Assembly (NCBI GenBank): GCA_947625885.1
Contig: CANQQA010000002.1
Location: 62,001-126,000, forward strand
From: an uncultured Bacteroidales bacterium
GTDB lineage: Bacteria; Bacteroidota; Bacteroidia; Bacteroidales; UBA11471
Reading direction: 5' to 3'
DNA: 64,000 nt
Shown here: one piece after another, positions 1 through 64,000 of the stretch
Layout of the letters: each line of letters begins with the position of its first letter
Position numbering within the stretch: position 1 is the first letter of the stretch
Notes under the pieces: model-generated
Seen by the model: the letters and a program-made list of their open reading frames with translations, nothing else
What the model was told of the DNA's origin: nothing
The model's database searches: none
Made by a program: the position numbers and the translations under genes

Positions 1-525
1 GGCAGCAGGGGTGCTGTTTGTCTCTTCCGGTTGCGGTTGGTTTTCGGCTGCGGTTTCGGCTTGCGATTCTTCCCGTTGCGGTTTGCTTACGGGCGTATCT
101 GCCGGTTCAGTCGTTTCAGTTTTTCCCACCGGAGCAACGATTTCCTCTTTCGGCGCTTCTTCAACCGCAGGCTCGGGCTTCTTCTCGCTCGGTTTTTTGT
201 ATAGATTGTCGAGCTCTATTTTTCCGACGGGTTTGAGGTGGGGCTTCAACGAGTCGTCGATGACGGTTTCTATTTCTTTCGGTTCGTCTTCGATTTCTTC
301 ATGGGCTGCCTTTTTCTCTTTTTGCCGTTCTTGGTTGAAACGATCCGATTCGATTTTCAGCTCTTTGTCGGTGCTGAACTCTTTTACGAGCAATTCGTAC
401 TGTTCGTCCGTAATTTTGGTACTCGGATTCGATTCTACATCAAATCCTTTTTTCTGCAAGAACGACACGGCGGTCTGTATTCCTACGTTTAACTCCTTTA
501 TGACTTTGTTTAACCTTATCGACAT
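1..525 (-). CDS. infB: Translation initiation factor IF-2, N-terminal part (cut by window edge)
   Basis: The first 175 codons of IF-2, the GTPase that brings initiator tRNA to the 30S subunit, are present; the GTPase core lies outside the window. The start [15 protein letters not shown] is the conserved IF2_N helical domain (residues 1-55), with [17 protein letters not shown] following. After residue 60 the chain is a low-complexity linker rich in Glu, Lys, Pro and Ala, usual for Bacteroidetes IF-2. It is the third gene of rimP-nusA-infB, 56 bp after nusA, so it is probably cotranscribed. The call rests on this N-terminus plus gene order. Confidence 0.93.
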
Positions 526-581
526 AATTGTTTTTTAACGTTGTTTTGAATGTACCGGCTTTCTCCTGCGGTCGGGATTTT

Positions 582-1847
582 TCAAGCCTCTTCGCTATCG
601 TCGAATTCGGCTTTCAGTATGCGGAACACTTCATCGACGGTACTTTCTTCGAGGTCGGCTCCTTCAACAAGTTCTTCACGCGATTTTGCCAAAACGCTCT
701 TGGCGGTGGCGCAGCCGATGCCTTTTAAGGCTTCGATTATCCACTCGTCGATTTCGTCTTTGAATTCGTCGAGATAAATGTCTTCTTCCACTTCTTCGTC
801 GATGTCGCGGTATACGTCTATGGTGTAACCCGTCAGCATACCGGCGAGCTTGATGTTGAATCCGCCTTTACCGATAGCCAAAGACACTTCATCGGGTTTG
901 AGGAATACTTCGGCTTTGTGTTCTTCTTCGTTGAGGCGTATCGACGATATTTTGGCGGGATTCAATGCCCGCTGTATGAACAAGGAGATGTTGGTGGTGT
1001 AGTTGATGACGTCGATATTTTCGTTGCGCAGCTCTCGCACGATGCCGTGTATGCGCGACCCTTTCACGCCCACGCAGGCGCCTACGGGGTCGATGCGTTC
1101 GTCGTACGACTCTACGGCTATTTTGGCGCGTTCGCCCGGAATGCGGGCTACCTTGTGTATGGTGATGAGCCCGTCGTGTATCTCGGGCACTTCCAGCTCG
1201 AAAAGCCGGCGCAGGAAGTCTTCCGATGTACGCGACACGATGATTTTCGGATTGTTGTTTTTGTTATCGACTTCGACGATGACGGCGCGCACCGATTCGC
1301 CTTTGCGGAACACGTCGCCCGGTATCTGTTCGCTTTTGGGCAGCAGCATTTCGTTGCCGTTGTCGTCGATGAGCAGTACCTCTTTTTTCCACGTCTGATA
1401 TACTTCGGCGCTTATCAGCTGTCCGATTTTGTCTTTATACAGATTATAGATGGCGTCTTTTTGCAGTTCGAGTATCTTCGAGGCGAGTGTCTGACGCAGA
1501 TTCAATATGGCGCGGCGTCCGAATTTCTCGAAGAACACTTCGTCGGTAACCTCTTCGCCCACTTCGTAGTCTTCGTCGATTTTTTTCGCTTCGGACAAGG
1601 CGATTTGCAGGTTGGGGTCTTCTACTTTGTCGTCTTCCACGACGGCGCGGTTGCGCCATATCTCGAAGTCGCCTTTATCGGGATTGACGATGATGTCGAA
1701 GTTTTCATCGGTACCGAACATCTTTGCCAATACATTGCGGAAAGACTCTTCCAACACGCTGATCATGGTGGTACGGTCGATGTTCTTCAATTCCTTAAAC
1801 TCGGCGAAGGTGTCGATCATGCTGATAGTTTCCTCTTTCTTTGCCAT
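582..1847 (-). CDS. nusA: Transcription termination/antitermination factor NusA
   Basis: This 421-residue protein binds RNA polymerase and nascent RNA and controls pausing, termination and antitermination. An N-terminal polymerase-binding domain (1-130) is followed by an S1 domain (about 138-205). Two KH domains show the GxxG-type loops GVKGSR at 260-265 and AIGKGG at 324-329. The C-terminus (360-415) is a single acidic helix-hairpin-like segment, without the two acidic repeats of E. coli NusA. The start codon lies 1 bp beyond the rimP stop, which suggests translational coupling. Confidence 0.97.
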   Translation of the reverse strand: MAKKEETISMIDTFAEFKELKNIDRTTMISVLEESFRNVLAKMFGTDENFDIIVNPDKGDFEIWRNRAVVEDDKVEDPNLQIALSEAKKIDEDYEVGEEVTDEVFFEKFGRRAILNLRQTLASKILELQKDAIYNLYKDKIGQLISAEVYQTWKKEVLLIDDNGNEMLLPKSEQIPGDVFRKGESVRAVIVEVDNKNNNPKIIVSRTSEDFLRRLFELEVPEIHDGLITIHKVARIPGERAKIAVESYDERIDPVGACVGVKGSRIHGIVRELRNENIDVINYTTNISLFIQRALNPAKISSIRLNEEEHKAEVFLKPDEVSLAIGKGGFNIKLAGMLTGYTIDVYRDIDEEVEEDIYLDEFKDEIDEWIIEALKGIGCATAKSVLAKSREELVEGADLEESTVDEVFRILKAEFDDSEEA

Positions 1848-1848
1848 A

Positions 1849-2316
1849 CTATTTGAATCTGATTAAATATTTTGTATATTTTACTTCATTATATATATAG
1901 GTCAAATCTTCTTCGACCTCTATTTTGCGTTTTGCTCCTTCGGGTTTTACTTTTTTCGTAACCGTAACGACGAATTTCTCGTCGTCGGCAGCTTTGAGTA
2001 CGCCCGAGAGTTTCACGCCGCTGCGCGTGAGCACCTCGACTTCGTTGCCGATGTTTTTCACATACTGGCGGGCGATTTTGAACGGGGAGGTCAGTCCGCT
2101 CGACCCCACTTCCAGCTCGTAGTCTTCCGTATCGCGGTCGAGGCGGCTTTCGATGAAGCGGTGCAGCCGTTCGCATTGCTCGATGTCCACACCGCCGTCG
2201 TTGTCTATTTCCACAACGATGCGGTTGTCGGGCGACACACTGACTTCCACCACAAACAGGTCGCTGCCTGCGATGCCCTCTTCTGCGATTTGCCGTATGC
2301 TGTTCGTATCTATCAT
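1849..2316 (-). CDS. rimP: Ribosome maturation factor RimP
   Basis: RimP helps assemble the 30S subunit. The start at 2316 gives 155 residues beginning MIDTNSIRQIAEE, the usual size. The family motif appears as LEVGSSGLTSPFK (residues 68-80), followed by a small C-terminal SH3-like beta domain ending YTKYLIRFK. The frame is open further upstream, but that extension runs through a stem-loop and past the promoter box at 2381-2388, so it is untranslated leader. It is the first gene of rimP-nusA-infB. Confidence 0.95.
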   Translation of the reverse strand: MIDTNSIRQIAEEGIAGSDLFVVEVSVSPDNRIVVEIDNDGGVDIEQCERLHRFIESRLDRDTEDYELEVGSSGLTSPFKIARQYVKNIGNEVEVLTRSGVKLSGVLKAADDEKFVVTVTKKVKPEGAKRKIEVEEDLTYIYNEVKYTKYLIRFK

Positions 2317-2343
2317 GACGTTCCCGATGGTTTGAGAATGAAA

Positions 2344-2367
2344 CGAGGGGACAACCCTGTCCCCTCG
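2344..2367. promoter_or_regulatory. Perfect stem-loop in the rimP leader
   Basis: CGAGGGGACA (2344-2353) and TGTCCCCTCG (2358-2367) form a 10-bp perfect stem with a 4-base loop. It lies between the rimP promoter box and the rimP start codon, so it is in the 5' untranslated RNA. No T-run follows it on the minus strand, so it is not an ordinary terminator. Confidence 0.6.
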
Positions 2368-2380
2368 CTCGTTTACGCTA

Positions 2381-2388
2381 CAAATATA
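2381..2388 (-). promoter_or_regulatory. Promoter -7 box for rimP-nusA-infB
   Basis: On the minus strand this reads TATATTTG, an exact match to the Bacteroidetes -7 consensus TAnnTTTG. It sits 65 bp upstream of the rimP start. Confidence 0.6.
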
Positions 2389-2482
2389 AGGTTTTTCGGT
2401 TTTGTCCGCAATACCCGTTGTTTTATTTAAGAGTGAATCCCGCTTTTTCACCGAATATTTATATTTTTTTAAGACTTTCGGG

Positions 2483-3187
2483 TTATTCAATGGGGAAGGG
2501 AAACTGCCTCAACTCTTTGCACAAAGCCGCCTCTTTTCCGCCGCAATAGCGGTTGCAAAGTTCGTGGAAGCGGGCGCTGTGGTTCATTTCATGGAGGTGG
2601 GCAAGCTCGTGCAGTATCACGTAGTCGATGAGTCTGTCGGGCAGGCACATCAGGTAATAGGAGAGGGTGATGCGGCGGTCGTTGCGGCACGAGCCGAGCC
2701 GGTGCCTGCCGTGCGAAATCACGACGCCGTTGTATCGGCTGCCGGTCTTTTCGCTCCACTGTTTCAGCCGCTCGGGGAGATAATGTTCGGCAGATGCTTT
2801 CAGATGCGGACGTATGAGGCGGGCTATTTTCTCCTGCACTTCGCGGTCGTTACAGGTGTCGAGCGGCGGCAGCGTGAGGTGCAGCGTGTCGCCCGTGCGG
2901 TGCGAGCGGTAGCTGCTGCCGGCCGCTTCGTCTATCACGACGATGAAATCGTGCATATAGACCACATCGCCGTATTTCAGAAAATTATCGACATGGCGTG
3001 AAAACAGCTTTTGTAGCGCCTGCCGCTTGGTTTCGATGACTTCTTGCAGCGATTTTATGCCGGCTCTCGCCGGCAGGGTGATATGAAGTTGCCCTTGCTT
3101 GACGCGGAAAATAAAACGTCGCGCTTTCGGGTTCCGGTGCAGCGCAATGGTGCCGAATACGTCGTCCTGCAAATAATCCGTTTCCAT
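2483..3187 (-). CDS. YgjP-type (DUF45) zinc metallopeptidase-like protein
   Basis: This 234-residue protein belongs to the YgjP/SprT-like predicted metal-dependent hydrolases. The zinc signature HELAH is at residues 193-197, in HELAHLHEMNHSARFHEL, where a downstream His is the likely third ligand. The N-terminal half is a beta-rich DUF45 segment (KARRFIFRVKQGQLHITLP). No signal peptide is seen, so it is likely cytoplasmic. The substrate of the family is not established. It has its own promoter and is separate from the rimP operon. Confidence 0.88.
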   Translation of the reverse strand: METDYLQDDVFGTIALHRNPKARRFIFRVKQGQLHITLPARAGIKSLQEVIETKRQALQKLFSRHVDNFLKYGDVVYMHDFIVVIDEAAGSSYRSHRTGDTLHLTLPPLDTCNDREVQEKIARLIRPHLKASAEHYLPERLKQWSEKTGSRYNGVVISHGRHRLGSCRNDRRITLSYYLMCLPDRLIDYVILHELAHLHEMNHSARFHELCNRYCGGKEAALCKELRQFPFPIE

Positions 3188-3191
3188 ACGG

Positions 3192-3223
3192 CAAAGATAA
3201 TGTTATTTGCTCACAAGAGCAAA
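3192..3223 (-). promoter_or_regulatory. Promoter of the YgjP-like gene
   Basis: On the minus strand TTTG (3223-3220), a 20-bp spacer and TATCTTTG (3199-3192) match both elements of the Bacteroidetes promoter. The -7 box ends 5 bp before the start codon, so the leader is extremely short or the true start is slightly downstream. Confidence 0.6.
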
Positions 3224-3260
3224 ATGATTTGTTTCTTCGAAACGTAAAAGCGGGAGCGTG

Positions 3261-3575
3261 CTATCGACAGAGCGAGGCAAACAGGCGGGCGAAATAGGAT
3301 AGTTGCAATTCTCCCAATTCATCTTCTTTCCCGATACTTATCATCGACAGGAGGTATCGGGCAAATTGCAGTCGGGTGCTTGTTTTTGTTATGGAAAGGA
3401 AAACTTCCGACGGCTCGACCGCTGTCATTTCCGATATTTCGGGATTATAGTCGTATTTTCGGCATACGGATTCTATGATGCTTTGCTTCTCTTTTTGGTG
3501 CGAAGGGAAACAGCCCGACAAAACAACCAACGATTGCAGCAGAGCGGCTAATTCCCTTTTTGACGGTTTTTCCAT
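3261..3575 (-). CDS. Small hypothetical protein (104 aa)
   Basis: I do not recognise this protein. It is predicted mostly helical, has no signal peptide, and ends in a hydrophobic segment (LSYFARLFASLC). It starts MEKPSKRELAALLQSLVVLS. The gene is supported by an exact TACTTTTG promoter box 37 bp upstream and by coding-like codon use. It stands alone between the YgjP-like gene and nadK. Confidence 0.6.
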   Translation of the reverse strand: MEKPSKRELAALLQSLVVLSGCFPSHQKEKQSIIESVCRKYDYNPEISEMTAVEPSEVFLSITKTSTRLQFARYLLSMISIGKEDELGELQLSYFARLFASLCR

Positions 3576-3612
3576 GAATTGCTTATTTTAGTTGTAAAAC
3601 TAAATGAATAAG

Positions 3613-3620
3613 CAAAAGTA
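3613..3620 (-). promoter_or_regulatory. Promoter -7 box for the 104-aa orphan gene
   Basis: On the minus strand this reads TACTTTTG, matching TAnnTTTG, 37 bp before the start codon. No clear -33 TTTG is seen at the usual distance. Confidence 0.5.
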
Positions 3621-3744
3621 ATAAAATAAACCAATAAAATACGAAATATTATTAACAAATGTGTATTTATTTAGTATTTTTATCAAAAGGTGCGTGAAAA
3701 AACTTTCGGCATTTTGAGGAGACTATCTTGCTGCAAAATGTTTT

Positions 3745-4611
3745 TTATCGGTGGCTGCGGAGATCCACACCCCACATCAGTTTTTTTCGGAGCGTGTCGC
3801 CGAACAGCCTGCCGTCGTGCTTCACCACGTGTATGGCAAACGGCGCTTTGCGCAGGGTGATGCTGTCGCCCGAGTTCAATTCTTCGGAACGTCCGTCGAG
3901 ACTCACGAGAAAATGCCCGTTCCGGCTCTCGGCAACAAGGCGTATCTCATCGTTGTCGTCGATGACTAACGGTCGCATGGTCAGGCTGTGCGGCGCCACC
4001 GGAGTAAGCAGGAATGCTGCTGCCTGCGGAGCGACGATGGGACCTCCTGCGCTCAACGAATAGCCTGTGGAGCCGGTCGGTGTGGATACCAGCAGTCCGT
4101 CGGCTTGGTAGGTGTTGAGAAATGTTCCGTTGAGGTAAGCATGTACGGTGAGCATCGAAGAGGTGTCGAGTTTCAGTATCGCCGTTTCGTTGAGGGCATA
4201 GGGCCATGCCGCCCGCGACCCTTCTGTTACGTGTAGCAGCGACCGTGTTTCCGTCGCATATCGACCTGCCACGATGTCGTCTATGGCAGCTTCCGCCTCA
4301 TCTTCCTGCACGTCGGCAAGGAAGCCCATACGTCCGAGATTGATGCCCAGTATGGGAATCTCTTTTTTGCCCACGCGTTCGGCGGTTTTCAGAAAGGTGC
4401 CGTCCCCGCCCAGACTCAGCGCCATGTCGGCGTCGAAGTCGTATCCCGAAAAAGAGGCATACGGAATGTCGGCATTCATCTGTTCGAGAATCTCGCGCAA
4501 ATCGTTGTCGAGGACGATTTCTACCGGATATTTTCTGAATATGTCGAGCAGACGTTTTGCCGTCGCCCGTTTTTCCGGATCGAACGGTTTTCCGAAAATG
4601 GCTATTTTCAT
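3745..4611 (-). CDS. nadK: NAD kinase
   Basis: This 288-residue enzyme phosphorylates NAD to NADP in the cytoplasm. The diagnostic GGDGT motif is at residues 68-72 (LSLGGDGTFLKTA), and the NAD-binding motif TPTGSTGYS is at 177-185, with the conserved NE at 141-142. It is divergent from pdxJ, 183 bp apart. Confidence 0.96.
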   Translation of the reverse strand: MKIAIFGKPFDPEKRATAKRLLDIFRKYPVEIVLDNDLREILEQMNADIPYASFSGYDFDADMALSLGGDGTFLKTAERVGKKEIPILGINLGRMGFLADVQEDEAEAAIDDIVAGRYATETRSLLHVTEGSRAAWPYALNETAILKLDTSSMLTVHAYLNGTFLNTYQADGLLVSTPTGSTGYSLSAGGPIVAPQAAAFLLTPVAPHSLTMRPLVIDDNDEIRLVAESRNGHFLVSLDGRSEELNSGDSITLRKAPFAIHVVKHDGRLFGDTLRKKLMWGVDLRSHR

Positions 4612-4704
4612 AAGGCGGAACGGTTGTAAAATACAAAATGTTTTAATTTCATAAATGCGCCGATATTTGTCCGAAAGAATTTTTCGGATACGGACAAAAC
4701 CTAT

Positions 4705-4712
4705 TACATTTG
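4705..4712 (+). promoter_or_regulatory. Promoter -7 box for pdxJ
   Basis: TACATTTG is an exact TAnnTTTG match, 82 bp before the pdxJ start, in the divergent nadK/pdxJ gap. Confidence 0.55.
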
Positions 4713-4794
4713 CACACTATATGACGGCAGCAAAATTACAAAAAAAAACGCTTGTTTGCATGTCCCTGTAAAAAATGAGATAAATATATTGTGT

Positions 4795-5508
4795 ATGACT
4801 CGATTAAGTGTAAATATCAATAAGGTGGCGACGATACGCAATGCACGGGGCGGGAATGCGCCCGACGTGCTGAAATTCGCTCTCGACTGCGAACGCTTCG
4901 GCGCCGAAGGTATAACGGTGCACCCGCGCCCCGACGAGCGCCATATCCGTTACGGCGATGTCTATGCCCTGCGACCTGCCGTATCGACGGAGTTCAATAT
5001 TGAGGGAAATCCTATCGACAAATTCATTGATTTGGTTTTGAAGGTCAAGCCCACGCAGGTAACGCTCGTACCCGATGCGCACGACGCCATTACCTCCGAT
5101 GCGGGTTGGGACACACGCAAACACTTCGACTTTCTCTGCGACGTGGTGGGCAGATTCAAAGAGGCAGGCATTCGCACTTCGATATTCATTGACGCCGACG
5201 AGGAGATGACGGAATGGGCTGCCAAGACCGGAACCGACCGCATCGAACTCTATACCGAGCCTTATGCTGCCGGTTATGCCGCCGACCGCGAAAAAGCCGT
5301 CGCGCCGTTTGTCGCCGCCGCCGGACTGGCGCATAAAGCCGGATTGGGCATCAATGCGGGGCACGATCTCAATCTCGAAAACCTTACCTACTTTCACCGG
5401 CAGGTACCGTACCTCGACGAAGTTTCCATCGGGCACGCCATTATTTGCGATGCGCTCTATCTGGGCATTGCCGAGACGATACGCCGCTACAAGGAATGCT
5501 TGAAATAA
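4795..5508 (+). CDS. pdxJ: Pyridoxine 5'-phosphate synthase
   Basis: PdxJ condenses 1-deoxyxylulose 5-phosphate with 3-amino-2-oxopropyl phosphate to make vitamin B6. The chosen start gives 237 residues beginning [20 protein letters not shown], which matches the family N-terminus; an in-frame ATG 13 codons earlier would add non-conserved residues. The active-site motif HPRPDERHI is at 43-51, and GINAGHDLN lies near the C-terminus. It precedes exbB by 30 bp, so it probably leads the exbB-exbD-tonB transcript. Confidence 0.95.
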
Positions 5509-5538
5509 ACGAAATATTAATCGAATAAAAACTCCCCT

Positions 5539-6246
5539 ATGATGAATCTCTTGCTTGCCATTCTGGCAGAAACGCCGCTGACCGAAGTTACTCTCGACAC
5601 GCAGGTTGCGGCAGAATCTTCGCCCAGTCTTTGGGCGCTTTCGCTGAAAGGCGGTTTTATCATGATACCCCTGTTGCTGCTTTCACTGCTGACCATTTAT
5701 ATTTTTGTGGAGCGAATGCTCGCTTTGCGGGCGGCAGCGAAAGAAGACGCCACGTTCATGCAGCGCATCAAAGACTATATCCATACCGGCGACATCGAGT
5801 CGGCACTGACTCTCTGCAAGAAAAACACCACGCCGGTAGCCCGCCTCATCGAGAAAGGCATCACGCGGCTGGGACGCCCGATGAACGATGTGCTCGTTGC
5901 TATCGAAAATGCCGGAAATATCGAAGTCGCCAAACTCGAACGCCGCTTTTCGTGGGTGGCGACTACCGCCGCCGGTGCGCCCATGCTCGGATTTCTGGGT
6001 ACCGTATTGGGCATGGTCAATGCCTTTTACAGTATGGCGTCTGCCGGCGAAGCTGCCGACATCACCACCCTGTCGAGCGGTATTTACGAAGCGCTGGTAA
6101 CGACGGTGGCAGGACTTATCGTCGGCATCATTGCCATGTTTGCCTACAACCTGTTGGTGTCGCGCGTCAGCTCGGTGGTCAATCAACTCGAAGCAAGTAC
6201 AATGGAATTTATGGACTTGCTCAACGAACCGGCAGATAAGAAATAG
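5539..6246 (+). CDS. exbB: MotA/TolQ/ExbB proton-channel protein
   Basis: This 235-residue inner-membrane channel subunit couples the proton motive force to a TonB/TolA partner. Three membrane segments are visible at about 36-57, 143-165 (with GFLGTVLGMVNAF, the family signature) and 185-207. The long cytoplasmic loop between the first two is typical of ExbB/TolQ. ATG codons at 5539 and 5542 are both possible starts. ExbD and TonB homologues follow at once, so the three form one complex. Confidence 0.92.
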   Translation: MMNLLLAILAETPLTEVTLDTQVAAESSPSLWALSLKGGFIMIPLLLLSLLTIYIFVERMLALRAAAKEDATFMQRIKDYIHTGDIESALTLCKKNTTPVARLIEKGITRLGRPMNDVLVAIENAGNIEVAKLERRFSWVATTAAGAPMLGFLGTVLGMVNAFYSMASAGEAADITTLSSGIYEALVTTVAGLIVGIIAMFAYNLLVSRVSSVVNQLEASTMEFMDLLNEPADKK

Positions 6247-6257
6247 GAGATACGGAT

Positions 6258-6671
6258 ATGGCTCTCAAACGTAAAAATCGCATCGAAGCCTCGTTCAGCA
6301 TGTCGTCCATGACCGACGTCATTTTCCTGCTGCTCATCTTTTTCATGGTAACATCAACGTTCGTTTTCCCCAACGCCATCAAGGTAAACCTGCCGCAAAG
6401 CAAGCAGCAGGCGGTAGTCAAACCTTTGGCGCGGGTTACCATAGACGCTTCGCTTCGCTGCTTCGTGTCGGTGGGCAAGGAAAAAGCCGTGCAGGTCGAG
6501 TACGACCGATTGGCATCTTATTTGCTTGCCGCCAAAGAACAGAATGCCGAAATGTATTTTGCTCTTTATGCCGACGAGAGCGTGCCTTATCGTGAAATCA
6601 TGCGGGTACTCGATATCGCCAACGCCAATCAGCTGCGTATGGTATTGGCTACCCGACCCGAGAAAAAATAA
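6258..6671 (+). CDS. exbD: ExbD/TolR biopolymer transport protein
   Basis: This 137-residue protein has a short cytoplasmic N-terminus and one membrane helix (about 19-38) with the essential Asp at position 20 (SMSSMTDVIFLLLIFFMVTS), then a periplasmic domain. It partners the upstream ExbB and the downstream TonB-like protein; the gaps of 11 bp on both sides indicate an operon. Confidence 0.92.
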   Translation: MALKRKNRIEASFSMSSMTDVIFLLLIFFMVTSTFVFPNAIKVNLPQSKQQAVVKPLARVTIDASLRCFVSVGKEKAVQVEYDRLASYLLAAKEQNAEMYFALYADESVPYREIMRVLDIANANQLRMVLATRPEKK

Positions 6672-6682
6672 TTTCCGAAGGC

Positions 6683-7435
6683 GTGGACGATACGAAGAAA
6701 AACGACCTATATGCGCTGGCGGTTACGATAGCCGTCCATGCGGCGCTGTTGCTGCTGTTGCTCTTTTGCACGCTGGCGGCGCCCGTCATTCCCGACAACG
6801 ATGGGAGTGGCGTCGTATTGCAGTTGGGTGTCATTGATGCCGATGCCGGTACATTTACGCCGGCTCCGCCGCCTCCCGCACCGGCAGCTCCGCAACCCGA
6901 AGAAACGTTGACGCAGGACGTGGAAGAAACGGTTTCTCTCGACGACCAAACGGCGCAGAACGAACAGCTGCAAAGCGATACGACAGCCCGCCCGACACCG
7001 GAGCCGGAGACTTCGCAACTCGACAATTTGTGGGCAAATGCCCTGAGCAAAGGAAAGAGCGCGGACGATGCGGCGGAGGTCGCCGGTGAGCGGAAAGGCT
7101 CACCGCAAGGTACGGCGGCAAACGGCGCCGCCGCAGGTTCGCCCGGATACGGCGATTACGATTTGGGCGGTCGCGGTTTGTTAGGCAGCCTGCCCAAACC
7201 CGAATACGGCGGAACAAACGACGAAGGGACAATTGTCGTCAGCATATTGGTCGATGCCGCCGGACGGGTCGTGCAGGCGGTCGTTACTCCCTCAGGCAGC
7301 AAAGGCTCTGCCGCCTCCAATGCCGCGCTGCGCAGCCGCGCCGAAGAGGCTGCCCGCCGTGCCGTGTTCGAGCGCAAGACTTCCGGCAGCGAAAATCAGT
7401 GGGGCACTATCACTTACTATTTCCGTCAAAAATAA
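6683..7435 (+). CDS. TonB/TolA-like energy transducer
   Basis: This 250-residue protein has a membrane anchor (about 10-33, ALAVTIAVHAALLLLLLF), a Pro/Ala/Glu/Thr-rich periplasmic spacer (55-115) and a compact C-terminal TonB-like domain (about 170-250, GTIVVSILVDAAGRVVQAVV). Such proteins carry energy from ExbB/ExbD to the outer membrane. The start is GTG at 6683; no ATG fits, and 11 bp separate it from exbD. The linker and C-terminal domain could equally suit a TolA-like role, so I leave the symbol blank. Confidence 0.85.
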   Translation: MDDTKKNDLYALAVTIAVHAALLLLLLFCTLAAPVIPDNDGSGVVLQLGVIDADAGTFTPAPPPPAPAAPQPEETLTQDVEETVSLDDQTAQNEQLQSDTTARPTPEPETSQLDNLWANALSKGKSADDAAEVAGERKGSPQGTAANGAAAGSPGYGDYDLGGRGLLGSLPKPEYGGTNDEGTIVVSILVDAAGRVVQAVVTPSGSKGSAASNAALRSRAEEAARRAVFERKTSGSENQWGTITYYFRQK

Positions 7436-7470
7436 ACTCTCTTCTGCGATAGCGATAAATCCGATTCGAT

Positions 7471-8946
7471 ATGGACAGCGGAATACTTTTGTTGATTATC
7501 TTGGTGGCATATTTTGCCGTGCTGCTGCTTATCGGTCGCTTTTCGCGTGGAAAATCCGACGACAACAGCAACAGCAATTTTTTCTTGGCGGGAAAATCGT
7601 CGCCGTGGTGGTTGGTCGCTATCGGCATGGTGGGCACTTCCATTTCGGGGGTAACATTCGTTTCCGTACCGGGTATGCCGCTCACTATCGACATGACCTA
7701 TATGCAGACGGTGTTGGGCTTCTTTGTCGGGTACATCGTGATAGCCAAATTGCTGCTGCCGCTCTATTATCGACTGAATCTGATTTCCATATACACCTAT
7801 CTCGGAAAACGTTTCGGTAACCGAGCTTATAAGACGGGCGCAGCGTTCTTCATCATTTCCAAAATCATAGGAGCCGCCGCACGCCTTTATATCGTGGTGT
7901 TGATACTGCAAAGCATCGTACTGGCGGGGTGGAACGTTCCGTTCTGGCTCACCGCCTCGACGGTGGTGCTGCTCATCTGGCTCTATTCGCGTCGCAGCGG
8001 AATGCGCACGATTGTGCGCACGGACGCGCTGCAAACACTTTTCATGGTCGGCGCCCTCGTTCTTATCCTCGTACAGGTTACCGCACGTATGCACCTGAAT
8101 GTGTCCGATGCCGTCGATATGGTGCGGCAAAGCGGGCACGACAGGATTTTCGTCTTCGGCGACTGGCGCTCGACGCAGAATTTCTTCAAACAGTTTTTCA
8201 GCGGCATATTCATCACGATAGTCATGTCGGGACTCGACCAAGATATCATGCAGAAAAATCTTTCTATCCGCTCGTTGCGGGAAGCGCAGAAAAATATGTA
8301 TATATATGGAGCGGCGTTCATTCCCGTCAATCTGCTGTTTCTGGTGCTGGGCATTCTGTTGATTGTTTTTGCCGGACAGGAGGGTATCGCCATTCCGGCG
8401 AAGACCGACGAACTCCTGCCGATGATAGCCACCGGCTATTTGGGATTCGGCGTGTTGCTGCTGTTCAGTATCGGCATCGTGGCGGCTGCGTTTTCGAGTG
8501 CCGACTCGGCGCTTACTGCCCTGACGACTTCCGTGTGCGTCGATATGCTCGACATCGGTAAGTGGAGCGGGAAAAGGGCTGTTCAAGTGCGCAAAGGTGT
8601 GCATATAGCCGTCTGCATACTCTTCGTATGTATCATGTGCATCATCGAGATGCTCAACGATACGAGTGTCATAGATGCCATTTACACGATTGCCGGCTAC
8701 ACCTACGGTCCGCTGCTCGGACTGTTTGCCTACGGACTTTTCATGCGGGGTATTCCGCGCGACCGTTATATACCTTTCGTAGCAGTGCTTTCTCCGCTCG
8801 TGTGCTACGCCTTGCAGTCGTGGCTCACGGCGGCATACGATTACCGACTCGGATACGAACTTCTGATACTTAACGGATTGATAACATTCGCCGGCTTGAT
8901 GCTGCTCTCTTTCGGACATTCCCCAAAACGAAATATAGCTATATAA
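7471..8946 (+). CDS. Sodium:solute symporter, probable MurNAc transporter (MurT-like)
   Basis: This 491-residue protein has about 13 hydrophobic helices and the SSS family fold; the N-terminal helix is followed by FFLAGKSSPWWLVAIGM, the typical SSS signature region. It lies 35 bp after the tonB-like gene and directly before a BadF-type kinase and MurQ. In Tannerella forsythia a murTKQ cluster pairs a membrane transporter with a MurNAc kinase and MurQ, so by context this protein probably imports N-acetylmuramic acid. The family call is firm; the substrate is inferred. Confidence 0.82.
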   Translation: MDSGILLLIILVAYFAVLLLIGRFSRGKSDDNSNSNFFLAGKSSPWWLVAIGMVGTSISGVTFVSVPGMPLTIDMTYMQTVLGFFVGYIVIAKLLLPLYYRLNLISIYTYLGKRFGNRAYKTGAAFFIISKIIGAAARLYIVVLILQSIVLAGWNVPFWLTASTVVLLIWLYSRRSGMRTIVRTDALQTLFMVGALVLILVQVTARMHLNVSDAVDMVRQSGHDRIFVFGDWRSTQNFFKQFFSGIFITIVMSGLDQDIMQKNLSIRSLREAQKNMYIYGAAFIPVNLLFLVLGILLIVFAGQEGIAIPAKTDELLPMIATGYLGFGVLLLFSIGIVAAAFSSADSALTALTTSVCVDMLDIGKWSGKRAVQVRKGVHIAVCILFVCIMCIIEMLNDTSVIDAIYTIAGYTYGPLLGLFAYGLFMRGIPRDRYIPFVAVLSPLVCYALQSWLTAAYDYRLGYELLILNGLITFAGLMLLSFGHSPKRNIAI

Positions 8947-9070
8947 AATATTTATAATTAATGTTTTGTGCGAATGTCGGTGCTGTTTTTTCTCCATTGA
9001 AAAATTTTTGACCGATATATTATAATTGCAAAAAAATTGCTACCTTGCGCAAACATTCAAATTTTACGAT

Positions 9071-9919
9071 ATGATACTGATAGCCGATAGCGGTTCGTCC
9101 AAGACCGAGTGGGCGCTAATCGATAAGAACGGTATCGTGCGCACGTTTCGCACGTCGGGGCTTAATCCCTATTTTCTGAGTGAGGAGGAAATCCGCCATA
9201 TCCTCAAACGGGAAGTGTTGGTGGAGCTGCCCATCGAATGTATAACGGAAGTCTATTTCTACGGCGCCGGCTGCACGGGAGCGCACAATACGCAAAATCT
9301 TTGCGTGCAGCTGCATCGCGTCGTCGGACCCGATACGGTGGAGGTCGATAGCGACTTGATGGGCGCGGCGCGGGCATTGTGCGGCGAGGAGCAGGGTATT
9401 GTCTGCATTCTCGGTACAGGTTCCAATTCAGGCGTGTACGACGGCAAGACCATCGTCTCGCAAGTTCCTTCGTTGGGATTTATTTTGGGCGATGAGGGTA
9501 GCGGGAGCGACTTAGGGAAAAATTTGCTGGCAGATGCCTTGAAAGGTCTTTTGCCCGACGAAATAGCCGATGCTTTCTTTTCGCGTTATCACCTGTCGCG
9601 CGACAACGTGTTGGAGGCGATATACCGTCGACCGCTGCCGAATCGCTATATCGCCCAATTTTCCTATTTCGTGAAAGAACACCTCGACAACGATTATGTC
9701 CGCTCGTTGGCGAAAAGGCGGTTTGAAGCCTTTTTCCGTCGGAACATACTCGGCTATCCCGTTGCCGAAATGCCCGTGCATTTCATCGGTTCGGTCGCCT
9801 ACCATTACAGCGAGCTGTTGCAGGAGGTGGCAGCCGGCTTGTCGATAAACATGGGGCGCATCTTGCTTTCGCCGATGGAAGGGTTGGCGCGCTATCATTC
9901 CGAGCGTATCGTAGAGTGA
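9071..9919 (+). CDS. BadF/BadG/BcrA/BcrD-family sugar kinase, probable MurNAc kinase (MurK-like)
   Basis: This 282-residue protein has the ASKHA ATPase fold: phosphate-1 motif MILIADSGSSKTEWALID at 1-18, phosphate-2 motif LGTGSNSG at 114-121, and DEGSGSDLG at 141-149, as in N-acetylhexosamine kinases. An earlier in-frame ATG (9026) would add 15 non-conserved residues. MurQ starts 10 bp after it. Context suggests it phosphorylates MurNAc at C6, supplying MurQ; GlcNAc kinase activity is an alternative or additional role. Confidence 0.88.
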   Translation: MILIADSGSSKTEWALIDKNGIVRTFRTSGLNPYFLSEEEIRHILKREVLVELPIECITEVYFYGAGCTGAHNTQNLCVQLHRVVGPDTVEVDSDLMGAARALCGEEQGIVCILGTGSNSGVYDGKTIVSQVPSLGFILGDEGSGSDLGKNLLADALKGLLPDEIADAFFSRYHLSRDNVLEAIYRRPLPNRYIAQFSYFVKEHLDNDYVRSLAKRRFEAFFRRNILGYPVAEMPVHFIGSVAYHYSELLQEVAAGLSINMGRILLSPMEGLARYHSERIVE

Positions 9920-9929
9920 TGTATGCTTT

Positions 9930-10772
9930 ATGTCCGGATTCCGAAAAATAACAGAAACGCCCTCGCCGTACCGGCACCTCGAAACGATGCCGGTACGCGA
10001 ATTGCTTGCCGGCATCAATGCCGAAGACCGTAAGGTCGCCGATGCCGTGTCGCAAGCCATACCCCGTGTTGCCGAGTTGGTAGAGCAGTTGGTCCCCCGT
10101 ATGCGGCAGGGCGGACGCCTCTTTTACATAGGTGCCGGCACGAGTGGCCGGTTGGGCGTGCTCGATGCTTCGGAGATACTGCCCACTTACGGAATGCCGC
10201 AAGGAGTGGTCATCGGATTGATAGCCGGCGGCGAAGCCGCCTTGCGCTGCTCCGTCGAGAGAGCCGAAGATGCCGAAGATGCCGGTTGGCAGGAGCTTTT
10301 AGCCCACGACCTTTCGCCGCTCGATACGGTCGTGGGAATTGCCGCATCGGGCACGACGCCCTATGTCATCGGGGCGTTGAGGCGCTGTCGGGACGCCGGA
10401 ATACTGACGGCGTCGATTACCTGCAATCCCGATTCGCCGGTGGCGCAGGCTGCCGATATTCCTATCGAGGTGATTACCGGCGCCGAGTTCGTAACCGGCA
10501 GCACCCGTATGAAAGCCGGTACGGCGCAGAAAATGGTGCTCAACATGATTTCCACTGCCACGATGATAGGCTTGGGGCGTGTCGTCGATAATCGTATGGT
10601 GTACATGCAGCTCGCCAACGAAAAACTGTTGGACAGAGGCACGCGCATGATTATGGACTCTACGGGGCTGCCGTATGAAACGGCTCGGAAGAGATTGCAG
10701 GAATACGGTTCGGTAAGCCGGGCGATAGCTGCGTGGGAGAAAGACAATATCTCAACAGCCGATGAGTCGTAA
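9930..10772 (+). CDS. murQ: N-acetylmuramic acid 6-phosphate etherase
   Basis: MurQ cleaves the lactyl ether of MurNAc 6-phosphate to GlcNAc 6-phosphate and D-lactate. The SIS-domain active-site motif GAGTSGRLGVLDASE is at 68-82, with Glu82 the expected catalytic acid, and the second conserved Glu lies in VERAEDAED (near 110-115). At 280 residues it is slightly shorter than the E. coli enzyme at the C-terminus. With the SSS transporter and kinase upstream it completes a cell-wall amino sugar salvage route. Confidence 0.95.
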   Translation: MSGFRKITETPSPYRHLETMPVRELLAGINAEDRKVADAVSQAIPRVAELVEQLVPRMRQGGRLFYIGAGTSGRLGVLDASEILPTYGMPQGVVIGLIAGGEAALRCSVERAEDAEDAGWQELLAHDLSPLDTVVGIAASGTTPYVIGALRRCRDAGILTASITCNPDSPVAQAADIPIEVITGAEFVTGSTRMKAGTAQKMVLNMISTATMIGLGRVVDNRMVYMQLANEKLLDRGTRMIMDSTGLPYETARKRLQEYGSVSRAIAAWEKDNISTADES

Positions 10773-10925
10773 ATTATAAATTGCGGGTATTTCGTACATA
10801 TAAATATAAAATCCGACCTTTTCTATTAAAAAAATAAAAATATAATCTTTTTTCAAAACTATTTACCGATTTGGCGGTTCTTTATAAATAAACTTTAATT
10901 AAAGGAGGGGGGAGCCGATAGTTTG

Positions 10926-11432
10926 ATGGAAGAACAGGAAATGATTGATTATTTGCTTGCCAATCGAAAGGAAATGTATAAATGGGCGTATCGTTTGACG
11001 CAGAATTACGATGATGCACAGGATTTGTTGCAATCGACTTCGTTGAAAGCGCTCGGCAGCTATAAGACTTATACCGAAGCGAAAAATATTTCGGGGTGGC
11101 TTTATACCATTATGCGCAATCTGTTTCTCAATCAGAGTCTGCATTCTTGCCGAAGCTGCTGCATGGAGCCGGACGAGTTGAACCGGATAAGGAGCGGTAT
11201 GGAGGAGGCTCCTGTAAAAGCGCGTTACGACACCTGCTGCGATATGTACGATATACGGTGTGCCGTCGATGCGCTCGACAAGGAATATAAAATTCCGTTC
11301 AAACTCTATTTGTCGGGCTACAAATATCAGGAAATTTCCGAAAAGATAGGTATTCCGTTGGGCACGGTGAAAAGTCGCATACACCTTTGTCGTCAGCAGT
11401 TGCAGGTCGCTTTGAAAGATTTTCGCGAATAG
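10926..11432 (+). CDS. ECF-family RNA polymerase sigma factor
   Basis: This 168-residue protein has region 2 (about 10-80, WAYRLTQNYDDAQDLLQST) and region 4 (about 110-165, YKYQEISEKIGIPLGTVKSRIHLCR, the helix-turn-helix). A TTG at 10923 directly before the ATG could also start it. A purine-rich GGAGG stretch at 10904-10912 is unusually strong for this phylum but lies about 14-18 bp from the start. No anti-sigma factor or outer-membrane receptor is adjacent, so its regulon cannot be inferred. Confidence 0.92.
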   Translation: MEEQEMIDYLLANRKEMYKWAYRLTQNYDDAQDLLQSTSLKALGSYKTYTEAKNISGWLYTIMRNLFLNQSLHSCRSCCMEPDELNRIRSGMEEAPVKARYDTCCDMYDIRCAVDALDKEYKIPFKLYLSGYKYQEISEKIGIPLGTVKSRIHLCRQQLQVALKDFRE

Positions 11433-11535
11433 CTTTCGAAATGGAATTTTGCGTCGTAGCGGCAGGCATTTTGAGAAAAAGAAAAAATAGTTGAAAAAAT
11501 TTTGAAGGAAAACGATTCAACCCGATAAAAGTCTG

Positions 11536-11543
11536 TATTTTTG
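11536..11543 (+). promoter_or_regulatory. Promoter -7 box for murF
   Basis: TATTTTTG matches TAnnTTTG exactly, 19 bp before the murF start codon. Confidence 0.6.
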
Positions 11544-11562
11544 CGCCGGTAAACATACGACG

Positions 11563-12849
11563 ATGACAACGATAGAATCACTGTACGATATTTACAAACG
11601 CTGCACGGTCGTAACGACCGACAGCCGGAATTGCCCGCAAGGCTCGCTGTTTTTCGCCCTGCGGGGAGCGACGTTCGACGGCAACCGTTTTGCCGCGCAG
11701 GCGCTGGAAGCCGGCTCGGCATACGCCGTAGTCGATGATGCTTCGGTGGTGAAAGACGACCGCTACCTCTTGGTCGATAACGTCTTGCGCGCGTTGCAGG
11801 AGCTGGCGCGTTTTCACCGGCGCACGTTGGGCTTGCCCGTCATCGCCATTACCGGCACCAACGGCAAGACCACCACGAAAGAACTTACTGCCGCCTGCCT
11901 TGCCACCACCTACGACATACTGGCGACGGAAGGGAATTTGAACAACGCTATCGGAGTGCCTCTTACGCTGTTGCGCCTCCGTTCGTCGCACCGCATCGCC
12001 GTCGTGGAGATGGGCGCCAGCCACCCGGGCGACATTCGGGAACTGGTCGATATTGCCGAACCCGATTACGGCATCATCACCAACGTGGGCAAAGCCCATT
12101 TGCAGGGCTTCGGCTCTTTCGAGGGCGTGGTGGCGACCAAGTGCGAACTTTATGATTTTCTTCGCCGTCGGGGCGGAAAAGTGTTTTTACACGGCGAGAA
12201 TGCGCATCTGGCTGCCCGGGTGCAAGGGTTGGAAACGATTACGTACGGGACGGCGGAGGGGCAGTTCGTTTCCGGTCGGCTCACGGCGTGCTCGCCTTAC
12301 CTTTCGTTCACTTTCACCCACGACGGACACACTTCCGCCGTCGATACGCACCTTATCGGCGGATATAACCTTTACAATGCCCTTGCTGCTGCAACTATTG
12401 CGCTGTATTTCGGCGTACCGCAGGAGAAAATCGCGGCGGCTATCGCAGCTTATGAACCGCAGAATCGCCGCTCGCAGCTGATGAAGACCGAACGCAACAC
12501 GCTGATAGTCGATGCCTACAATGCCAATCCCACGAGTATGGCGGCAGCCCTCGACAATTTCTTTGCCATGACGCTGCCGCACAAAGTCGTGATTTTGGGC
12601 GATATGGGTGAGTTGGGCGCCGACAGTCGGGAGGAGCATCGGAAAATCGTTGCGCGGCTGCGCGATGTCCGCGATGTGCGCGTGCTGTTGGCGGGAAAAG
12701 AATTTTCGGCGGCGGGCGAGGCGTTCACCTGTTTCCCCGATACCGATGCGCTGGTGGCATACCTGCAAGCCAATCCCCTTTCCGACAGCACCGTATTGAT
12801 AAAGGGTTCGCGCAGTATGCAGCTCGAAAAATGTTTGAATTTTCTATAA
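11563..12849 (+). CDS. murF: UDP-MurNAc-tripeptide:D-Ala-D-Ala ligase
   Basis: MurF adds D-Ala-D-Ala to the peptidoglycan precursor in the cytoplasm. This 428-residue protein has the Mur N-terminal domain (1-90), the ATP P-loop GTNGKTTT at 98-105, the central-domain signature VVEMGASHPGDI, and the C-terminal DAYNANPTSMAAAL segment that binds the substrates. It lies outside a dcw cluster, next to the MurNAc salvage genes, and is followed 12 bp later by a peptidase gene in the same direction. Confidence 0.96.
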   Translation: MTTIESLYDIYKRCTVVTTDSRNCPQGSLFFALRGATFDGNRFAAQALEAGSAYAVVDDASVVKDDRYLLVDNVLRALQELARFHRRTLGLPVIAITGTNGKTTTKELTAACLATTYDILATEGNLNNAIGVPLTLLRLRSSHRIAVVEMGASHPGDIRELVDIAEPDYGIITNVGKAHLQGFGSFEGVVATKCELYDFLRRRGGKVFLHGENAHLAARVQGLETITYGTAEGQFVSGRLTACSPYLSFTFTHDGHTSAVDTHLIGGYNLYNALAAATIALYFGVPQEKIAAAIAAYEPQNRRSQLMKTERNTLIVDAYNANPTSMAAALDNFFAMTLPHKVVILGDMGELGADSREEHRKIVARLRDVRDVRVLLAGKEFSAAGEAFTCFPDTDALVAYLQANPLSDSTVLIKGSRSMQLEKCLNFL

Positions 12850-12861
12850 AAACTTTATACG

Positions 12862-14040
12862 ATGTATAGCGAAATGTTCAAACCGGAATCGGATTTGCGC
12901 CGGCAGAAAATACAGACTGCCTTGCGGAATGCAAAAGCCGATGCCTTGTTGTTGGTCGATAATGCCGACCTTTACTATGTTGCCGGACGGGTATTCTGCG
13001 GCTATGCCTACATACCGGTCGAAGGCGAAATGCTCTGCTTCGTGCGGCGTCCGGTGGGACTGAAAGGCGACAATGTCGTCTATATCCGCAAACCGGAACA
13101 AATTGCCGAAGAGCTGCGCTCGCGCGGCGTGGCTTTGCCGTCGTGCCTCCTGCTCGAAGGCGATACGCTCTCTTTCAACGAATACAATCGTTTGGCGGCA
13201 ATCTTTCCCGACAGCAAGGTTTCGGGCGAAGGTACGGCGCTTATCCGGCAGGTGCGCGCCGTGAAGACTCCGTATGAAATAGCCAAAATCCGACAGTCGG
13301 CAGCCATGCACGATACGATGTACCGCCGCATACCGAAATATTATGCCGAAGGCATGACCGATATAGAATTTGCCATAGAACTCGAACATGCAGCGCGCCA
13401 GCACGGCTCGCTGGGTATTTTCCGCATCTTCGGGCATAACATGGAAATATATATGGGAAACGTGCTGGTGGGTGAGAATGCCGATAACCCTTCGCCCTAC
13501 GATTTTGCCATGGGTGGAGCCGGTCTCGACACCTCGCTGCCGGTGAGCTGTAACGGTACGGCGATACGTCGCGGACAAACGGTTATGGTCGATATGAACG
13601 GCAATTTCACCGGATATATGTCCGACCTTTCCCGCGTGTTTTCGGTGGGCAGTGTTTCCGACAAGGCGCGGCGGGTGCACGGCGTTTCGATACGCATACA
13701 GGAGGCTGTTGCCGCGATGGCGCGTCCGGGTGTGGCGGCTGCCGACCTTTACCATTGCGCTGCCGAAATAGCCAAAGAGGAGCACGTGGAAGAGTATTTC
13801 ATGGGGCATCGCCAGAAAGCCGGATTCATAGGACACGGCGTGGGCATCGAAGTAAACGAGCTGCCCGTGATTGCCCCGCGTTCGCGCGACGTGCTGCAAG
13901 AGGGCATGGTCATTGCGTTGGAACCGAAATTCGTGCTGCCCGAAATCGGTGCGGTGGGCGTGGAAAACACCTTCCTCGTAACCGCCGACGGTATGGAGAA
14001 ACTCACGACCTGTACCGAAGATATTGTCCGGCTCGATTGA
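12862..14040 (+). CDS. M24-family Xaa-Pro aminopeptidase-like protein
   Basis: This 392-residue protein has a creatinase N-terminal domain (about 10-140) and a pita-bread M24 metallopeptidase domain (about 150-390). Metal-ligand motifs visible are MVDMNGNFTGYMSD (two Asp), GHGVGIEVNE (His), ALEPKF (Glu) and VENTF (Glu). It probably removes N-terminal residues before proline, but creatinase-type hydrolases share the fold. It is probably cotranscribed with murF and ends at a bidirectional terminator. Confidence 0.88.
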   Translation: MYSEMFKPESDLRRQKIQTALRNAKADALLLVDNADLYYVAGRVFCGYAYIPVEGEMLCFVRRPVGLKGDNVVYIRKPEQIAEELRSRGVALPSCLLLEGDTLSFNEYNRLAAIFPDSKVSGEGTALIRQVRAVKTPYEIAKIRQSAAMHDTMYRRIPKYYAEGMTDIEFAIELEHAARQHGSLGIFRIFGHNMEIYMGNVLVGENADNPSPYDFAMGGAGLDTSLPVSCNGTAIRRGQTVMVDMNGNFTGYMSDLSRVFSVGSVSDKARRVHGVSIRIQEAVAAMARPGVAAADLYHCAAEIAKEEHVEEYFMGHRQKAGFIGHGVGIEVNELPVIAPRSRDVLQEGMVIALEPKFVLPEIGAVGVENTFLVTADGMEKLTTCTEDIVRLD

Positions 14041-14068
14041 TTCCGGCGGGCTTTCTCCGATAAAAACA

Positions 14069-14100
14069 AAAAGAGGCGAACAACAATGTTCGCCTCTTTT
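14069..14100. terminator. Bidirectional terminator between the M24 peptidase and rplT
   Basis: AAAAGAGGCGAACA (14069-14082) pairs with TGTTCGCCTCTTTT (14087-14100), with a 4-base loop. Flanking A and T runs make it work on both strands of the convergent pair. Confidence 0.85.
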
Positions 14101-14123
14101 TTGTCCGTTTCCGAACGTATCGT

Positions 14124-14474
14124 TTAAGCGTTCTTGGCTTGGAGTACGATGGCGCGGAATGCTTCGGGATTGTTCATCGCCAAATCGGCAAGAACTTTCC
14201 GGTTGATTTCGATGCCTGCTTTGTGGAGCGCACCCATGAGTTTCGAGTAGGAGAAGCCTTCGAGACGGGCAGCGGCGTTGATACGCTGAATCCACAGGGC
14301 GCGGAAATTGCGTTTTTTCGCTTTCCGGTCGCGGTAAGCATAGGTCAGACCTTTTTCCCAAGTGTTTTTGGCAACAGTCCAGACATTTTTACGGGCACCG
14401 ATGTAACCGCGTGTAAGTTTCAGAATTTTTTTTCTTCTTGCTCTTGAAGCAACGTGATTGACTGATCTTGGCAT
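14124..14474 (-). CDS. rplT: 50S ribosomal protein L20
   Basis: This 116-residue basic protein is an early assembly protein of the large subunit. It begins [19 protein letters not shown] and has the conserved [18 protein letters not shown]-like core (here [16 protein letters not shown]). It is last in thrS-infC-rpmI-rplT. The 126-nt gap between rpmI and rplT holds a short palindrome TTCTTCGGAAGAA at 14503-14515. L20 represses its own operon in other bacteria, so that gap is a possible control site, but I see no definite L20 mimic. Confidence 0.97.
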
Positions 14475-14600
14475 AATTTTTTCTTTTTTGAATGTTAGCG
14501 TCTTCTTCGGAAGAACTTCGGGCTAAATCATTCGGTTAATACTGCTTTTGTTGGAAAATCGCTTTTTTACGAATCCGAAAAAATAAGAGTGATGACGCGC

Positions 14601-14798
14601 TTATCTCAGTGCCAGCAAGGCTCTTACGTTTTTCTTATCGGCACGGTCGATAAGAGCGAAGTGCGTCAGGTTTCTTTTTTGTTTTTTCGTTTTCTTCGTC
14701 AGGATATGACTTTTGAAAGCGTGTTTTCTTTTGATTTTTCCTGTTCCGGTAAGGGCGAACCTCTTTTTGGCACCGGAATTAGTTTTCATCTTCGGCAT
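14601..14798 (-). CDS. rpmI: 50S ribosomal protein L35
   Basis: This 65-residue very basic protein starts [20 protein letters not shown], the family signature, and ends near LLALR. It lies between infC and rplT in the conserved order. Confidence 0.97.
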
Positions 14799-14840
14799 TT
14801 TGTTTGTTTTTTAATGTGTATATAAAATTAAGTGTTCGTT

Positions 14841-15413
14841 TTATTTTTTCTTCGGCGTGAGCACGATAATCATGCGCTTGCCTTCGAGCAGCGGCATCTG
14901 TTCCACTTTTCCGTAATCTTCGAGGTCGTTGGCAAACCGCAGCAGGAGCACTTCGCCCTGTTCCTTGAAGAGTATCGAGCGTCCCTTGAAGAATACGTAT
15001 GCCTTGACTTTGGCGCCTTCTTCGAGGAAGCCTTTGGCGTGTTTGAGCTTGAAGTTGTAATCGTGGTCGTCGGTTTGAGGTCCGAAACGGATTTCCTTGA
15101 TGACGACTTTCGTCGATTTGGCTTTTTGCTCTTTGAGCCGCTTTTTCTGCTGATAAAGAAATTTCTGGTAATCAATAACACGACATACCGGCGGTACGGC
15201 GTTGGGAGAAATTTCGACCAGATCGAGTTCCTGTTGTTCGGCTATCTGCAACGCATCGCGCAGGCTGTAAATGCCTTGTTCCACATTATCGCCTACCAGA
15301 CGCACCTCGCGGGCGCGTATCCGTTCATTTACGAAATACTGGTCTTTCCCGCTCTCTTTTTTCAGCGGAAAGTTGCGCTGACTGTTGTTTCCTGAGTCGT
15401 TGTTGTTCTCCAT
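14841..15413 (-). CDS. infC: Translation initiation factor IF-3
   Basis: This 190-residue factor prevents premature subunit joining and checks start-codon choice. The N-terminal domain carries [19 protein letters not shown] (about 29-47). The C-terminal domain has [20 protein letters not shown] and ends in a Lys tail. An ATG starts it, preceded by an Asn/Ser-rich leader ([12 protein letters not shown]), instead of the AUU start known in enterobacteria. It begins 4 bp after the thrS stop. Confidence 0.97.
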
Positions 15414-15417
15414 TCAA

Positions 15418-17358
15418 TTACCATTGGTTTATCATGCTCTCCACCTCTTGGGTGAGAATCTCGGCAAAGGTAGTAATTTTCATCGAACCTTTATCACCTT
15501 CGCCCTGTTTTCTTACAGAAACTTCATTATTTTCTGCTTCTTTCTCGCCGACAATGAGCAAATAAGGTATTTTTTTCAACTCGTTGTCGCGTATTTTGCG
15601 TCCGATTTTTTCGTTGCGGTCGTCGATAGAGGCGCGAATGTCTTTCCGGCGGAGTTCTTTGGCAACGGCGCGGGCATAGTCGTTGAATTTCTCGCTGATA
15701 GGTATGATGACAGCCTGTTCGGGGGTGAGCCACAAGGGGAATTTTCCGGCGGTGTGTTCTATCAGTACGGCGACGAAACGCTCCATCGAACCGAACGGCG
15801 CACGGTGTATCATCACCGGACGGTGTTTCTGGTTGTCGCTGCCGGTGTATTCGAGGTCGAAGCGCTCGGGCAGGTTGTAATCGACCTGTATCGTACCGAG
15901 CTGCCAGCGGCGACCTATGGCATCTTTCACCATGAAGTCGAGTTTCGGACCGTAGAAAGCGGCTTCGCCGTATTCGATTTTGGCTTTCAATCCTTTTTCT
16001 TCACACGCTTCGATAATGGCTTGTTCCGCCTTTTCCCAGTTTTCTTCGCTGCCGATGTATTTTTCGCGGTTCACTTTGTCGCGCAGCGAAATCTGTGCTT
16101 CGAAATTCTCGAAATTCATCGAGCGGAATACGATGGAAATGATGTCCATCACCCGCAAAAATTCCTCTTTTACCTGATCGGGGCGGCAGAATATGTGGGC
16201 ATCGTCCTGCGTGAAACTGCGCACGCGGGTCAGTCCGTGCAGCTCGCCGCTCTGTTCGTAGCGGCACACGGTGCCGAACTCGGCAAGCCGCAAAGGCAGG
16301 TCTTTGTACGAGCGGGGCGAGTTTTTGTATATCATGCAGTGGTGTGGGCAGTTCATCGGTTTGAGGAAGTATTCCTCACCCTCTTCGGGCGTGTGTATGG
16401 GCTGGAACGAATCTTTCCCGTACTTGGCGTAGTGCCCCGAAGTGATGTACAGCAGTTTGTTGCCGATAGGCGGCGTGATGACTTCCTGATAGTCGTAGCG
16501 TGCCTGTATGCGGCGCAGGAACGATTGCAGCCGCAGCCGCAGCTCCGTGCCTTTGGGCAGCCACAAGGGCAGACCTTTGCCCACCGTATCGGAGAAAGCG
16601 AACAATTCCATCTCTTTTCCGATTTTGCGGTGGTCACGCTTCTTTGCCTCTTCGAGCAGTGCCAGATAGTCGTCGAGCATCTTTTTCTTCGGGAACGAAA
16701 TGGCGTAGATGCGGGTAAGCTGGGGACGCTTTTCGTCGCCGCGCCAGTATGCGCCTGCCAGCGACAATATTTTCACCGCTTTGATAGGGGCGGTGTCGGG
16801 CAGGTGCGGACCGCGGCACAGGTCTGTGAATGCGCCTTGCGTATAGGTGGTTATGGTACCGTCGTCGAGGTCGTTGATAAGTTCCACTTTATACGTTTCG
16901 TTCCGGTCGCCGAACATTTTCAAGGCATCGGCTTTCGTGATGTTTTTCCGCACGATGGCTTCTTTGCGTGCCGACAATTCGAGCATTTTCGCCTCGATGG
17001 TCGGAAAATCGCTCTCTTTGATAACGGTTTCGCCGCAATCGACATCGTAATAGAATCCGTTTTCTATGGCAGGACCGATACCGAATTTTATATTCGGATA
17101 GAGTTCCTGCAACGCTTCTGCCAGCAGGTGCGCCGAGCTGTGCCAAAAGGCGTGTTTGCCTTCGGCGTCGTCCCACTTGTAAAGGTGTATGGCGGCATCT
17201 TCGTCGATAGGGCGGGAGAGGTCCCATTCCTGTTCGTTGATTTTGGCTGCCAACACTTCTTGCGCCAGTCGCGGACTGATGCTTTCGGCTATCTGCAACG
17301 GCGTGGTGCCGGCGGCAAACTCCTTGACCGATTGATCGGGAAAAGTGATTTTTATCAT
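15418..17358 (-). CDS. thrS: Threonyl-tRNA synthetase
   Basis: This 646-residue class II synthetase has a TGS domain (1-62), an editing domain with HSSAH at 73-77, the class II core with [11 protein letters not shown] and the motif-2 region [18 protein letters not shown], and a C-terminal anticodon-binding domain (about 545-646, [14 protein letters not shown]). It is the first gene of thrS-infC-rpmI-rplT. Confidence 0.98.
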
Positions 17359-17463
17359 ATCGTTTTCTGTTCTGTACAGGCTTTTGCCTGCATTCCGTAT
17401 TTATTTCGTTGTTTTGCCCGCTGTCGTTTTACGGACGATTGTGCGGCATAATTTTTCAACCTG

Positions 17464-17497
17464 CAAAGGTAGATAAATTTTTCGGAATACATTCAAA
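17464..17497 (-). promoter_or_regulatory. Promoter of thrS-infC-rpmI-rplT
   Basis: On the minus strand TTTG (17497-17494), a 22-bp spacer and TACCTTTG (17471-17464) match both Bacteroidetes promoter elements. The resulting leader before thrS is about 100 nt; I see no strong structure in it. Confidence 0.6.
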
Positions 17498-17591
17498 TAC
17501 AATACAGGATTTTTTTATCGACTTGTTTTCTTATAAGTAAAAAAGGTATATCAAACCGTAATCCGGATATTTTTGTTCGTCGTTAAAATGT

Positions 17592-17599
17592 TACTTTTG
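17592..17599 (+). promoter_or_regulatory. Promoter -7 box for the decayed Tat-relic/flavodoxin locus
   Basis: TACTTTTG matches TAnnTTTG, 12 bp before the ATG at 17612. A TTTG lies upstream at 17572-17575 with a rather short 16-bp spacer. Confidence 0.5.
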
Positions 17600-17611
17600 T
17601 GTCGTGAAAAT

Positions 17612-17703
17612 ATGAAACGGAATTTTTTTCGACCATCGGCGGAGCTGCTCTTTCGCTGTTCGGTATGGCGGCGCAGAAAGCACTGGAACCGGTCGATTTG
17701 TAA
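17612..17703 (+). pseudogene. Relic of a signal-peptide-bearing protein
   Basis: From the ATG at 17612 the frame reads MKRNFF, then in the next frame STIGGAALSLFGMAAQKALEPVDL and a stop at 17703. The frames join if one T is restored in the seven-T run at 17623-17629, giving about 30 residues that look like a Tat-type or Sec signal sequence joined to a short C-terminal end. It stands right after a good promoter box and before the broken flavodoxin gene. I infer a mostly deleted gene, perhaps an oxidoreductase; the identity cannot be fixed. Confidence 0.4.
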
Positions 17704-17744
17704 TTAAAAAAAAGTAGCTATCTAATCATTTGAAATAGTGATAT

Positions 17745-18256
17745 ATGAATAAAATTTTAATAGCCTATTTTTCGCTGAAAGGCGAAACTTACGTGAATGG
17801 ACGGCTTGAAATGCGTTCTGTCGGAAATACCGAGGTTATTGCCGGTAAAATAGAGGTACTTACGCATGGAAACTTGTTCCATATCGAGACGGTGGAACCT
17901 TACCCTGTTACTATGCGACCACCGAAAAGGCGCAGGAGGAGCAACGGCGGAAAGCCCGTCCCCGCCTTACCTCCGAAGTTGAGAACATAGAGCAGTACGA
18001 CACTGTTTTTCTGGGTTATCCCAACTGGTGGGGCACGATGCCCATGGCGGTGTTCACCTTTTTGGAGTCATACGATTTTTCCGGAAAAAAGATAATCCCA
18101 TTCTGCACCCACGAGGGCAGCGGATTCGGGCATAGCGTGGAAGACCTCAAAAAAGCCTGTCCGCGTGCCGATGTACGGCAGGGCGTTGCCATACGCGGCG
18201 GCAGTGCAGCCACAGCCGACAAGGAGGTTGCCCGTATTGTCGATATGATGAAGTAA
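17745..18256 (+). pseudogene. Flavodoxin gene with a frameshift
   Basis: The first frame gives MNKILIAYFSLKGETYVNG and continues through IEVLTHGNLFHIETVEPYPV up to about 17909. The second frame, one base back, continues as YYATTEKAQEEQRRKARPRL and then YDTVFLGYPNWWGTMPMAVF and PFCTHEGSGFGHSVEDLKKA to the stop at 18256. Together they make one flavodoxin-4-like protein of about 170 residues, with the FMN-loop segments GYPNWWGT and THEGSGFG intact. A one-base loss near 17905-17912 breaks it. A sequencing error is possible, but the decayed relic just upstream favours a real lesion. Confidence 0.8.
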
Positions 18257-18282
18257 CCTGAAAATATCCTGAAAAACGCCGG

Positions 18283-18328
18283 CGGCAAAACGCGGAGACA
18301 ATCTCTCCGCCGTTTTGCCGTTTTTTTG
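18283..18328 (+). terminator. Intrinsic terminator after the flavodoxin pseudogene
   Basis: CGGCAAAACGCGGAGA (18283-18298) pairs with TCTCCG and CGTTTTGCCG (18304-18320, one bulged C), followed by a run of seven T (18321-18327). Confidence 0.85.
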
Positions 18329-18339
18329 TGAAATCTCGT

Positions 18340-18347
18340 TATATTTG
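18340..18347 (+). promoter_or_regulatory. Promoter -7 box for rsmE-kdsA
   Basis: TATATTTG matches TAnnTTTG, 23 bp before the rsmE start. A TTTG at 18314-18317 lies 22 bp upstream but inside the preceding terminator stem. Confidence 0.55.
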
Positions 18348-18370
18348 CAACGTTGTTACAAAGGCGGACA

Positions 18371-19084
18371 ATGAATATTTTTTACACTCCGGATATTGCT
18401 TCGGTGCGGGAGCTGCCCGAAGAAGAGTCGCATCACTGCGTCAAAGTGCTGCGGCAGGTCGAGGGCGACGAACTGATGCTTGCCGACGGCGCCGGTACGT
18501 TCTATCGGGCGATAATCGTGTCGGCGCACCCGAAGCACTGCGCGGTGGATATTGTGGAGACGATACCCGCGCCGCCTGCGTGGGGCTTCCGTCTGCACGT
18601 GGCGATAGCGCCCACGAAGAACCTCGACCGCATGGAGTGGTTTGCCGAAAAATGTACCGAGATAGGCATCGACGCCATTACGCCGCTGCGCTGCCGCTAC
18701 TCCGAGCGGCGCGAGATGAAAAGCGACCGTCTGCGCAAAATCGTGATTTCCGCCATGAAGCAGTCGCTTAAAGCCGTCTGCCCGCAACTCGACGAAATGA
18801 CCGATTTCGACCGTTTCGTCCGACAGCCATTCTCCGGCGACAAATTTATCGCCCATTGTCAGGAGGGCGAGCGCGTGCCGCTGGCGCAGCTTTATGAAGC
18901 GGGTCGCGATGCGTTGGTGCTTATCGGTCCGGAGGGCGATTTCAGCCGCGACGAAATAGCGTTGGCAACCGACTGCGGATTCCGCGCCGTGTCGTTGGGC
19001 GACAGCCGCCTGCGCACCGAGACTGCCGGCGTGGTGGCGTGTCATACCCTGCACATTATTAATCAGATAAACCGTAAAAAATAA
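18371..19084 (+). CDS. rsmE: 16S rRNA (uracil1498-N3)-methyltransferase
   Basis: This 237-residue SPOUT methyltransferase modifies U1498 of 16S rRNA. An N-terminal PUA-like domain (about 1-70, EESHHCVKVLRQVEGDEL) is followed by the knotted domain with IGPEGDFSRDEI and SLGDSRLRTETA, the SAM-binding knot. The start MNIFYTPDIAS is chosen over an ATG six codons upstream because it fits family length and the promoter box. Confidence 0.95.
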   Translation: MNIFYTPDIASVRELPEEESHHCVKVLRQVEGDELMLADGAGTFYRAIIVSAHPKHCAVDIVETIPAPPAWGFRLHVAIAPTKNLDRMEWFAEKCTEIGIDAITPLRCRYSERREMKSDRLRKIVISAMKQSLKAVCPQLDEMTDFDRFVRQPFSGDKFIAHCQEGERVPLAQLYEAGRDALVLIGPEGDFSRDEIALATDCGFRAVSLGDSRLRTETAGVVACHTLHIINQINRKK

Positions 19085-19089
19085 CGCTC

Positions 19090-19914
19090 ATGTATCCCCG
19101 AATATCCAATCTGCACCACACCGAGTCGGGTCTCTTTTTCCTGTTGGCGGGTCCCTGTGTCATCGAAGGCGAAGATATGGCGATGCGCATCGCCGAGAAA
19201 ATAGTCAGCCTTACCGACCGCATGAAGATTCCCTATATTTTCAAAGGCTCGTACCGGAAAGACAACCGTTCGCGCCTCGATTCGTTTACCGGCATCGGCG
19301 ACGAAAAGGCGCTGCGCATATTGCGCAAGGTGCGCGAAACGTTCGACGTGCCGGTAGTAACCGATATACACACTGCCGCCGAAGCCGATATGGCAGCCGC
19401 TTATGTCGATGTGTTGCAGATTCCGGCATTTCTGTGCCGGCAGACCGACCTGTTGCTGGCTGCCGCCCGCACGGGAAAAGTGGTTAATATCAAAAAAGGA
19501 CAATTCTTGTCGGCGGGTGCCATGCGCTTTGCCGCCGAAAAAATAACGGAGTCGGGCAATGAAAACGTAATGCTTACCGAGCGGGGCACCACGTTCGGCT
19601 ATCAGGACTTGGTGGTCGATTATCGCGGCATACCCGAAATGCAGAGTTTCGGCTGTCCGGTGGTGCTCGATGTAACCCATTCGCTGCAACAGCCCAACCA
19701 GACGTCGGGGGTAACCGGCGGTATGCCGAAGCTCATCGAAACGGTGGCGCGTGCCGGCGTGGCGGTAGGGGTCGACGGGCTTTTCATGGAGACGCACCCC
19801 GAGCCGGCAAAAGCCAAATCCGACGGAGCCAATATGCTCCCCCTCGACCGTTTGGAAAATCTCCTTGCCCGCCTTGTCGTTTTGCGGCAGGCGGTCGATT
19901 CGTTTTCGCGGTAG
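19090..19914 (+). CDS. kdsA: 3-deoxy-8-phosphooctulonate (KDO 8-P) synthase
   Basis: KdsA condenses arabinose 5-phosphate with phosphoenolpyruvate for lipopolysaccharide core synthesis. The 274-residue protein shows LAGPCVIEGEDMAM near the start, FKGSYRKDNRSRLDSF, and the loop DVTHSLQQPNQTSG. In the last motif, Q-P-N replaces the usual Q-x-P run of enterobacteria. It starts 5 bp after rsmE and is probably cotranscribed with it. Confidence 0.95.
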   Translation: MYPRISNLHHTESGLFFLLAGPCVIEGEDMAMRIAEKIVSLTDRMKIPYIFKGSYRKDNRSRLDSFTGIGDEKALRILRKVRETFDVPVVTDIHTAAEADMAAAYVDVLQIPAFLCRQTDLLLAAARTGKVVNIKKGQFLSAGAMRFAAEKITESGNENVMLTERGTTFGYQDLVVDYRGIPEMQSFGCPVVLDVTHSLQQPNQTSGVTGGMPKLIETVARAGVAVGVDGLFMETHPEPAKAKSDGANMLPLDRLENLLARLVVLRQAVDSFSR

Positions 19915-19941
19915 CCGCGACCGAATTTTCTCGTAAAAGAT

Positions 19942-20583
19942 TTATTTGTAGAAAAGTATGTGCGCCCGCACGCCCGAAAAATTTTCGATGACCGTGTCGG
20001 CAAGCGCCGCCACCTCGTCGCGGGGCAGCGTGGTTGCCAGCCCCACAACACGCATTCCGCCGGCGCGGGCGGCTTGCAGACCGGCGCGCGAATCCTCGAA
20101 AACGACCGACTGCGCCGGCGCGGCATTCAGTCGGGCAGCCGCCAGCAGATACCCTTCGGGGTCGGGCTTCGAGCGGGTGATGTCGTCGGCAGTAATCACG
20201 ATGTCGAAGAATGTCTTTAATTCGGGGTGTGCCCGCCAAAGGTTTTGTATCTTCGCTTGGTCGGAGCTGGTAACGACCGCCGTGCGTATGTGCAGCGAGC
20301 GGAGCTCCGACAAGAAATCGAGAATGCCCGGAATCAGATAAAATTTCATTTGACGTTCCCATTCAGCCAGCGCAGCGGCAATCTCCCGCTGCCATGCCTC
20401 ATGCCCCGCAAAATGGCGGTCGAAAATCTGTCGCAGCGTATTGCCCTTGATTTTCGCACCGAAATGGTCGGTGTCGTGCAAGTAAGTCGCACCCGTTCTG
20501 TCCCAGAAAATACTGTATTGCGGTTCGGTGTCCACGATGACGCCGTCGAGGTCGAAAAGCGCAGCGGCAGGAAAGTTTCCCAT
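19942..20583 (-). CDS. HAD-superfamily hydrolase, beta-phosphoglucomutase-like
   Basis: This 213-residue protein has HAD motif I LFDLDGVIVDTEP (Asp nucleophile and general acid at 10 and 12), motif II VVTSSDQAK, motif III SKPDPEGY and motif IV VFEDSRAGLQAAR. A helical cap sits after motif I. The enzyme could be a sugar-phosphate phosphatase or phosphomutase; the sequence does not decide. It is convergent with kdsA (27 bp apart) and divergent from the MATE gene. Confidence 0.88.
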   Translation of the reverse strand: MGNFPAAALFDLDGVIVDTEPQYSIFWDRTGATYLHDTDHFGAKIKGNTLRQIFDRHFAGHEAWQREIAAALAEWERQMKFYLIPGILDFLSELRSLHIRTAVVTSSDQAKIQNLWRAHPELKTFFDIVITADDITRSKPDPEGYLLAAARLNAAPAQSVVFEDSRAGLQAARAGGMRVVGLATTLPRDEVAALADTVIENFSGVRAHILFYK

Positions 20584-20647
20584 ATTTTATTTATTTTGTT
20601 TAACGCTGCAAAGGAAATAAAAACCGCGCGACTATACAAATATTTCG

Positions 20648-20655
20648 TACCTTTG
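20648..20655 (+). promoter_or_regulatory. Promoter -7 box for the MATE exporter
   Basis: TACCTTTG matches TAnnTTTG, 20 bp before the start codon. Confidence 0.6.
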
Positions 20656-20675
20656 CCGCCACAACGGAAACGGAT

Positions 20676-22034
20676 ATGGTAAACAATAATTCACCGCAAC
20701 GACTGGGAACGGCACCTATCGGGAGATTGCTGTTGGAATACTCCATACCTGCCATCATAGCGATGACGGTCGTTTCGTTGTACAACGTCATCGACAGCAT
20801 ATTCATCGGGCACGGCGTGGGAGCGATGGCGATAGCCGGTTTGGCGGTAACCTTTCCGCTGATGAATCTGATTATCGCTTTCTGTACGCTGGTAGGAGTG
20901 GGCAGCGCCACCATTACCTCTATATATATGGGGCAGAAAGACCACCGGCGGGCGACTTCGGTATTGCACCATGCCGCCATATTGTTGGCGTTCAACGGCG
21001 TATTGCTCACGTGCGTTACGCTCGTTTTTCTCGACCCCGTGCTGCGCTTTTTCGGCGCCAGCGAAGACACGCTGCCGTATGCCCGCGACTTCATGCGCAT
21101 CATACTTTACGGCAATCCCATTGCCTACCTCTTTGTCGGGTTGAACAATGTCATGCGTGCCACCGGCTATCCCCGCAAGGCGATGTTTTCGTCCATTCTT
21201 ACGGTGGCGGTCAATATCGTCGTGGCGCCGATATTCATCTTTACCTTGAAGTGGGGCATAAAGGGAGCTGCGCTCGCTACCGTGCTGGCACAGTTTACGG
21301 GAATGATATGGGTGCTCTCGCACTTCCTCAACCGCAACAGCTATATCCATTTCAAGCGCGGCTACTTCGGGTTGCAGCGCCGCATCGTCGCTTCGATTCT
21401 GAGCATCGGAATGTCGCCCTTTCTGATGAACTCGTGCGCCTGTCTGGTGGTCATCATCATCAACACGTCGCTGCTCGATTACGGCGGCAATATGGCTATC
21501 GGCGCATACGGTATCGTCAATCGCATGATGACGCTTTTCGTGATGATTGTCTTGGGGCTGGCGCAGGGTATGCAGCCGATTGTCGGCTACAACTACGGCG
21601 CCAACCGCTTCGACCGCGTGAAGCTGACGCTGCATTACGGCATCTTCTGGGGCGGCTGCATCACCACCTTCGGTTTCCTGCTTAACGAATTGATACCGAG
21701 CGTTATCGTTGGACTTTTCACCGACGACCCCGAGCTGTTGGAAATCTCCCGCAACGGCTTGCGCATCATGAGTGCGGCATTTGCCATAGTGGGTATGCAG
21801 ATTGTCATCACGCAATTTTTCCAGTCTATCGGCAAATCGCGCATTTCCATTTTCCTGTCGCTTTCGCGGCAGCTTTTATTTCTGATACCCTGCCTGCTGA
21901 TATTGCCGCCCTTTTACGGAACGAACGGCGTGTGGTGGAGCATACCCATCACCGATACGGTAGCCTTCATCGTCGCGCTGGCGGCATTGTGGTATCATAT
22001 CCGCAAAATGTCGCGCATTCACCCGTTGAAGTAA
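20676..22034 (+). CDS. MATE-family efflux transporter
   Basis: This 452-residue inner-membrane protein has 12 predicted helices in two related halves. It starts MVNNNSPQRLGTAPIGRLL, followed by helix 1 with YSIPAIIAMTVVSLYNVID, a typical MATE segment; GYNYGANRFDRVK after helix 7 is another family mark. Such carriers export cationic compounds using sodium or proton gradients. The substrate cannot be read from sequence. Confidence 0.93.
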   Translation: MVNNNSPQRLGTAPIGRLLLEYSIPAIIAMTVVSLYNVIDSIFIGHGVGAMAIAGLAVTFPLMNLIIAFCTLVGVGSATITSIYMGQKDHRRATSVLHHAAILLAFNGVLLTCVTLVFLDPVLRFFGASEDTLPYARDFMRIILYGNPIAYLFVGLNNVMRATGYPRKAMFSSILTVAVNIVVAPIFIFTLKWGIKGAALATVLAQFTGMIWVLSHFLNRNSYIHFKRGYFGLQRRIVASILSIGMSPFLMNSCACLVVIIINTSLLDYGGNMAIGAYGIVNRMMTLFVMIVLGLAQGMQPIVGYNYGANRFDRVKLTLHYGIFWGGCITTFGFLLNELIPSVIVGLFTDDPELLEISRNGLRIMSAAFAIVGMQIVITQFFQSIGKSRISIFLSLSRQLLFLIPCLLILPPFYGTNGVWWSIPITDTVAFIVALAALWYHIRKMSRIHPLK

Positions 22035-22045
22035 GCCGATTATTT

Positions 22046-22744
22046 TTATTTTATGTGAAAGAGGTATGAAATGCCCGCCCAAATCTGTTGGTGGGCAGAT
22101 GCCTGAAAGTAGGCGTCTTTTCCCTTGCTGTTTTCGAAGAAGTCGTTAAGTCCGAAGTAGTAGCGACCCTCGACGATGATGCTGTGCCGTTTCAGTTTCA
22201 CCTCCATGCCGATGCCGCCGGTGATGCCGTAGTCGAATTTCGATTTTATCGGTTCGTAATACTGCTGCACTTGCAGCACCGATGTGAATGGCGGCAGGTC
22301 GTTCACGTCGAAGCTCGATGAAACCTTGTCGGAAAACAGAACGCCGATTTGCGGACCGAGATTGAGAAATCCCCGTATCGGCTCGTTGCCGAAAAAGATG
22401 TGGGAGAGAAACGGTATGGTGATGTAATTCATCGTGTGGCTGTAAGCGTAGTCGCCGGTTGTTTCCCTTGAAAAATCCTCTTTCCAGCCGAATTGCGAAA
22501 AATTCACTTCGCCGATGATGCCGAAATACTTTTCCTCGATGTAGCGCACCGACACCCCCATACTCATACCGGGTTGGAATTTTTCCCGCACCGACGGGCG
22601 AAACGTAACTTTCGAGAACGTGGCTCCGCCTCTGACGCCTACCGATACCGAGCGGTATTTGTTGTATTTCCGTTGTGCCTGCATATCGGCGGCGCACCCC
22701 GACAGGAGTGCGAAAACAAGGCAGAGGCGCAGGAGCTGTTTCAT
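22046..22744 (-). CDS. PorT/outer-membrane beta-barrel family protein
   Basis: This 232-residue exported protein has a signal sequence (1-24, MKQLLRLCLVFALLSGCAAD, where the Cys at 17 also resembles a lipobox). The rest is alternating beta-strand segments with aromatic ends (RSVSVGVRGGATFSKVTF, YFGIIGEVNFSQFGWKE), as in the porin/PorT family. It ends 11 bp before an adjacent convergent gene and starts 10 bp after the LysM protein gene, so the two are probably one operon. Confidence 0.75.
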   Translation of the reverse strand: MKQLLRLCLVFALLSGCAADMQAQRKYNKYRSVSVGVRGGATFSKVTFRPSVREKFQPGMSMGVSVRYIEEKYFGIIGEVNFSQFGWKEDFSRETTGDYAYSHTMNYITIPFLSHIFFGNEPIRGFLNLGPQIGVLFSDKVSSSFDVNDLPPFTSVLQVQQYYEPIKSKFDYGITGGIGMEVKLKRHSIIVEGRYYFGLNDFFENSKGKDAYFQASAHQQIWAGISYLFHIK

Positions 22745-22754
22745 CGGGGCGTAA

Positions 22755-24749
22755 TTATTCGGTGAGCAACGTTTCGCGGGTGATGTCGAAAGCCGGCGTG
22801 AAGCGGACGAAAAGAATCGCCTCGTTGTCGAATCCGCTCCAATTGTTGATGCGGCGGAATCGGAAACACGTCTGTATTCCCGAGTAGGCGACCGATTCGA
22901 TGTCGTTTTCGAAGTCGCTGCCGAACCGTTGCAGCGCCGTCAGGAAAAACAGTCCCGTGTCATATCCTAAAAATACGTGCTGCGGGTTGGCTTGCAGCAT
23001 ATCTTTGCGGAACCACGACAGGAACGCGTCCTGCACTTTTGCCGCCATTTCATCGGACGGCAGGGCGTAAAAGCGCGAAAATATCGTGGTGTTCAGCCGG
23101 CAGAACGGGTCGATGTATTCCTTGATATACATTTGCCATTCGGGATAGCCGTAGAGCGAAATGTTGAGGCGGGGTTTGTCGTCTTTCAGCTTGGCGAGCG
23201 GAGCCACCACTTTGCCTACGGCGCCCCGACCGGTGGCGTTGGTGAGCACGAACAGGTCGGTGGCATTGGGCAGCATTTCGTCGAATGTCTCCATATAGGG
23301 GTCTTGTCCGAGCGATATTTCCACGAAGTCTTTGCCCTCTTGCAGCAGCTTGGTTTTGATGCGGTCGATGTGGTCGGATTTGCTGTTTTCGCTGCCGCTG
23401 TCGTCGATGACGAAAACGACCGATTTGTCGCCGATTTCTTCAAACAGTTTCTCTCGGCTTCGGGCATACAGGCTTTCATGCGGAATGTTGCATTGGAAGA
23501 CGCGCGGGTTGCGGTTGGCTTCGTCGCTTTTCACGGCGAAGGGATTCACCATATTTATTCCTTCCCGACGGGCGAATGCGGCGACGGCGGCAATATCGGC
23601 GTTTTCTACGGGTCCGACGATCAGGTCGAGATTCTTTTCCGGCAGCGTGCCGATGAGCGAATCGACGACGGCGCGGCTGCCCCGTGTGTCGAGCGCATAG
23701 ATGCGGAGCGACATACCGGCACGCTTCATACTGTCGGCTGCGAGGAGGAACCCTTCATAAAATTCCGTGTAGAGCGACGAGCGCACATCGGCTTCGCGGT
23801 CGGTCATAAACGGCAGCATGACGGCGACATTGTAGGTGCCACCCTGTTTTGCCCGACGATGCGCGGGTGCGGGCGTATTCTCTTCGGCGACCGGCGCTAC
23901 CGCCTGTTCCTCTTTTTTCGGAACGGCTACCGTGTTTCCTTTTTGCACGAGGTCTCTGCCTTTGTTTACCGCCAAGATTTCTTCCGGTGTCGTACCGAAT
24001 TTCCGGGCAACGCTTTCGAGCGTTTCCTTTTTGCTCTTTACCGTATAGTAAAATACGGCTTGCTGACGGGGGGCGGCAGACTCTTTCGTTTCTTCGTTTT
24101 TATTGTTGGAGGCGATGCGTATCACTTCGCCTATCGCCAAGTGGTGCGGGTCGATGCCCGGATTGTCGTCGACGATGCTCTCGACCGTCGTCCGGTAGCG
24201 TTTGGAGAGGGAGTAGAGCGTTTCGCCGGCGGCTATGGTGTGATAGACGTAGGCATCCTGCGACTGTATGGGGTTTCCTTCCACCGCATTTTGCGGAATC
24301 CGCAGCGTGTCGCCCACGCGGATTACCTCTTCCGCTTCCGGATTGAGCGCGATGATGCGATTGACCGAAACGCCGTATATAATGGAAAGGGAGTAGAGCG
24401 TTTCGCCGCTTGACACGATGTGTTTGAATGTCTTTTCGGCATTCGATATTTGCGCCGTCTTATACCGTACGGGTATGAGCAGCAGGTGCCCTTCCGACAG
24501 GTTGCTCCGTTGTTTCGTTTCCGGGTTGTATTGGAAAATGATTTCCGGTTCTACCTCGAATTTCGTGCATACGCTGTCGATGTTGTCGTTTTCTTCGATA
24601 CGGTAGAGATAAAACTCCTTTCCATTGATGGTTTTACGCGAAAAGGTCGTTTGGGGGGCAGGTTTGCGATTGGACGTTTGCGCTGCCGTTTCCGTCGGAA
24701 ACAGCGACGAAATGAACAGCACGAATAAGACAAGACGGATAAAACGCAT
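22755..24749 (-). CDS. Secreted LysM-repeat protein with a periplasmic-binding-protein-like domain
   Basis: The start at 24749 gives 664 residues with a signal peptide (1-23). Four LysM-like modules follow at about 46-93, 108-152, 168-212 and 233-277 (for example VSSGETLYSLSIIYGVSVN), then a linker rich in Ala, Pro and Glu. Residues 305-660 resemble a type 1 periplasmic ligand-binding fold (YNVAVMLPFMTDREADV, LDLIVGPVENADIAAVAAFA). This layout is reminiscent of LpoA-like regulators, so a role in peptidoglycan synthesis or sensing is a reasonable inference, not proved. It is cotranscribed with the beta-barrel gene. Confidence 0.85.
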   Translation of the reverse strand: MRFIRLVLFVLFISSLFPTETAAQTSNRKPAPQTTFSRKTINGKEFYLYRIEENDNIDSVCTKFEVEPEIIFQYNPETKQRSNLSEGHLLLIPVRYKTAQISNAEKTFKHIVSSGETLYSLSIIYGVSVNRIIALNPEAEEVIRVGDTLRIPQNAVEGNPIQSQDAYVYHTIAAGETLYSLSKRYRTTVESIVDDNPGIDPHHLAIGEVIRIASNNKNEETKESAAPRQQAVFYYTVKSKKETLESVARKFGTTPEEILAVNKGRDLVQKGNTVAVPKKEEQAVAPVAEENTPAPAHRRAKQGGTYNVAVMLPFMTDREADVRSSLYTEFYEGFLLAADSMKRAGMSLRIYALDTRGSRAVVDSLIGTLPEKNLDLIVGPVENADIAAVAAFARREGINMVNPFAVKSDEANRNPRVFQCNIPHESLYARSREKLFEEIGDKSVVFVIDDSGSENSKSDHIDRIKTKLLQEGKDFVEISLGQDPYMETFDEMLPNATDLFVLTNATGRGAVGKVVAPLAKLKDDKPRLNISLYGYPEWQMYIKEYIDPFCRLNTTIFSRFYALPSDEMAAKVQDAFLSWFRKDMLQANPQHVFLGYDTGLFFLTALQRFGSDFENDIESVAYSGIQTCFRFRRINNWSGFDNEAILFVRFTPAFDITRETLLTE

Positions 24750-24772
24750 GGCATCGAATTTGAAAAACGTTA

Positions 24773-24780
24773 CAAAGATA
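24773..24780 (-). promoter_or_regulatory. Promoter -7 box for the LysM protein operon
   Basis: On the minus strand this reads TATCTTTG, matching TAnnTTTG, 24 bp before the start codon. Confidence 0.6.
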
Positions 24781-24851
24781 ACGTTCTTGCACAAAAAAAA
24801 CAATATCGCTATTTCTTTTCACTCGAAATCGGAATATTTACCGAATAAAGC

Positions 24852-24994
24852 CAAAAATTTTTAGCGGAAAGTTTTGTAAATTTGTATTTTCAGATTATTT
24901 TGCAAAAAGAATTGAATAACCAACAAAATAGATTATGAAAAAGAAATTACAGTTTTTAGTTGCGTCCGCGCTCTTGCGGGGCGGAGCGGCAACG
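24852..24994 (+). repeat. Decayed copy of the LRR gene's promoter, leader and signal peptide
   Basis: This stretch is a diverged direct repeat of 25029-25172 at an offset of about 178 bp. Both copies share AGTTTTG, AATTTGTATT, GAATAACCAACAAAATAGAT before ATG, and the signal-peptide codons through GGCAACG. In this copy the -7 box reads TATTTTGC, one T short of the TATTTTTG of the working copy, so it is probably inactive. Confidence 0.85.
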
Positions 24995-25054
24995 ATACAG
25001 ACTCAATCCGCCTCCGAACGAATGAACGTAAAATTTTTCAGTAAAAAGTTTTGA
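24935..25054 (+). pseudogene. Truncated signal-peptide ORF, remnant of a duplicated LRR gene
   Basis: The 39 codons read MKKKLQFLVASALLRGGAAT and then unrelated residues to a TGA at 25052-25054. The first 20 residues parallel the LRR protein's MKKRLLFLVVSALLWSGTAT. The body of the gene is missing, and the charged and Gly changes (RGG for WSG) suggest loss of selection. Confidence 0.7.
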
Positions 25055-25172
25055 AAATTTGTATTCTCGAATTATTTTTGCGGAAAGAAACGAATAACCA
25101 ACAAAATAGATTATGAAAAAGAGATTACTGTTTTTAGTCGTTTCCGCGCTCTTGTGGAGCGGGACGGCAACG
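25029..25172 (+). repeat. Working copy of the duplicated promoter/leader/signal-peptide segment
   Basis: This is the downstream partner of the direct repeat at 24852-24994. It supplies the promoter and first 20 codons of the intact LRR gene. Confidence 0.85.
25050..25080 (+). promoter_or_regulatory. Promoter of the BspA-like LRR gene
   Basis: TTTG (25050-25053), a 19-bp spacer and TATTTTTG (25073-25080) match both Bacteroidetes elements, 32 bp before the ATG. Confidence 0.65.
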
Positions 25173-27506
25173 GCGCAACCGGCTGGTCCCGACGAGGGCT
25201 ACTGCGGTTTAGTTCACCGAGGCGATGTTACTTGGAAGTACGAGGAGGTAGGAGGAGGAAAAGGAGTTCTCACAATTTCCGGTAAAGGGAAAATGGAGCT
25301 TTATGTCAACAAGTATAGTCGTTGTGCTCCATGGCGCGACAAATGGATTGTATCAGTAAAGATAGACGATGGTGTTACCTCTATCGGCAGTTATGCTTTT
25401 TGGAGGTGTTTGACCGAAGAGATATCGATACCCAATAGCGTTACTTCTATCGGCAATGGGGCTTTTTACGAGTGCGTGCAGTTGCCAAACATAACGATAC
25501 CCGAGAGTGTTACCTCCATCGCTCCTTTTACTTTTTGGGGGTGCACGAGCTTGACGTCGATAACGTTAAGCAATAACGTTTGGTCTATCGGTCACAATGC
25601 TTTTGAAGGTTGTGCGAGCTTGAAAGAGATAACGATACCGGAGAACGTTACCATTATCGACGAGGGAGCTTTTTTGAATTGCGGGAGCTTGACGTCGGTA
25701 ACGATGGGCAAGAGCGTACAGACTATCGGCAGCCATGCTTTTGAAGGTTGTGCGAACTTGAAAGAGATAACGCTGCCCGAGAGTGTTACTTCTATCGGCA
25801 ATAGGGCTTTTAGGGGTTGCGGGAGTTTGACGTCGTCGTTAACGATACCCCAAAACGTTCAGACTATCGGCAACCGTGCTTTTGAAGGTTGTGCGAACTT
25901 GAAAGAGATGACGATACCGGATAACGTTACCATTATCGACGAATGGACTTTTAACGGTTGCGGGAGCTTGACATCGGTAACGATAGGCAAGAGCGTTCAG
26001 ACTATCGGCGACCATGCTTTTAACAATTGTACGAACTTGAAAGAAATAACGCTGCCAGAGAGTGTTACCACTATCGACAACTATGCTTTTGCCGGTTGCA
26101 CGAGCTTGACGAAGATAACGATACCCGAGAGCGTTACCTCTATCGGCTACGGTGCTTTTGAAGGATGTACGAACTTGAAAGAGATAACGCTGCCGGAAAA
26201 CATTACCATTATCGACGGAGGAACTTTTAACGGTTGCACCGGCTTGACAAAGATAACGATACCAGAGAGCGTTACCACAATCGGCAAAGATGCTTTTTCC
26301 GGCTGCGCGGGTTTGACGTCGGCAACAATAGGCACGGGCGTTCAGACAATCGGCAACGGAGCTTTTTCGGGCTGCACGGGCTTGAAAGAGATATGGTTCA
26401 ATGCCGAGTCCTGTATAAGCGGAGATTTTAGCGGGTGTTCGGCATTGACGACGGTGCATATCGGCGAGAATGTCAAACAGATTCCCGACAATGCTTTTTC
26501 CGGTTGCAGGAATTTGAGTCAGATAATGATACCCGATGGCGTTCAAACAATCGGCGAAAATGCATTTTACCGTTGCACGGGCATGACATCGATAACAATA
26601 GGCAGTGGCTTACAGACAATCGGCAACGGAGCTTTTAGCGTTTGCAAAGGAGTGAAAGAAGTATGGTTCAATGCCGAGAACTGTATAAGCGGAGATTTTA
26701 GCGGGTGTTCGTCATTGGCGACGGTGGAGATCGGAGATAATGTCAAACAGATTCCCGAGGAAGCATTTTATGGTTGTACGAAATTGACGTCGGTAACGAT
26801 AGGGAAGAGCGTACAGACAATCGGCAACGATGCTTTTTACGGATGCACGAGCTTGAAAGAGATACAGTACAATGCCGAGAACTGTATAAGCGGAGGATTT
26901 ATCAGACGATTGGCATTGATGACGGTGGAATTTGGAGAGAATGTCAAACGGATACCCGACCATGCTTTTTCCGGCTGCGTGAGCTTGAAAGAGATAACGA
27001 TACCCGATAACGTTACCTATATTGGCGAGGGAGCTTTTGAGGAATGCATGGATATGTCGGGTCTGACGATAGGCAGTAGCGTACAGACAATCGGCAAAAA
27101 CGCTTTTACGAATTGTATGAGCTTGAGAGAAGTAGTAGCCTATAACCCCGAACCGATTAGTATAGGAACAGGCGAGGAGTCAGACTTTGCATTCAGTAGA
27201 GTGAATTGTGCCAATGTTTCGCTTTACGTGCCGGACGAATCGGTAGAAAAATATAAAAATGCCGAAGGGTGGAAAAAGTTCAAAATACTATCGATAGAAG
27301 AGCTTGATACACCGAACGAACCCAATGGACCCGATGATTCCGATGACCCGTCGGCAGTAACGGAAACGCAGGCAGAAGCCGGACACATAACGGTGTATAA
27401 TATGCAAGGCGTACCGGTACTCGAAACCGATGATGCCGCCGACCTCAAAACATTACAAAACGGCGCCTACATCGTGAACGGCAAGAAGATGATTATTGCC
27501 CGATAG
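25113..27506 (+). CDS. BspA-like leucine-rich repeat surface protein
   Basis: This 797-residue exported protein has a signal peptide (1-21, cut after ATA). About 25 repeats of 22-24 residues of the LRR_5/BspA type follow from residue 80 to 670 (patterns such as ITIPESVTSIGYGAFEGCTN). A Pro/Asp linker (about 735-755, PNEPNGPDDSDDP) leads to a short C-terminal domain ending YIVNGKKMIIAR, common on Bacteroidales exported proteins. BspA relatives bind host matrix proteins and other cells, so adhesion is likely but unproved. One repeat near 26891-26920 carries compensating indels. An adjacent dead copy of the 5' end shows past duplication. Confidence 0.93.
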   Translation: MKKRLLFLVVSALLWSGTATAQPAGPDEGYCGLVHRGDVTWKYEEVGGGKGVLTISGKGKMELYVNKYSRCAPWRDKWIVSVKIDDGVTSIGSYAFWRCLTEEISIPNSVTSIGNGAFYECVQLPNITIPESVTSIAPFTFWGCTSLTSITLSNNVWSIGHNAFEGCASLKEITIPENVTIIDEGAFLNCGSLTSVTMGKSVQTIGSHAFEGCANLKEITLPESVTSIGNRAFRGCGSLTSSLTIPQNVQTIGNRAFEGCANLKEMTIPDNVTIIDEWTFNGCGSLTSVTIGKSVQTIGDHAFNNCTNLKEITLPESVTTIDNYAFAGCTSLTKITIPESVTSIGYGAFEGCTNLKEITLPENITIIDGGTFNGCTGLTKITIPESVTTIGKDAFSGCAGLTSATIGTGVQTIGNGAFSGCTGLKEIWFNAESCISGDFSGCSALTTVHIGENVKQIPDNAFSGCRNLSQIMIPDGVQTIGENAFYRCTGMTSITIGSGLQTIGNGAFSVCKGVKEVWFNAENCISGDFSGCSSLATVEIGDNVKQIPEEAFYGCTKLTSVTIGKSVQTIGNDAFYGCTSLKEIQYNAENCISGGFIRRLALMTVEFGENVKRIPDHAFSGCVSLKEITIPDNVTYIGEGAFEECMDMSGLTIGSSVQTIGKNAFTNCMSLREVVAYNPEPISIGTGEESDFAFSRVNCANVSLYVPDESVEKYKNAEGWKKFKILSIEELDTPNEPNGPDDSDDPSAVTETQAEAGHITVYNMQGVPVLETDDAADLKTLQNGAYIVNGKKMIIAR
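25350..27130 (+). repeat. Tandem LRR coding repeats
   Basis: Units of about 66-72 bp recur, with near-identical blocks such as CAGACTATCGGCA and TTGAAAGAGATAACG. A longer three-unit block containing TGGTTCAATGCCGAG and TGTATAAGCGGAG recurs about every 270 bp between 26395 and 26900. Such DNA-level similarity allows repeat gain, loss and gene conversion. Confidence 0.85.
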
Positions 27507-27531
27507 AGCGAATTGTATAAAACAACAAAAG

Positions 27532-27564
27532 CAACGGGGCGGAAAAAACTTTTCCGCCCCGTTG
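27532..27564. terminator. Stem-loop between the LRR gene and the S1/TPR protease gene
   Basis: CAACGGGGCGGAAA (27532-27545) pairs with TTTCCGCCCCGTTG (27551-27564). The minus strand is followed by a T-rich run (gcttttgttgtttt), so it may serve the minus transcript better than the plus one. Confidence 0.7.
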
Positions 27565-27682
27565 TCGTTGTGAAGTTTCGCCCTTTCGTTACAGAGGCGT
27601 TATCCGATTTTGTCTGTTACCGTCCGGATTCGGAGATAAGGGCGCGCAGGCGGGTCGTATGGGGCGGACTTTTTGGGCAGCC

Positions 27683-29368
27683 TTATGGCTGTTGCAGTTT
27701 TGTCCTTGCTCGGTCATACCCGAGTCGGGCGGCTTCCCGCAAGTCGCTTTCCGCTTTTTCCGGTTCGCCCAGCGCTTCGTATGCCAAACTTCGGTAGTAG
27801 TAACTTTCGGCTTGGCATTCGGGGTATTGTATGGCTTCGTCGTAGACATTTACGGCTTCGTCGTATCGCCCTAAACAGTAGAGTATAAACCCTTTGAATA
27901 TCAGCTGCGAATGGTCTTCCTCGTTGAGTTTCAGTGCATCGTTTATGTCGGCAAGGGCGTCTTCGTAATGTGCCAGATATATTTGCGCAATGGCTTTCTG
28001 TTTGTAGATTTCCGATAAAGCATTTTTTTCTTTGTCGGGACAATATAGAATGGCTTGTCGGTAGTCGATGACGGCATTCGGGTAATTCTGCATTTCCTTC
28101 GAGCAGTTTCCGCGAAGGTAATAAGCCCACCAGTTTTTTGCATTTTGATTCAAGGCTTCGCTTGCCGCTTCCATGGCTTCGCCGTATTTGCCGGCGAGAA
28201 AGAGCTCTTGGGCTTTTTCCGACGGCGAAGGCTCTATTTTTTTGAATCGGTATGCCGTGCGGTTGGCTTGCGGTGCGCGCGGGTCGAAATCAGTAAAGAT
28301 CAGAACGGAAAAAGGTTTGTTGGTTTCGACGATTTTTGTCATTTCACGACCTTTCGGGGCAGGCGTCATTTTCAGATTTTGCAGCTCCGAACAGTTGTAT
28401 ATGAAATTCCGCAGGTCTGCTGTTTGCACGGACAGAGTGGTATAAAGGTCGGTATATTGGGCAAAAGCCATACCTAAGATGTTTCCATCGGCATCGAATA
28501 CGGCGCCGCCGCTGTTCCCCGATTCTATGGGAACGGTCATTTGGAACCGATGCGGGTAGTTGCTGTCGTATGACGTGCTGACAATTCCGGTGGTGATTTT
28601 GGGGGAATAGCCGAGGTATGCAATTTTGGGATACCCGATGGCGAAACAAAATTCTCCGTCGACAGGATTGTTTTCGCGTATGCTGTAAGGTATTTTTCCG
28701 AAAGATGTAAACGTGCTGTCCTCGATTTTGAGAATGGCGACATCGATGCGGGCGTCGCTATCGACCACCCGAGCGTTGTAGTAACGGGTGAAATCGTTGT
28801 TTACGCCCGTGATGAGAAACTGTTGGTAACCTCTTACCACGTGTGCGCAGGTGGCGATGTAGCCGTCTTCCGTCAAGGCGAATCCGGAGCCTGCGCCTCC
28901 GAGTACCTCTTCTTCTTTTTCGGAAAAATCGAGCAGGGGATATATTCGGTAGAACGTCTTGTTCAGAGCGGAATACGGAGAGAATACAAAGGCGTTTCCC
29001 GTCATGATGATGTATTTTTCGTCGTAAGTGCGGTCGAACGGATTTTCGCCCATGGCATGATACACGCCGTCGATGGTCGTCATTTCAAAGAAATATTTCA
29101 CCATTCCCGCCTCTTTGCCGTCCAGCCGTATGGCACGGTAGCGAAACTCCTCCGGCAGACGCTCATCGACGAATCTTTCGATAGCATACACGGCGCCTTT
29201 GTTGTCGCTCCAGATTCCTTCGATAAGCTCGAATGTGCCGTCGGCTATGCGGCTGTCGATGACTTTCCGCGCCGTCGCCATATCGTAATTTTCCACTTTG
29301 AATTTCAGCGCAGCCATACCTGCGGCGGCAATCGGAAAGAAAAGCAGAAAGAGCAGAAACCGTTTCAT
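27683..29368 (-). CDS. Trypsin-like serine protease with C-terminal TPR repeats
   Basis: This 561-residue protein has a signal peptide or anchor (1-20), an N-terminal region of unknown fold (21-150), and a DegP/trypsin-like domain (about 155-320). The catalytic triad is visible: His176 in ATCAHVV, Asp209 in RIDVAILK and Ser286 in ESGNSGGAV. From about 380 to 555 there are TPR helices (WWAYYLRGNCSKEMQNYPNA). No PDZ domain is seen. The DUF3078 gene ends 9 bp upstream, so the pair is one operon; the protease may process or monitor envelope proteins. Confidence 0.9.
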   Translation of the reverse strand: MKRFLLFLLFFPIAAAGMAALKFKVENYDMATARKVIDSRIADGTFELIEGIWSDNKGAVYAIERFVDERLPEEFRYRAIRLDGKEAGMVKYFFEMTTIDGVYHAMGENPFDRTYDEKYIIMTGNAFVFSPYSALNKTFYRIYPLLDFSEKEEEVLGGAGSGFALTEDGYIATCAHVVRGYQQFLITGVNNDFTRYYNARVVDSDARIDVAILKIEDSTFTSFGKIPYSIRENNPVDGEFCFAIGYPKIAYLGYSPKITTGIVSTSYDSNYPHRFQMTVPIESGNSGGAVFDADGNILGMAFAQYTDLYTTLSVQTADLRNFIYNCSELQNLKMTPAPKGREMTKIVETNKPFSVLIFTDFDPRAPQANRTAYRFKKIEPSPSEKAQELFLAGKYGEAMEAASEALNQNAKNWWAYYLRGNCSKEMQNYPNAVIDYRQAILYCPDKEKNALSEIYKQKAIAQIYLAHYEDALADINDALKLNEEDHSQLIFKGFILYCLGRYDEAVNVYDEAIQYPECQAESYYYRSLAYEALGEPEKAESDLREAARLGYDRARTKLQQP

Positions 29369-29377
29369 GACAGGGCA

Positions 29378-31060
29378 TTATATTCTAAAATAAAGACCGA
29401 AACTCAGCAATTCCTTGAATTGAAGAAATGACCCTTTTGCATTCGGCTCAACGCTGTCGTCGTAGCGCATTTTAAATTCGATACGGGTGGAAAAGTAACG
29501 GTTGAGAACGAAATTCAATGTATTCTCGAAATCAATTTGCACCCGTTCGTAGGTGGTGAAATAATAGAAGCGGGAATTTAGATACATGTGCCGCATAAAC
29601 TCCCATTTGATTGTCGCTTCTATCGACGAACCGATTTTATTCATGACCGTTTGCCCCTCTTCAAGTCCGAATTTGGTCGGGTCTATTTTCTTGTCGATGC
29701 AGGTTTTCAGATTATAGGCGAGCGGCGAGAGCGACGCCGAAGTTTTGAGCGATTTGTCTTTGCTTGTGTAGTTATAGGTCATACCGAGATTGAGATTCAT
29801 CTCGCCGGGCGACAGAAACGACGCCGTACGGGTTTCGGTATTTTTTTTGTAGAGGTTGAAAAACTGCGTTTTGAAAGAGAGACTCACCGAGTAATAGAAA
29901 TTCAAAAATGCCTTGTAGCCGAATTTGCTGTCGATACGGAACAAATCTTCGCTGATAGCATAGCTGCGCAAGGTGTCGTCCGGAGCGCTGCTGATGTTCA
30001 GTTTCCAGTCTATATCGTTCTCGAACAGTATTTTGTCGTTTTCGTAATCCTTATAGTCGAGCGCGTAGTGCTGCGTGCTGATGAGGTTGATGTTGCTCGA
30101 CCCGCCTTGGTACCAGTTTTCCGATATGTATATCTGCGAAATTTGCAGGGCGCTGTTCAATTCCGAAATCCAGTGTTTCAGTTTTACCTGATGACCGTGT
30201 AGCTCGCGCAGTCGGGGCGTTTCGTAGATATTCATCTCTAAAAATTCTTTCCGGCGTTTCACCCGTTCCATATGTATGGCGTCGGGCAGCATTTCCGGCG
30301 TGTAATGCACTTTGTCGGGCGAATTGACGATAAATTCGGCTTGGGCGTATGCGCCTATCGCATTCATTTCGCGGTCGCGTTCTATATTCGATTTCCGCCG
30401 TTTCAATTCATAGCGGTTTCGTTCACCTTTTTTCGGAGTAATAGCCGGTCGTTCCGATGGTCGCTGTCCGTCGAAAATAATGGGGAGGAAAATCGGGTTT
30501 ACGGGACGGTTCTCTGTTATAAGAAAGCCGTCGCGTTTTTTCAACAGCGCTTGTGCTTCGGGACACATTTTCAGAGTAGGAATTTGTATCGGCGGAAGTA
30601 CGCTTGCAGAGTCTTTGACGTTTTTTTCCTGTCGTATCGTATCTGTCACCGCAAGGGCGGGTGGAGCGGCGGTAACACTCGTGTCGATGACGTCGCTGAA
30701 TATGGAGCGCACCTCTTTCGTGAAAATAGTATCTTCCACGAAAGTGGTTTTGATGATTGTATCGACACTTACGGCAGAGCTGTCTGTAAGGACTTCCGTC
30801 TTTTCGCTCTCCTTGATAGAAAGGTCTTCGATAAGATTCAATGCATCGAGTATCAGTTTTTTGAGGCTGTCGGGCATGGACGATAAGTCGATAGCGGGTG
30901 CATGGTCGGTCGTTTGGGTGGTGTCGGATATTGACGGTGCACCCATGGAAAGAATACTGCCGGCTCCCGCTTTTGCCGGCATGGCGAAAAGCGACAGCGC
31001 TGTAATGATTGCACTCGTGAATAATCTGAAACAAACAGGTTTTGCCCGAAATCCTCTCAT
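29378..31060 (-). CDS. DUF3078-family outer-membrane-type protein
   Basis: The start at 31060 gives 560 residues with a signal peptide (cut near AMPAKAGAG). A low-complexity Ser/Thr/Asp-rich region covers about 30-190. The C-terminal 270 residues match the DUF3078 pattern (ISQIYISENWYQGGSSNINL), with beta-strands ending in aromatic residues and a final Phe-Arg-Ile, as in outer-membrane barrels. Function is unknown. It is first in an operon with the S1/TPR protease. Confidence 0.8.
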   Translation of the reverse strand: MRGFRAKPVCFRLFTSAIITALSLFAMPAKAGAGSILSMGAPSISDTTQTTDHAPAIDLSSMPDSLKKLILDALNLIEDLSIKESEKTEVLTDSSAVSVDTIIKTTFVEDTIFTKEVRSIFSDVIDTSVTAAPPALAVTDTIRQEKNVKDSASVLPPIQIPTLKMCPEAQALLKKRDGFLITENRPVNPIFLPIIFDGQRPSERPAITPKKGERNRYELKRRKSNIERDREMNAIGAYAQAEFIVNSPDKVHYTPEMLPDAIHMERVKRRKEFLEMNIYETPRLRELHGHQVKLKHWISELNSALQISQIYISENWYQGGSSNINLISTQHYALDYKDYENDKILFENDIDWKLNISSAPDDTLRSYAISEDLFRIDSKFGYKAFLNFYYSVSLSFKTQFFNLYKKNTETRTASFLSPGEMNLNLGMTYNYTSKDKSLKTSASLSPLAYNLKTCIDKKIDPTKFGLEEGQTVMNKIGSSIEATIKWEFMRHMYLNSRFYYFTTYERVQIDFENTLNFVLNRYFSTRIEFKMRYDDSVEPNAKGSFLQFKELLSFGLYFRI

Positions 31061-31084
31061 AACCGACGGATAGATAGCTGCCGA

Positions 31085-31092
31085 CAAATATA
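31085..31092 (-). promoter_or_regulatory. Promoter -7 box for the DUF3078-protease operon
   Basis: On the minus strand this reads TATATTTG, matching TAnnTTTG, 25 bp before the chosen start at 31060. An ATG at 31087 would overlap the box, which supports 31060. Confidence 0.6.
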
Positions 31093-31285
31093 TTAAAAAA
31101 AGAGATATTAAAAGATTTTTTCCCTGTTAAAATAAAAAAGTTCTCCCGTAACGCCCCGAAGAGAATGGAACAATTCGCAGAATGTATAATTTGTTTATTT
31201 ACAGAAGAATAATTTCAAGAAGAACATTTTTTGTGAAAATCGAAATTTTTTTACAAAAAAGCGATGACGATATAAGAAAAATAAT

Positions 31286-31293
31286 TATTTTTG
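31286..31293 (+). promoter_or_regulatory. Promoter -7 box for ferritin
   Basis: TATTTTTG matches TAnnTTTG, 31 bp before the ferritin start. Confidence 0.6.
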
Positions 31294-31324
31294 TCCCTAT
31301 AAAATAACCCAAATAACAACGACT

Positions 31325-31843
31325 ATGTTAAGCAAAAAAATGGAAGCTGCGCTCAATGCGCAAGTGAATGCCGAATTTTGGTCGGCATATCTTTATCTGT
31401 CGATGTCTGCCAATTTCTCGGCGCAGGGCAACCCCGGATTCGCCAATTGGTTTGCCGTACAGTTCAAAGAGGAACAAGACCACGCCATGATTTTTGTCAA
31501 ATATATTCTTTCGCGTGGAGGAAAAGTTACGTTGGCGCCCATCGACAAAGTACAGACCGAATGGGCTTCGCCGTTGGCTGCCTTTGAAGACACGCTGACT
31601 CATGAAAAGAAAGTTACGGCGATGATTCACGACCTCTACACGCTGGCTGATGCCGAAAAAGATTATGCTACCAAGAGTATGTTGGGTTGGTTCGTCGACG
31701 AGCAGGTCGAAGAAGAAGAAACCGCACAGGGCTATATAGATGCCTTGAAAATGATTAAGGACAACGGTTTCGGTATCTACACCCTCGACAAAGAGCTGGG
31801 TGCACGCACTTACACGCAGGCAGCCCCGCTGGCAGGCAAATAA
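31325..31843 (+). CDS. ftnA: Non-heme bacterial ferritin
   Basis: This 172-residue protein forms the 24-subunit iron-storage shell. All ferroxidase ligands match E. coli FtnA in position: Glu17, Glu50, His53, Glu94 and Gln127. The four-helix bundle starts MLSKKMEAALNAQVNAEFWS. It is monocistronic between its own promoter and a strong terminator, typical of an iron or oxidative-stress gene; no regulator site could be recognised. Confidence 0.96.
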   Translation: MLSKKMEAALNAQVNAEFWSAYLYLSMSANFSAQGNPGFANWFAVQFKEEQDHAMIFVKYILSRGGKVTLAPIDKVQTEWASPLAAFEDTLTHEKKVTAMIHDLYTLADAEKDYATKSMLGWFVDEQVEEEETAQGYIDALKMIKDNGFGIYTLDKELGARTYTQAAPLAGK

Positions 31844-31864
31844 ATCCGTACCTATACCGGTTGC

Positions 31865-31902
31865 ATACCCGACCCGAAACTATTCGGGTCGGGTATCGTT
31901 TT
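31865..31902 (+). terminator. Ferritin terminator
   Basis: ATACCCGACCCGAA (31865-31878) pairs perfectly with TTCGGGTCGGGTAT (31883-31896), followed by CGTTTTATT. Confidence 0.88.
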
Positions 31903-32028
31903 ATTATTGTGTGTGAAAAAACAGGCACAGCCTGTTTCCTTGCATTTGTTTGACAAACAAAATGTTATGAAAATGTTTTCCGATTGGAGCGACACTTTGA
32001 AAGAAAAGTTTGCATAAAAAACGGAAAA

Positions 32029-32062
32029 TTTGTGTTATTCCGACAGATTTTTCATATATTTG
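32029..32062 (+). promoter_or_regulatory. Promoter of kduI-kduD-DUF4861
   Basis: TTTG (32029-32032), a 22-bp spacer and TATATTTG (32055-32062) match both Bacteroidetes elements, 55 bp before the kduI start. Confidence 0.65.
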
Positions 32063-32117
32063 TATGGCTCGTAATACGACCGTGAAACAATGTGATATTT
32101 AATCTAAAAATAAGTTT

Positions 32118-32963
32118 ATGAAGACCAATTACGAATTGCGTTACGCAGCGCACCCCAAAGATGCGAAAAGCTACGACACGGCGCGCCTGCGCGAAGATTT
32201 TCTGATACAGAATCTCTTCGTGGATAATGAAGTGAACATGGTATATTCGATGTACGACCGTCTGATTGTAGGTGGCGCCAAACCGGTGGACGAGGTGCTT
32301 ACGCTTGAAGCCATCGACCCGCTGAAAGCAACCCATTTCCTGAGCCGTCGCGAGCTGGGTATATTTAATGTGGGCGCAGGTGCCGGTCGGGTGAAAGTCG
32401 ATGGAAAAGTCTTCGACCTCAATTTCAAGGAAGCCCTCTACTTGGGCGCAGGCGACCGCACGGTAACATTTGAAAGCCTCGATGCGAAGAAGCCGGCAAA
32501 ATTCTATTTCAATTCGGCACCCGCACACAAGACTTGCCCCGACAAGAAAGTTACCAAAGCCGATGCCGTCGTTGCCGAAATGGGTTCGCTCGAAGGCTCC
32601 AACCATCGCAACATCAACAAGATGCTCGTATGTCAGGTATTGGAAACCTGCCAGTTGCAAATGGGTATGACCGAATTGCAGCCGGGCAGCATCTGGAACA
32701 CCATGCCCGCCCATACCCACAGCCGCCGCATGGAAGCCTATTTCTATTTCGACATTCCCGAAGAAGATGCGATATGTCACTTCATGGGCGAGCCTACCGA
32801 AACGCGCCATATATGGATGAAAGGCGACGAAGCCGTACTTTCGCCCGAATGGTCTATCCACTCCGCTGCTGCCACGCACAACTATACCTTTATTTGGGGT
32901 ATGGGCGGCGAAAACCTCGACTACGGCGACCAAGACTTCTACAAATACACGGAATTAAAATAA
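32118..32963 (+). CDS. kduI: 5-dehydro-4-deoxy-D-glucuronate isomerase
   Basis: KduI isomerises 5-keto-4-deoxyuronate, the product of pectin or glycosaminoglycan lyases, to 2,5-diketo-3-deoxygluconate. This 281-residue cupin protein starts [20 protein letters not shown]; the metal-binding region is seen in [16 protein letters not shown] and further His residues near the end ([11 protein letters not shown]). kduD follows 28 bp later, catalysing the next step. Confidence 0.96.
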
Positions 32964-32991
32964 TATCCAACTTATAAATAATTAAAGCATT

Positions 32992-33786
32992 ATGGTAAAC
33001 TTTTCACTGGAAGGTAAAGTGGCTCTCGTAACCGGAGCCTCTTACGGTATCGGATTTGCATTGGCAAGCGGCTTCGCCAAAGCCGGCGCAACCATCGTAT
33101 TCAACGACATCAAACAGGAATTGGTGGATAAAGGTCTCGCCGCCTACGAAGCTGCCGGCATCAAAGCTCACGGCTATGTATGCGACGTTACCAACGAGGA
33201 GCAGGTAAACGCTTTCGTTGCCCGCATCGAAAAAGAGGTGGGCGGCATCGACATTCTCGTCAACAACGCCGGTATCATCAAACGCATACCGATGATTGAA
33301 ATGACGGCTGCCGAGTTCCGTCAGGTTATCGACGTCGATCTCAATGCCCCGTTCATCGTGGCAAAAGCCGTTATTCCGGGCATGATTAAGAAAGGACACG
33401 GTAAAATCATCAACATCTGTTCGATGATGAGCGAGCTGGGTCGCGAAACGGTATCGGCTTATGCCGCAGCCAAAGGCGGTCTCAAAATGCTTACCCGTAA
33501 CATCGCCTCCGAATACGGTGAGTTCAATATCCAATGCAACGGCATCGGTCCGGGTTACATCGCTACCCCGCAAACCGCTCCGCTGCGCGAAAAACAACCC
33601 GACGGCTCGCGCCACCCGTTCGATGCCTTCATCGTGGCAAAAACTCCCGCTGCCCGCTGGGGTACGCCCGAAGATTTGGTAGGTCCCGCCATATTCCTCG
33701 CATCGGAAGCCTCCGACTTCGTAAACGGACACGTGCTCTACGTCGATGGCGGTATCTTGGCTTACATTGGTAAACAACCCCAATAA
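32992..33786 (+). CDS. kduD: 2-dehydro-3-deoxy-D-gluconate 5-dehydrogenase
   Basis: KduD reduces the KduI product to 2-keto-3-deoxygluconate. This 264-residue short-chain dehydrogenase has the cofactor motif TGASYGIG (14-21), NNAG, and the catalytic segment SAYAAAKGG preceded by ICSMMSE. The Asp in FNDIK after strand beta-2 favours NADH. It lies between kduI and a DUF4861 gene in one operon. Confidence 0.95.
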   Translation: MVNFSLEGKVALVTGASYGIGFALASGFAKAGATIVFNDIKQELVDKGLAAYEAAGIKAHGYVCDVTNEEQVNAFVARIEKEVGGIDILVNNAGIIKRIPMIEMTAAEFRQVIDVDLNAPFIVAKAVIPGMIKKGHGKIINICSMMSELGRETVSAYAAAKGGLKMLTRNIASEYGEFNIQCNGIGPGYIATPQTAPLREKQPDGSRHPFDAFIVAKTPAARWGTPEDLVGPAIFLASEASDFVNGHVLYVDGGILAYIGKQPQ

Positions 33787-33798
33787 TCCCGTCGAGCC

Positions 33799-35046
33799 AT
33801 GAAAGTGAAAAATCTGATTTTCGCTGCGCTGGCAGTTGCAGGCATGACCGCCTGCAATTGCGGCGACGGCGTGAAAATCACGGTGGAAAATCCGACGGCT
33901 CTCGACCGTCAGAACGAAATGGTGGAAGTCGATATGGCTGCTGTCGCTGCCAAACTGCAACTGCCCGACACGGCGCAATTCGTGGTGGTCGATGCCGACG
34001 GTGCGCAGCTTCCCTATCAGGTTACCTACGACGGCAAACTCATCTTTCAAGCGAGCGTAGCTCCGAACGGGAAAGCCGTTTACACCGTCAAAGCCGGAAC
34101 GCCCGACCCCGTAGCCACTGTGGCGTGCGGAAAGCAATATCCCGAACGTGTCGATGATATTGCGTGGGAAAACGACCGCACGGCTTATCGCATGTACGGT
34201 CCCGCTTTGCAGGCAACCGGCGAACAGGCATTCGGTTACGACGTATGGGTGAAGTCGGTAAAAGAACCGGTGGTGGAAGCCCGCTATGCTTCGGAGCTGA
34301 ATCCCGAAACGATGGCGCGTATCGCCGAATTGCGGAAGACCGACCCCGCCGCTGCCGATGCTCTCTACAATTCCGTTTCGTATCACGTCGATCACGGCAA
34401 TGGTCTCGACTGCTATAAAGTCGGACCTACGCTGGGCGGCGGCACTACGGCGCTGGTGGTGGACGGAGCCATTCTCTATCCCTACTGCTACAATACGTAT
34501 GAGATATTGGACAACGGTCCGTTGCGCTTTACCGTCCGTGCCGTCTATAATCCGACCGACGTAAACGGCGCTTCCGTTGTCGAAACCCGTACTATCTCGC
34601 TCGATGCCGGTTCGCAGCTCAACAAGACGGTCGTTACTTATGATAACCTGCCGGCAGCCCTTCCGGTCGTAGCCGGCGTGGTATTGCACGAGCCGCTCGC
34701 CGACTGCCATTACACGGTATCGGCAGAGGAGGGCTACCTCTCGTATGCCGACCCCACCGATAATGTCAATAACAACAACGGCATCATCTACGTGGGTTGC
34801 GTGTTCCCCGATGCGGTAACGGAGGCAAAACCCGTCATGTTCGACGAAAACGAAAAGAACAATGTAAGAGGCGGCGCCGATGGGCATCTGCTGGCTTATA
34901 CCGACTATCAGCCCGATAGCGAACTCGTTTACTATTGGGGCTCGGGTTGGAGCAAATACGGATTCGACACGCCGGAAGCGTGGGATTCCTACATTCGCAA
35001 TGCAGCCCTCGCCGTAAGAAATCCCTTGCAGGTTACTCTGCAATAA
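33799..35046 (+). CDS. DUF4861-family lipoprotein
   Basis: This 415-residue protein has a lipoprotein signal with Cys19 (AVAGMTAC). The body is beta-rich and matches the DUF4861 family (NPTALDRQNEMVEV, QLPYQVTYDGKL). The family often accompanies uronate-use genes in Bacteroidetes. It starts 12 bp after kduD, so it is probably expressed with the uronate pathway, perhaps handling the sugar at the periplasmic face. Its biochemical function is not known to me. Confidence 0.8.
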   Translation: MKVKNLIFAALAVAGMTACNCGDGVKITVENPTALDRQNEMVEVDMAAVAAKLQLPDTAQFVVVDADGAQLPYQVTYDGKLIFQASVAPNGKAVYTVKAGTPDPVATVACGKQYPERVDDIAWENDRTAYRMYGPALQATGEQAFGYDVWVKSVKEPVVEARYASELNPETMARIAELRKTDPAAADALYNSVSYHVDHGNGLDCYKVGPTLGGGTTALVVDGAILYPYCYNTYEILDNGPLRFTVRAVYNPTDVNGASVVETRTISLDAGSQLNKTVVTYDNLPAALPVVAGVVLHEPLADCHYTVSAEEGYLSYADPTDNVNNNNGIIYVGCVFPDAVTEAKPVMFDENEKNNVRGGADGHLLAYTDYQPDSELVYYWGSGWSKYGFDTPEAWDSYIRNAALAVRNPLQVTLQ

Positions 35047-35060
35047 ATTCTTGTATATAT

Positions 35061-35099
35061 AAAAAAGAGGAGCGGCATTTTTGCCGCTCCTCTTTTTTT
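35061..35099. terminator. Bidirectional terminator between the uronate operon and the beta-galactosidase
   Basis: AAGAGGAGCGGCA and TGCCGCTCCTCTT pair around a short T-rich loop, with A6 before and T7 after. It serves the convergent genes on both sides. Confidence 0.88.
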
Positions 35100-35116
35100 C
35101 TCGATGCCGCAAGGGG

Positions 35117-38233
<3,117 letters not shown>

Positions 38234-38250
38234 CGGATAAATAATTTCTC

Positions 38251-38258
38251 TATCTTTG
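38251..38258 (+). promoter_or_regulatory. Promoter -7 box for the fucosyltransferase
   Basis: TATCTTTG matches TAnnTTTG, 25 bp before the start at 38283. It also shows that the upstream in-frame ATG at 38256 cannot be the start. Confidence 0.6.
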
Positions 38259-38282
38259 CATGTAGCAAAAAACGTATCGGGA

Positions 38283-39236
38283 ATGAAGAAGATAAAAATA
38301 GATTTTGTCGATTTTTGGAGAGGGTTCGATAAAGAGCACAATTTTATTGTGGATACATTGCGCCAGAAATACGAAGTGGAGATAACGGCAGCGTGCGATT
38401 ATTTGTTTTATTCGGCATTCGGATATGAAAATGCAAAATACGATTGTGTAAAAATATATTTTACCGGAGAAAATATCGTTCCCGATTTCAATTTATGCGA
38501 TTATGCGTTAGGTTTTCATTATATTGATTTCGGTGAGCGGTATATGCGATTTCCGCTTTTTTTGACTTACGATATTGAAACCTTGCCGTTGCAGCGGCAT
38601 ATAGATGCAGAAAAAGCGTTGCATCGCCCGTTTTGTTCTTTTGTGGTTTCCAATGGAGTTGCCGATTCTCCGCGTGGACGCTTTTTCAAACTGTTGTCGG
38701 AATACAAGCCCGTCGATTCCGGCGGACGCTATTTGAATAATGTCGGAACCCCTGTTGCCGATAAACTTGATTTTATATCCCGTTACAAATTCAATATAGC
38801 TTTTGAAAATTCTCGTACCGAAGGCTATACGACAGAAAAATTATTGGAGCCGCTGCAAGCGGGAGCACTCCCTATTTATTGGGGAAACCCTTTGGTAACG
38901 CGTGATTTTTGCAAGGACACTTTTTTGAATGCAAACGATTATTCCTCTTTGGAAGCTCTTGTCGAGGCGGTTGTGGCTCTTGACAATGATGATGAACGTT
39001 ATATACGTATGCTTACATCGCCGTGGTTGCAGAATCCCGATTGGTATCATTGGCGCGAACGTTTGCTCGCTTTTTTATCGGCGATTATCGAAAAGCCGCT
39101 TTCCGAAGCCCGCTGCATACCCTTACGCGTACGGGGGTCCTATCGCGACGTCATAGAATCGACGGTCTCTTGGTGGCTGCCCATTTATCGCTGGACGAAG
39201 CGCGTCGACCGCCTGCTTCATTCCAGAAAATCGTAG
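38283..39236 (+). CDS. GT10-family alpha-1,3/4-fucosyltransferase
   Basis: This 317-residue protein carries the conserved GT10 donor-binding motif FNIAFENSRTEGYTTEKL (about 172-189), followed by LQAGALPIYWGNP. There is no signal peptide, so it acts in the cytoplasm with GDP-fucose, probably on a lipid-linked glycan. The chosen start is MKKIKIDFVDFWRGF, 25 bp after the promoter box. Codon use is more AT-rich than that of neighbours. It is an orphan, not inside a polysaccharide cluster; the acceptor is unknown. Its 3' end overlaps the convergent gene by 19 bp. Confidence 0.9.
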   Translation: MKKIKIDFVDFWRGFDKEHNFIVDTLRQKYEVEITAACDYLFYSAFGYENAKYDCVKIYFTGENIVPDFNLCDYALGFHYIDFGERYMRFPLFLTYDIETLPLQRHIDAEKALHRPFCSFVVSNGVADSPRGRFFKLLSEYKPVDSGGRYLNNVGTPVADKLDFISRYKFNIAFENSRTEGYTTEKLLEPLQAGALPIYWGNPLVTRDFCKDTFLNANDYSSLEALVEAVVALDNDDERYIRMLTSPWLQNPDWYHWRERLLAFLSAIIEKPLSEARCIPLRVRGSYRDVIESTVSWWLPIYRWTKRVDRLLHSRKS

Positions 39237-39700
39237 TTCGACTCTTCCGGCAGTACCTTATTTATATTTATTTCATACAAAGTCTCTCTTTCATCTTCGT
39301 ACCCGTCGCGCCAAAGAATTACTTTTTTGTAATTTGATGATATGGCGATTTTCTTGTTCGTGTAAGAATACACGGTATTTTTTCCATTCGACAGATTCTT
39401 TTGGAGGGAGTAATGCTGGTGATTTGCAATTACCTTGATTTTCCGGTTCAATTCCGAAATGTATTTATCTTTTTTGTTCGGCATATCCGCACTGTTGATA
39501 GTGCCGAATGAGATGTTGTAGTCGTTGATGACGATTACATAAAGGTAAAGCGGGGAGAGTGAATTGTAAGGGTCTTGCGCTTTTCCCAAATCTTTTATCG
39601 AATATCCGTCGGGCAAATAGAAATGCACATTCGGACTGTTATATCGTTGTGCAAAAACGACAGTCGGGAACAGAAATAAAAATAAAAGAATTTTTTTCAT
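39218..39700 (-). CDS. Small exported hypothetical protein (160 aa)
   Basis: I do not recognise this protein. It has a clear signal peptide (MKKILLFLFLFPTVVFAQ) and a mature part rich in Tyr, Asn and Lys (HFYLPDGYSIKDLGKAQDPY). An exact promoter box lies 29 bp upstream, so it is probably a real gene. Its 3' end overlaps the fucosyltransferase gene on the other strand. Confidence 0.7.
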   Translation of the reverse strand: MKKILLFLFLFPTVVFAQRYNSPNVHFYLPDGYSIKDLGKAQDPYNSLSPLYLYVIVINDYNISFGTINSADMPNKKDKYISELNRKIKVIANHQHYSLQKNLSNGKNTVYSYTNKKIAISSNYKKVILWRDGYEDERETLYEININKVLPEESNYDFLE

Positions 39701-39728
39701 TAGAGCTTATATGATAATTAAGATTTTG

Positions 39729-39736
39729 CAAATGTA
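39729..39736 (-). promoter_or_regulatory. Promoter -7 box for the 160-aa exported protein
   Basis: On the minus strand this reads TACATTTG, matching TAnnTTTG. Confidence 0.5.
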
Positions 39737-39865
39737 TGGAAAAAATGTAAGAATTGAAAATACCTCATTGAATTTAATCCAAAAAATAGTTAATCCTATG
39801 TTTATATATTATGAGAGAAAATTAATATACGAATAAAAATATTTAGGAATTTAGAAGAATATCGT

Positions 39866-39873
39866 TACTTTTG
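39866..39873 (+). promoter_or_regulatory. Promoter -7 box for the TolC-like gene
   Basis: TACTTTTG matches TAnnTTTG, 24 bp before the start at 39898. Confidence 0.6.
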
Positions 39874-39897
39874 TACGAAGATTAAGTGCTTGTCGTT

Positions 39898-41328
39898 ATG
39901 AAAGTATATTTGTTTTTGTGTAGTGCGCTTTTGTCAGCTCTGTTTCTGTCGTGTGCCTCGAAAGCGGTTTTGTCGAAACCGGAGCAGGCGTTGACCGATA
40001 CGGCATATCGGTTGCCCGTGAGCGACTATATCGGTCTCGATACCGTTACGATAGGAGCATTGACGTGGCGCGACTTTTACGACGATGTGCATTTGCGCAT
40101 GTTGATTAATGAAGCTCTGCAATCGAGTACCCGAATGCAAACGGCTCTTTATCGTATAGAACAGGCGGAGGAAACGGCGCGGGTAAGTATGGAACAGTTT
40201 TTCCCTTCTCTCGATTTTGCCGCCGAGATAAGGTTGAGGAAGGATTTGAATCGCTCGCCGACCAAAATCTATCACGGACTGTTTTATTTCAATTGGGAGA
40301 TTGATGTATGGGGTCGTTTGCGCCATACCCGTCGGGCAAAAATCAAACGTTTGGAGCAAAGTGTGATAAACCGGTGGGGCGTGCAGAGCATGTTGATAGC
40401 GCAGGTCGCCGAACAGTATTACAAGCTGGTCGTGTATCGCGCCAAACGCGATGCCTTGAAAGAGACCGTAACCCGAAACAAAGAGGTGGTGGAATATTGG
40501 CAGTCGCAGCAGTCGGAAATGCTGACGATTACGGAATTGGCTTCACATTCCTATCATGAACAATCTGTGGCGGTGGAACAAGCCAAATCGGAGTGGTATA
40601 GCGCCGACGCCAAACTCTCTGCCGTTGAGGCGGAAATATTCATAGCGGAAAATCTTTTGAACACACTGCTCAACCGCTCTTCGGGCGAATTGACATTGAC
40701 GTCGATAGAAGATTTGTATGCATCGCCGGTTTTTCGCGATACATTGCAGGTCGGTTATCCGGCGCAGTTGTTGCGCTATCGTCCCGATGTGATGAAAGCC
40801 GAAGCGGCTTTGGGCGAATATCTCGAATTGAACAAGGCGGCACGGGCGGAGTTTTATCCCAAAGTGGCGTTGTCGGGAAACATCGGTTTTGAAAACAACC
40901 TGTTCAAGTCGTGGTTCGATGTACCTGCATCTTTTGTCGGTTCTTTCTTGGGCGGACTTACTTTCCCGCTTTTCCACCGGAGAGCTATCCGCTCGCAATA
41001 CAAACTCTCGACACTCGAACACGAAATAGCGTTTCTCAATTTCAGGGAAACCCTCTTGAACGCCCAGTGCGAAGTGTCCAACACCTTGATGCGCTGCACC
41101 ATGTCGATGCGCCAGACCGAAAACTATTACCGCAGCTATCTGTCGGAACGGAGTGCATACGAGCAGAGTCGCCAGTTGCTCGATAAAAATAAAATTTCAT
41201 CGTACGATTTCGTGCTGGTGCAAAATCGCTATATCAACGCCCAAGTCAGTTTTTACGATTCCCTGCTCAACACGCTTTTGCAACGTGTAACCGTGTATCG
41301 CAGTTTGGGCGGCGGGTGGCAGAATTGA
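39898..41328 (+). CDS. TolC/OprM-family outer-membrane efflux lipoprotein
   Basis: This 476-residue protein has a lipoprotein signal with Cys19 (ALFLSCAS). Two OEP repeats follow (about 60-240 and 270-470), with long helices and a signature such as LLRYRPDVMKAEAALGEYLELNKAARAEFYP (only its first part quoted as LLRYRPDVMKAEAAL). Such proteins are trimeric exit ducts for tripartite exporters. No RND pump or membrane-fusion partner is adjacent, so it must pair with components encoded elsewhere. The start at 39898 follows the promoter box; an ATG-like start four codons earlier is less likely. Confidence 0.92.
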   Translation: MKVYLFLCSALLSALFLSCASKAVLSKPEQALTDTAYRLPVSDYIGLDTVTIGALTWRDFYDDVHLRMLINEALQSSTRMQTALYRIEQAEETARVSMEQFFPSLDFAAEIRLRKDLNRSPTKIYHGLFYFNWEIDVWGRLRHTRRAKIKRLEQSVINRWGVQSMLIAQVAEQYYKLVVYRAKRDALKETVTRNKEVVEYWQSQQSEMLTITELASHSYHEQSVAVEQAKSEWYSADAKLSAVEAEIFIAENLLNTLLNRSSGELTLTSIEDLYASPVFRDTLQVGYPAQLLRYRPDVMKAEAALGEYLELNKAARAEFYPKVALSGNIGFENNLFKSWFDVPASFVGSFLGGLTFPLFHRRAIRSQYKLSTLEHEIAFLNFRETLLNAQCEVSNTLMRCTMSMRQTENYYRSYLSERSAYEQSRQLLDKNKISSYDFVLVQNRYINAQVSFYDSLLNTLLQRVTVYRSLGGGWQN

Positions 41329-41402
41329 TTTTTGCATGGTTTCCGTAAATCGGAAATATATTGCAAAATACATTTGAATTAGGATATTTTTTAATGTTTT
41401 GT

Positions 41403-41410
41403 TATCTTTG
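41403..41410 (+). promoter_or_regulatory. Promoter -7 box for purU-hisHA
   Basis: TATCTTTG matches TAnnTTTG, 20 bp before the purU start. Confidence 0.6.
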
Positions 41411-41430
41411 CGCCGCAAAAAAGAACCGAT

Positions 41431-42309
41431 ATGCAAGATGCACAGAATGTAAAAAACGGACAAAATGCCATACTGCTGATGCACTGTCCCGACCAGTCGG
41501 GTATCGTGGCGGTTGTTACCGATTTTATCAATATCAACGGCGGTAACATTCTCTATCTCGACCAGTACGTCGATAGGGAAAATCACATATTTTTCATGCG
41601 GGTCGAGTGGGACTTGACGCATTTCATCATTCCCGAAGACCGGATAGAGGAGTATTTTCACACGCTTTGCGCCAAGAAATACGAAATGAATTTCAGTCTC
41701 TATTTCAGCCACAAGACGCCCCGCATGGCGATTTTCGTATCGAAAATGTCGCACTGCCTCTACGACCTGCTGGCGCGCTACACCGCCGGCGAGTGGGACG
41801 TAGAGATACCCCTCATCGTGAGCAACCACCCCGATATGGAGATTGCCGCCGGACGCTTCGGGATAGACTACAAATACTTTCCCATTACCGCCGAAAACAA
41901 GAAAGAGCAGGAGGCGGCGGAGCTGGCGCTGCTGCATGAATACCGCATCGACTTCATCGTGCTGGCGCGCTATATGCAGATTGTCTCGCCCGAGTTCATC
42001 AGCCATTATCCGAACAGCATCATCAACATACACCACTCATTCCTGCCCGCATTCGTGGGCGCCAAACCCTATCACGCCGCTTTCGAGCGCGGAGTCAAGC
42101 TCATAGGCGCCACGAGTCACTACGTAACCGCCGATTTGGATTCCGGTCCCATTATCGAGCAGGATATAACCCGCGTTTCGCACAAAGACACGATTAATAC
42201 GCTGGTGCGTAAAGGACGCGATTTGGAAAAAATCGTGCTTTCGCGCGCGGTTGAAAAACATATCGAGCGAAAAATACTTGTGTATCAAAACAAAACCGTT
42301 GTATTCTGA
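41431..42309 (+). CDS. purU: Formyltetrahydrofolate deformylase
   Basis: PurU hydrolyses 10-formyltetrahydrofolate to formate and tetrahydrofolate, balancing one-carbon pools. This 292-residue protein has an ACT domain (about 12-90, AILLMHCPDQSGIVAVV) and a formyltransferase-like domain with NIHHSFLPAFVGAKPYH and ATSHYV. Its stop overlaps the hisH start by one base (TGATG), so it is translationally coupled to the histidine genes. Confidence 0.95.
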   Translation: MQDAQNVKNGQNAILLMHCPDQSGIVAVVTDFININGGNILYLDQYVDRENHIFFMRVEWDLTHFIIPEDRIEEYFHTLCAKKYEMNFSLYFSHKTPRMAIFVSKMSHCLYDLLARYTAGEWDVEIPLIVSNHPDMEIAAGRFGIDYKYFPITAENKKEQEAAELALLHEYRIDFIVLARYMQIVSPEFISHYPNSIINIHHSFLPAFVGAKPYHAAFERGVKLIGATSHYVTADLDSGPIIEQDITRVSHKDTINTLVRKGRDLEKIVLSRAVEKHIERKILVYQNKTVVF

Positions 42310-42899
42310 TGCAGGTCGCTATTGTCAAATACAATGCCGGAAACATCTATTCCGTCGATTGCGCGTTGCGCCGTGCGGGCGTTACGCCCGTGCTTACCGA
42401 CGACAAGGAGACGTTGATGGCTGCCGACAAGGTTATATTTCCGGGTGTGGGCGAGGCAGCCTCTGCCATGACCTACCTGCGGGCACACGGTCTCGACCGC
42501 CTGATAAAAGAGCTGCGGCAGCCGGTGCTGGGCATCTGCATCGGTATGCAGCTGATGTGCCGCCACTCCGAAGAGGGCGATGTCGATTGTCTGGGCATTT
42601 TCGATGTCGATGTCAAGCGTTTCCGCTCCGATTCGCCCGACCGCAAAGTCCCGCACATGGGGTGGAACACGGTAACCGATATAGATACGTGTATGTTTCC
42701 TCCGGAGTTGGAAGGTCAGTACGTCTATTTCGTGCATAGCTATTATGCGCCCGTGTGCGATTACACGACGGCGACAGCCGAATACATACACCCGTTCAGC
42801 GCGGCGCTGCATCGCGACAATTTTTACGCTGCCCAATTCCACATCGAAAAAAGCGGAAGCGTGGGCGAAGCTATATTTCACCGATTTTTAGCTCTTTGA
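42309..42899 (+). CDS. hisH: Imidazole glycerol phosphate synthase, glutaminase subunit
   Basis: HisH supplies ammonia to HisF. This 196-residue class I amidotransferase has the triad Cys77 (LGICIGMQLM), His178 and Glu180 (QFHIEKSG). It is first in hisH-hisA-hisF-hisIE; hisG, D, C and B are not in this window. Confidence 0.96.
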   Translation: MQVAIVKYNAGNIYSVDCALRRAGVTPVLTDDKETLMAADKVIFPGVGEAASAMTYLRAHGLDRLIKELRQPVLGICIGMQLMCRHSEEGDVDCLGIFDVDVKRFRSDSPDRKVPHMGWNTVTDIDTCMFPPELEGQYVYFVHSYYAPVCDYTTATAEYIHPFSAALHRDNFYAAQFHIEKSGSVGEAIFHRFLAL

Positions 42900-42903
42900 C
42901 CCC

Positions 42904-43623
42904 ATGATAGAACTAATACCTGCCATAGACCTTATCGACGGAAAATGCGTGCGTCTGTCGCAGGGCGATTACGACCGTCGGAAAGTCTATGACGAAGACC
43001 CGACGGAAGTCGCCAAAATGTTCGAGGACAACGGAATAACTCGTCTGCATGTAGTCGACCTCGACGGTGCGAAGGCGCAGCATATCGTCAATTATGCCGT
43101 GTTGGAGCGCATCGCTGCTCGTACCCGTTTGGTCATAGACTTCGGCGGCGGGCTGAAATCGGACGACGACCTGCGTATCGCTTTCGAGTGCGGCGCGCAG
43201 ATGATAACGGGCGGGAGCGTGGCAGTGAAAAATCCTGACCTCTTTGCCGCATGGCTCGCCCGCTACGGCAGCGACCGTATCATTCTCGGCGCCGATGTGA
43301 AAGACGGGAAAATAGCCGTCGGCGGCTGGTTGGAGTCGTCGGAACAGGAGCTGATGCCTTTTATCGCCGATTATCGCGCCAAAGGTATCGCCAAAGTCAT
43401 CGTTACCGACATTGCGCGCGACGGTATGCTGCAAGGACCCTCGACAGAGCTTTACGGAGAAATATTGCAAAAAAATCCCGATATTTACTTGATAGCCAGC
43501 GGCGGTGTCGCCTCGATTGCCGACATCGAGCGCCTCGATGCGATGGGCGTGTCGGGCGTCATTTTCGGAAAAGCCTTTTACGAAGGGCGCATAACCTTTT
43601 CCGATTTACGCCCGTTCTTGTAA
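42904..43623 (+). CDS. hisA: ProFAR isomerase (phosphoribosylformimino-AICAR-P isomerase)
   Basis: HisA opens the ribose ring of ProFAR in histidine synthesis. This 239-residue TIM barrel starts MIELIPAIDLIDGKCVRLSQG with catalytic Asp8, and the second Asp lies in LGADVKDGKIAVGGW. It follows hisH by 4 bp. Confidence 0.96.
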   Translation: MIELIPAIDLIDGKCVRLSQGDYDRRKVYDEDPTEVAKMFEDNGITRLHVVDLDGAKAQHIVNYAVLERIAARTRLVIDFGGGLKSDDDLRIAFECGAQMITGGSVAVKNPDLFAAWLARYGSDRIILGADVKDGKIAVGGWLESSEQELMPFIADYRAKGIAKVIVTDIARDGMLQGPSTELYGEILQKNPDIYLIASGGVASIADIERLDAMGVSGVIFGKAFYEGRITFSDLRPFL

Positions 43624-43642
43624 ATATTCGGAAAAAGAATTG

Positions 43643-43650
43643 TACTTTTG
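43643..43650 (+). promoter_or_regulatory. Possible internal promoter before hisF
   Basis: TACTTTTG matches TAnnTTTG, in the 79-bp gap between hisA and hisF. A CTTG at 43617-43620 lies 22 bp upstream. It may let hisF-hisIE-ftsE be expressed separately. Confidence 0.5.
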
Positions 43651-43702
43651 TCTTGGATAGCGAGAAACGAAATCGAATAGCGGTACACCGCGACTATTGA
43701 AG

Positions 43703-44458
43703 ATGTTAGCGAAAAGAATCATACCCTGCTTGGACGTAAAAGACGGAAAGACCGTGAAAGGGGTCAATTTCGTCAATTTCAGAGATGCCGGCGATCCGGT
43801 GGAGCTGGGGCAGGAGTATAGCCGGCAGGGCGCCGACGAATTGGTCTATCTCGACATCACCGCCTCTTACGAAGGGCGCAAAACGTTCACCGAACTGGTG
43901 CGGAAAGTGGCGGCGCAGGTGAACATACCTTTCACCGTAGGCGGCGGCATCGACGAGTTGTGCGACGTCGAAAGGCTGTTGAATGCCGGTGCTGACAAGG
44001 TGTCGGTCAATTCGGCGGCACTGCGGAATCCGCAGCTTATCGAAGCGATTGCCGCGAACTTCGGCTCGCAGGTGTGCGTGGTAGCGATAGACGCCCGTTT
44101 CGAGGACGGCACATGGCGGTGTTATCGCAGCGGAGGGCACGTCCCTACGGAACGGGAATTGTTTTCGTGGGCGAAAGAGGCGCAGGAACGCGGCGCCGGC
44201 GAAATACTCTTTACCAGCATGACGCACGACGGCGTGAAAGACGGATATGCCAACGACGCTTTGGCGGTGCTGCACGATACGCTTTCGATACCTGTCATCG
44301 CTTCGGGCGGCGCGGGCAGCAAAGAGCACTTCCGCGACGCTTTCCTGCTCGGAAAAGCCGATGCGGCATTGGCGGCGAGCGTGTTTCATTTCGGCGAGAT
44401 TCCCATTCCCGAACTGAAAAACTATTTGACGAAAGAGGGTATTTGTGTAAGAATATGA
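43703..44458 (+). CDS. hisF: Imidazole glycerol phosphate synthase, cyclase subunit
   Basis: HisF joins ammonia from HisH to PRFAR, giving imidazole glycerol phosphate and AICAR. This 251-residue TIM barrel starts [20 protein letters not shown] with Asp11, and the second catalytic Asp is in [12 protein letters not shown]. The stop overlaps the first possible hisIE start (ATGA). Confidence 0.96.
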
Positions 44459-44469
44459 TACGAAAAAAT

Positions 44470-45066
44470 ATGGAACTCGATTTTGAAAAAATGGGCGGTC
44501 TTATTCCCGCCATCATACAAGACAATTGCACGGGCAAAGTGTTGATGCTCGGCTTTATGAACAAAGAGGCGTATGAAAAAACGCTGGAAATCGGAAAAGT
44601 AACCTTTTTCAGCCGCACGAAAAACCGCTTGTGGACGAAAGGCGAGGAGAGTGGAAATTTCTTGAACGTCTGCTCCATAACTGCCGATTGCGACAAAGAT
44701 ACGCTGCTCATAAAAGCCAATCCCGCAGGACCGGTGTGCCACACGGGAAGCGATACCTGCTTCGACGAGAAAAACGAAGCCGACTTCTACTTCATACGCT
44801 ATTTGCAGGAGTTTATCGAACGGCGCAAGGTCGAAATGCCCGACGGCTCCTACACCACGTCGCTTTTCAAAAAAGGCGTGAACCGCATGGCGCAGAAAGT
44901 GGGCGAGGAGGCGGTCGAAACCGTTATCGAAGCTACTAACGGCACGCAGGACGGATTCATTTACGAAGCCTCCGACCTGATATACCACCTGCTTGTCTTG
45001 CTTGTTTCCAAAGGGTTGCGCATGGAAGACTTGGCGCGTGAATTGAAAAAACGCCACAAAGAATAA
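44470..45066 (+). CDS. hisIE: Bifunctional phosphoribosyl-AMP cyclohydrolase / phosphoribosyl-ATP pyrophosphatase
   Basis: This 198-residue fusion catalyses steps two and three of histidine synthesis. The HisI part (1-105) has GEESGNFLNVCSITADCDKD with zinc-binding Cys and DTCFDEK. The HisE part (about 112-198) has FKKGVNRMAQKVGEEAVETV. I prefer the start MELDFEKMGGLIPAI at 44470; an ATG at 44455 in frame overlaps the hisF stop and could be the coupled start instead. Confidence 0.94.
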   Translation: MELDFEKMGGLIPAIIQDNCTGKVLMLGFMNKEAYEKTLEIGKVTFFSRTKNRLWTKGEESGNFLNVCSITADCDKDTLLIKANPAGPVCHTGSDTCFDEKNEADFYFIRYLQEFIERRKVEMPDGSYTTSLFKKGVNRMAQKVGEEAVETVIEATNGTQDGFIYEASDLIYHLLVLLVSKGLRMEDLARELKKRHKE

Positions 45067-45072
45067 CGGATT

Positions 45073-45774
45073 ATGGAAGAACAGGAAAGACAATTGCTCA
45101 TAAACTATCGCGGGGTCGAAATTTTGCGCGATGAACAACTTGTTCTGCACGATGCCGATTTCACCTTGTATAGCGGTGAGTTTGTTTACTTGGTCGGGCT
45201 GGTGGGCAGCGGCAAAAGCACCCTGATGAAAACTTTTTATGCCGATGTTCCGGTACATAGCGGCGAAGCGCGTGTGTTCGATGCGGATATGCGCAAGATA
45301 CGCCGTCGTGAAATACCCCTGTTGCGCCGCCGTATAGGAATTGTCTTTCAAGACTTTCAACTGCTTACCGACCGTTCGGTGCAGAAAAATCTCGAATTTG
45401 TCTTGCGGGCTACCGGTTGGAAAAGCCGCGCCGAAATAGCCGAGCGTGTAACGAAAGCCTTGCGGCAGGTCGGCATGGAGACAAAAGCCTATCGTATGCC
45501 GCACGAACTTTCCGGCGGTGAGCAGCAGCGGGTGGTCATAGCCCGAGCCCTGCTCAATTCGCCGCAGATAATTCTTGCCGACGAGCCGACGGGCAATCTC
45601 GACCCCCAGACAGGCAGACAAATCGTAGCCCTGCTGCACGAGATTTGCCGGGCGGGAACGGCGGTCGTCATGACCACACACAACCATTATTTGGTCAAGG
45701 AATTTCCGGGTCGCGTGATGTTGTGCAACGACAAGCGCATCACCGATATTACCGATACGCTGCCCGTGAAATAA
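45073..45774 (+). CDS. ftsE: FtsE-like cell-division ABC transporter ATPase
   Basis: This 233-residue ATPase has Walker [10 protein letters not shown] (42-50), the signature LSGGEQQRV (146-154) and Walker B IILADEP (166-172). Its size and [20 protein letters not shown] segment fit FtsE, which with FtsX controls septal peptidoglycan hydrolysis. No ftsX is adjacent, so the partner lies elsewhere; another lipoprotein-type ABC ATPase is a weaker alternative. It starts 6 bp after hisIE. Confidence 0.85.
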
Positions 45775-45801
45775 ACGTTTGGTGCATTGATGATAAATTG
45801 T

Positions 45802-45809
45802 TATCTTTG
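45802..45809 (+). promoter_or_regulatory. Promoter -7 box for lysC-lysA
   Basis: TATCTTTG matches TAnnTTTG, 42 bp before the lysC start. Confidence 0.6.
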
Positions 45810-45851
45810 CGCCTCGAAAAAATAAAGAAAATAATCAACCTGAAAAATAAA

Positions 45852-47165
45852 ATGAAAGTATTAAAGTTTGGCGGAACGTCGGTAGGTTCGGCACAACGCA
45901 TGAAAAATGTCGCTCGTCTTATTTGCGACGGCGAGCGCAAAATCGTTGTTCTTTCAGCCATGTCGGGAACGACCAACACGCTGGTGGAAATTTCGGACTA
46001 TCTCTACAAGAAAAATCCGGACGGTGCCAATGAAGTAATCAATACGCTGGAACGCAAATATTTGCAGACGATAAAAGAGCTTTATGCCACCGACGAATAT
46101 CGGGAAAAAGCCGCTGAAGCCTTGAAGCACAACTTCGATACGATGCGTTCTTTCACCAAAGACCTTTTCACCATGTTCGAGGAGAAAGTGATTCTCGCAC
46201 AAGGCGAATTGATGTCCACGACGATGATGAATCTCTATCTGAACGAATCGGGCGTACAGTCGGTATTGATACCCGCCCTCGATTATATGCGCATCGACAA
46301 AAACGGCGAACCCGATGCCGGATACATAAAAAACAACCTCGAAAAGAAATTGGCGGAATATCCCGATGCGCCGCTCTACATTACGCAAGGATTCATCTGC
46401 CGCAACGCTTACGGCGAAATCGACAACCTGCAACGGGGCGGCAGCGACTATTCCGCTTCGCTCATCGGGGCGGCTGTCCGTGCCGAAGAGATACAGATAT
46501 GGACTGACATCGACGGCATGCACAACAACGATCCCCGTTTCGTCGAAGGCACGAAACCGGTGCGCACCCTCAATTTCGAGGAGGCGGCGGAGTTGGCATA
46601 TTTCGGTGCAAAGATTCTGCACCCTACCTGCATTCTTCCCGCCAAGCTCAACAACATTCCCGTGCGTCTGCTCAATACCATGCAGCCCGAGGCTGCGGGC
46701 ACGATGATATGCGGCGTTTCCGAGTCGGGCAAGATAAAGGCGGTAGCCGCCAAAGACGGCATCACCGCCATTAAAATCAAGTCGGGACGTATGTTGTTGG
46801 CATATGGTTTTCTGCGTAAGGTGTTCGAAATATTCGAGAGCTACCAAACTTCTATCGACATGATTACCACCTCCGAAGTGGGTGTTTCGGTAACGATAGA
46901 CAACACGAAGCATCTCTCCGAAATACTCGACGACCTCAAAAAATTCGGTACGGTTACGGTCGATGAAGATATGGTCATCATCTGCGTCGTCGGCGACTTG
47001 GAATGGAAAAACATCGGCTTCGAGTCGAATGCCACGCAGGCGATGAAAGATATTCCCGTGCGTATGGTTTCGTACGGCGGAAGCAACTACAATATTTCTT
47101 TTCTCGTAAAAGCCGAAGACAAGCAGCGCGCTTTGCAGTCGCTCAGCCGCCATTTGTTTCAATAA
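45852..47165 (+). CDS. lysC: Aspartate kinase
   Basis: Aspartate kinase starts the lysine, threonine and methionine pathway. This 437-residue protein begins MKVLKFGGTSVGSAQRM, with the kinase signature, and ends in two ACT domains (about 300-437; IDMITTSEVGVSVTID, FLVKAEDKQRALQ). It is monofunctional, without a homoserine dehydrogenase domain. Upstream in-frame codons lie before the promoter box and are not translated. lysA follows 55 bp later, so lysine-sensitive control is plausible. Confidence 0.95.
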   Translation: MKVLKFGGTSVGSAQRMKNVARLICDGERKIVVLSAMSGTTNTLVEISDYLYKKNPDGANEVINTLERKYLQTIKELYATDEYREKAAEALKHNFDTMRSFTKDLFTMFEEKVILAQGELMSTTMMNLYLNESGVQSVLIPALDYMRIDKNGEPDAGYIKNNLEKKLAEYPDAPLYITQGFICRNAYGEIDNLQRGGSDYSASLIGAAVRAEEIQIWTDIDGMHNNDPRFVEGTKPVRTLNFEEAAELAYFGAKILHPTCILPAKLNNIPVRLLNTMQPEAAGTMICGVSESGKIKAVAAKDGITAIKIKSGRMLLAYGFLRKVFEIFESYQTSIDMITTSEVGVSVTIDNTKHLSEILDDLKKFGTVTVDEDMVIICVVGDLEWKNIGFESNATQAMKDIPVRMVSYGGSNYNISFLVKAEDKQRALQSLSRHLFQ

Positions 47166-47220
47166 ACAGGGTAGAGGGACGGACGTTGAATCCGTCTCTT
47201 TCCATAAAAAAAAGACAGCC

Positions 47221-48375
47221 ATGAATTTTCCCGTAGAAAAATTCAAAACTCTGGATACGCCGTTTTATTATTACGACACCGACTTGCTGCGCACGACGCT
47301 GCGCACGATTCACGAAGAAGCCGGTCGCTACGAGCGGTATCATGTGCATTATGCCGTGAAGGCGAATGCCAATCCCCGCCTTCTGTCGATAATCCGCGAA
47401 TACGGGTTGGGTGCCGATTGCGTGAGCGGCGGCGAGATACGGGCGGCGTTGAAAGCCGGTTTCCCTGCCGACAAAATCGTTTTTGCCGGTGTGGGAAAAG
47501 CGGATTGGGAAATACGTCTGGGACTTGAAGCCGGTATTTGCTGTTTCAACGTGGAGTCCCTGCCCGAACTGGAAAATATCGACGCCCTCGCCGGTGAAGC
47601 CGGTAAGGTGGCTTCGGTCGCCTTGCGCATCAATCCGAATGTCGATGCCCATACCCACCACTATATCACTACCGGTTTGAGTGAAAACAAGTTCGGCATC
47701 AGCACGGAGCATTTGGAGATGATTCTCGACCGCATGGCATCGCTTGCCCACGTCCGTTTGGTGGGGCTGCATTTCCATATCGGCTCGCAGATTCTCGACA
47801 TGGACTCGTTCAAGATGTTGTGCAACCGCATCAACGAAATACAGGAGCTTCTCTACAAACGCATGATGATTGTCGATATTATCAATGTCGGCGGCGGATT
47901 GGGCGTCGATTACGAACAGCCCGACCGGCAGCCCGTACCCGACTTTGCCGCGTATTTCGCCGTGTTTCACAAACACTTGAAGTTGCGCCCGAAGCAGCAT
48001 CTTTTCTTCGAGCTGGGGCGTGCCGTCGTGTGCCAGTGCGGCAGTCTGATTACCAAAACCCTCTATGTAAAAGAAGGTGTCAATAAAAAATTCGTGATAG
48101 TCGATGCCGGCTTTACCGACCTGATACGCCCCGCGCTTTATCAGGCGTATCACCGCATCGAAAATATTTCGTCCGCCCTGCCGCCGCAGGAATACGATGT
48201 CGTAGGTCCCATTTGCGAGTCGTCCGACTGTTTCGGAAAAGTCGTTTCGCTCAATGAAACTTCGCGGGGCGACATCATTGCCATACGCTCTGCCGGCGCA
48301 TACGGCGAAATCATGGCGTCGCAGTACAACTGCCGCCGCCTGCCGGGTGCCTGCTATTCCGATGAAATGCCATAA
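47221..48375 (+). CDS. lysA: Diaminopimelate decarboxylase
   Basis: LysA makes lysine from meso-diaminopimelate using pyridoxal phosphate. This 384-residue fold-type III enzyme has the PLP-binding Lys47 in HYAVKANANP, the phosphate-binding GGGLGVDYE region, and the catalytic Cys segment GPICESSDCFGK. It is probably cotranscribed with lysC. Confidence 0.95.
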   Translation: MNFPVEKFKTLDTPFYYYDTDLLRTTLRTIHEEAGRYERYHVHYAVKANANPRLLSIIREYGLGADCVSGGEIRAALKAGFPADKIVFAGVGKADWEIRLGLEAGICCFNVESLPELENIDALAGEAGKVASVALRINPNVDAHTHHYITTGLSENKFGISTEHLEMILDRMASLAHVRLVGLHFHIGSQILDMDSFKMLCNRINEIQELLYKRMMIVDIINVGGGLGVDYEQPDRQPVPDFAAYFAVFHKHLKLRPKQHLFFELGRAVVCQCGSLITKTLYVKEGVNKKFVIVDAGFTDLIRPALYQAYHRIENISSALPPQEYDVVGPICESSDCFGKVVSLNETSRGDIIAIRSAGAYGEIMASQYNCRRLPGACYSDEMP

Positions 48376-48385
48376 AAACAGCCTT

Positions 48386-49216
48386 ATGAAAAAATCGTTT
48401 TTCTTTTCGCTTTTTCTCTTTTGCGGGCTCGCGCTGTCGGCGCAGGAGAATATTTTTGTTTTGAAAGACAGTTACATCTCTCCGAAAAAACAGTTTATTG
48501 ATTCGCTGGCGGTTGCCGATATGTCGGTGGCGAAGCCGTTTGTTCCTGTCGCTACGGTCAAGACCTCGACTTACAAGGGCAGCAACACCGCCTATCAGGT
48601 GAAGTTGTTGAAATTCTCGGGCGACTATCCGGGCGCGTTCAATGTTTTGGAAGTCTTTCAGGCGGGGAAACGCTTGTGTTCGGTTGCCGATGCCGACGGT
48701 TGGGCGGAGCTGCCGTCGAACATTCCTTCGGACAATAATTACTTTTTCTCCGTACATCTCTCGGCTTACGCTACGGCGCTGTTTTTCTTTTCGCAGCCGG
48801 TGGACAATAATCCGCCTTTCCTCACGATTGTGGTCATAAAGACGGGAAAAGCCCATTTGGTATATCATCGTCCGTGCGTGTTGCAGTCGATTTCCAAAAA
48901 CTCCTATTCGGTGAAAGTGGAGTTCGACGACCGTTATTCGGCGAATATCGCCCTTTCGGCGTCGGTCGAAAAAGTCGAAATGCCGCAACCCGAAACGGCG
49001 GCTCCGGAGCAGTCGGCACAAGAGCCGCAGCCGAAGAAAAAGTCGAAACGGAAGAAATCGAAAAAACAGGCGGATTCCGTGCAGTCCGACACGCTGTCGG
49101 TCGATGCTCCCGCCGCGATTGTCGCTCCTGCTCCGCAGCCGGCGGTCGAGCCGGTTGTTCCCGTCCGCAGTCTTATCTGGTCGGAAGACGGACTTTTGAA
49201 AATCAAAAAATTGTGA
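48386..49216 (+). CDS. Exported hypothetical protein with a Lys-rich tail (276 aa)
   Basis: I do not recognise this protein. It has a signal peptide (MKKSFFFSLFLFCGLALSAQ) and a globular part (about 25-190) with beta-strands such as AYQVKLLKFSGDYPGAFNVL. A charged Pro/Glu/Lys-rich segment follows (PQPKKKSKRKKSKKQA), then Ala/Pro-rich sequence and a short conserved-looking end (VRSLIWSEDGLLKIKKL). It starts 10 bp after lysA and ends at a palindromic terminator. The basic segment could bind anionic cell-wall polymers, which is only a guess. Confidence 0.78.
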   Translation: MKKSFFFSLFLFCGLALSAQENIFVLKDSYISPKKQFIDSLAVADMSVAKPFVPVATVKTSTYKGSNTAYQVKLLKFSGDYPGAFNVLEVFQAGKRLCSVADADGWAELPSNIPSDNNYFFSVHLSAYATALFFFSQPVDNNPPFLTIVVIKTGKAHLVYHRPCVLQSISKNSYSVKVEFDDRYSANIALSASVEKVEMPQPETAAPEQSAQEPQPKKKSKRKKSKKQADSVQSDTLSVDAPAAIVAPAPQPAVEPVVPVRSLIWSEDGLLKIKKL

Positions 49217-49220
49217 TGAA

Positions 49221-49259
49221 AATTAATCCCGCATACGGTTACCGTATGCGGGATTAATT
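49221..49259. terminator. Near-perfect palindromic terminator between the 276-aa protein gene and lon
   Basis: The 39-bp element has 19-bp arms, AATTAATCCCGCATACGGT and ACCGTATGCGGGATTAATT, around a single T. It lies between the convergent stops and can end transcripts of both genes. Confidence 0.8.
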
Positions 49260-49261
49260 GT

Positions 49262-51784
49262 TTAGCCGAAAGCGTTGCGCATCGTTGGTGCAGCGCTTTT
49301 ATTTTGCCGTGTCGGATTTTTCGTCCTCTTTTTCTTGACTGTCAGGTCGAGCGGGTTAGCGACTTTTTCCGGCAGCAGGGCGATGTCGAGCACCTCTTTG
49401 ATGTCGCGCACGTAGTGGAATTGCAGACCGCTCAGATAGCTTTCTTTTATTTCTTCGATGTCTTTGCGGTTTTCTTCGCAAAGAATAATCTCCTTGATGC
49501 CGGCACGTTTGGCTGCCAGAATCTTTTCTTTGATGCCGCCTACGGGCAGCACGCGACCGCGTAGCGTTATTTCGCCTGTCATGGCGAGGTGGGCGCGTAC
49601 CTTGCGCTGTGTGAACGACGAGGCGATGGAGGTTACCATCGTGATGCCCGCCGACGGTCCGTCTTTGGGTATGGCGCCTTCGGGCACGTGGATATGCAGG
49701 TTCCACCGGTCGAACACGTCGGGGTCGATGTTTAACATATCGGCGTGGGCTTTGACGTATTGCAGGGCGATGACTGCCGACTCTTTCATCACGTCGCCGA
49801 GATTGCCCGTAAGCGTGAGTTTCTCGCCCTTGCTGCGACTCAGACTCGATTCGATGTAGAGTATTTCTCCGCCCAATGCCGTCCATGCCAGACCCGTTAC
49901 CACGCCGGCATAGCGGTTGCCTTCGTAGCGGTCGCGCAGATACTCTTTGGCACCCAGATATTCGGTGAGGTCTTCGGGTTGCAGCGTGTGTGCCCACTCC
50001 TCGTCGGAGGCTTTTTTGCGGGCGACTTTGCGCAGAATCTTGGCGATTTTCTTATCCAGTTCGCGCACGCCCGATTCGCGGGTGTAGTCGTCGATGATGC
50101 AGCGCATCGTTTTTTTCGGAATCGACAAGTCTGTTTTTACAAGCCCGTGTTCCTCCAACTGTTTGGGCAGCAGATGGCGTTCGCCGATTTCTATTTTTTC
50201 GTCGGCTATGTAGCCCGATATTTCTATCAATTCCATGCGGTCGAGCAGCGGTCGGGCGACGGTATGGAGGTCGTTTGCCGTAGCGATGAACAGCACTTTC
50301 GACAAGTCGTAGTCCACGTCGATATAGTTGTCGTGGAACGTGTTGTTCTGTTCAGGGTCGAGCACTTCGAGCAACGCCGACGACGGGTCGCCTTTGAAGT
50401 CGCTGCCTATCTTGTCGATTTCGTCGAGCACGAAAACCGGATTGGACGAGCCTGCTTTCTGCAATCCCTGTATGATGCGTCCCGGCATGGCGCCGATGTA
50501 GGTGCGGCGGTGTCCGCGTATCTCGGCTTCGTCGTGCAATCCGCCCAGCGACACCCGTACATACTTGCGGTTCAGTGCTGTGGCAATTGATTTTCCCAAC
50601 GAGGTTTTACCCACGCCCGGAGGTCCGTACAGACAGATAATCGGCGATTTCAGGTCGCCGCGCAGTTTTAGCACGGCAAGGTGTTCGATGATGCGCTCTT
50701 TTATCTTTTCGAGACCGTAATGGTCTTTGTCGAGCTGCTTTTGGGCGTTTTTCAGGTCGAAATTGTCGGTGGTGTATTCCTCCCACGGCAGGTCGAGCAG
50801 CGTTTCGAGGTAGGTGTATTGCACCGAAAAATCGGGCGATTGCGGGTAGAGGCGTTCGAGTTTGCGCAGCTCCTTGTCGAAGATGTCGCGCACCTCTTGG
50901 CTCCATTTCTTTTTTTCGGCACGTTCGGTCAGTTCTTCGATATCCTGTTCCGTGCCGTTGCCGCCCAGTTCGTCCTGTATGGTTTTTATCTGCTGCTGCA
51001 AGAAGTGTTCCCGCTGCTGTTGGTTGAGGTCGGCGCGGGTTTTCGACTGTATGTTGGCTTTTATTTCGAGCAGCTGTGCTTCCCGACGCAGGGAGGCGTA
51101 GAGCGAGAACGCGCGTTCCTTGACCGTTTGTGCTTCGAGAAATTCCTGCTTCTGTTGCGGCGTGAAGGGAATGTTTGCGCACAGAAAATTGACGGCATAG
51201 AGCATATTGCCCATGTTGCGCAGGGCGAAAATCAGTTCGCGCGGCGGCTCTGCCATGGCTTTCAGCACGTCGAGCGTCGTATCTTTCAGTGCGTCGAGCA
51301 GCGCCTCGAACTCTTTGTCTCCCTCTTTCGGCAGCACTTCGGGGAAAAGCGAAATGTTTGCCGTAATATAGGGAAAGTAAGCGGTAACCTCGTCTAAGTG
51401 AAATCGCTGTTTGCCCTGCAAAATGGCGGTGGTGTTGCCGTCGGGCATTTCGAGTATTTTGATGATTTCGCCGATGACGCCGACAGGGTAGAGGTCGGCA
51501 GTCTCGGGGTCCTCCTTGTTCATATCTTTTTGGCACACGACGCCGATGTACTGTTTCTTTTCGGTTGCTTCCCGTATCAGTTGCAGCGATTTGGCGCGCC
51601 CCACCGTTATGGGCAGGGTAACGCCCGGAAACAGCACCATGTTGCGCAGCGGCAATATGGGTATGCCTTTGCCGGAAATGTCGGAACAGTCGATGTCGGG
51701 TGTCCCTTCTACTTCGGCGAGAATGGGACCGAAGACAGTGCTTTCGTCGGAATCGAAAATAAAACTTTTATCGGAGGTGAACAT
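49262..51784 (-). CDS. lon: Lon ATP-dependent protease
   Basis: This 840-residue cytoplasmic protease degrades misfolded and regulatory proteins. The N-terminal substrate domain (about 40-240) is followed by a coiled region (to 350), the AAA+ module with Walker [10 protein letters not shown] (387-395) and Walker B VFVLDEID, and the protease domain with the Ser711-Lys754 dyad ([14 protein letters not shown]). An N-terminal acidic extension of about 35 residues precedes the LON domain. The leader from the promoter box is about 90 nt. Confidence 0.97.
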
Positions 51785-51878
51785 AGTCGGAAATAACAGT
51801 CATTTTGTCATACGTTAAATTTTTCAGGACACGAAGTCCGTTGAAAAATTTTTAATTAATCCCTTGCAATTGCCGTGC

Positions 51879-51886
51879 CAAAGTTA
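51879..51886 (-). promoter_or_regulatory. Promoter -7 box for lon
   Basis: On the minus strand this reads TAACTTTG, matching TAnnTTTG, 95 bp before the lon start. Confidence 0.5.
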
Positions 51887-51952
51887 ATAATCTTTGTCGA
51901 GAGCTGGAATAATTATATATTTTTTTGTTTATTTGCCGTAGAAAAAAAGACG

Positions 51953-52675
51953 ATGGGCAATCCTTATTTTCGATTCAAACGGTTTACGGTGTGGCACGAT
52001 CGGTGCGCCATGAAGGTAGGCACCGACGGCGTGCTGCTGGGGGCGTGGTGCAGCGTGCCGTCGGCAGCCGGCGCCCGCGTGCTCGATGTCGGTTGCGGTA
52101 CGGGTCTGATAGCCTTGATGTTGGCGCAGCGTACGCCCGATACGGTGCAAGTCGATGGCGTGGAGATAGATGCAGCGGCAGCGGCGCAGGCGGCGGAGAA
52201 TGTCGCCCGTTCGGAGTGGCGCGACCGTATCACAGTATATCCTGCCGATTTTACCGTGTGGGCGCAGACGACGCCTCATCGGTATGCCCGCATCGTTTCC
52301 AATCCTCCCTATTTTGAAAATTCCTTGTTACCCGACGATGCCGCCCGCATGACTGCCCGTCATGCCGATACGCTTACGTATGAATCGCTGTTGGCGGCAG
52401 CGGCAGCGCTGCTGCTGCCCGAAGGTCGCGTGTCGCTTATTTTTCCGGTCGGCGCTTGGGAGTCGGTCGCCGCTGCCGCCGCAGGGGCAGACTTGCATGT
52501 GTGCCGACTTATGCGGGTAAGCGGTCGCGCGGGCACGCCGCCGAAACGCATCATGGCGGAATGGTCGCTTTCGCCTGCACCCTGCATGGAGGAGGAAATG
52601 GCTGTCGAAACGGCACCTTTGCACTTCACTCCCGAATATGCGGCTCTTACCCGCGACTTTTATTTGAAATTTTAA
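51953..52675 (+). CDS. trmN6: tRNA1(Val) adenine(37)-N6-methyltransferase-like protein
   Basis: This 240-residue SAM-dependent methyltransferase matches YfiC/TrmN6: MGNPYFRFKRFTVWHDRCAM at the start, KVGTDGVLLGAW, the SAM motif LDVGCGTG (44-51), and the catalytic NPPY at 117-120 for adenine N6 methylation. The chosen ATG follows 26 upstream codons that are not conserved. It is divergent from lon and is followed at once by a relic of an acyltransferase 3' end. Confidence 0.9.
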   Translation: MGNPYFRFKRFTVWHDRCAMKVGTDGVLLGAWCSVPSAAGARVLDVGCGTGLIALMLAQRTPDTVQVDGVEIDAAAAAQAAENVARSEWRDRITVYPADFTVWAQTTPHRYARIVSNPPYFENSLLPDDAARMTARHADTLTYESLLAAAAALLLPEGRVSLIFPVGAWESVAAAAAGADLHVCRLMRVSGRAGTPPKRIMAEWSLSPAPCMEEEMAVETAPLHFTPEYAALTRDFYLKF

Positions 52676-52683
52676 TTTTTTTC

Positions 52684-52760
52684 TTGGCAGGGCTGGGTGC
52701 CTATTACGTGTTGAAAAAATACCTGCCCCGCGTCACCGCCTTCATCACCGGCGGTCGGTG
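52684..52760 (+). repeat. Upstream 77-bp direct repeat: relic of an acyltransferase 3' end
   Basis: These 77 bp equal 53932-54008 with one mismatch (GTGTTG versus GTGCTG). The copy lies 8 bp after the trmN6 stop and encodes the same LAGLGAYYVLKKYLPRVTAF segment as the end of the intact acyltransferase, but there is no gene in front of it. Confidence 0.92.
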
Positions 52761-52849
52761 CTGTATATCTTGAAATTTCATCTGAAAAATCGAAAATAAA
52801 AAACGTAAAAAATTAGCGAATAAAATTTTACGTGTATTACAATATTTTT

Positions 52850-52857
52850 TATCTTTG
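52850..52857 (+). promoter_or_regulatory. Promoter -7 box for the acyltransferase
   Basis: TATCTTTG matches TAnnTTTG, 33 bp before the start at 52891. Confidence 0.6.
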
Positions 52858-52890
52858 CAGCGTTGAAACAAATAAAATTTGAAGTCGCTT

Positions 52891-54009
52891 ATGGATTCTA
52901 CCTCGAAAAAAACAAACGAAGAGATACTGTCGCAGACCATTGCGTTTCTGCGCTTTCCGCTGATAGCCGGAGTGGTGTTGATTCACTCGACAGTCAATGA
53001 TGTAGTAATAAAAGGAGTGCAGTTAATACCACCTGACGGACATTGGTTTTACGATACTATTTCGTATCTCTTTTCCGACATATTTGCGGCTGTTGCCGTA
53101 CCGCTTTTCTTTTTCATTTCCGGATTTTTGTTTTTCTACAAAACGGAGGCATTTACCAAAGAAGTTTATGCTAAAAAACTCAAAAGGAGAGTACATACGT
53201 TGTTGATACCCTATATCTTTTGGAATCTTGCTGTGGCATTATTGTTGTTTTTGAGCGAAATATTTTTCTCCGGTTTGATGAGCGGAGTACACAAGGCGCT
53301 ACATGATTACACGTTTCAAGATTGGTTGTGGACATTTTGGGATAGAAAGCATATTGATGGAGTGGGCGATGGTAATCTTCCGATTTGTTATCAATTCTGG
53401 TTTCTCCGCGATTTGATGGTGGTCATGTTGTTTTCACCGTTGGTTTATTGGGTGGTGAAAAAGTTGAAACAGTATGTTTTAATAGTGCTGGGAATCTTCT
53501 GGGTTGCTGATTTTTGGTTTACGTTGCCCGGGTTCAGTATCGCAGCGTTGTTTTTCTTTTCGTTCGGGGCATATTTTTCCATACACGGAATAAATTTTGC
53601 CGTCAAAGTGCAGTCCTATTGGCGGCAGACGGGTGTGCTGTATCTGCTGTTGTCGCTTACCGTACTGTCGTTGCGGGAATATGAATGGTGTTCCTATTTA
53701 CTGCAAATAAATATTTTGACCGGTATGTTTTTCGCTGTGTCGGTAACGGCACATTTTATCGGGAAAGGGGCTTGGCGAGTCAATAAATTCCTTTCGGAAA
53801 GCAGCTTCTTTATTTATGCTTATCACGGAATGTTTTTGGCTTTGGTCATAAAAGCCGTATGCAGCGCACTGCACCCGCAGAGTGATGCCATGCTGTTGCT
53901 CGTCTACTTTCTGTCGCCGGCGATCATCATTTTGGCAGGGCTGGGTGCCTATTACGTGCTGAAAAAATACCTGCCCCGCGTCACCGCCTTCATCACCGGC
54001 GGTCGGTGA
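52891..54009 (+). CDS. Acyltransferase-3 family membrane protein
   Basis: This 372-residue protein has about 10 membrane helices. It starts MDSTSKKTNEEILSQTIAFL, then RFPLIAGVVLIHSTVND, where the His in the first helix pair is the expected catalytic residue. Members acylate surface polysaccharides, peptidoglycan or lipids; the acceptor is unknown here. A TTG four codons earlier is a possible alternative start. The gene is more AT-rich than its neighbours and is bounded by 77-bp direct repeats, which suggests acquisition or tandem duplication with loss. Confidence 0.88.
   Translation: MDSTSKKTNEEILSQTIAFLRFPLIAGVVLIHSTVNDVVIKGVQLIPPDGHWFYDTISYLFSDIFAAVAVPLFFFISGFLFFYKTEAFTKEVYAKKLKRRVHTLLIPYIFWNLAVALLLFLSEIFFSGLMSGVHKALHDYTFQDWLWTFWDRKHIDGVGDGNLPICYQFWFLRDLMVVMLFSPLVYWVVKKLKQYVLIVLGIFWVADFWFTLPGFSIAALFFFSFGAYFSIHGINFAVKVQSYWRQTGVLYLLLSLTVLSLREYEWCSYLLQINILTGMFFAVSVTAHFIGKGAWRVNKFLSESSFFIYAYHGMFLALVIKAVCSALHPQSDAMLLLVYFLSPAIIILAGLGAYYVLKKYLPRVTAFITGGR
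53932..54008 (+). repeat. Downstream 77-bp direct repeat: 3' end of the intact acyltransferase
   Basis: This is the in-gene partner of 52684-52760, 1248 bp away, ending inside the acyltransferase stop codon. Confidence 0.92.
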
Positions 54010-54033
54010 TGAAAACGGGTGTACTGGAATAGA

Positions 54034-55959
54034 TTATGCTTTCAGTGCTTCGCAGGCTTGCAGCCAGAGGGCGCTGTCGGCATCGGAGGGCATACGCCAG
54101 TCGCCGCGCGGCGAGAGGCTTACCGAGCCGACTTTCGGTCCATCGGGCAGACACGAGCGTTTGAATTGCTGCGCGAAGAAGCGGCGGAAAAATATGGTCA
54201 GCCATTTTTTTATCGTTATCGCGTCGTATCGTTCACCGAAAGCGTTTTGCGCCAAGAAATAAATTTTTTCGGGGCGGCAGCCGAAACGTATGAAGTAGTA
54301 GAGGAAGAAATCGTGCAGTTCGTAAGGACCCACGAGGTCTTCGGTCTTTTGGCGGATATTTCCCTGTTCGTCGGCAGGAATCAACTCCGGACTGATGGGC
54401 GTATCGACGATGTCGAGAAGCGTTGCTTTCGCCTTTTCATTCTCCTCCTGCCGAGCCACCCATGCCACCAAATAGCGCACGAGCGTTTTGGGCACGCCGG
54501 CATTTACGCCGTACATCGACATATGGTCGCCGTTGTAGGTCGCCCAGCCGAGCGCCAGTTCCGACAGGTCGCCCGTGCCTACGACCAGACCGCCCGTCTG
54601 GTTGGCGATGTCCATCAATATCTGCGTGCGCTCGCGGGCTTGGCTGTTTTCGTAGGTAACGTCGTGCGACGCCGCGTCGTGTCCGATGTCCTTGAAGTGT
54701 TGAATGCAAGCCTCTTTGATACTGATTTCGCGAATGGAAACGCCTAATGAATTCATCAGGTCGAGCGCGTTGCGGTACGTGCGGTCGGTGGTGCCGAAGC
54801 CCGGCATGGTGATGCCCTGTATCTGCCGTCGGGATAGTCCGGCGCAGTCGAATGCCTTGACCGTAACCAGCAGCGCCAGCGTCGAGTCGAGACCGCCCGA
54901 TATGCCCACTACGGCGGCTTGAGCGTGCGTGTGGCGCAGCCGTTTCACCAATCCCGAAACCTGTATGTTGAAAATCTCCTCGCACCGTTCGTTCAGCAGC
55001 CGGTCGATACGCGGTATGAAAGGATAAGGCTCGATGGTGCGGGAGAGGGGCGTGTTTTTATAATCGGGTAGGGCGATTTCTATTTCGCGGTAGTCTTCCG
55101 TATCGGTATAGCTCGAAAAGCCCGTGTTTTGGCGGCGTTCGCACATCAGCCGTTCGATGTCGGTTTCGGTGGCGACAAGTTGCGCCGTATCGCAGAAACG
55201 GCGGCTCTCCGCCAAAATAGTTCCGTTTTCGGCAATGATGCCGTTTCCGCCGAATACAAGGTCGGTCGAAGATTCACCCAACCCTGCCGACGCATAGAGA
55301 TAAGCCGCCACCGAGCGGGCGGATTGCTGACTGATGAGAGTCCGCAAATATTCGTGTTTCCCCACTAACTCGTTGCTCGCGGAAAGGTTGGCGATGATGT
55401 TGGCGCCGTGCAGGGCGTGGTAAGAGGCGGGCGGAATGGTAACCCATAAATCTTCGCACAATTCGACTGCCAGTACGGCAATGCCGTCGGTAAAGAGCAG
55501 TCGGCTGCCGAAAGGCGCTTTCGTCCCGCAGCAGACTATGGTGTCGCTCTCGCTTTCGACGCCGGAGCAGAACCATCGTTTCTCGTAAAATTCTTTGTAA
55601 TTGGGCAGGTAGGTTTTGGGCACGACGCCGTAGATTTTTCCGCTGCCGACGACGACAGCCGTGTTGTAGAGCCGGTTGCCTTGCGCCAGCGGGCACCCTA
55701 CGACCGCCACCGTGCCGACCGCTTTCGTCGCTTCGACGATGCGGCGCAGAGTATCTTCGGCAGCCTCGAGCAACAGCTGCTGCCCGAAAAGGTCGCCGCA
55801 CGTATATCCCGTGATGCACAATTCCGGAAAGACCGCGATTTCCACCTGCTGCCTGTCGGCTTCATGCAGCAGCTCTATGATTTTATTGCCGTTGTATGCG
55901 CAATCGCCTACCCGACATTCGGGAACGGCGGTCGCCACTTTTATAAACCCGTGTTCCAT
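54034..55959 (-). CDS. nadE: Glutamine-dependent NAD+ synthetase
   Basis: This 641-residue two-domain enzyme converts deamido-NAD to NAD. The nitrilase-type glutaminase domain (1-275) has the triad Glu46 (FPELCITGY), Lys115 (PKTYLPNY) and Cys168 (VELCEDLW). The synthetase domain has the PP-loop SGGLDS at 354-359. The start MEHGFIKVATAVPECR at 55959 is chosen because an upstream in-frame extension of 48 codons crosses the promoter box. With nadK in the same window, both NADP-pathway end steps are present. Confidence 0.96.
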   Translation of the reverse strand: MEHGFIKVATAVPECRVGDCAYNGNKIIELLHEADRQQVEIAVFPELCITGYTCGDLFGQQLLLEAAEDTLRRIVEATKAVGTVAVVGCPLAQGNRLYNTAVVVGSGKIYGVVPKTYLPNYKEFYEKRWFCSGVESESDTIVCCGTKAPFGSRLLFTDGIAVLAVELCEDLWVTIPPASYHALHGANIIANLSASNELVGKHEYLRTLISQQSARSVAAYLYASAGLGESSTDLVFGGNGIIAENGTILAESRRFCDTAQLVATETDIERLMCERRQNTGFSSYTDTEDYREIEIALPDYKNTPLSRTIEPYPFIPRIDRLLNERCEEIFNIQVSGLVKRLRHTHAQAAVVGISGGLDSTLALLVTVKAFDCAGLSRRQIQGITMPGFGTTDRTYRNALDLMNSLGVSIREISIKEACIQHFKDIGHDAASHDVTYENSQARERTQILMDIANQTGGLVVGTGDLSELALGWATYNGDHMSMYGVNAGVPKTLVRYLVAWVARQEENEKAKATLLDIVDTPISPELIPADEQGNIRQKTEDLVGPYELHDFFLYYFIRFGCRPEKIYFLAQNAFGERYDAITIKKWLTIFFRRFFAQQFKRSCLPDGPKVGSVSLSPRGDWRMPSDADSALWLQACEALKA

Positions 55960-55979
55960 AAAAATGAGTATCGAATATG

Positions 55980-55987
55980 CAAAAATA
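55980..55987 (-). promoter_or_regulatory. Promoter -7 box for nadE
   Basis: On the minus strand this reads TATTTTTG, matching TAnnTTTG, 21 bp before the nadE start. Confidence 0.6.
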
Positions 55988-56052
55988 GAAAAATTCGGAA
56001 CGCTGTCGCGCGATTTCCGACGGAAAATTTTTTCTCTTTGCCGTCGAATCGT

Positions 56053-56060
56053 TATTTTTG
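56053..56060 (+). promoter_or_regulatory. Promoter -7 box for dipeptidyl peptidase IV
   Basis: TATTTTTG matches TAnnTTTG, 22 bp before the start at 56082; it excludes the upstream ATG-like start. Confidence 0.6.
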
Positions 56061-56081
56061 TTCCGAATAAAAAACGGCAAA

Positions 56082-58268
56082 ATGAAATCTCTGTATTCGA
56101 CAATTATCGCAACCGCCTGTCTGTTTTCGGGTTATCTGCCCCTTTGCGGCATGGAAGTGGACGATATTTTCGCAAGCAAATACCAAACGAAATCGGTAAG
56201 CGGCATACGCCCTTCGACCGACGGCGTGCACTACACCTGTCTTTCGCCCGACCGCACCTGCATCGTGCGCTATGCCTATGCGACGGGGCTGCCGGTCGAT
56301 ACCCTTCTCGATATAAGGCGCGTATCCGATACGCCGATGAAACGGATAAGCGGCTATTCGCTCGGCGACGATGAAAAATCCATGCTGGTGTTCACCGATG
56401 CCGAAATGATTTATCGCCGTTCATACAAAGCGAAATATTACGTTACCCGCACGGGCAGCCACGTGTTGCAGCCGCTCTCGACACGCTTCCCGAAGCAACA
56501 GATTGCTGCGCTTTCGCCCGACGGCACGCGGGTGGCGTTCGTGTATGAAAACAACATTTATGTCAAAAATCTTGCCGACGGCACGGAAACGCAGGTTACG
56601 GCAGACGGCGAGAAAAACAGCATACGCAACGGCGTAACCGACTGGGTGTATGAGGAGGAGTTCGGACAAACTTCGCTCATGGCTTGGTCGCCCGACAGCC
56701 GCGCGCTGGCATTCGTTCGCACCGACGAGAGCGGCGTGCCCGAATATTCCATGCCGCTTTTCCGCTCGAAATCGGGCACGTACGACCGTCCGCAAGACGT
56801 CTATCCCGCCGATGCCGGATTCAAATATCCGGTGGCAGGCGCCGACAACAGCCGCGTGTCGCTGCACGTCTGGAAAGAGGGAGCCGGTACGACTGCCGTC
56901 GATTTGCCCGTCGATGCCGAGACCTACCTGCCTGCCGTAACATTCGTTCCGACCACCGGCGAAGCCCTCGTTACCGCGCTCAACCGTTTGCAAAATCATA
57001 TCCGTCTGGTGGCGGTGAACATACACGACGGGTCGCACCGCATACTTTTTGAAGACCGCTCCGACGCCTATATCCACGAAGACGACATCACGTCGGCGGT
57101 ATTCTATCCCGACTGTTTCGTGGCGTTCTCCGAGCGCGACGGTTATCGACACCTCTATCAATACGGTTACGACGGGCGCCTACAACGGCAGCTCACGTCG
57201 GGTGCGTGGGAGGTTACTGCTTACTACGGGCGCGATGCCAAAGGCAATCATTATTACCAGTCCGACGAAGAGGGCGCGCTCTACCGTGCCGTCTATTGCG
57301 TCGATAAAAAAGGAAAGCGGCGGAAACTCTCCACGCGGAAAGGCAGCAATGCCGCATGGTTCAATCCCTCGTGCACCTATTGCATCAACGTGTACAGCAA
57401 TGCTTCCACACCGCCCGTTTACACGCTCGAAGACGTGCGGCGGGGACGCCTTGTGCGCACCCTCGAAGACAATGCCGGCTATCCGCTTTCCGACCTCGTC
57501 GGGAAAGAGTTTTTCACTTTCACGACCGACGACGGCGTAACCCTGAACGGCTTTATCATGAAGCCTGCCGATTTCGATTCCACCCGCCGCTATCCGGTGG
57601 TGATGACCCAGTATAGCGGACCCGGCTCGCAGCAGGTGCTCGACAAATGGTCGTCGCCCGATTGGGAGCAGGCGCTCGTGCCGAAAGGCTTTATCGTGGC
57701 GTGCGTCGATGGTCGCGGCACGGGAGCGCGCGGACGCGATTTCCGTCAATGTACCTACCGGCAATTGGGCGTTCTCGAAGCCCGAGACCAGATAGCCGCC
57801 GCCCGCTACATGGCGGCGCAGCCCTATGTCGATGCCTCCCGCGTGGCAATCTGGGGGTGGAGTTTCGGCGGCTACATGACCCTTATGGCGATGTCGATGA
57901 GCGACGTCTATAAAGCCGGTGTGGCGATAGCCCCCGTAACCGACTGGCGTTTTTACGACACGGTATATACCGAGCGTTATATGGCTACCCCGCAGGAGAA
58001 TGCCGCAGGCTACGATGCCTCATCGGCGTTGAAGCGGGCAGGCGACCTTTCCGGCGACTTGCTGATTGTCGCAGGCACCGCCGACGACAATGTGCACTAT
58101 CCCAATACGCTGCGCTACATCGACGAACTGGTCGCTGCCGACAAGCAATTCGAGATGCAGATTTACACCGACCGCAATCACAGCATATACGGTCGCAATG
58201 CCCGTCCGCACCTCTACAAACGCTTTATCCGCTTCTTCCTCCAACACCTCTCCGATGCCGACGAGTAA
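56082..58268 (+). CDS. Dipeptidyl peptidase IV (S9B family)
   Basis: This 728-residue exported serine peptidase removes X-Pro or X-Ala dipeptides. A signal peptide (about 1-23) precedes a beta-propeller (about 40-470) with the double-Glu motif DWVYEEEFG (187-195) that binds the substrate amino terminus, and an alpha/beta-hydrolase domain (about 480-728). The catalytic Ser594 is in GWSFGGY, the Asp in GTADDNVHY (668/669), and His700 in DRNHSIYG. Bacteroidales use such enzymes to feed on host and dietary proteins. Its stop overlaps the start of a DNA methylase relic. Confidence 0.95.
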   Translation: MKSLYSTIIATACLFSGYLPLCGMEVDDIFASKYQTKSVSGIRPSTDGVHYTCLSPDRTCIVRYAYATGLPVDTLLDIRRVSDTPMKRISGYSLGDDEKSMLVFTDAEMIYRRSYKAKYYVTRTGSHVLQPLSTRFPKQQIAALSPDGTRVAFVYENNIYVKNLADGTETQVTADGEKNSIRNGVTDWVYEEEFGQTSLMAWSPDSRALAFVRTDESGVPEYSMPLFRSKSGTYDRPQDVYPADAGFKYPVAGADNSRVSLHVWKEGAGTTAVDLPVDAETYLPAVTFVPTTGEALVTALNRLQNHIRLVAVNIHDGSHRILFEDRSDAYIHEDDITSAVFYPDCFVAFSERDGYRHLYQYGYDGRLQRQLTSGAWEVTAYYGRDAKGNHYYQSDEEGALYRAVYCVDKKGKRRKLSTRKGSNAAWFNPSCTYCINVYSNASTPPVYTLEDVRRGRLVRTLEDNAGYPLSDLVGKEFFTFTTDDGVTLNGFIMKPADFDSTRRYPVVMTQYSGPGSQQVLDKWSSPDWEQALVPKGFIVACVDGRGTGARGRDFRQCTYRQLGVLEARDQIAAARYMAAQPYVDASRVAIWGWSFGGYMTLMAMSMSDVYKAGVAIAPVTDWRFYDTVYTERYMATPQENAAGYDASSALKRAGDLSGDLLIVAGTADDNVHYPNTLRYIDELVAADKQFEMQIYTDRNHSIYGRNARPHLYKRFIRFFLQHLSDADE

Positions 58269-58413
58269 CTACATACATTCGCCACTGAACTATATCGGCG
58301 GAAAATATAAACTTCTTCCGCAGCTTTTGCCTTTGTTCCCTCAAAAAATAGGACATTTATACGGCAGACCGCTCCAAAACTTCGAGCGTCGAAGTCCTTA
58401 TTACGAATTATAA
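58255..58413 (+). pseudogene. N-terminal relic of a D12-class DNA adenine methyltransferase
   Basis: The frame starting at ATG 58255 reads MPTSNYIHSPLNYIGGKYKL and then LPQLLPLFPQKI, which is the N-terminal SAM-binding motif (PLNYIGGKYKLLPQ) of Dam/D12-type DNA methyltransferases. After about 35 residues it loses similarity (GHLYGRPLQNFERR) and stops at 58413; the catalytic DPPY region is missing. It overlaps the end of the peptidase gene. I infer a deletion scar of an accessory methylase. Confidence 0.72.
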
Positions 58414-58733
58414 GCCCGTGCATTGCAATAGCTTGTTTTGTGGCAAATGAAAAGGTCTAATAATGAAATAACTATCTGTTGATACAGAGAATATTCTACA
58501 ATAAGTGAATGAAACAATGGTTATACCATGAGTTGAGATAAAATCTATTTTTTTTCTTATTTGTAGTTTGAGTCAAAGCGGAAGCTGCAACGGTTTTGAC
58601 TATATATCTAATTAAAAATGTTGTTATGGACAAGGGGAATTTGTAGATGTAATTTTAGAATTTAATGGTCGGAATTATATCGTATAAAGTCGAAGTAAAA
58701 GCCGTAAAATTTTCTAATCTTCAAATTTTTTCT
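58414..58733. other. AT-rich stretch without a recognisable gene
   Basis: I see no coding sequence with family similarity, no tRNA and no terminator here. Composition drops sharply in GC relative to both sides. A small palindrome, CTTCGAGCGTCGAAG, sits just upstream at 58380-58394. It separates the methylase relic from the structured-leader transcription unit. Confidence 0.5.
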
Positions 58734-58741
58734 TATCTTTG
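58734..58741 (+). promoter_or_regulatory. Promoter -7 box for the structured leader
   Basis: TATCTTTG matches TAnnTTTG. Transcription would start near 58748, some 255 nt before the ATG at 59004. Confidence 0.6.
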
Positions 58742-58747
58742 TTCTTA

Positions 58748-59003
58748 GAATTGCAAATATGCAGTTTATTTGATAGCATTTAGGGCTATTGTTGTTATTG
58801 AGTAAAACGACCAAATAATTACTACGAACACACAATAGGCACACTAAATGCTCACGCCCTATGGCGTGGGTTGTGCTTATGTTCGTATGGGTACTTGGTC
58901 GTACCTTCTCAATAGTAAGCTATACCCACGCTTTCCTTTTAAGTTAAACGGTTGCTATCTAACGGTAATGACACTTATTGTTTAACTTAAAAATCAAAGT
59001 ATT
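58748..59003 (+). ncRNA. Structured 5' leader RNA with nested stem-loop (unrecognised)
   Basis: Four nested pairings make one long interrupted hairpin: 58792-58802 with 58908-58918; ACGACCAA (58807-58814) with TTGGTCGT (58895-58902); TACGAACA (58823-58830) with TGTTCGTA (58880-58887); and CACGCC (58853-58858) with GGCGTG (58863-58868). A separate perfect 13-bp hairpin pairs TTTTAAGTTAAAC (58937-58949) with GTTTAACTTAAAA (58980-58992), ending 11 bases before the ATG. CCCACGC (58925-58931) can instead pair with GCGTGGG (58864-58870). I cannot match it to a known riboswitch; a cis-regulatory RNA is likeliest, a 6S-like or other small RNA is possible. Confidence 0.6.
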
Positions 59004-59576
59004 ATGAAAAAAATTTGGGGATTGGTATTGCTATGTGCAATATTTATGAATGTTTCGGCTCAGGAGCATTTAACATTTAAGGGTGTTCCAATAAATGGAC
59101 ATATAACTACATTTGTAAATAAGTTGAAGGGTTTGGGCTTTGAAGAAATCACTGTCTCAGACAATATAGCGGTAGTTAAGGGTGAATTTGGAGAACAAGA
59201 TTGCCAAATAGGGGTTTATGCTAGTAAGAAAAGTAAGACGGTTCATATGGTTGCTGTTATATTAAATGAGACATCAAGTTGGTATTCTCTTAAATCTACA
59301 TACACGGAATATAAGAAATTGCTTATGCTAAAATATGGTAATGGTAAATCTTTTGAATATTTTTCTGACCCATATTACGAAGGTGATGGATATGAACTCA
59401 GTGCTGTGCGAAATGAAAAATGTACCTATATGACTGTATTTGATACACCTAATGGTGATATATCTATAAAGATTATTGATGCAGGTAACCCTTGTACTGT
59501 TCTTGGATATGTTGATGAAATTAACCATGATATTGCCGAAAAAGAGAAGAATGCAATGATTTCTGGCGACTTGTAA
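59004..59576 (+). CDS. Small exported hypothetical protein (190 aa) under the structured leader
   Basis: I do not recognise a named family. The protein has a signal peptide (MKKIWGLVLLCAIFMNVSAQ), then EHLTFKGVPINGHITTFVNK, a beginning seen in small Bacteroidales secreted proteins of unknown function as far as I recall. The mature part alternates short strands and helices and has two clear Cys (60s and 130s). The gene is very AT-rich next to its neighbours, which suggests transfer. It has a long structured leader and its own terminator, so it is an independent unit. Confidence 0.82.
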   Translation: MKKIWGLVLLCAIFMNVSAQEHLTFKGVPINGHITTFVNKLKGLGFEEITVSDNIAVVKGEFGEQDCQIGVYASKKSKTVHMVAVILNETSSWYSLKSTYTEYKKLLMLKYGNGKSFEYFSDPYYEGDGYELSAVRNEKCTYMTVFDTPNGDISIKIIDAGNPCTVLGYVDEINHDIAEKEKNAMISGDL

Positions 59577-59640
59577 AAGAATATAGCCTACCTTATTAAG
59601 GTTATTATTTATTAGGAAGACTTAATAATAAAAATGCAAA

Positions 59641-59674
59641 AACCAGAAAGCCCGTCGGACTTTCTGGTTTTTTG
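59641..59674. terminator. Terminator between the 190-aa protein gene and leuB
   Basis: AACCAGAAAG (59641-59650) pairs with CTTTCTGGTT (59660-59669), followed by a T-run and preceded by an A-rich stretch, so it can act in both directions. Confidence 0.85.
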
Positions 59675-59700
59675 TTTATCGGCTTTTTATCTCGAAATGT

Positions 59701-60774
59701 TTATTTTTCGCGGGCGATGTAGTCGTTGATCCAACGACCCACTTCGGAGCATTTGTAGGCTTTGCCGTCGCCGCAAATGTCTTCGGTAACGACATCGGCT
59801 TCGAGCGATGCCGCTACGGCGCGACGAATGGCGGCGCCTTCGTCCATCAGGTTGAACGCATATTCAAACATCAAGGCAGCCGAGAGTATGGTGGCTACGG
59901 GGTTGGCGATGTCTTTGCCGGCGGCTTGCGGGTAGGAGCCGTGTATCGGCTCGAATACCGACGTGTGTATGCCTACCGATGCCGACGGCAGCATACCCAG
60001 CGAGCCGGTGATGACCGAGGCTTCGTCGGTGAGTATGTCGCCGAACATATTTTCGGTAACTAGCACATCGAAGCGGCTCGGGAATTGCACCAACTGCATG
60101 GCGGCGTTATCGACGAACATATATTCGGTGGTGATGTCGGGATTTTCTTTGGCGATTTCCTGCGCCACTTCGCGCCATAAACGGGAGGTGCAAAGCACGT
60201 TGGCTTTATCGACGACGGTAACTTTTTTGCGGCGCTGCCGTGCGTATTTGTAGGCGAGGCGCACGATGCGTTCCACCTCTTCGCGGCTATATACGCAGGT
60301 GTCGTAGGCGGTGTTTCCGTCCTCGCTGCGACCTTGCGGACGCCCGAAGTAGATGCCGCCCGTCAGTTCCCGTATGCACATAAGGTCGGTACCCTCCACG
60401 ATGTCGCGGCGCAGCGGCGATTTGTGCAGTAGCGAGGCGAATGTGCTTACGGGGCGGATATTGGCGTACAGTCCCAACTGTTTGCGCATACCTAGCAGTC
60501 CCTGTTCGGGGCGCACTTTGGCGGCGGGGTTGTTGTCGTATTTCGGGTCGCCGATAGCGCCGAACAGCACGGCGTCAGATTGCATACACAATTCGTGCGT
60601 TTCGGCGGGGTAGGGCGAGCCGCACCGGTCGATGGCGCAGGCGCCCACGAGGGCGTGTTTGTGCGTGAGTTCATGTCCGAATCGCCGGCAGACGGTTTCG
60701 GTAACTTCAAGAGCCTGCCCCACGATTTCGGGTCCGATGCCGTCGCCGGGCAGTACAGCGATATTCAGTTTCAT
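59701..60774 (-). CDS. leuB: 3-isopropylmalate dehydrogenase
   Basis: LeuB oxidises and decarboxylates 3-isopropylmalate to 2-ketoisocaproate. This 357-residue enzyme starts [20 protein letters not shown], has the substrate Arg region [14 protein letters not shown], the Lys/Asp segment [10 protein letters not shown] and [16 protein letters not shown] before the NAD loop [15 protein letters not shown]. It is the last gene of the leu operon in this window. Confidence 0.96.
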
Positions 60775-60801
60775 AGACGTATTGGTTTATATGATTTACA
60801 A

Positions 60802-62319
60802 TTACATATTTTCTATTTGGTTGAGCATTTTCACCGTTGCCTGTATGGCGGCTTCGGTCTGGTCGGCATCGAGACCGCGCGTTTTGAAAGCGTGTCCGCG
60901 ATATTCCCACGAGATGACCGTTTGTACGAAAGCGTCGGTGCGCCCGCCCGGCGGAATATCCACCATGTAGTTCGTCAGCACGGGAAACTCCCGTTTCAAC
61001 TGCTGCTTGTAGATAGTGCGCACGGCTTTTACGAAGGCGTCGTACTGTCCGTCGCCCGTCGAGGTCTGTTCGTACTGTTTCCCGTGAATCTCTATTTTGA
61101 CGACAGCGACGGGGTGAAGCCCCTGTGCCAGTGCCAACGAATAGTTGAGCAGTTTTATTTTCTGGTTGCCGGCGTCGTGGTTGAGCACGTCGGAAATGAT
61201 GTAGGGCAGGTCTTCCTGCGTTACCGTCTCTTTCTTGTCGCCGAGTTTGATGATGCGGTCGGTAACCTTGCGCATCGCCTCCTCGTCGAGTTCGATGCCC
61301 AGCGCTTCGAGATTTTTCCGGATATTGGCTTTTCCCGAAGTCTTACCCAGCGCATATTCGCGGGTGCGCCCGAAGCGTTCGGGCAGTAAGTCGTTGTAGT
61401 AGAGATTGTTTTTGCTGTCGCCGTCAGCGTGTATGCCGGCGCACTGCGTGAACACGTGTTCGCCGATAATCGGTTTGTTGGCGGGAATGCGTATGCCCGA
61501 ATACGATTCCACGACGCGGCTCACCTGATTGATTTTGCTCTCGTCGAGGTGCGTTTCCAGCTTCAACTGGTCATGCACCACCGCCAGTACGCTCGACAGC
61601 GGCGCGTTGCCCGCGCGTTCCCCCAATCCGTTTACCGTGCAGTGTATGCCCTGTATGCCCGCTTTTATGGCGGCGAATACGTTGGCGACGGCAAGGTCGT
61701 AATCGTTGTGCGCGTGGAAGTCGAAGCGGTACGAGGGGTAGCGGTCGATGATGGCGCGGCTGAATTTGTAGGTCTGGTAGGGGTTGAGCACGCCTAACGT
61801 GTCGGGGAGCATGAATCGCGCCACCGGCATATCGCGGAGGGCGTCGAGCAAACCGAATACGTATTCGGGCGAATGTATCATGCCGTTCGACCAGTCTTCG
61901 AGGTAGATGTTTACCCGCATACCGTGCTGTCGGGCGTCGGCAATTTCACGGCGTATGTCGGCGATATGTTCTTCGGGCGTCTTGTGCAGCTGTTCCCGAC
62001 AGTGTTTCAAAGAACCTTTGCACAGGAGGTTGATGACCTTTCCGCCCGCATTTTTTATCCACTCTATCGACGTGCCGCTATCGACGAATCCGAGAATTTC
62101 CACCTGTTCGAGGCGATTCTCTTTTCGCGCCCAGTCGCACACTTTCCGCACCGACTCGAACTCGCCGTCGGACACCCGTGCCGACGCGATTTCTATGCGG
62201 TCGATGTGCAGCACCGTAAGCAGCAGGCGGGCGATACTCAACTTTTCCTGCGGGGCGAATGCCACCCCCGAAGTCTGTTCGCCGTCGCGCAGCGTCGTAT
62301 CCATTATTTCGATGAACAT
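60802..62319 (-). CDS. Isopropylmalate/citramalate synthase family enzyme (second LeuA-type)
   Basis: This 505-residue enzyme has the DRE-TIM metallolyase barrel (MDTTLRDGEQTSG at 5-17, HAHNDYDLAVAN and GLGERAGNAPL) and a C-terminal LeuA dimer/regulatory domain (about 390-505). It condenses acetyl-CoA with 2-ketoisovalerate or pyruvate. The start at 62319 is 2 bp after the leuD stop; a start 8 codons earlier would overlap leuD. The sequence alone does not tell 2-isopropylmalate synthase from (R)-citramalate synthase; the latter would feed isoleucine. Confidence 0.88.
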   Translation of the reverse strand: MFIEIMDTTLRDGEQTSGVAFAPQEKLSIARLLLTVLHIDRIEIASARVSDGEFESVRKVCDWARKENRLEQVEILGFVDSGTSIEWIKNAGGKVINLLCKGSLKHCREQLHKTPEEHIADIRREIADARQHGMRVNIYLEDWSNGMIHSPEYVFGLLDALRDMPVARFMLPDTLGVLNPYQTYKFSRAIIDRYPSYRFDFHAHNDYDLAVANVFAAIKAGIQGIHCTVNGLGERAGNAPLSSVLAVVHDQLKLETHLDESKINQVSRVVESYSGIRIPANKPIIGEHVFTQCAGIHADGDSKNNLYYNDLLPERFGRTREYALGKTSGKANIRKNLEALGIELDEEAMRKVTDRIIKLGDKKETVTQEDLPYIISDVLNHDAGNQKIKLLNYSLALAQGLHPVAVVKIEIHGKQYEQTSTGDGQYDAFVKAVRTIYKQQLKREFPVLTNYMVDIPPGGRTDAFVQTVISWEYRGHAFKTRGLDADQTEAAIQATVKMLNQIENM

Positions 62320-62321
62320 GC

Positions 62322-62912
62322 CTATTTGTTTTTCTTTTCCCAAGTTTCGATAGCGGATTTTTGGCTCAACAGGTAATCAATATCGTCGAGCCCGTTCATC
62401 AGGCAATGTTTTTTATAGGCGTTTATTTCAAAGGTTTCCGAGCGTCCCGTCGTTTTGTTGGTGATGGTTTGTGCCGGCAGATTGACTTCGACCTCGCTTT
62501 TGGGATTGGCGGCAATTGTGTCGAACAACTCTTTCAGGAAACTTTCGCTTACCACCACCGGCAGCACGAAGTTGTTTAACTCGTTGTTTTTGTGAATGTC
62601 GGCGAAGAAGCTCGACACCACGACGCGGAATCCGTAGTCGGCGATAGCCCACGCTGCGTGTTCGCGGCTCGACCCCGACCCGAAGTTTTTGCCTGCCACC
62701 AATATTTCACCGCTGTATGCAGGGTTGTTCAGCACGAAATTTTTGTTCGGCGTGCCGTCGGCGTTGTATCGCCAGTCCCGAAAGAGGTTTTCGCCGAACC
62801 CTTCGCGGGTGGTCGCTTTCAGGAAGCGGGCAGGTATGATTTGGTCGGTATCGACATTTTCCAGCGGCAGCGGTACGCACGTGCCGGTTATGATATTGAA
62901 TTTCTGTTTCAT
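62322..62912 (-). CDS. leuD: 3-isopropylmalate dehydratase small subunit
   Basis: LeuD is the swivel subunit that with LeuC isomerises isopropylmalate. This 196-residue protein starts [20 protein letters not shown], has [12 protein letters not shown] and the [15 protein letters not shown] signature. The frame is open upstream into leuC, but the family length fixes this start. It begins 17 bp after the leuC stop. Confidence 0.96.
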
Positions 62913-62929
62913 AGTCTTTTCGGATAATA

Positions 62930-64000
62930 TTACAACAACTCTCTCGGATCGGTGATGACGCCTGTAACGGCTGCGGCTGCCGCCGTCAGCGGACTTGCCA
63001 GCAGCGTGCGCGCGCCGGGTCCCTGCCGTCCCTCGAAATTGCGGTTGCTCGTCGATACGGCATATTTTCCGGCGGGAATCTTGTCGTCGTTCATGGCGAG
63101 GCAGGCAGAGCAGCCCGGTTGGCGTATCTCGAAGCCTGCTTCCCGCAAAACCTTGTCCAAGCCCTCTTCTCGTATCTGCGCATTGACCGCCCACGAGCCG
63201 GGTACCAGCCAAGCGGTGATGCCGGCAGCTTTCCGGTGACCTTTCACGAGTGCGGTAAAGGCGCGGAAGTCTTCGATGCGACCGTTGGTGCAGGCGCCGA
63301 GAAATACGTAATCGACCGGCTTGCCGAGCAGCGGCTCTCCGGCGCGGAATCCCATGTACGCGAGCGATTTTTCGAAAGAGCTTTTTTCAGTTTCGCTCAT
63401 GCCGTCGGTCGTCGGTATGCGGTCGGTAACCGCCATGCCCATGCCCGGATTGGTTCCGTAGGTAATCATCGGTTGTATGTCGGCAGCGTCGAAGCGCACC
63501 TCTTTGTCGAATACGGCATCGTCGTCGCTTTTCAGCGTTTTCCAGTAAGCCAGCGCCTTGTCCCATGCTTCGCCTTTCGGGGCGTATTCGCGTCCCTTGA
63601 TATAGGCGAAAGTCGTTTCGTCGGGCGCTATCATGCCGCCGCGCGCTCCCATTTCTATACTCAGGTTGCAGAGCGTGAGGCGCCCATCCATCGTCAGGCT
63701 GCGGATAGCTTCGCCCGCATATTCGATGAAGTAGCCCGTTGCCCCGCTGGTGGAAATTTTCCACATCATGTACAGGGCGATGTCTTTGGCGGTAACCCCT
63801 TTGCCTAATTTGCCATCGACGGTGATGCGCATCGTTTTGGGGCGCGATTGCAGAATGCACTGCGACGCCATGACCATTTCCACTTCGCTCGTGCCGATGC
63901 CGAAAGCCACCGCGCCCATAGCTCCGTGCGTCGAGGTGTGCGAGTCGCCGCACACGATAGTCATGCCCGGCAGGGTCAGTCCCCGTTCCGGACCTACCAC
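62930..64000 (-). CDS. leuC: 3-isopropylmalate dehydratase large subunit (5' end cut by window edge)
   Basis: This C-terminal 356 residues of LeuC carry the [20 protein letters not shown] segment and the 4Fe-4S ligands (one Cys in [11 protein letters not shown], two in [10 protein letters not shown]). About 110 residues of the N-terminus lie beyond the window. It leads leuD, the LeuA-type enzyme and leuB on the minus strand. Confidence 0.96.

Follow-up and report, generated by a model that had tools for sequence, protein, structure and literature searches.

Transcription attenuators of the trp type are built from four leader segments that pair as 1:2, 2:3 or 3:4, with the third segment held either by the second or by the fourth, and a U-run follows the fourth segment just before the gene. 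In antisense-controlled attenuation of the pT181/pIP501 type a terminator can form when an upstream arm is captured. Structured RNAs described from Bacteroidota include Flavo-1 (RF01705), the Bacteroides and Bacteroidales motifs (Weinberg 2010) and DUF805 RNA (RF03081), and Flavo-1 coincides with some 5' transcripts in Flavobacterium psychrophilum (PMC9723704). The FopS and GibS sRNAs of Bacteroides form a multicopy RNA family ending in a terminator hairpin, where FopS consists of a single-stranded 5' seed and one terminator hairpin and acts in trans (PMC11697453). At the DNA level, integron attC sites are long imperfect palindromes with variable complementary stems that lie near accessory genes. 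The leader analyzed here has features in common with all of these systems and is one copy of a widespread, apparently undescribed family of RNA leaders in Bacteroidota and Fibrobacter. Judged by analogy, it would resemble the known attenuators in its way of working, as it also has four segments (A to D), of which C pairs with B or D, and a U-run after D just before the gene. It differs from the trp type in that no leader peptide was recognized, in the three long variable stems between the segments and in its use by dozens of unrelated accessory genes.

The window, i.e. the whole 64-kb stretch of Bacteroidales DNA that was analyzed, contains a single match to the covariance model described below. 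This match of about 170 nt on the + strand (58771-58940; 132.3 bits, E 7.6e-28, for a copy that was itself used to build the model) constitutes the conserved leader element. Upstream lies TATCTTTG (58734-58741, + strand), a Bacteroidota -7 box (TAnnTTTG) and thereby a promoter by consensus only, from which transcription would start at approximately 58748-58750. Downstream, on the same strand, is a gene for a 190-aa protein with a signal-peptide-like start, MKKIWGLVLLCAIFMNVSA (59004-59576). The leader (58748-59020) folds at -82.8 kcal/mol compared with -55.8 ± 4.7 kcal/mol for dinucleotide shuffles (z -5.8), and none of 200 shuffles folded as well. The nested stem-loop pointed out in the sequence-only reading is thus real, and its four arm pairs are all present, although their lengths differ slightly from the 11, 8, 8 and 6 bp given there.

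The nested fold, a long rod (fold 1), holds three variable stems on the + strand: S2 (TTATTGAG, 58795-58802, with CTCAATAG, 58908-58915), S3 (ACGACCAA, 58807-58814, with TTGGTCGT, 58895-58902) and S4 (TACGAACA, 58823-58830, with TGTTCGTA, 58880-58887). The right arms of S4, S3 and S2 together occupy 58880-58915, and the apex is formed by B and C (CTCACGCC, 58851-58858, with GGCGTGGG, 58863-58870). The same strand allows a second set of pairings (fold 2), found from the sequence and from a matched-versus-mismatched partner test. Here segment A (58775-58793) pairs with segment B (58829-58858) in two places, AGCATTTAG (58775-58783) with CTAAATGCT (58844-58852) and CTATTGT (58786-58792) with ACAATAG (58832-58838); the 5' part of B goes to A in fold 2 and its 3' part forms the rod apex with C. 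Segment C (58863-58879) is the shared arm, bound to B at the apex in fold 1 or to D in a terminator-like hairpin in fold 2. Segment D (TAAGCTATACCCACGC, 58916-58931, + strand) provides the 3' arm of this hairpin and is followed by the T-rich tract TTTCCTTTTA (58932-58941, + strand), which in the window is interrupted (TTTCCTTTT) and weaker than in other copies. A perfect 13-bp hairpin close to the start codon, also noted earlier, is present (58937-58992, + strand; TTTTAAGTTAAAC, 58937-58949, with GTTTAACTTAAAA, 58980-58992), but it does not belong to the structure: it is outside the conserved element, no counterpart was seen in the other element copies that were read, and it is specific to this locus.

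When 60 related genomes were searched at the DNA level, two of them, G022 and G036, proved to contain the central hairpin, beside unrelated genes; both genomes are listed in families different from that of the window genome. Alignment of five copies showed compensatory changes in 17 of 44 predicted pairs, and a covariance model was built from the window copy and four relatives. With this model, copies were found in 102 of 247 Bacteroidales genomes (92 of the 207 of good quality); the window's own genome has 9 copies and G022 has 31, and the number per genome reaches about 31. Many of the G022 copies lie a few hundred bases from contig ends (C597, C338, C497, C54, C319, C553 and others), which suggests repeated flanking sequence that breaks the assembly. 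Across a sample of the phylum the element was present in 70 of 395 genomes and 40 of 171 genera, a lower bound given the strict filters used. Public genomes were also scanned by pattern and, among the matches listed, the model matched all 80 loci that were fetched, one of them (L102) weakly and away from the pattern hit; GCGTGGG and CCACGCTTTTT were selection criteria for these loci, and their invariance in this set is by construction. Named carriers among the matches listed are Flavobacterium, Chryseobacterium, Dysgonomonas, Porphyromonas, Leeuwenhoekiella, Cellulophaga, Fibrobacter and others, and three Fibrobacter genomes carry 6-9 copies each. Dysgonomonas sp. 216, Flavobacterium cucumis and Chryseobacterium balustinum are carriers that can be cultured.

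In Rfam 15 no match was obtained on the window element at the gathering threshold, nor on the element in 28 copy-bearing loci at E up to 0.5-1, which excludes a known Rfam family and bears out the earlier statement that none explained the structure. Flavo-1, the Weinberg 2010 motifs and DUF805 RNA all failed to match at that level. DUF805 RNA does occur beside the element, without overlap, in two genomes (L039:1704-1769 and 2668-2736; L040:1391-1459), and in L039 one of these RNAs begins about 40 nt after the element. Identity with the FopS sRNA was rejected since the structure differs, the element being a nested rod in front of genes. No description of the element was found in the open-access papers searched.

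Covariation in the rod was analyzed in 89 aligned copies, including a few weak reverse-strand matches. Standard pairs made up 92.9% of the cells in the rod stems, as compared to 66.2% in shuffled and 33-43% in slid controls, S2, S3 and S4 contained 834 double-changed cells vs. 235, and the covariation score was 0.670 against at most 0.089 when slid. In a test independent of the alignment, the energy at which an arm pairs with its own partner was compared with that obtained with the partners from other copies (59 non-redundant copies). The results showed a clear signal for the rod (z -29 for S2, -19 for S3, -26 for S4 and -7 for the apex) and, in the same copies, for the second set of pairings (A:B, z -15.3; C:D, z -12.3). 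No pairing signal was seen for A:D, A:C or B:D, combinations that share the same ancestry and therefore act as controls; A:D, plausible as the base of the rod in single folds, was discarded on this ground. The check proposed in the sequence-only reading, homologous leaders with covariation in the arms, accordingly turned out in its favor: such leaders exist, the covariation is very strong, and the conserved pairing of the leader is supported by compensatory changes.

C is available either to B (apex) or to D (terminator), and both of these mutually exclusive pairings, C with B2 or with D2, covary. Directly 3' of the terminator arm D a U-run (≥6 T in 8 nt) is found in 84 of the 95 copies that were not selected by pattern. 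S2 and S3 are paired almost purely by Watson-Crick pairs, and the apex B2:C2 has G-U in 142 cells and A-C in 4, a count that partly stems from one inherited position and thus represents fewer independent events. Since only the sense strand tolerates this wobble, the sense RNA is the constrained molecule.

The -7 box TAnnTTTG was present within 100 nt upstream of 103 of the 168 distinct copies with enough upstream sequence (61%), compared to 6% of background pieces, and its position peaks 40-60 nt before the element; about 39% of the copies have no recognizable box in these last 100 nt. In named genomes the median distance from a copy to the first start codon downstream is 54 nt, and in Flavobacteriaceae a SusC-like receptor gene, identified by translated alignment and for L136 also by Pfam, is found 550-600 nt downstream. 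The element is thus placed between a promoter (by consensus) and a same-strand gene, and this box together with the homologous leaders and the covariation supports the suggestion made at the outset of a cis-regulatory type of leader RNA. Usually the gene that follows is an accessory one, encoding a surface or secreted protein, a SusC-like receptor or a restriction-modification function. The downstream proteins mostly lack a family; those assigned include BspA-type leucine-rich repeat proteins, T9SS-secreted proteins, D12 and other DNA methyltransferases and type I HsdM. Hydrophobic N-termini are in modest excess (33/65 vs. 134/367 background frames), and the downstream genes have no common pathway that points to a ligand.

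A recurrent arrangement was observed around the leader in Flavobacterium and relatives (L104, L131, L137, L140, L148, L163, L169 and L176), in which a short frame on the reverse strand (HTH-like in several) is followed by -7 boxes, usually two, by the leader element, by 350-600 nt of partly conserved leader and by a SusC-like receptor gene. Other copies precede DNA methyltransferase/restriction-modification or PD-(D/E)XK transposase-family genes (L166:1378-2301, L164:1-145, L150, L158 and L100; the downstream gene of L164 was judged by sequence only). The 190-aa protein in the window has no Pfam family, and relatives with the element directly upstream were found only in the window, L020 and L018. 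A leader tied to this protein family was abandoned, since most homologues lack the element and dozens of unrelated genes carry it.

We propose transcription attenuation because C pairs with either B or D, the 3' part folds like a terminator and the whole element prefers the rod. Folded alone, the 3' part gives a terminator-like hairpin of on average -30.7 kcal/mol (-32.5 kcal/mol in the window) with an unusually long loop. The rod is preferred over the two-hairpin fold in all 59 copies and is on average 21.8 kcal/mol more stable, and termination would therefore require kinetic trapping or a factor. The long hairpin loop, the interrupted T-tract of the window, the distant gene in Flavobacteriaceae and the copies that have no recognizable -7 box also speak against attenuation. 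On balance we lean, without great confidence, towards a leader family that attenuates transcription, the rod being the antiterminator. B would hold C, and the polymerase would continue into the gene, whenever the rod zips up during transcription or A is occupied by something else; capture of B by A would release C, and the C:D terminator would form about 50 nt before the start codon. The fold might be selected by a protein, a ligand, an RNA or the speed of transcription. A:B and C:D may also coexist with parts of the rod in a knotted fold.

A structured 5' leader without termination would also suit some of the findings: the rod surpasses the other folds in stability and conservation, and the internal-loop strand beside S2 hardly varies (loop1L, 1.00 in two genomes). 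The rod would then be a platform for processing, stability or protein binding, for example an RNase III site or a site for an RNA-binding protein, and C:D with its U-run would be a remnant or a partial terminator. A pure rod, however, needs neither A:B nor C:D, which covary independently, and the U-run is kept in most copies, and we regard this explanation as rather unlikely.

We consider it quite improbable that selection acts on the DNA, with the element as a recombination site that folds in single-stranded form or as a small mobile hairpin (attC-like, REP or MITE). The nearly pure Watson-Crick pairing of S2 and S3 and the dispersed copies with variable stems are in line with such an element, as are the location of copies at accessory genes, in the window within a stretch absent from a sister species, and the presence of copies on three viral contigs in IMG/VR. 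Against this stand the wobble bias at the apex, which marks the sense RNA, and the fixed spacing from the promoter box and to the start codon. The absent stretch (58262-59686, no strand assigned) covers 1.4 kb with promoter, leader and gene, and at the matching site the sister species G004 has DPP IV, 64 nt and then leuB. This difference does not end at the element and no target duplication was seen, and a MITE or REP was rejected at this one site tested. An integron cassette site was likewise rejected: the RYYYAAC...GTTRRRY core boxes of attC are absent, the element ends in AGCGTT... and ...CCACGC-T-run in the alignments, most copies are dispersed singly and, unlike attC, most have a promoter box upstream. 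Within the accessory stretch, a short frame at 58291-58350 (NYIHSPLNYIGGKYKLLPQLLP) looks like the beginning of a D12 adenine methyltransferase, with a Pfam E of 0.13 that misses the threshold, and is perhaps a gene remnant. On one of the viral contigs, 144 kb in length (IMGVR_UViG_3300023118_000008; L304:6634-6807), the copy precedes a gene for a small predicted membrane protein. The window region had no match in phage records, and a phage origin was dismissed; viral carriage is possible but not typical.

Copies within one genome differ mainly in their stems: S2 and S4 are almost unique to each copy, and the remainder is 90-96% identical. In G022 and G178, A, B1, C1, C2 and the left side of the first internal loop are 90-100% identical between copies and D about 80%, compared with 44-49% for S2 and 45-50% for S4. 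Within single genomes of the window's genus the copies are 94.5-96.4% identical outside S2/S4, promoter and downstream flank included, whereas S2 is 45-51% and S4 67-73% identical. Within each of three genomes of this genus no S2/S4 combination occurs twice, yet combinations reappear in other species, in some cases at a different site. At the site that follows a fucose-permease-like gene, the stems differ between G000, G004 and G005, all metagenome assemblies in which misassembly is possible. At this site in three sister species (L085, L092 and L094) the leader barcodes differ, two of the species have clearly different surface genes and the third contig ends there, as if leader-gene units had been exchanged. 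Paired sites, where a change must be compensated, normally evolve more slowly than unpaired ones. The stronger divergence of the paired S2 and S4 than of their surroundings suggests that different stems are selected for or that diversification is in some way directed, and the difference between copies of one genome suggests selection for copy-specific folding without cross-pairing between leaders.

Copy-specific stems of this kind, near-unique within a genome where the rest is about 95% identical, would fit a leader that is targeted, as in attenuation of the pT181 type, by an antisense or trans-acting RNA specific to each copy, with the terminator available for induction. However, a reverse-strand -7 box downstream is not enriched (15/168 vs. 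7% background), on which ground antisense control was rejected, and no trans RNA was identified; we consider this explanation very improbable. The element also differs from the pT181/pIP501 type in its chromosomal, multi-gene distribution.

Returning to attenuation, a tentative extension that we think has a low chance of being correct is that the leaders are barcoded RNA switches, dozens of them in a genome, with A, B, C, D and the loops as a shared chassis and S2/S4 as per-gene addresses. Such addresses would keep each switch private or let a matching RNA set each one separately, and surface and restriction-modification genes could then be controlled independently without DNA inversion. Genes for surface proteins, nutrient receptors and restriction-modification are phase-variable in gut Bacteroides. 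If the attenuator reading is true, an RNA regulon with multiple copies, absent from Rfam, controls these same classes of genes in a large share of Bacteroidales and in many other Bacteroidota. For genes with mostly unexplained control it would offer an RNA mechanism that can be tested directly. It also raises an evolutionary question, namely why the paired stems diverge so far while their surroundings stay about 95% identical.
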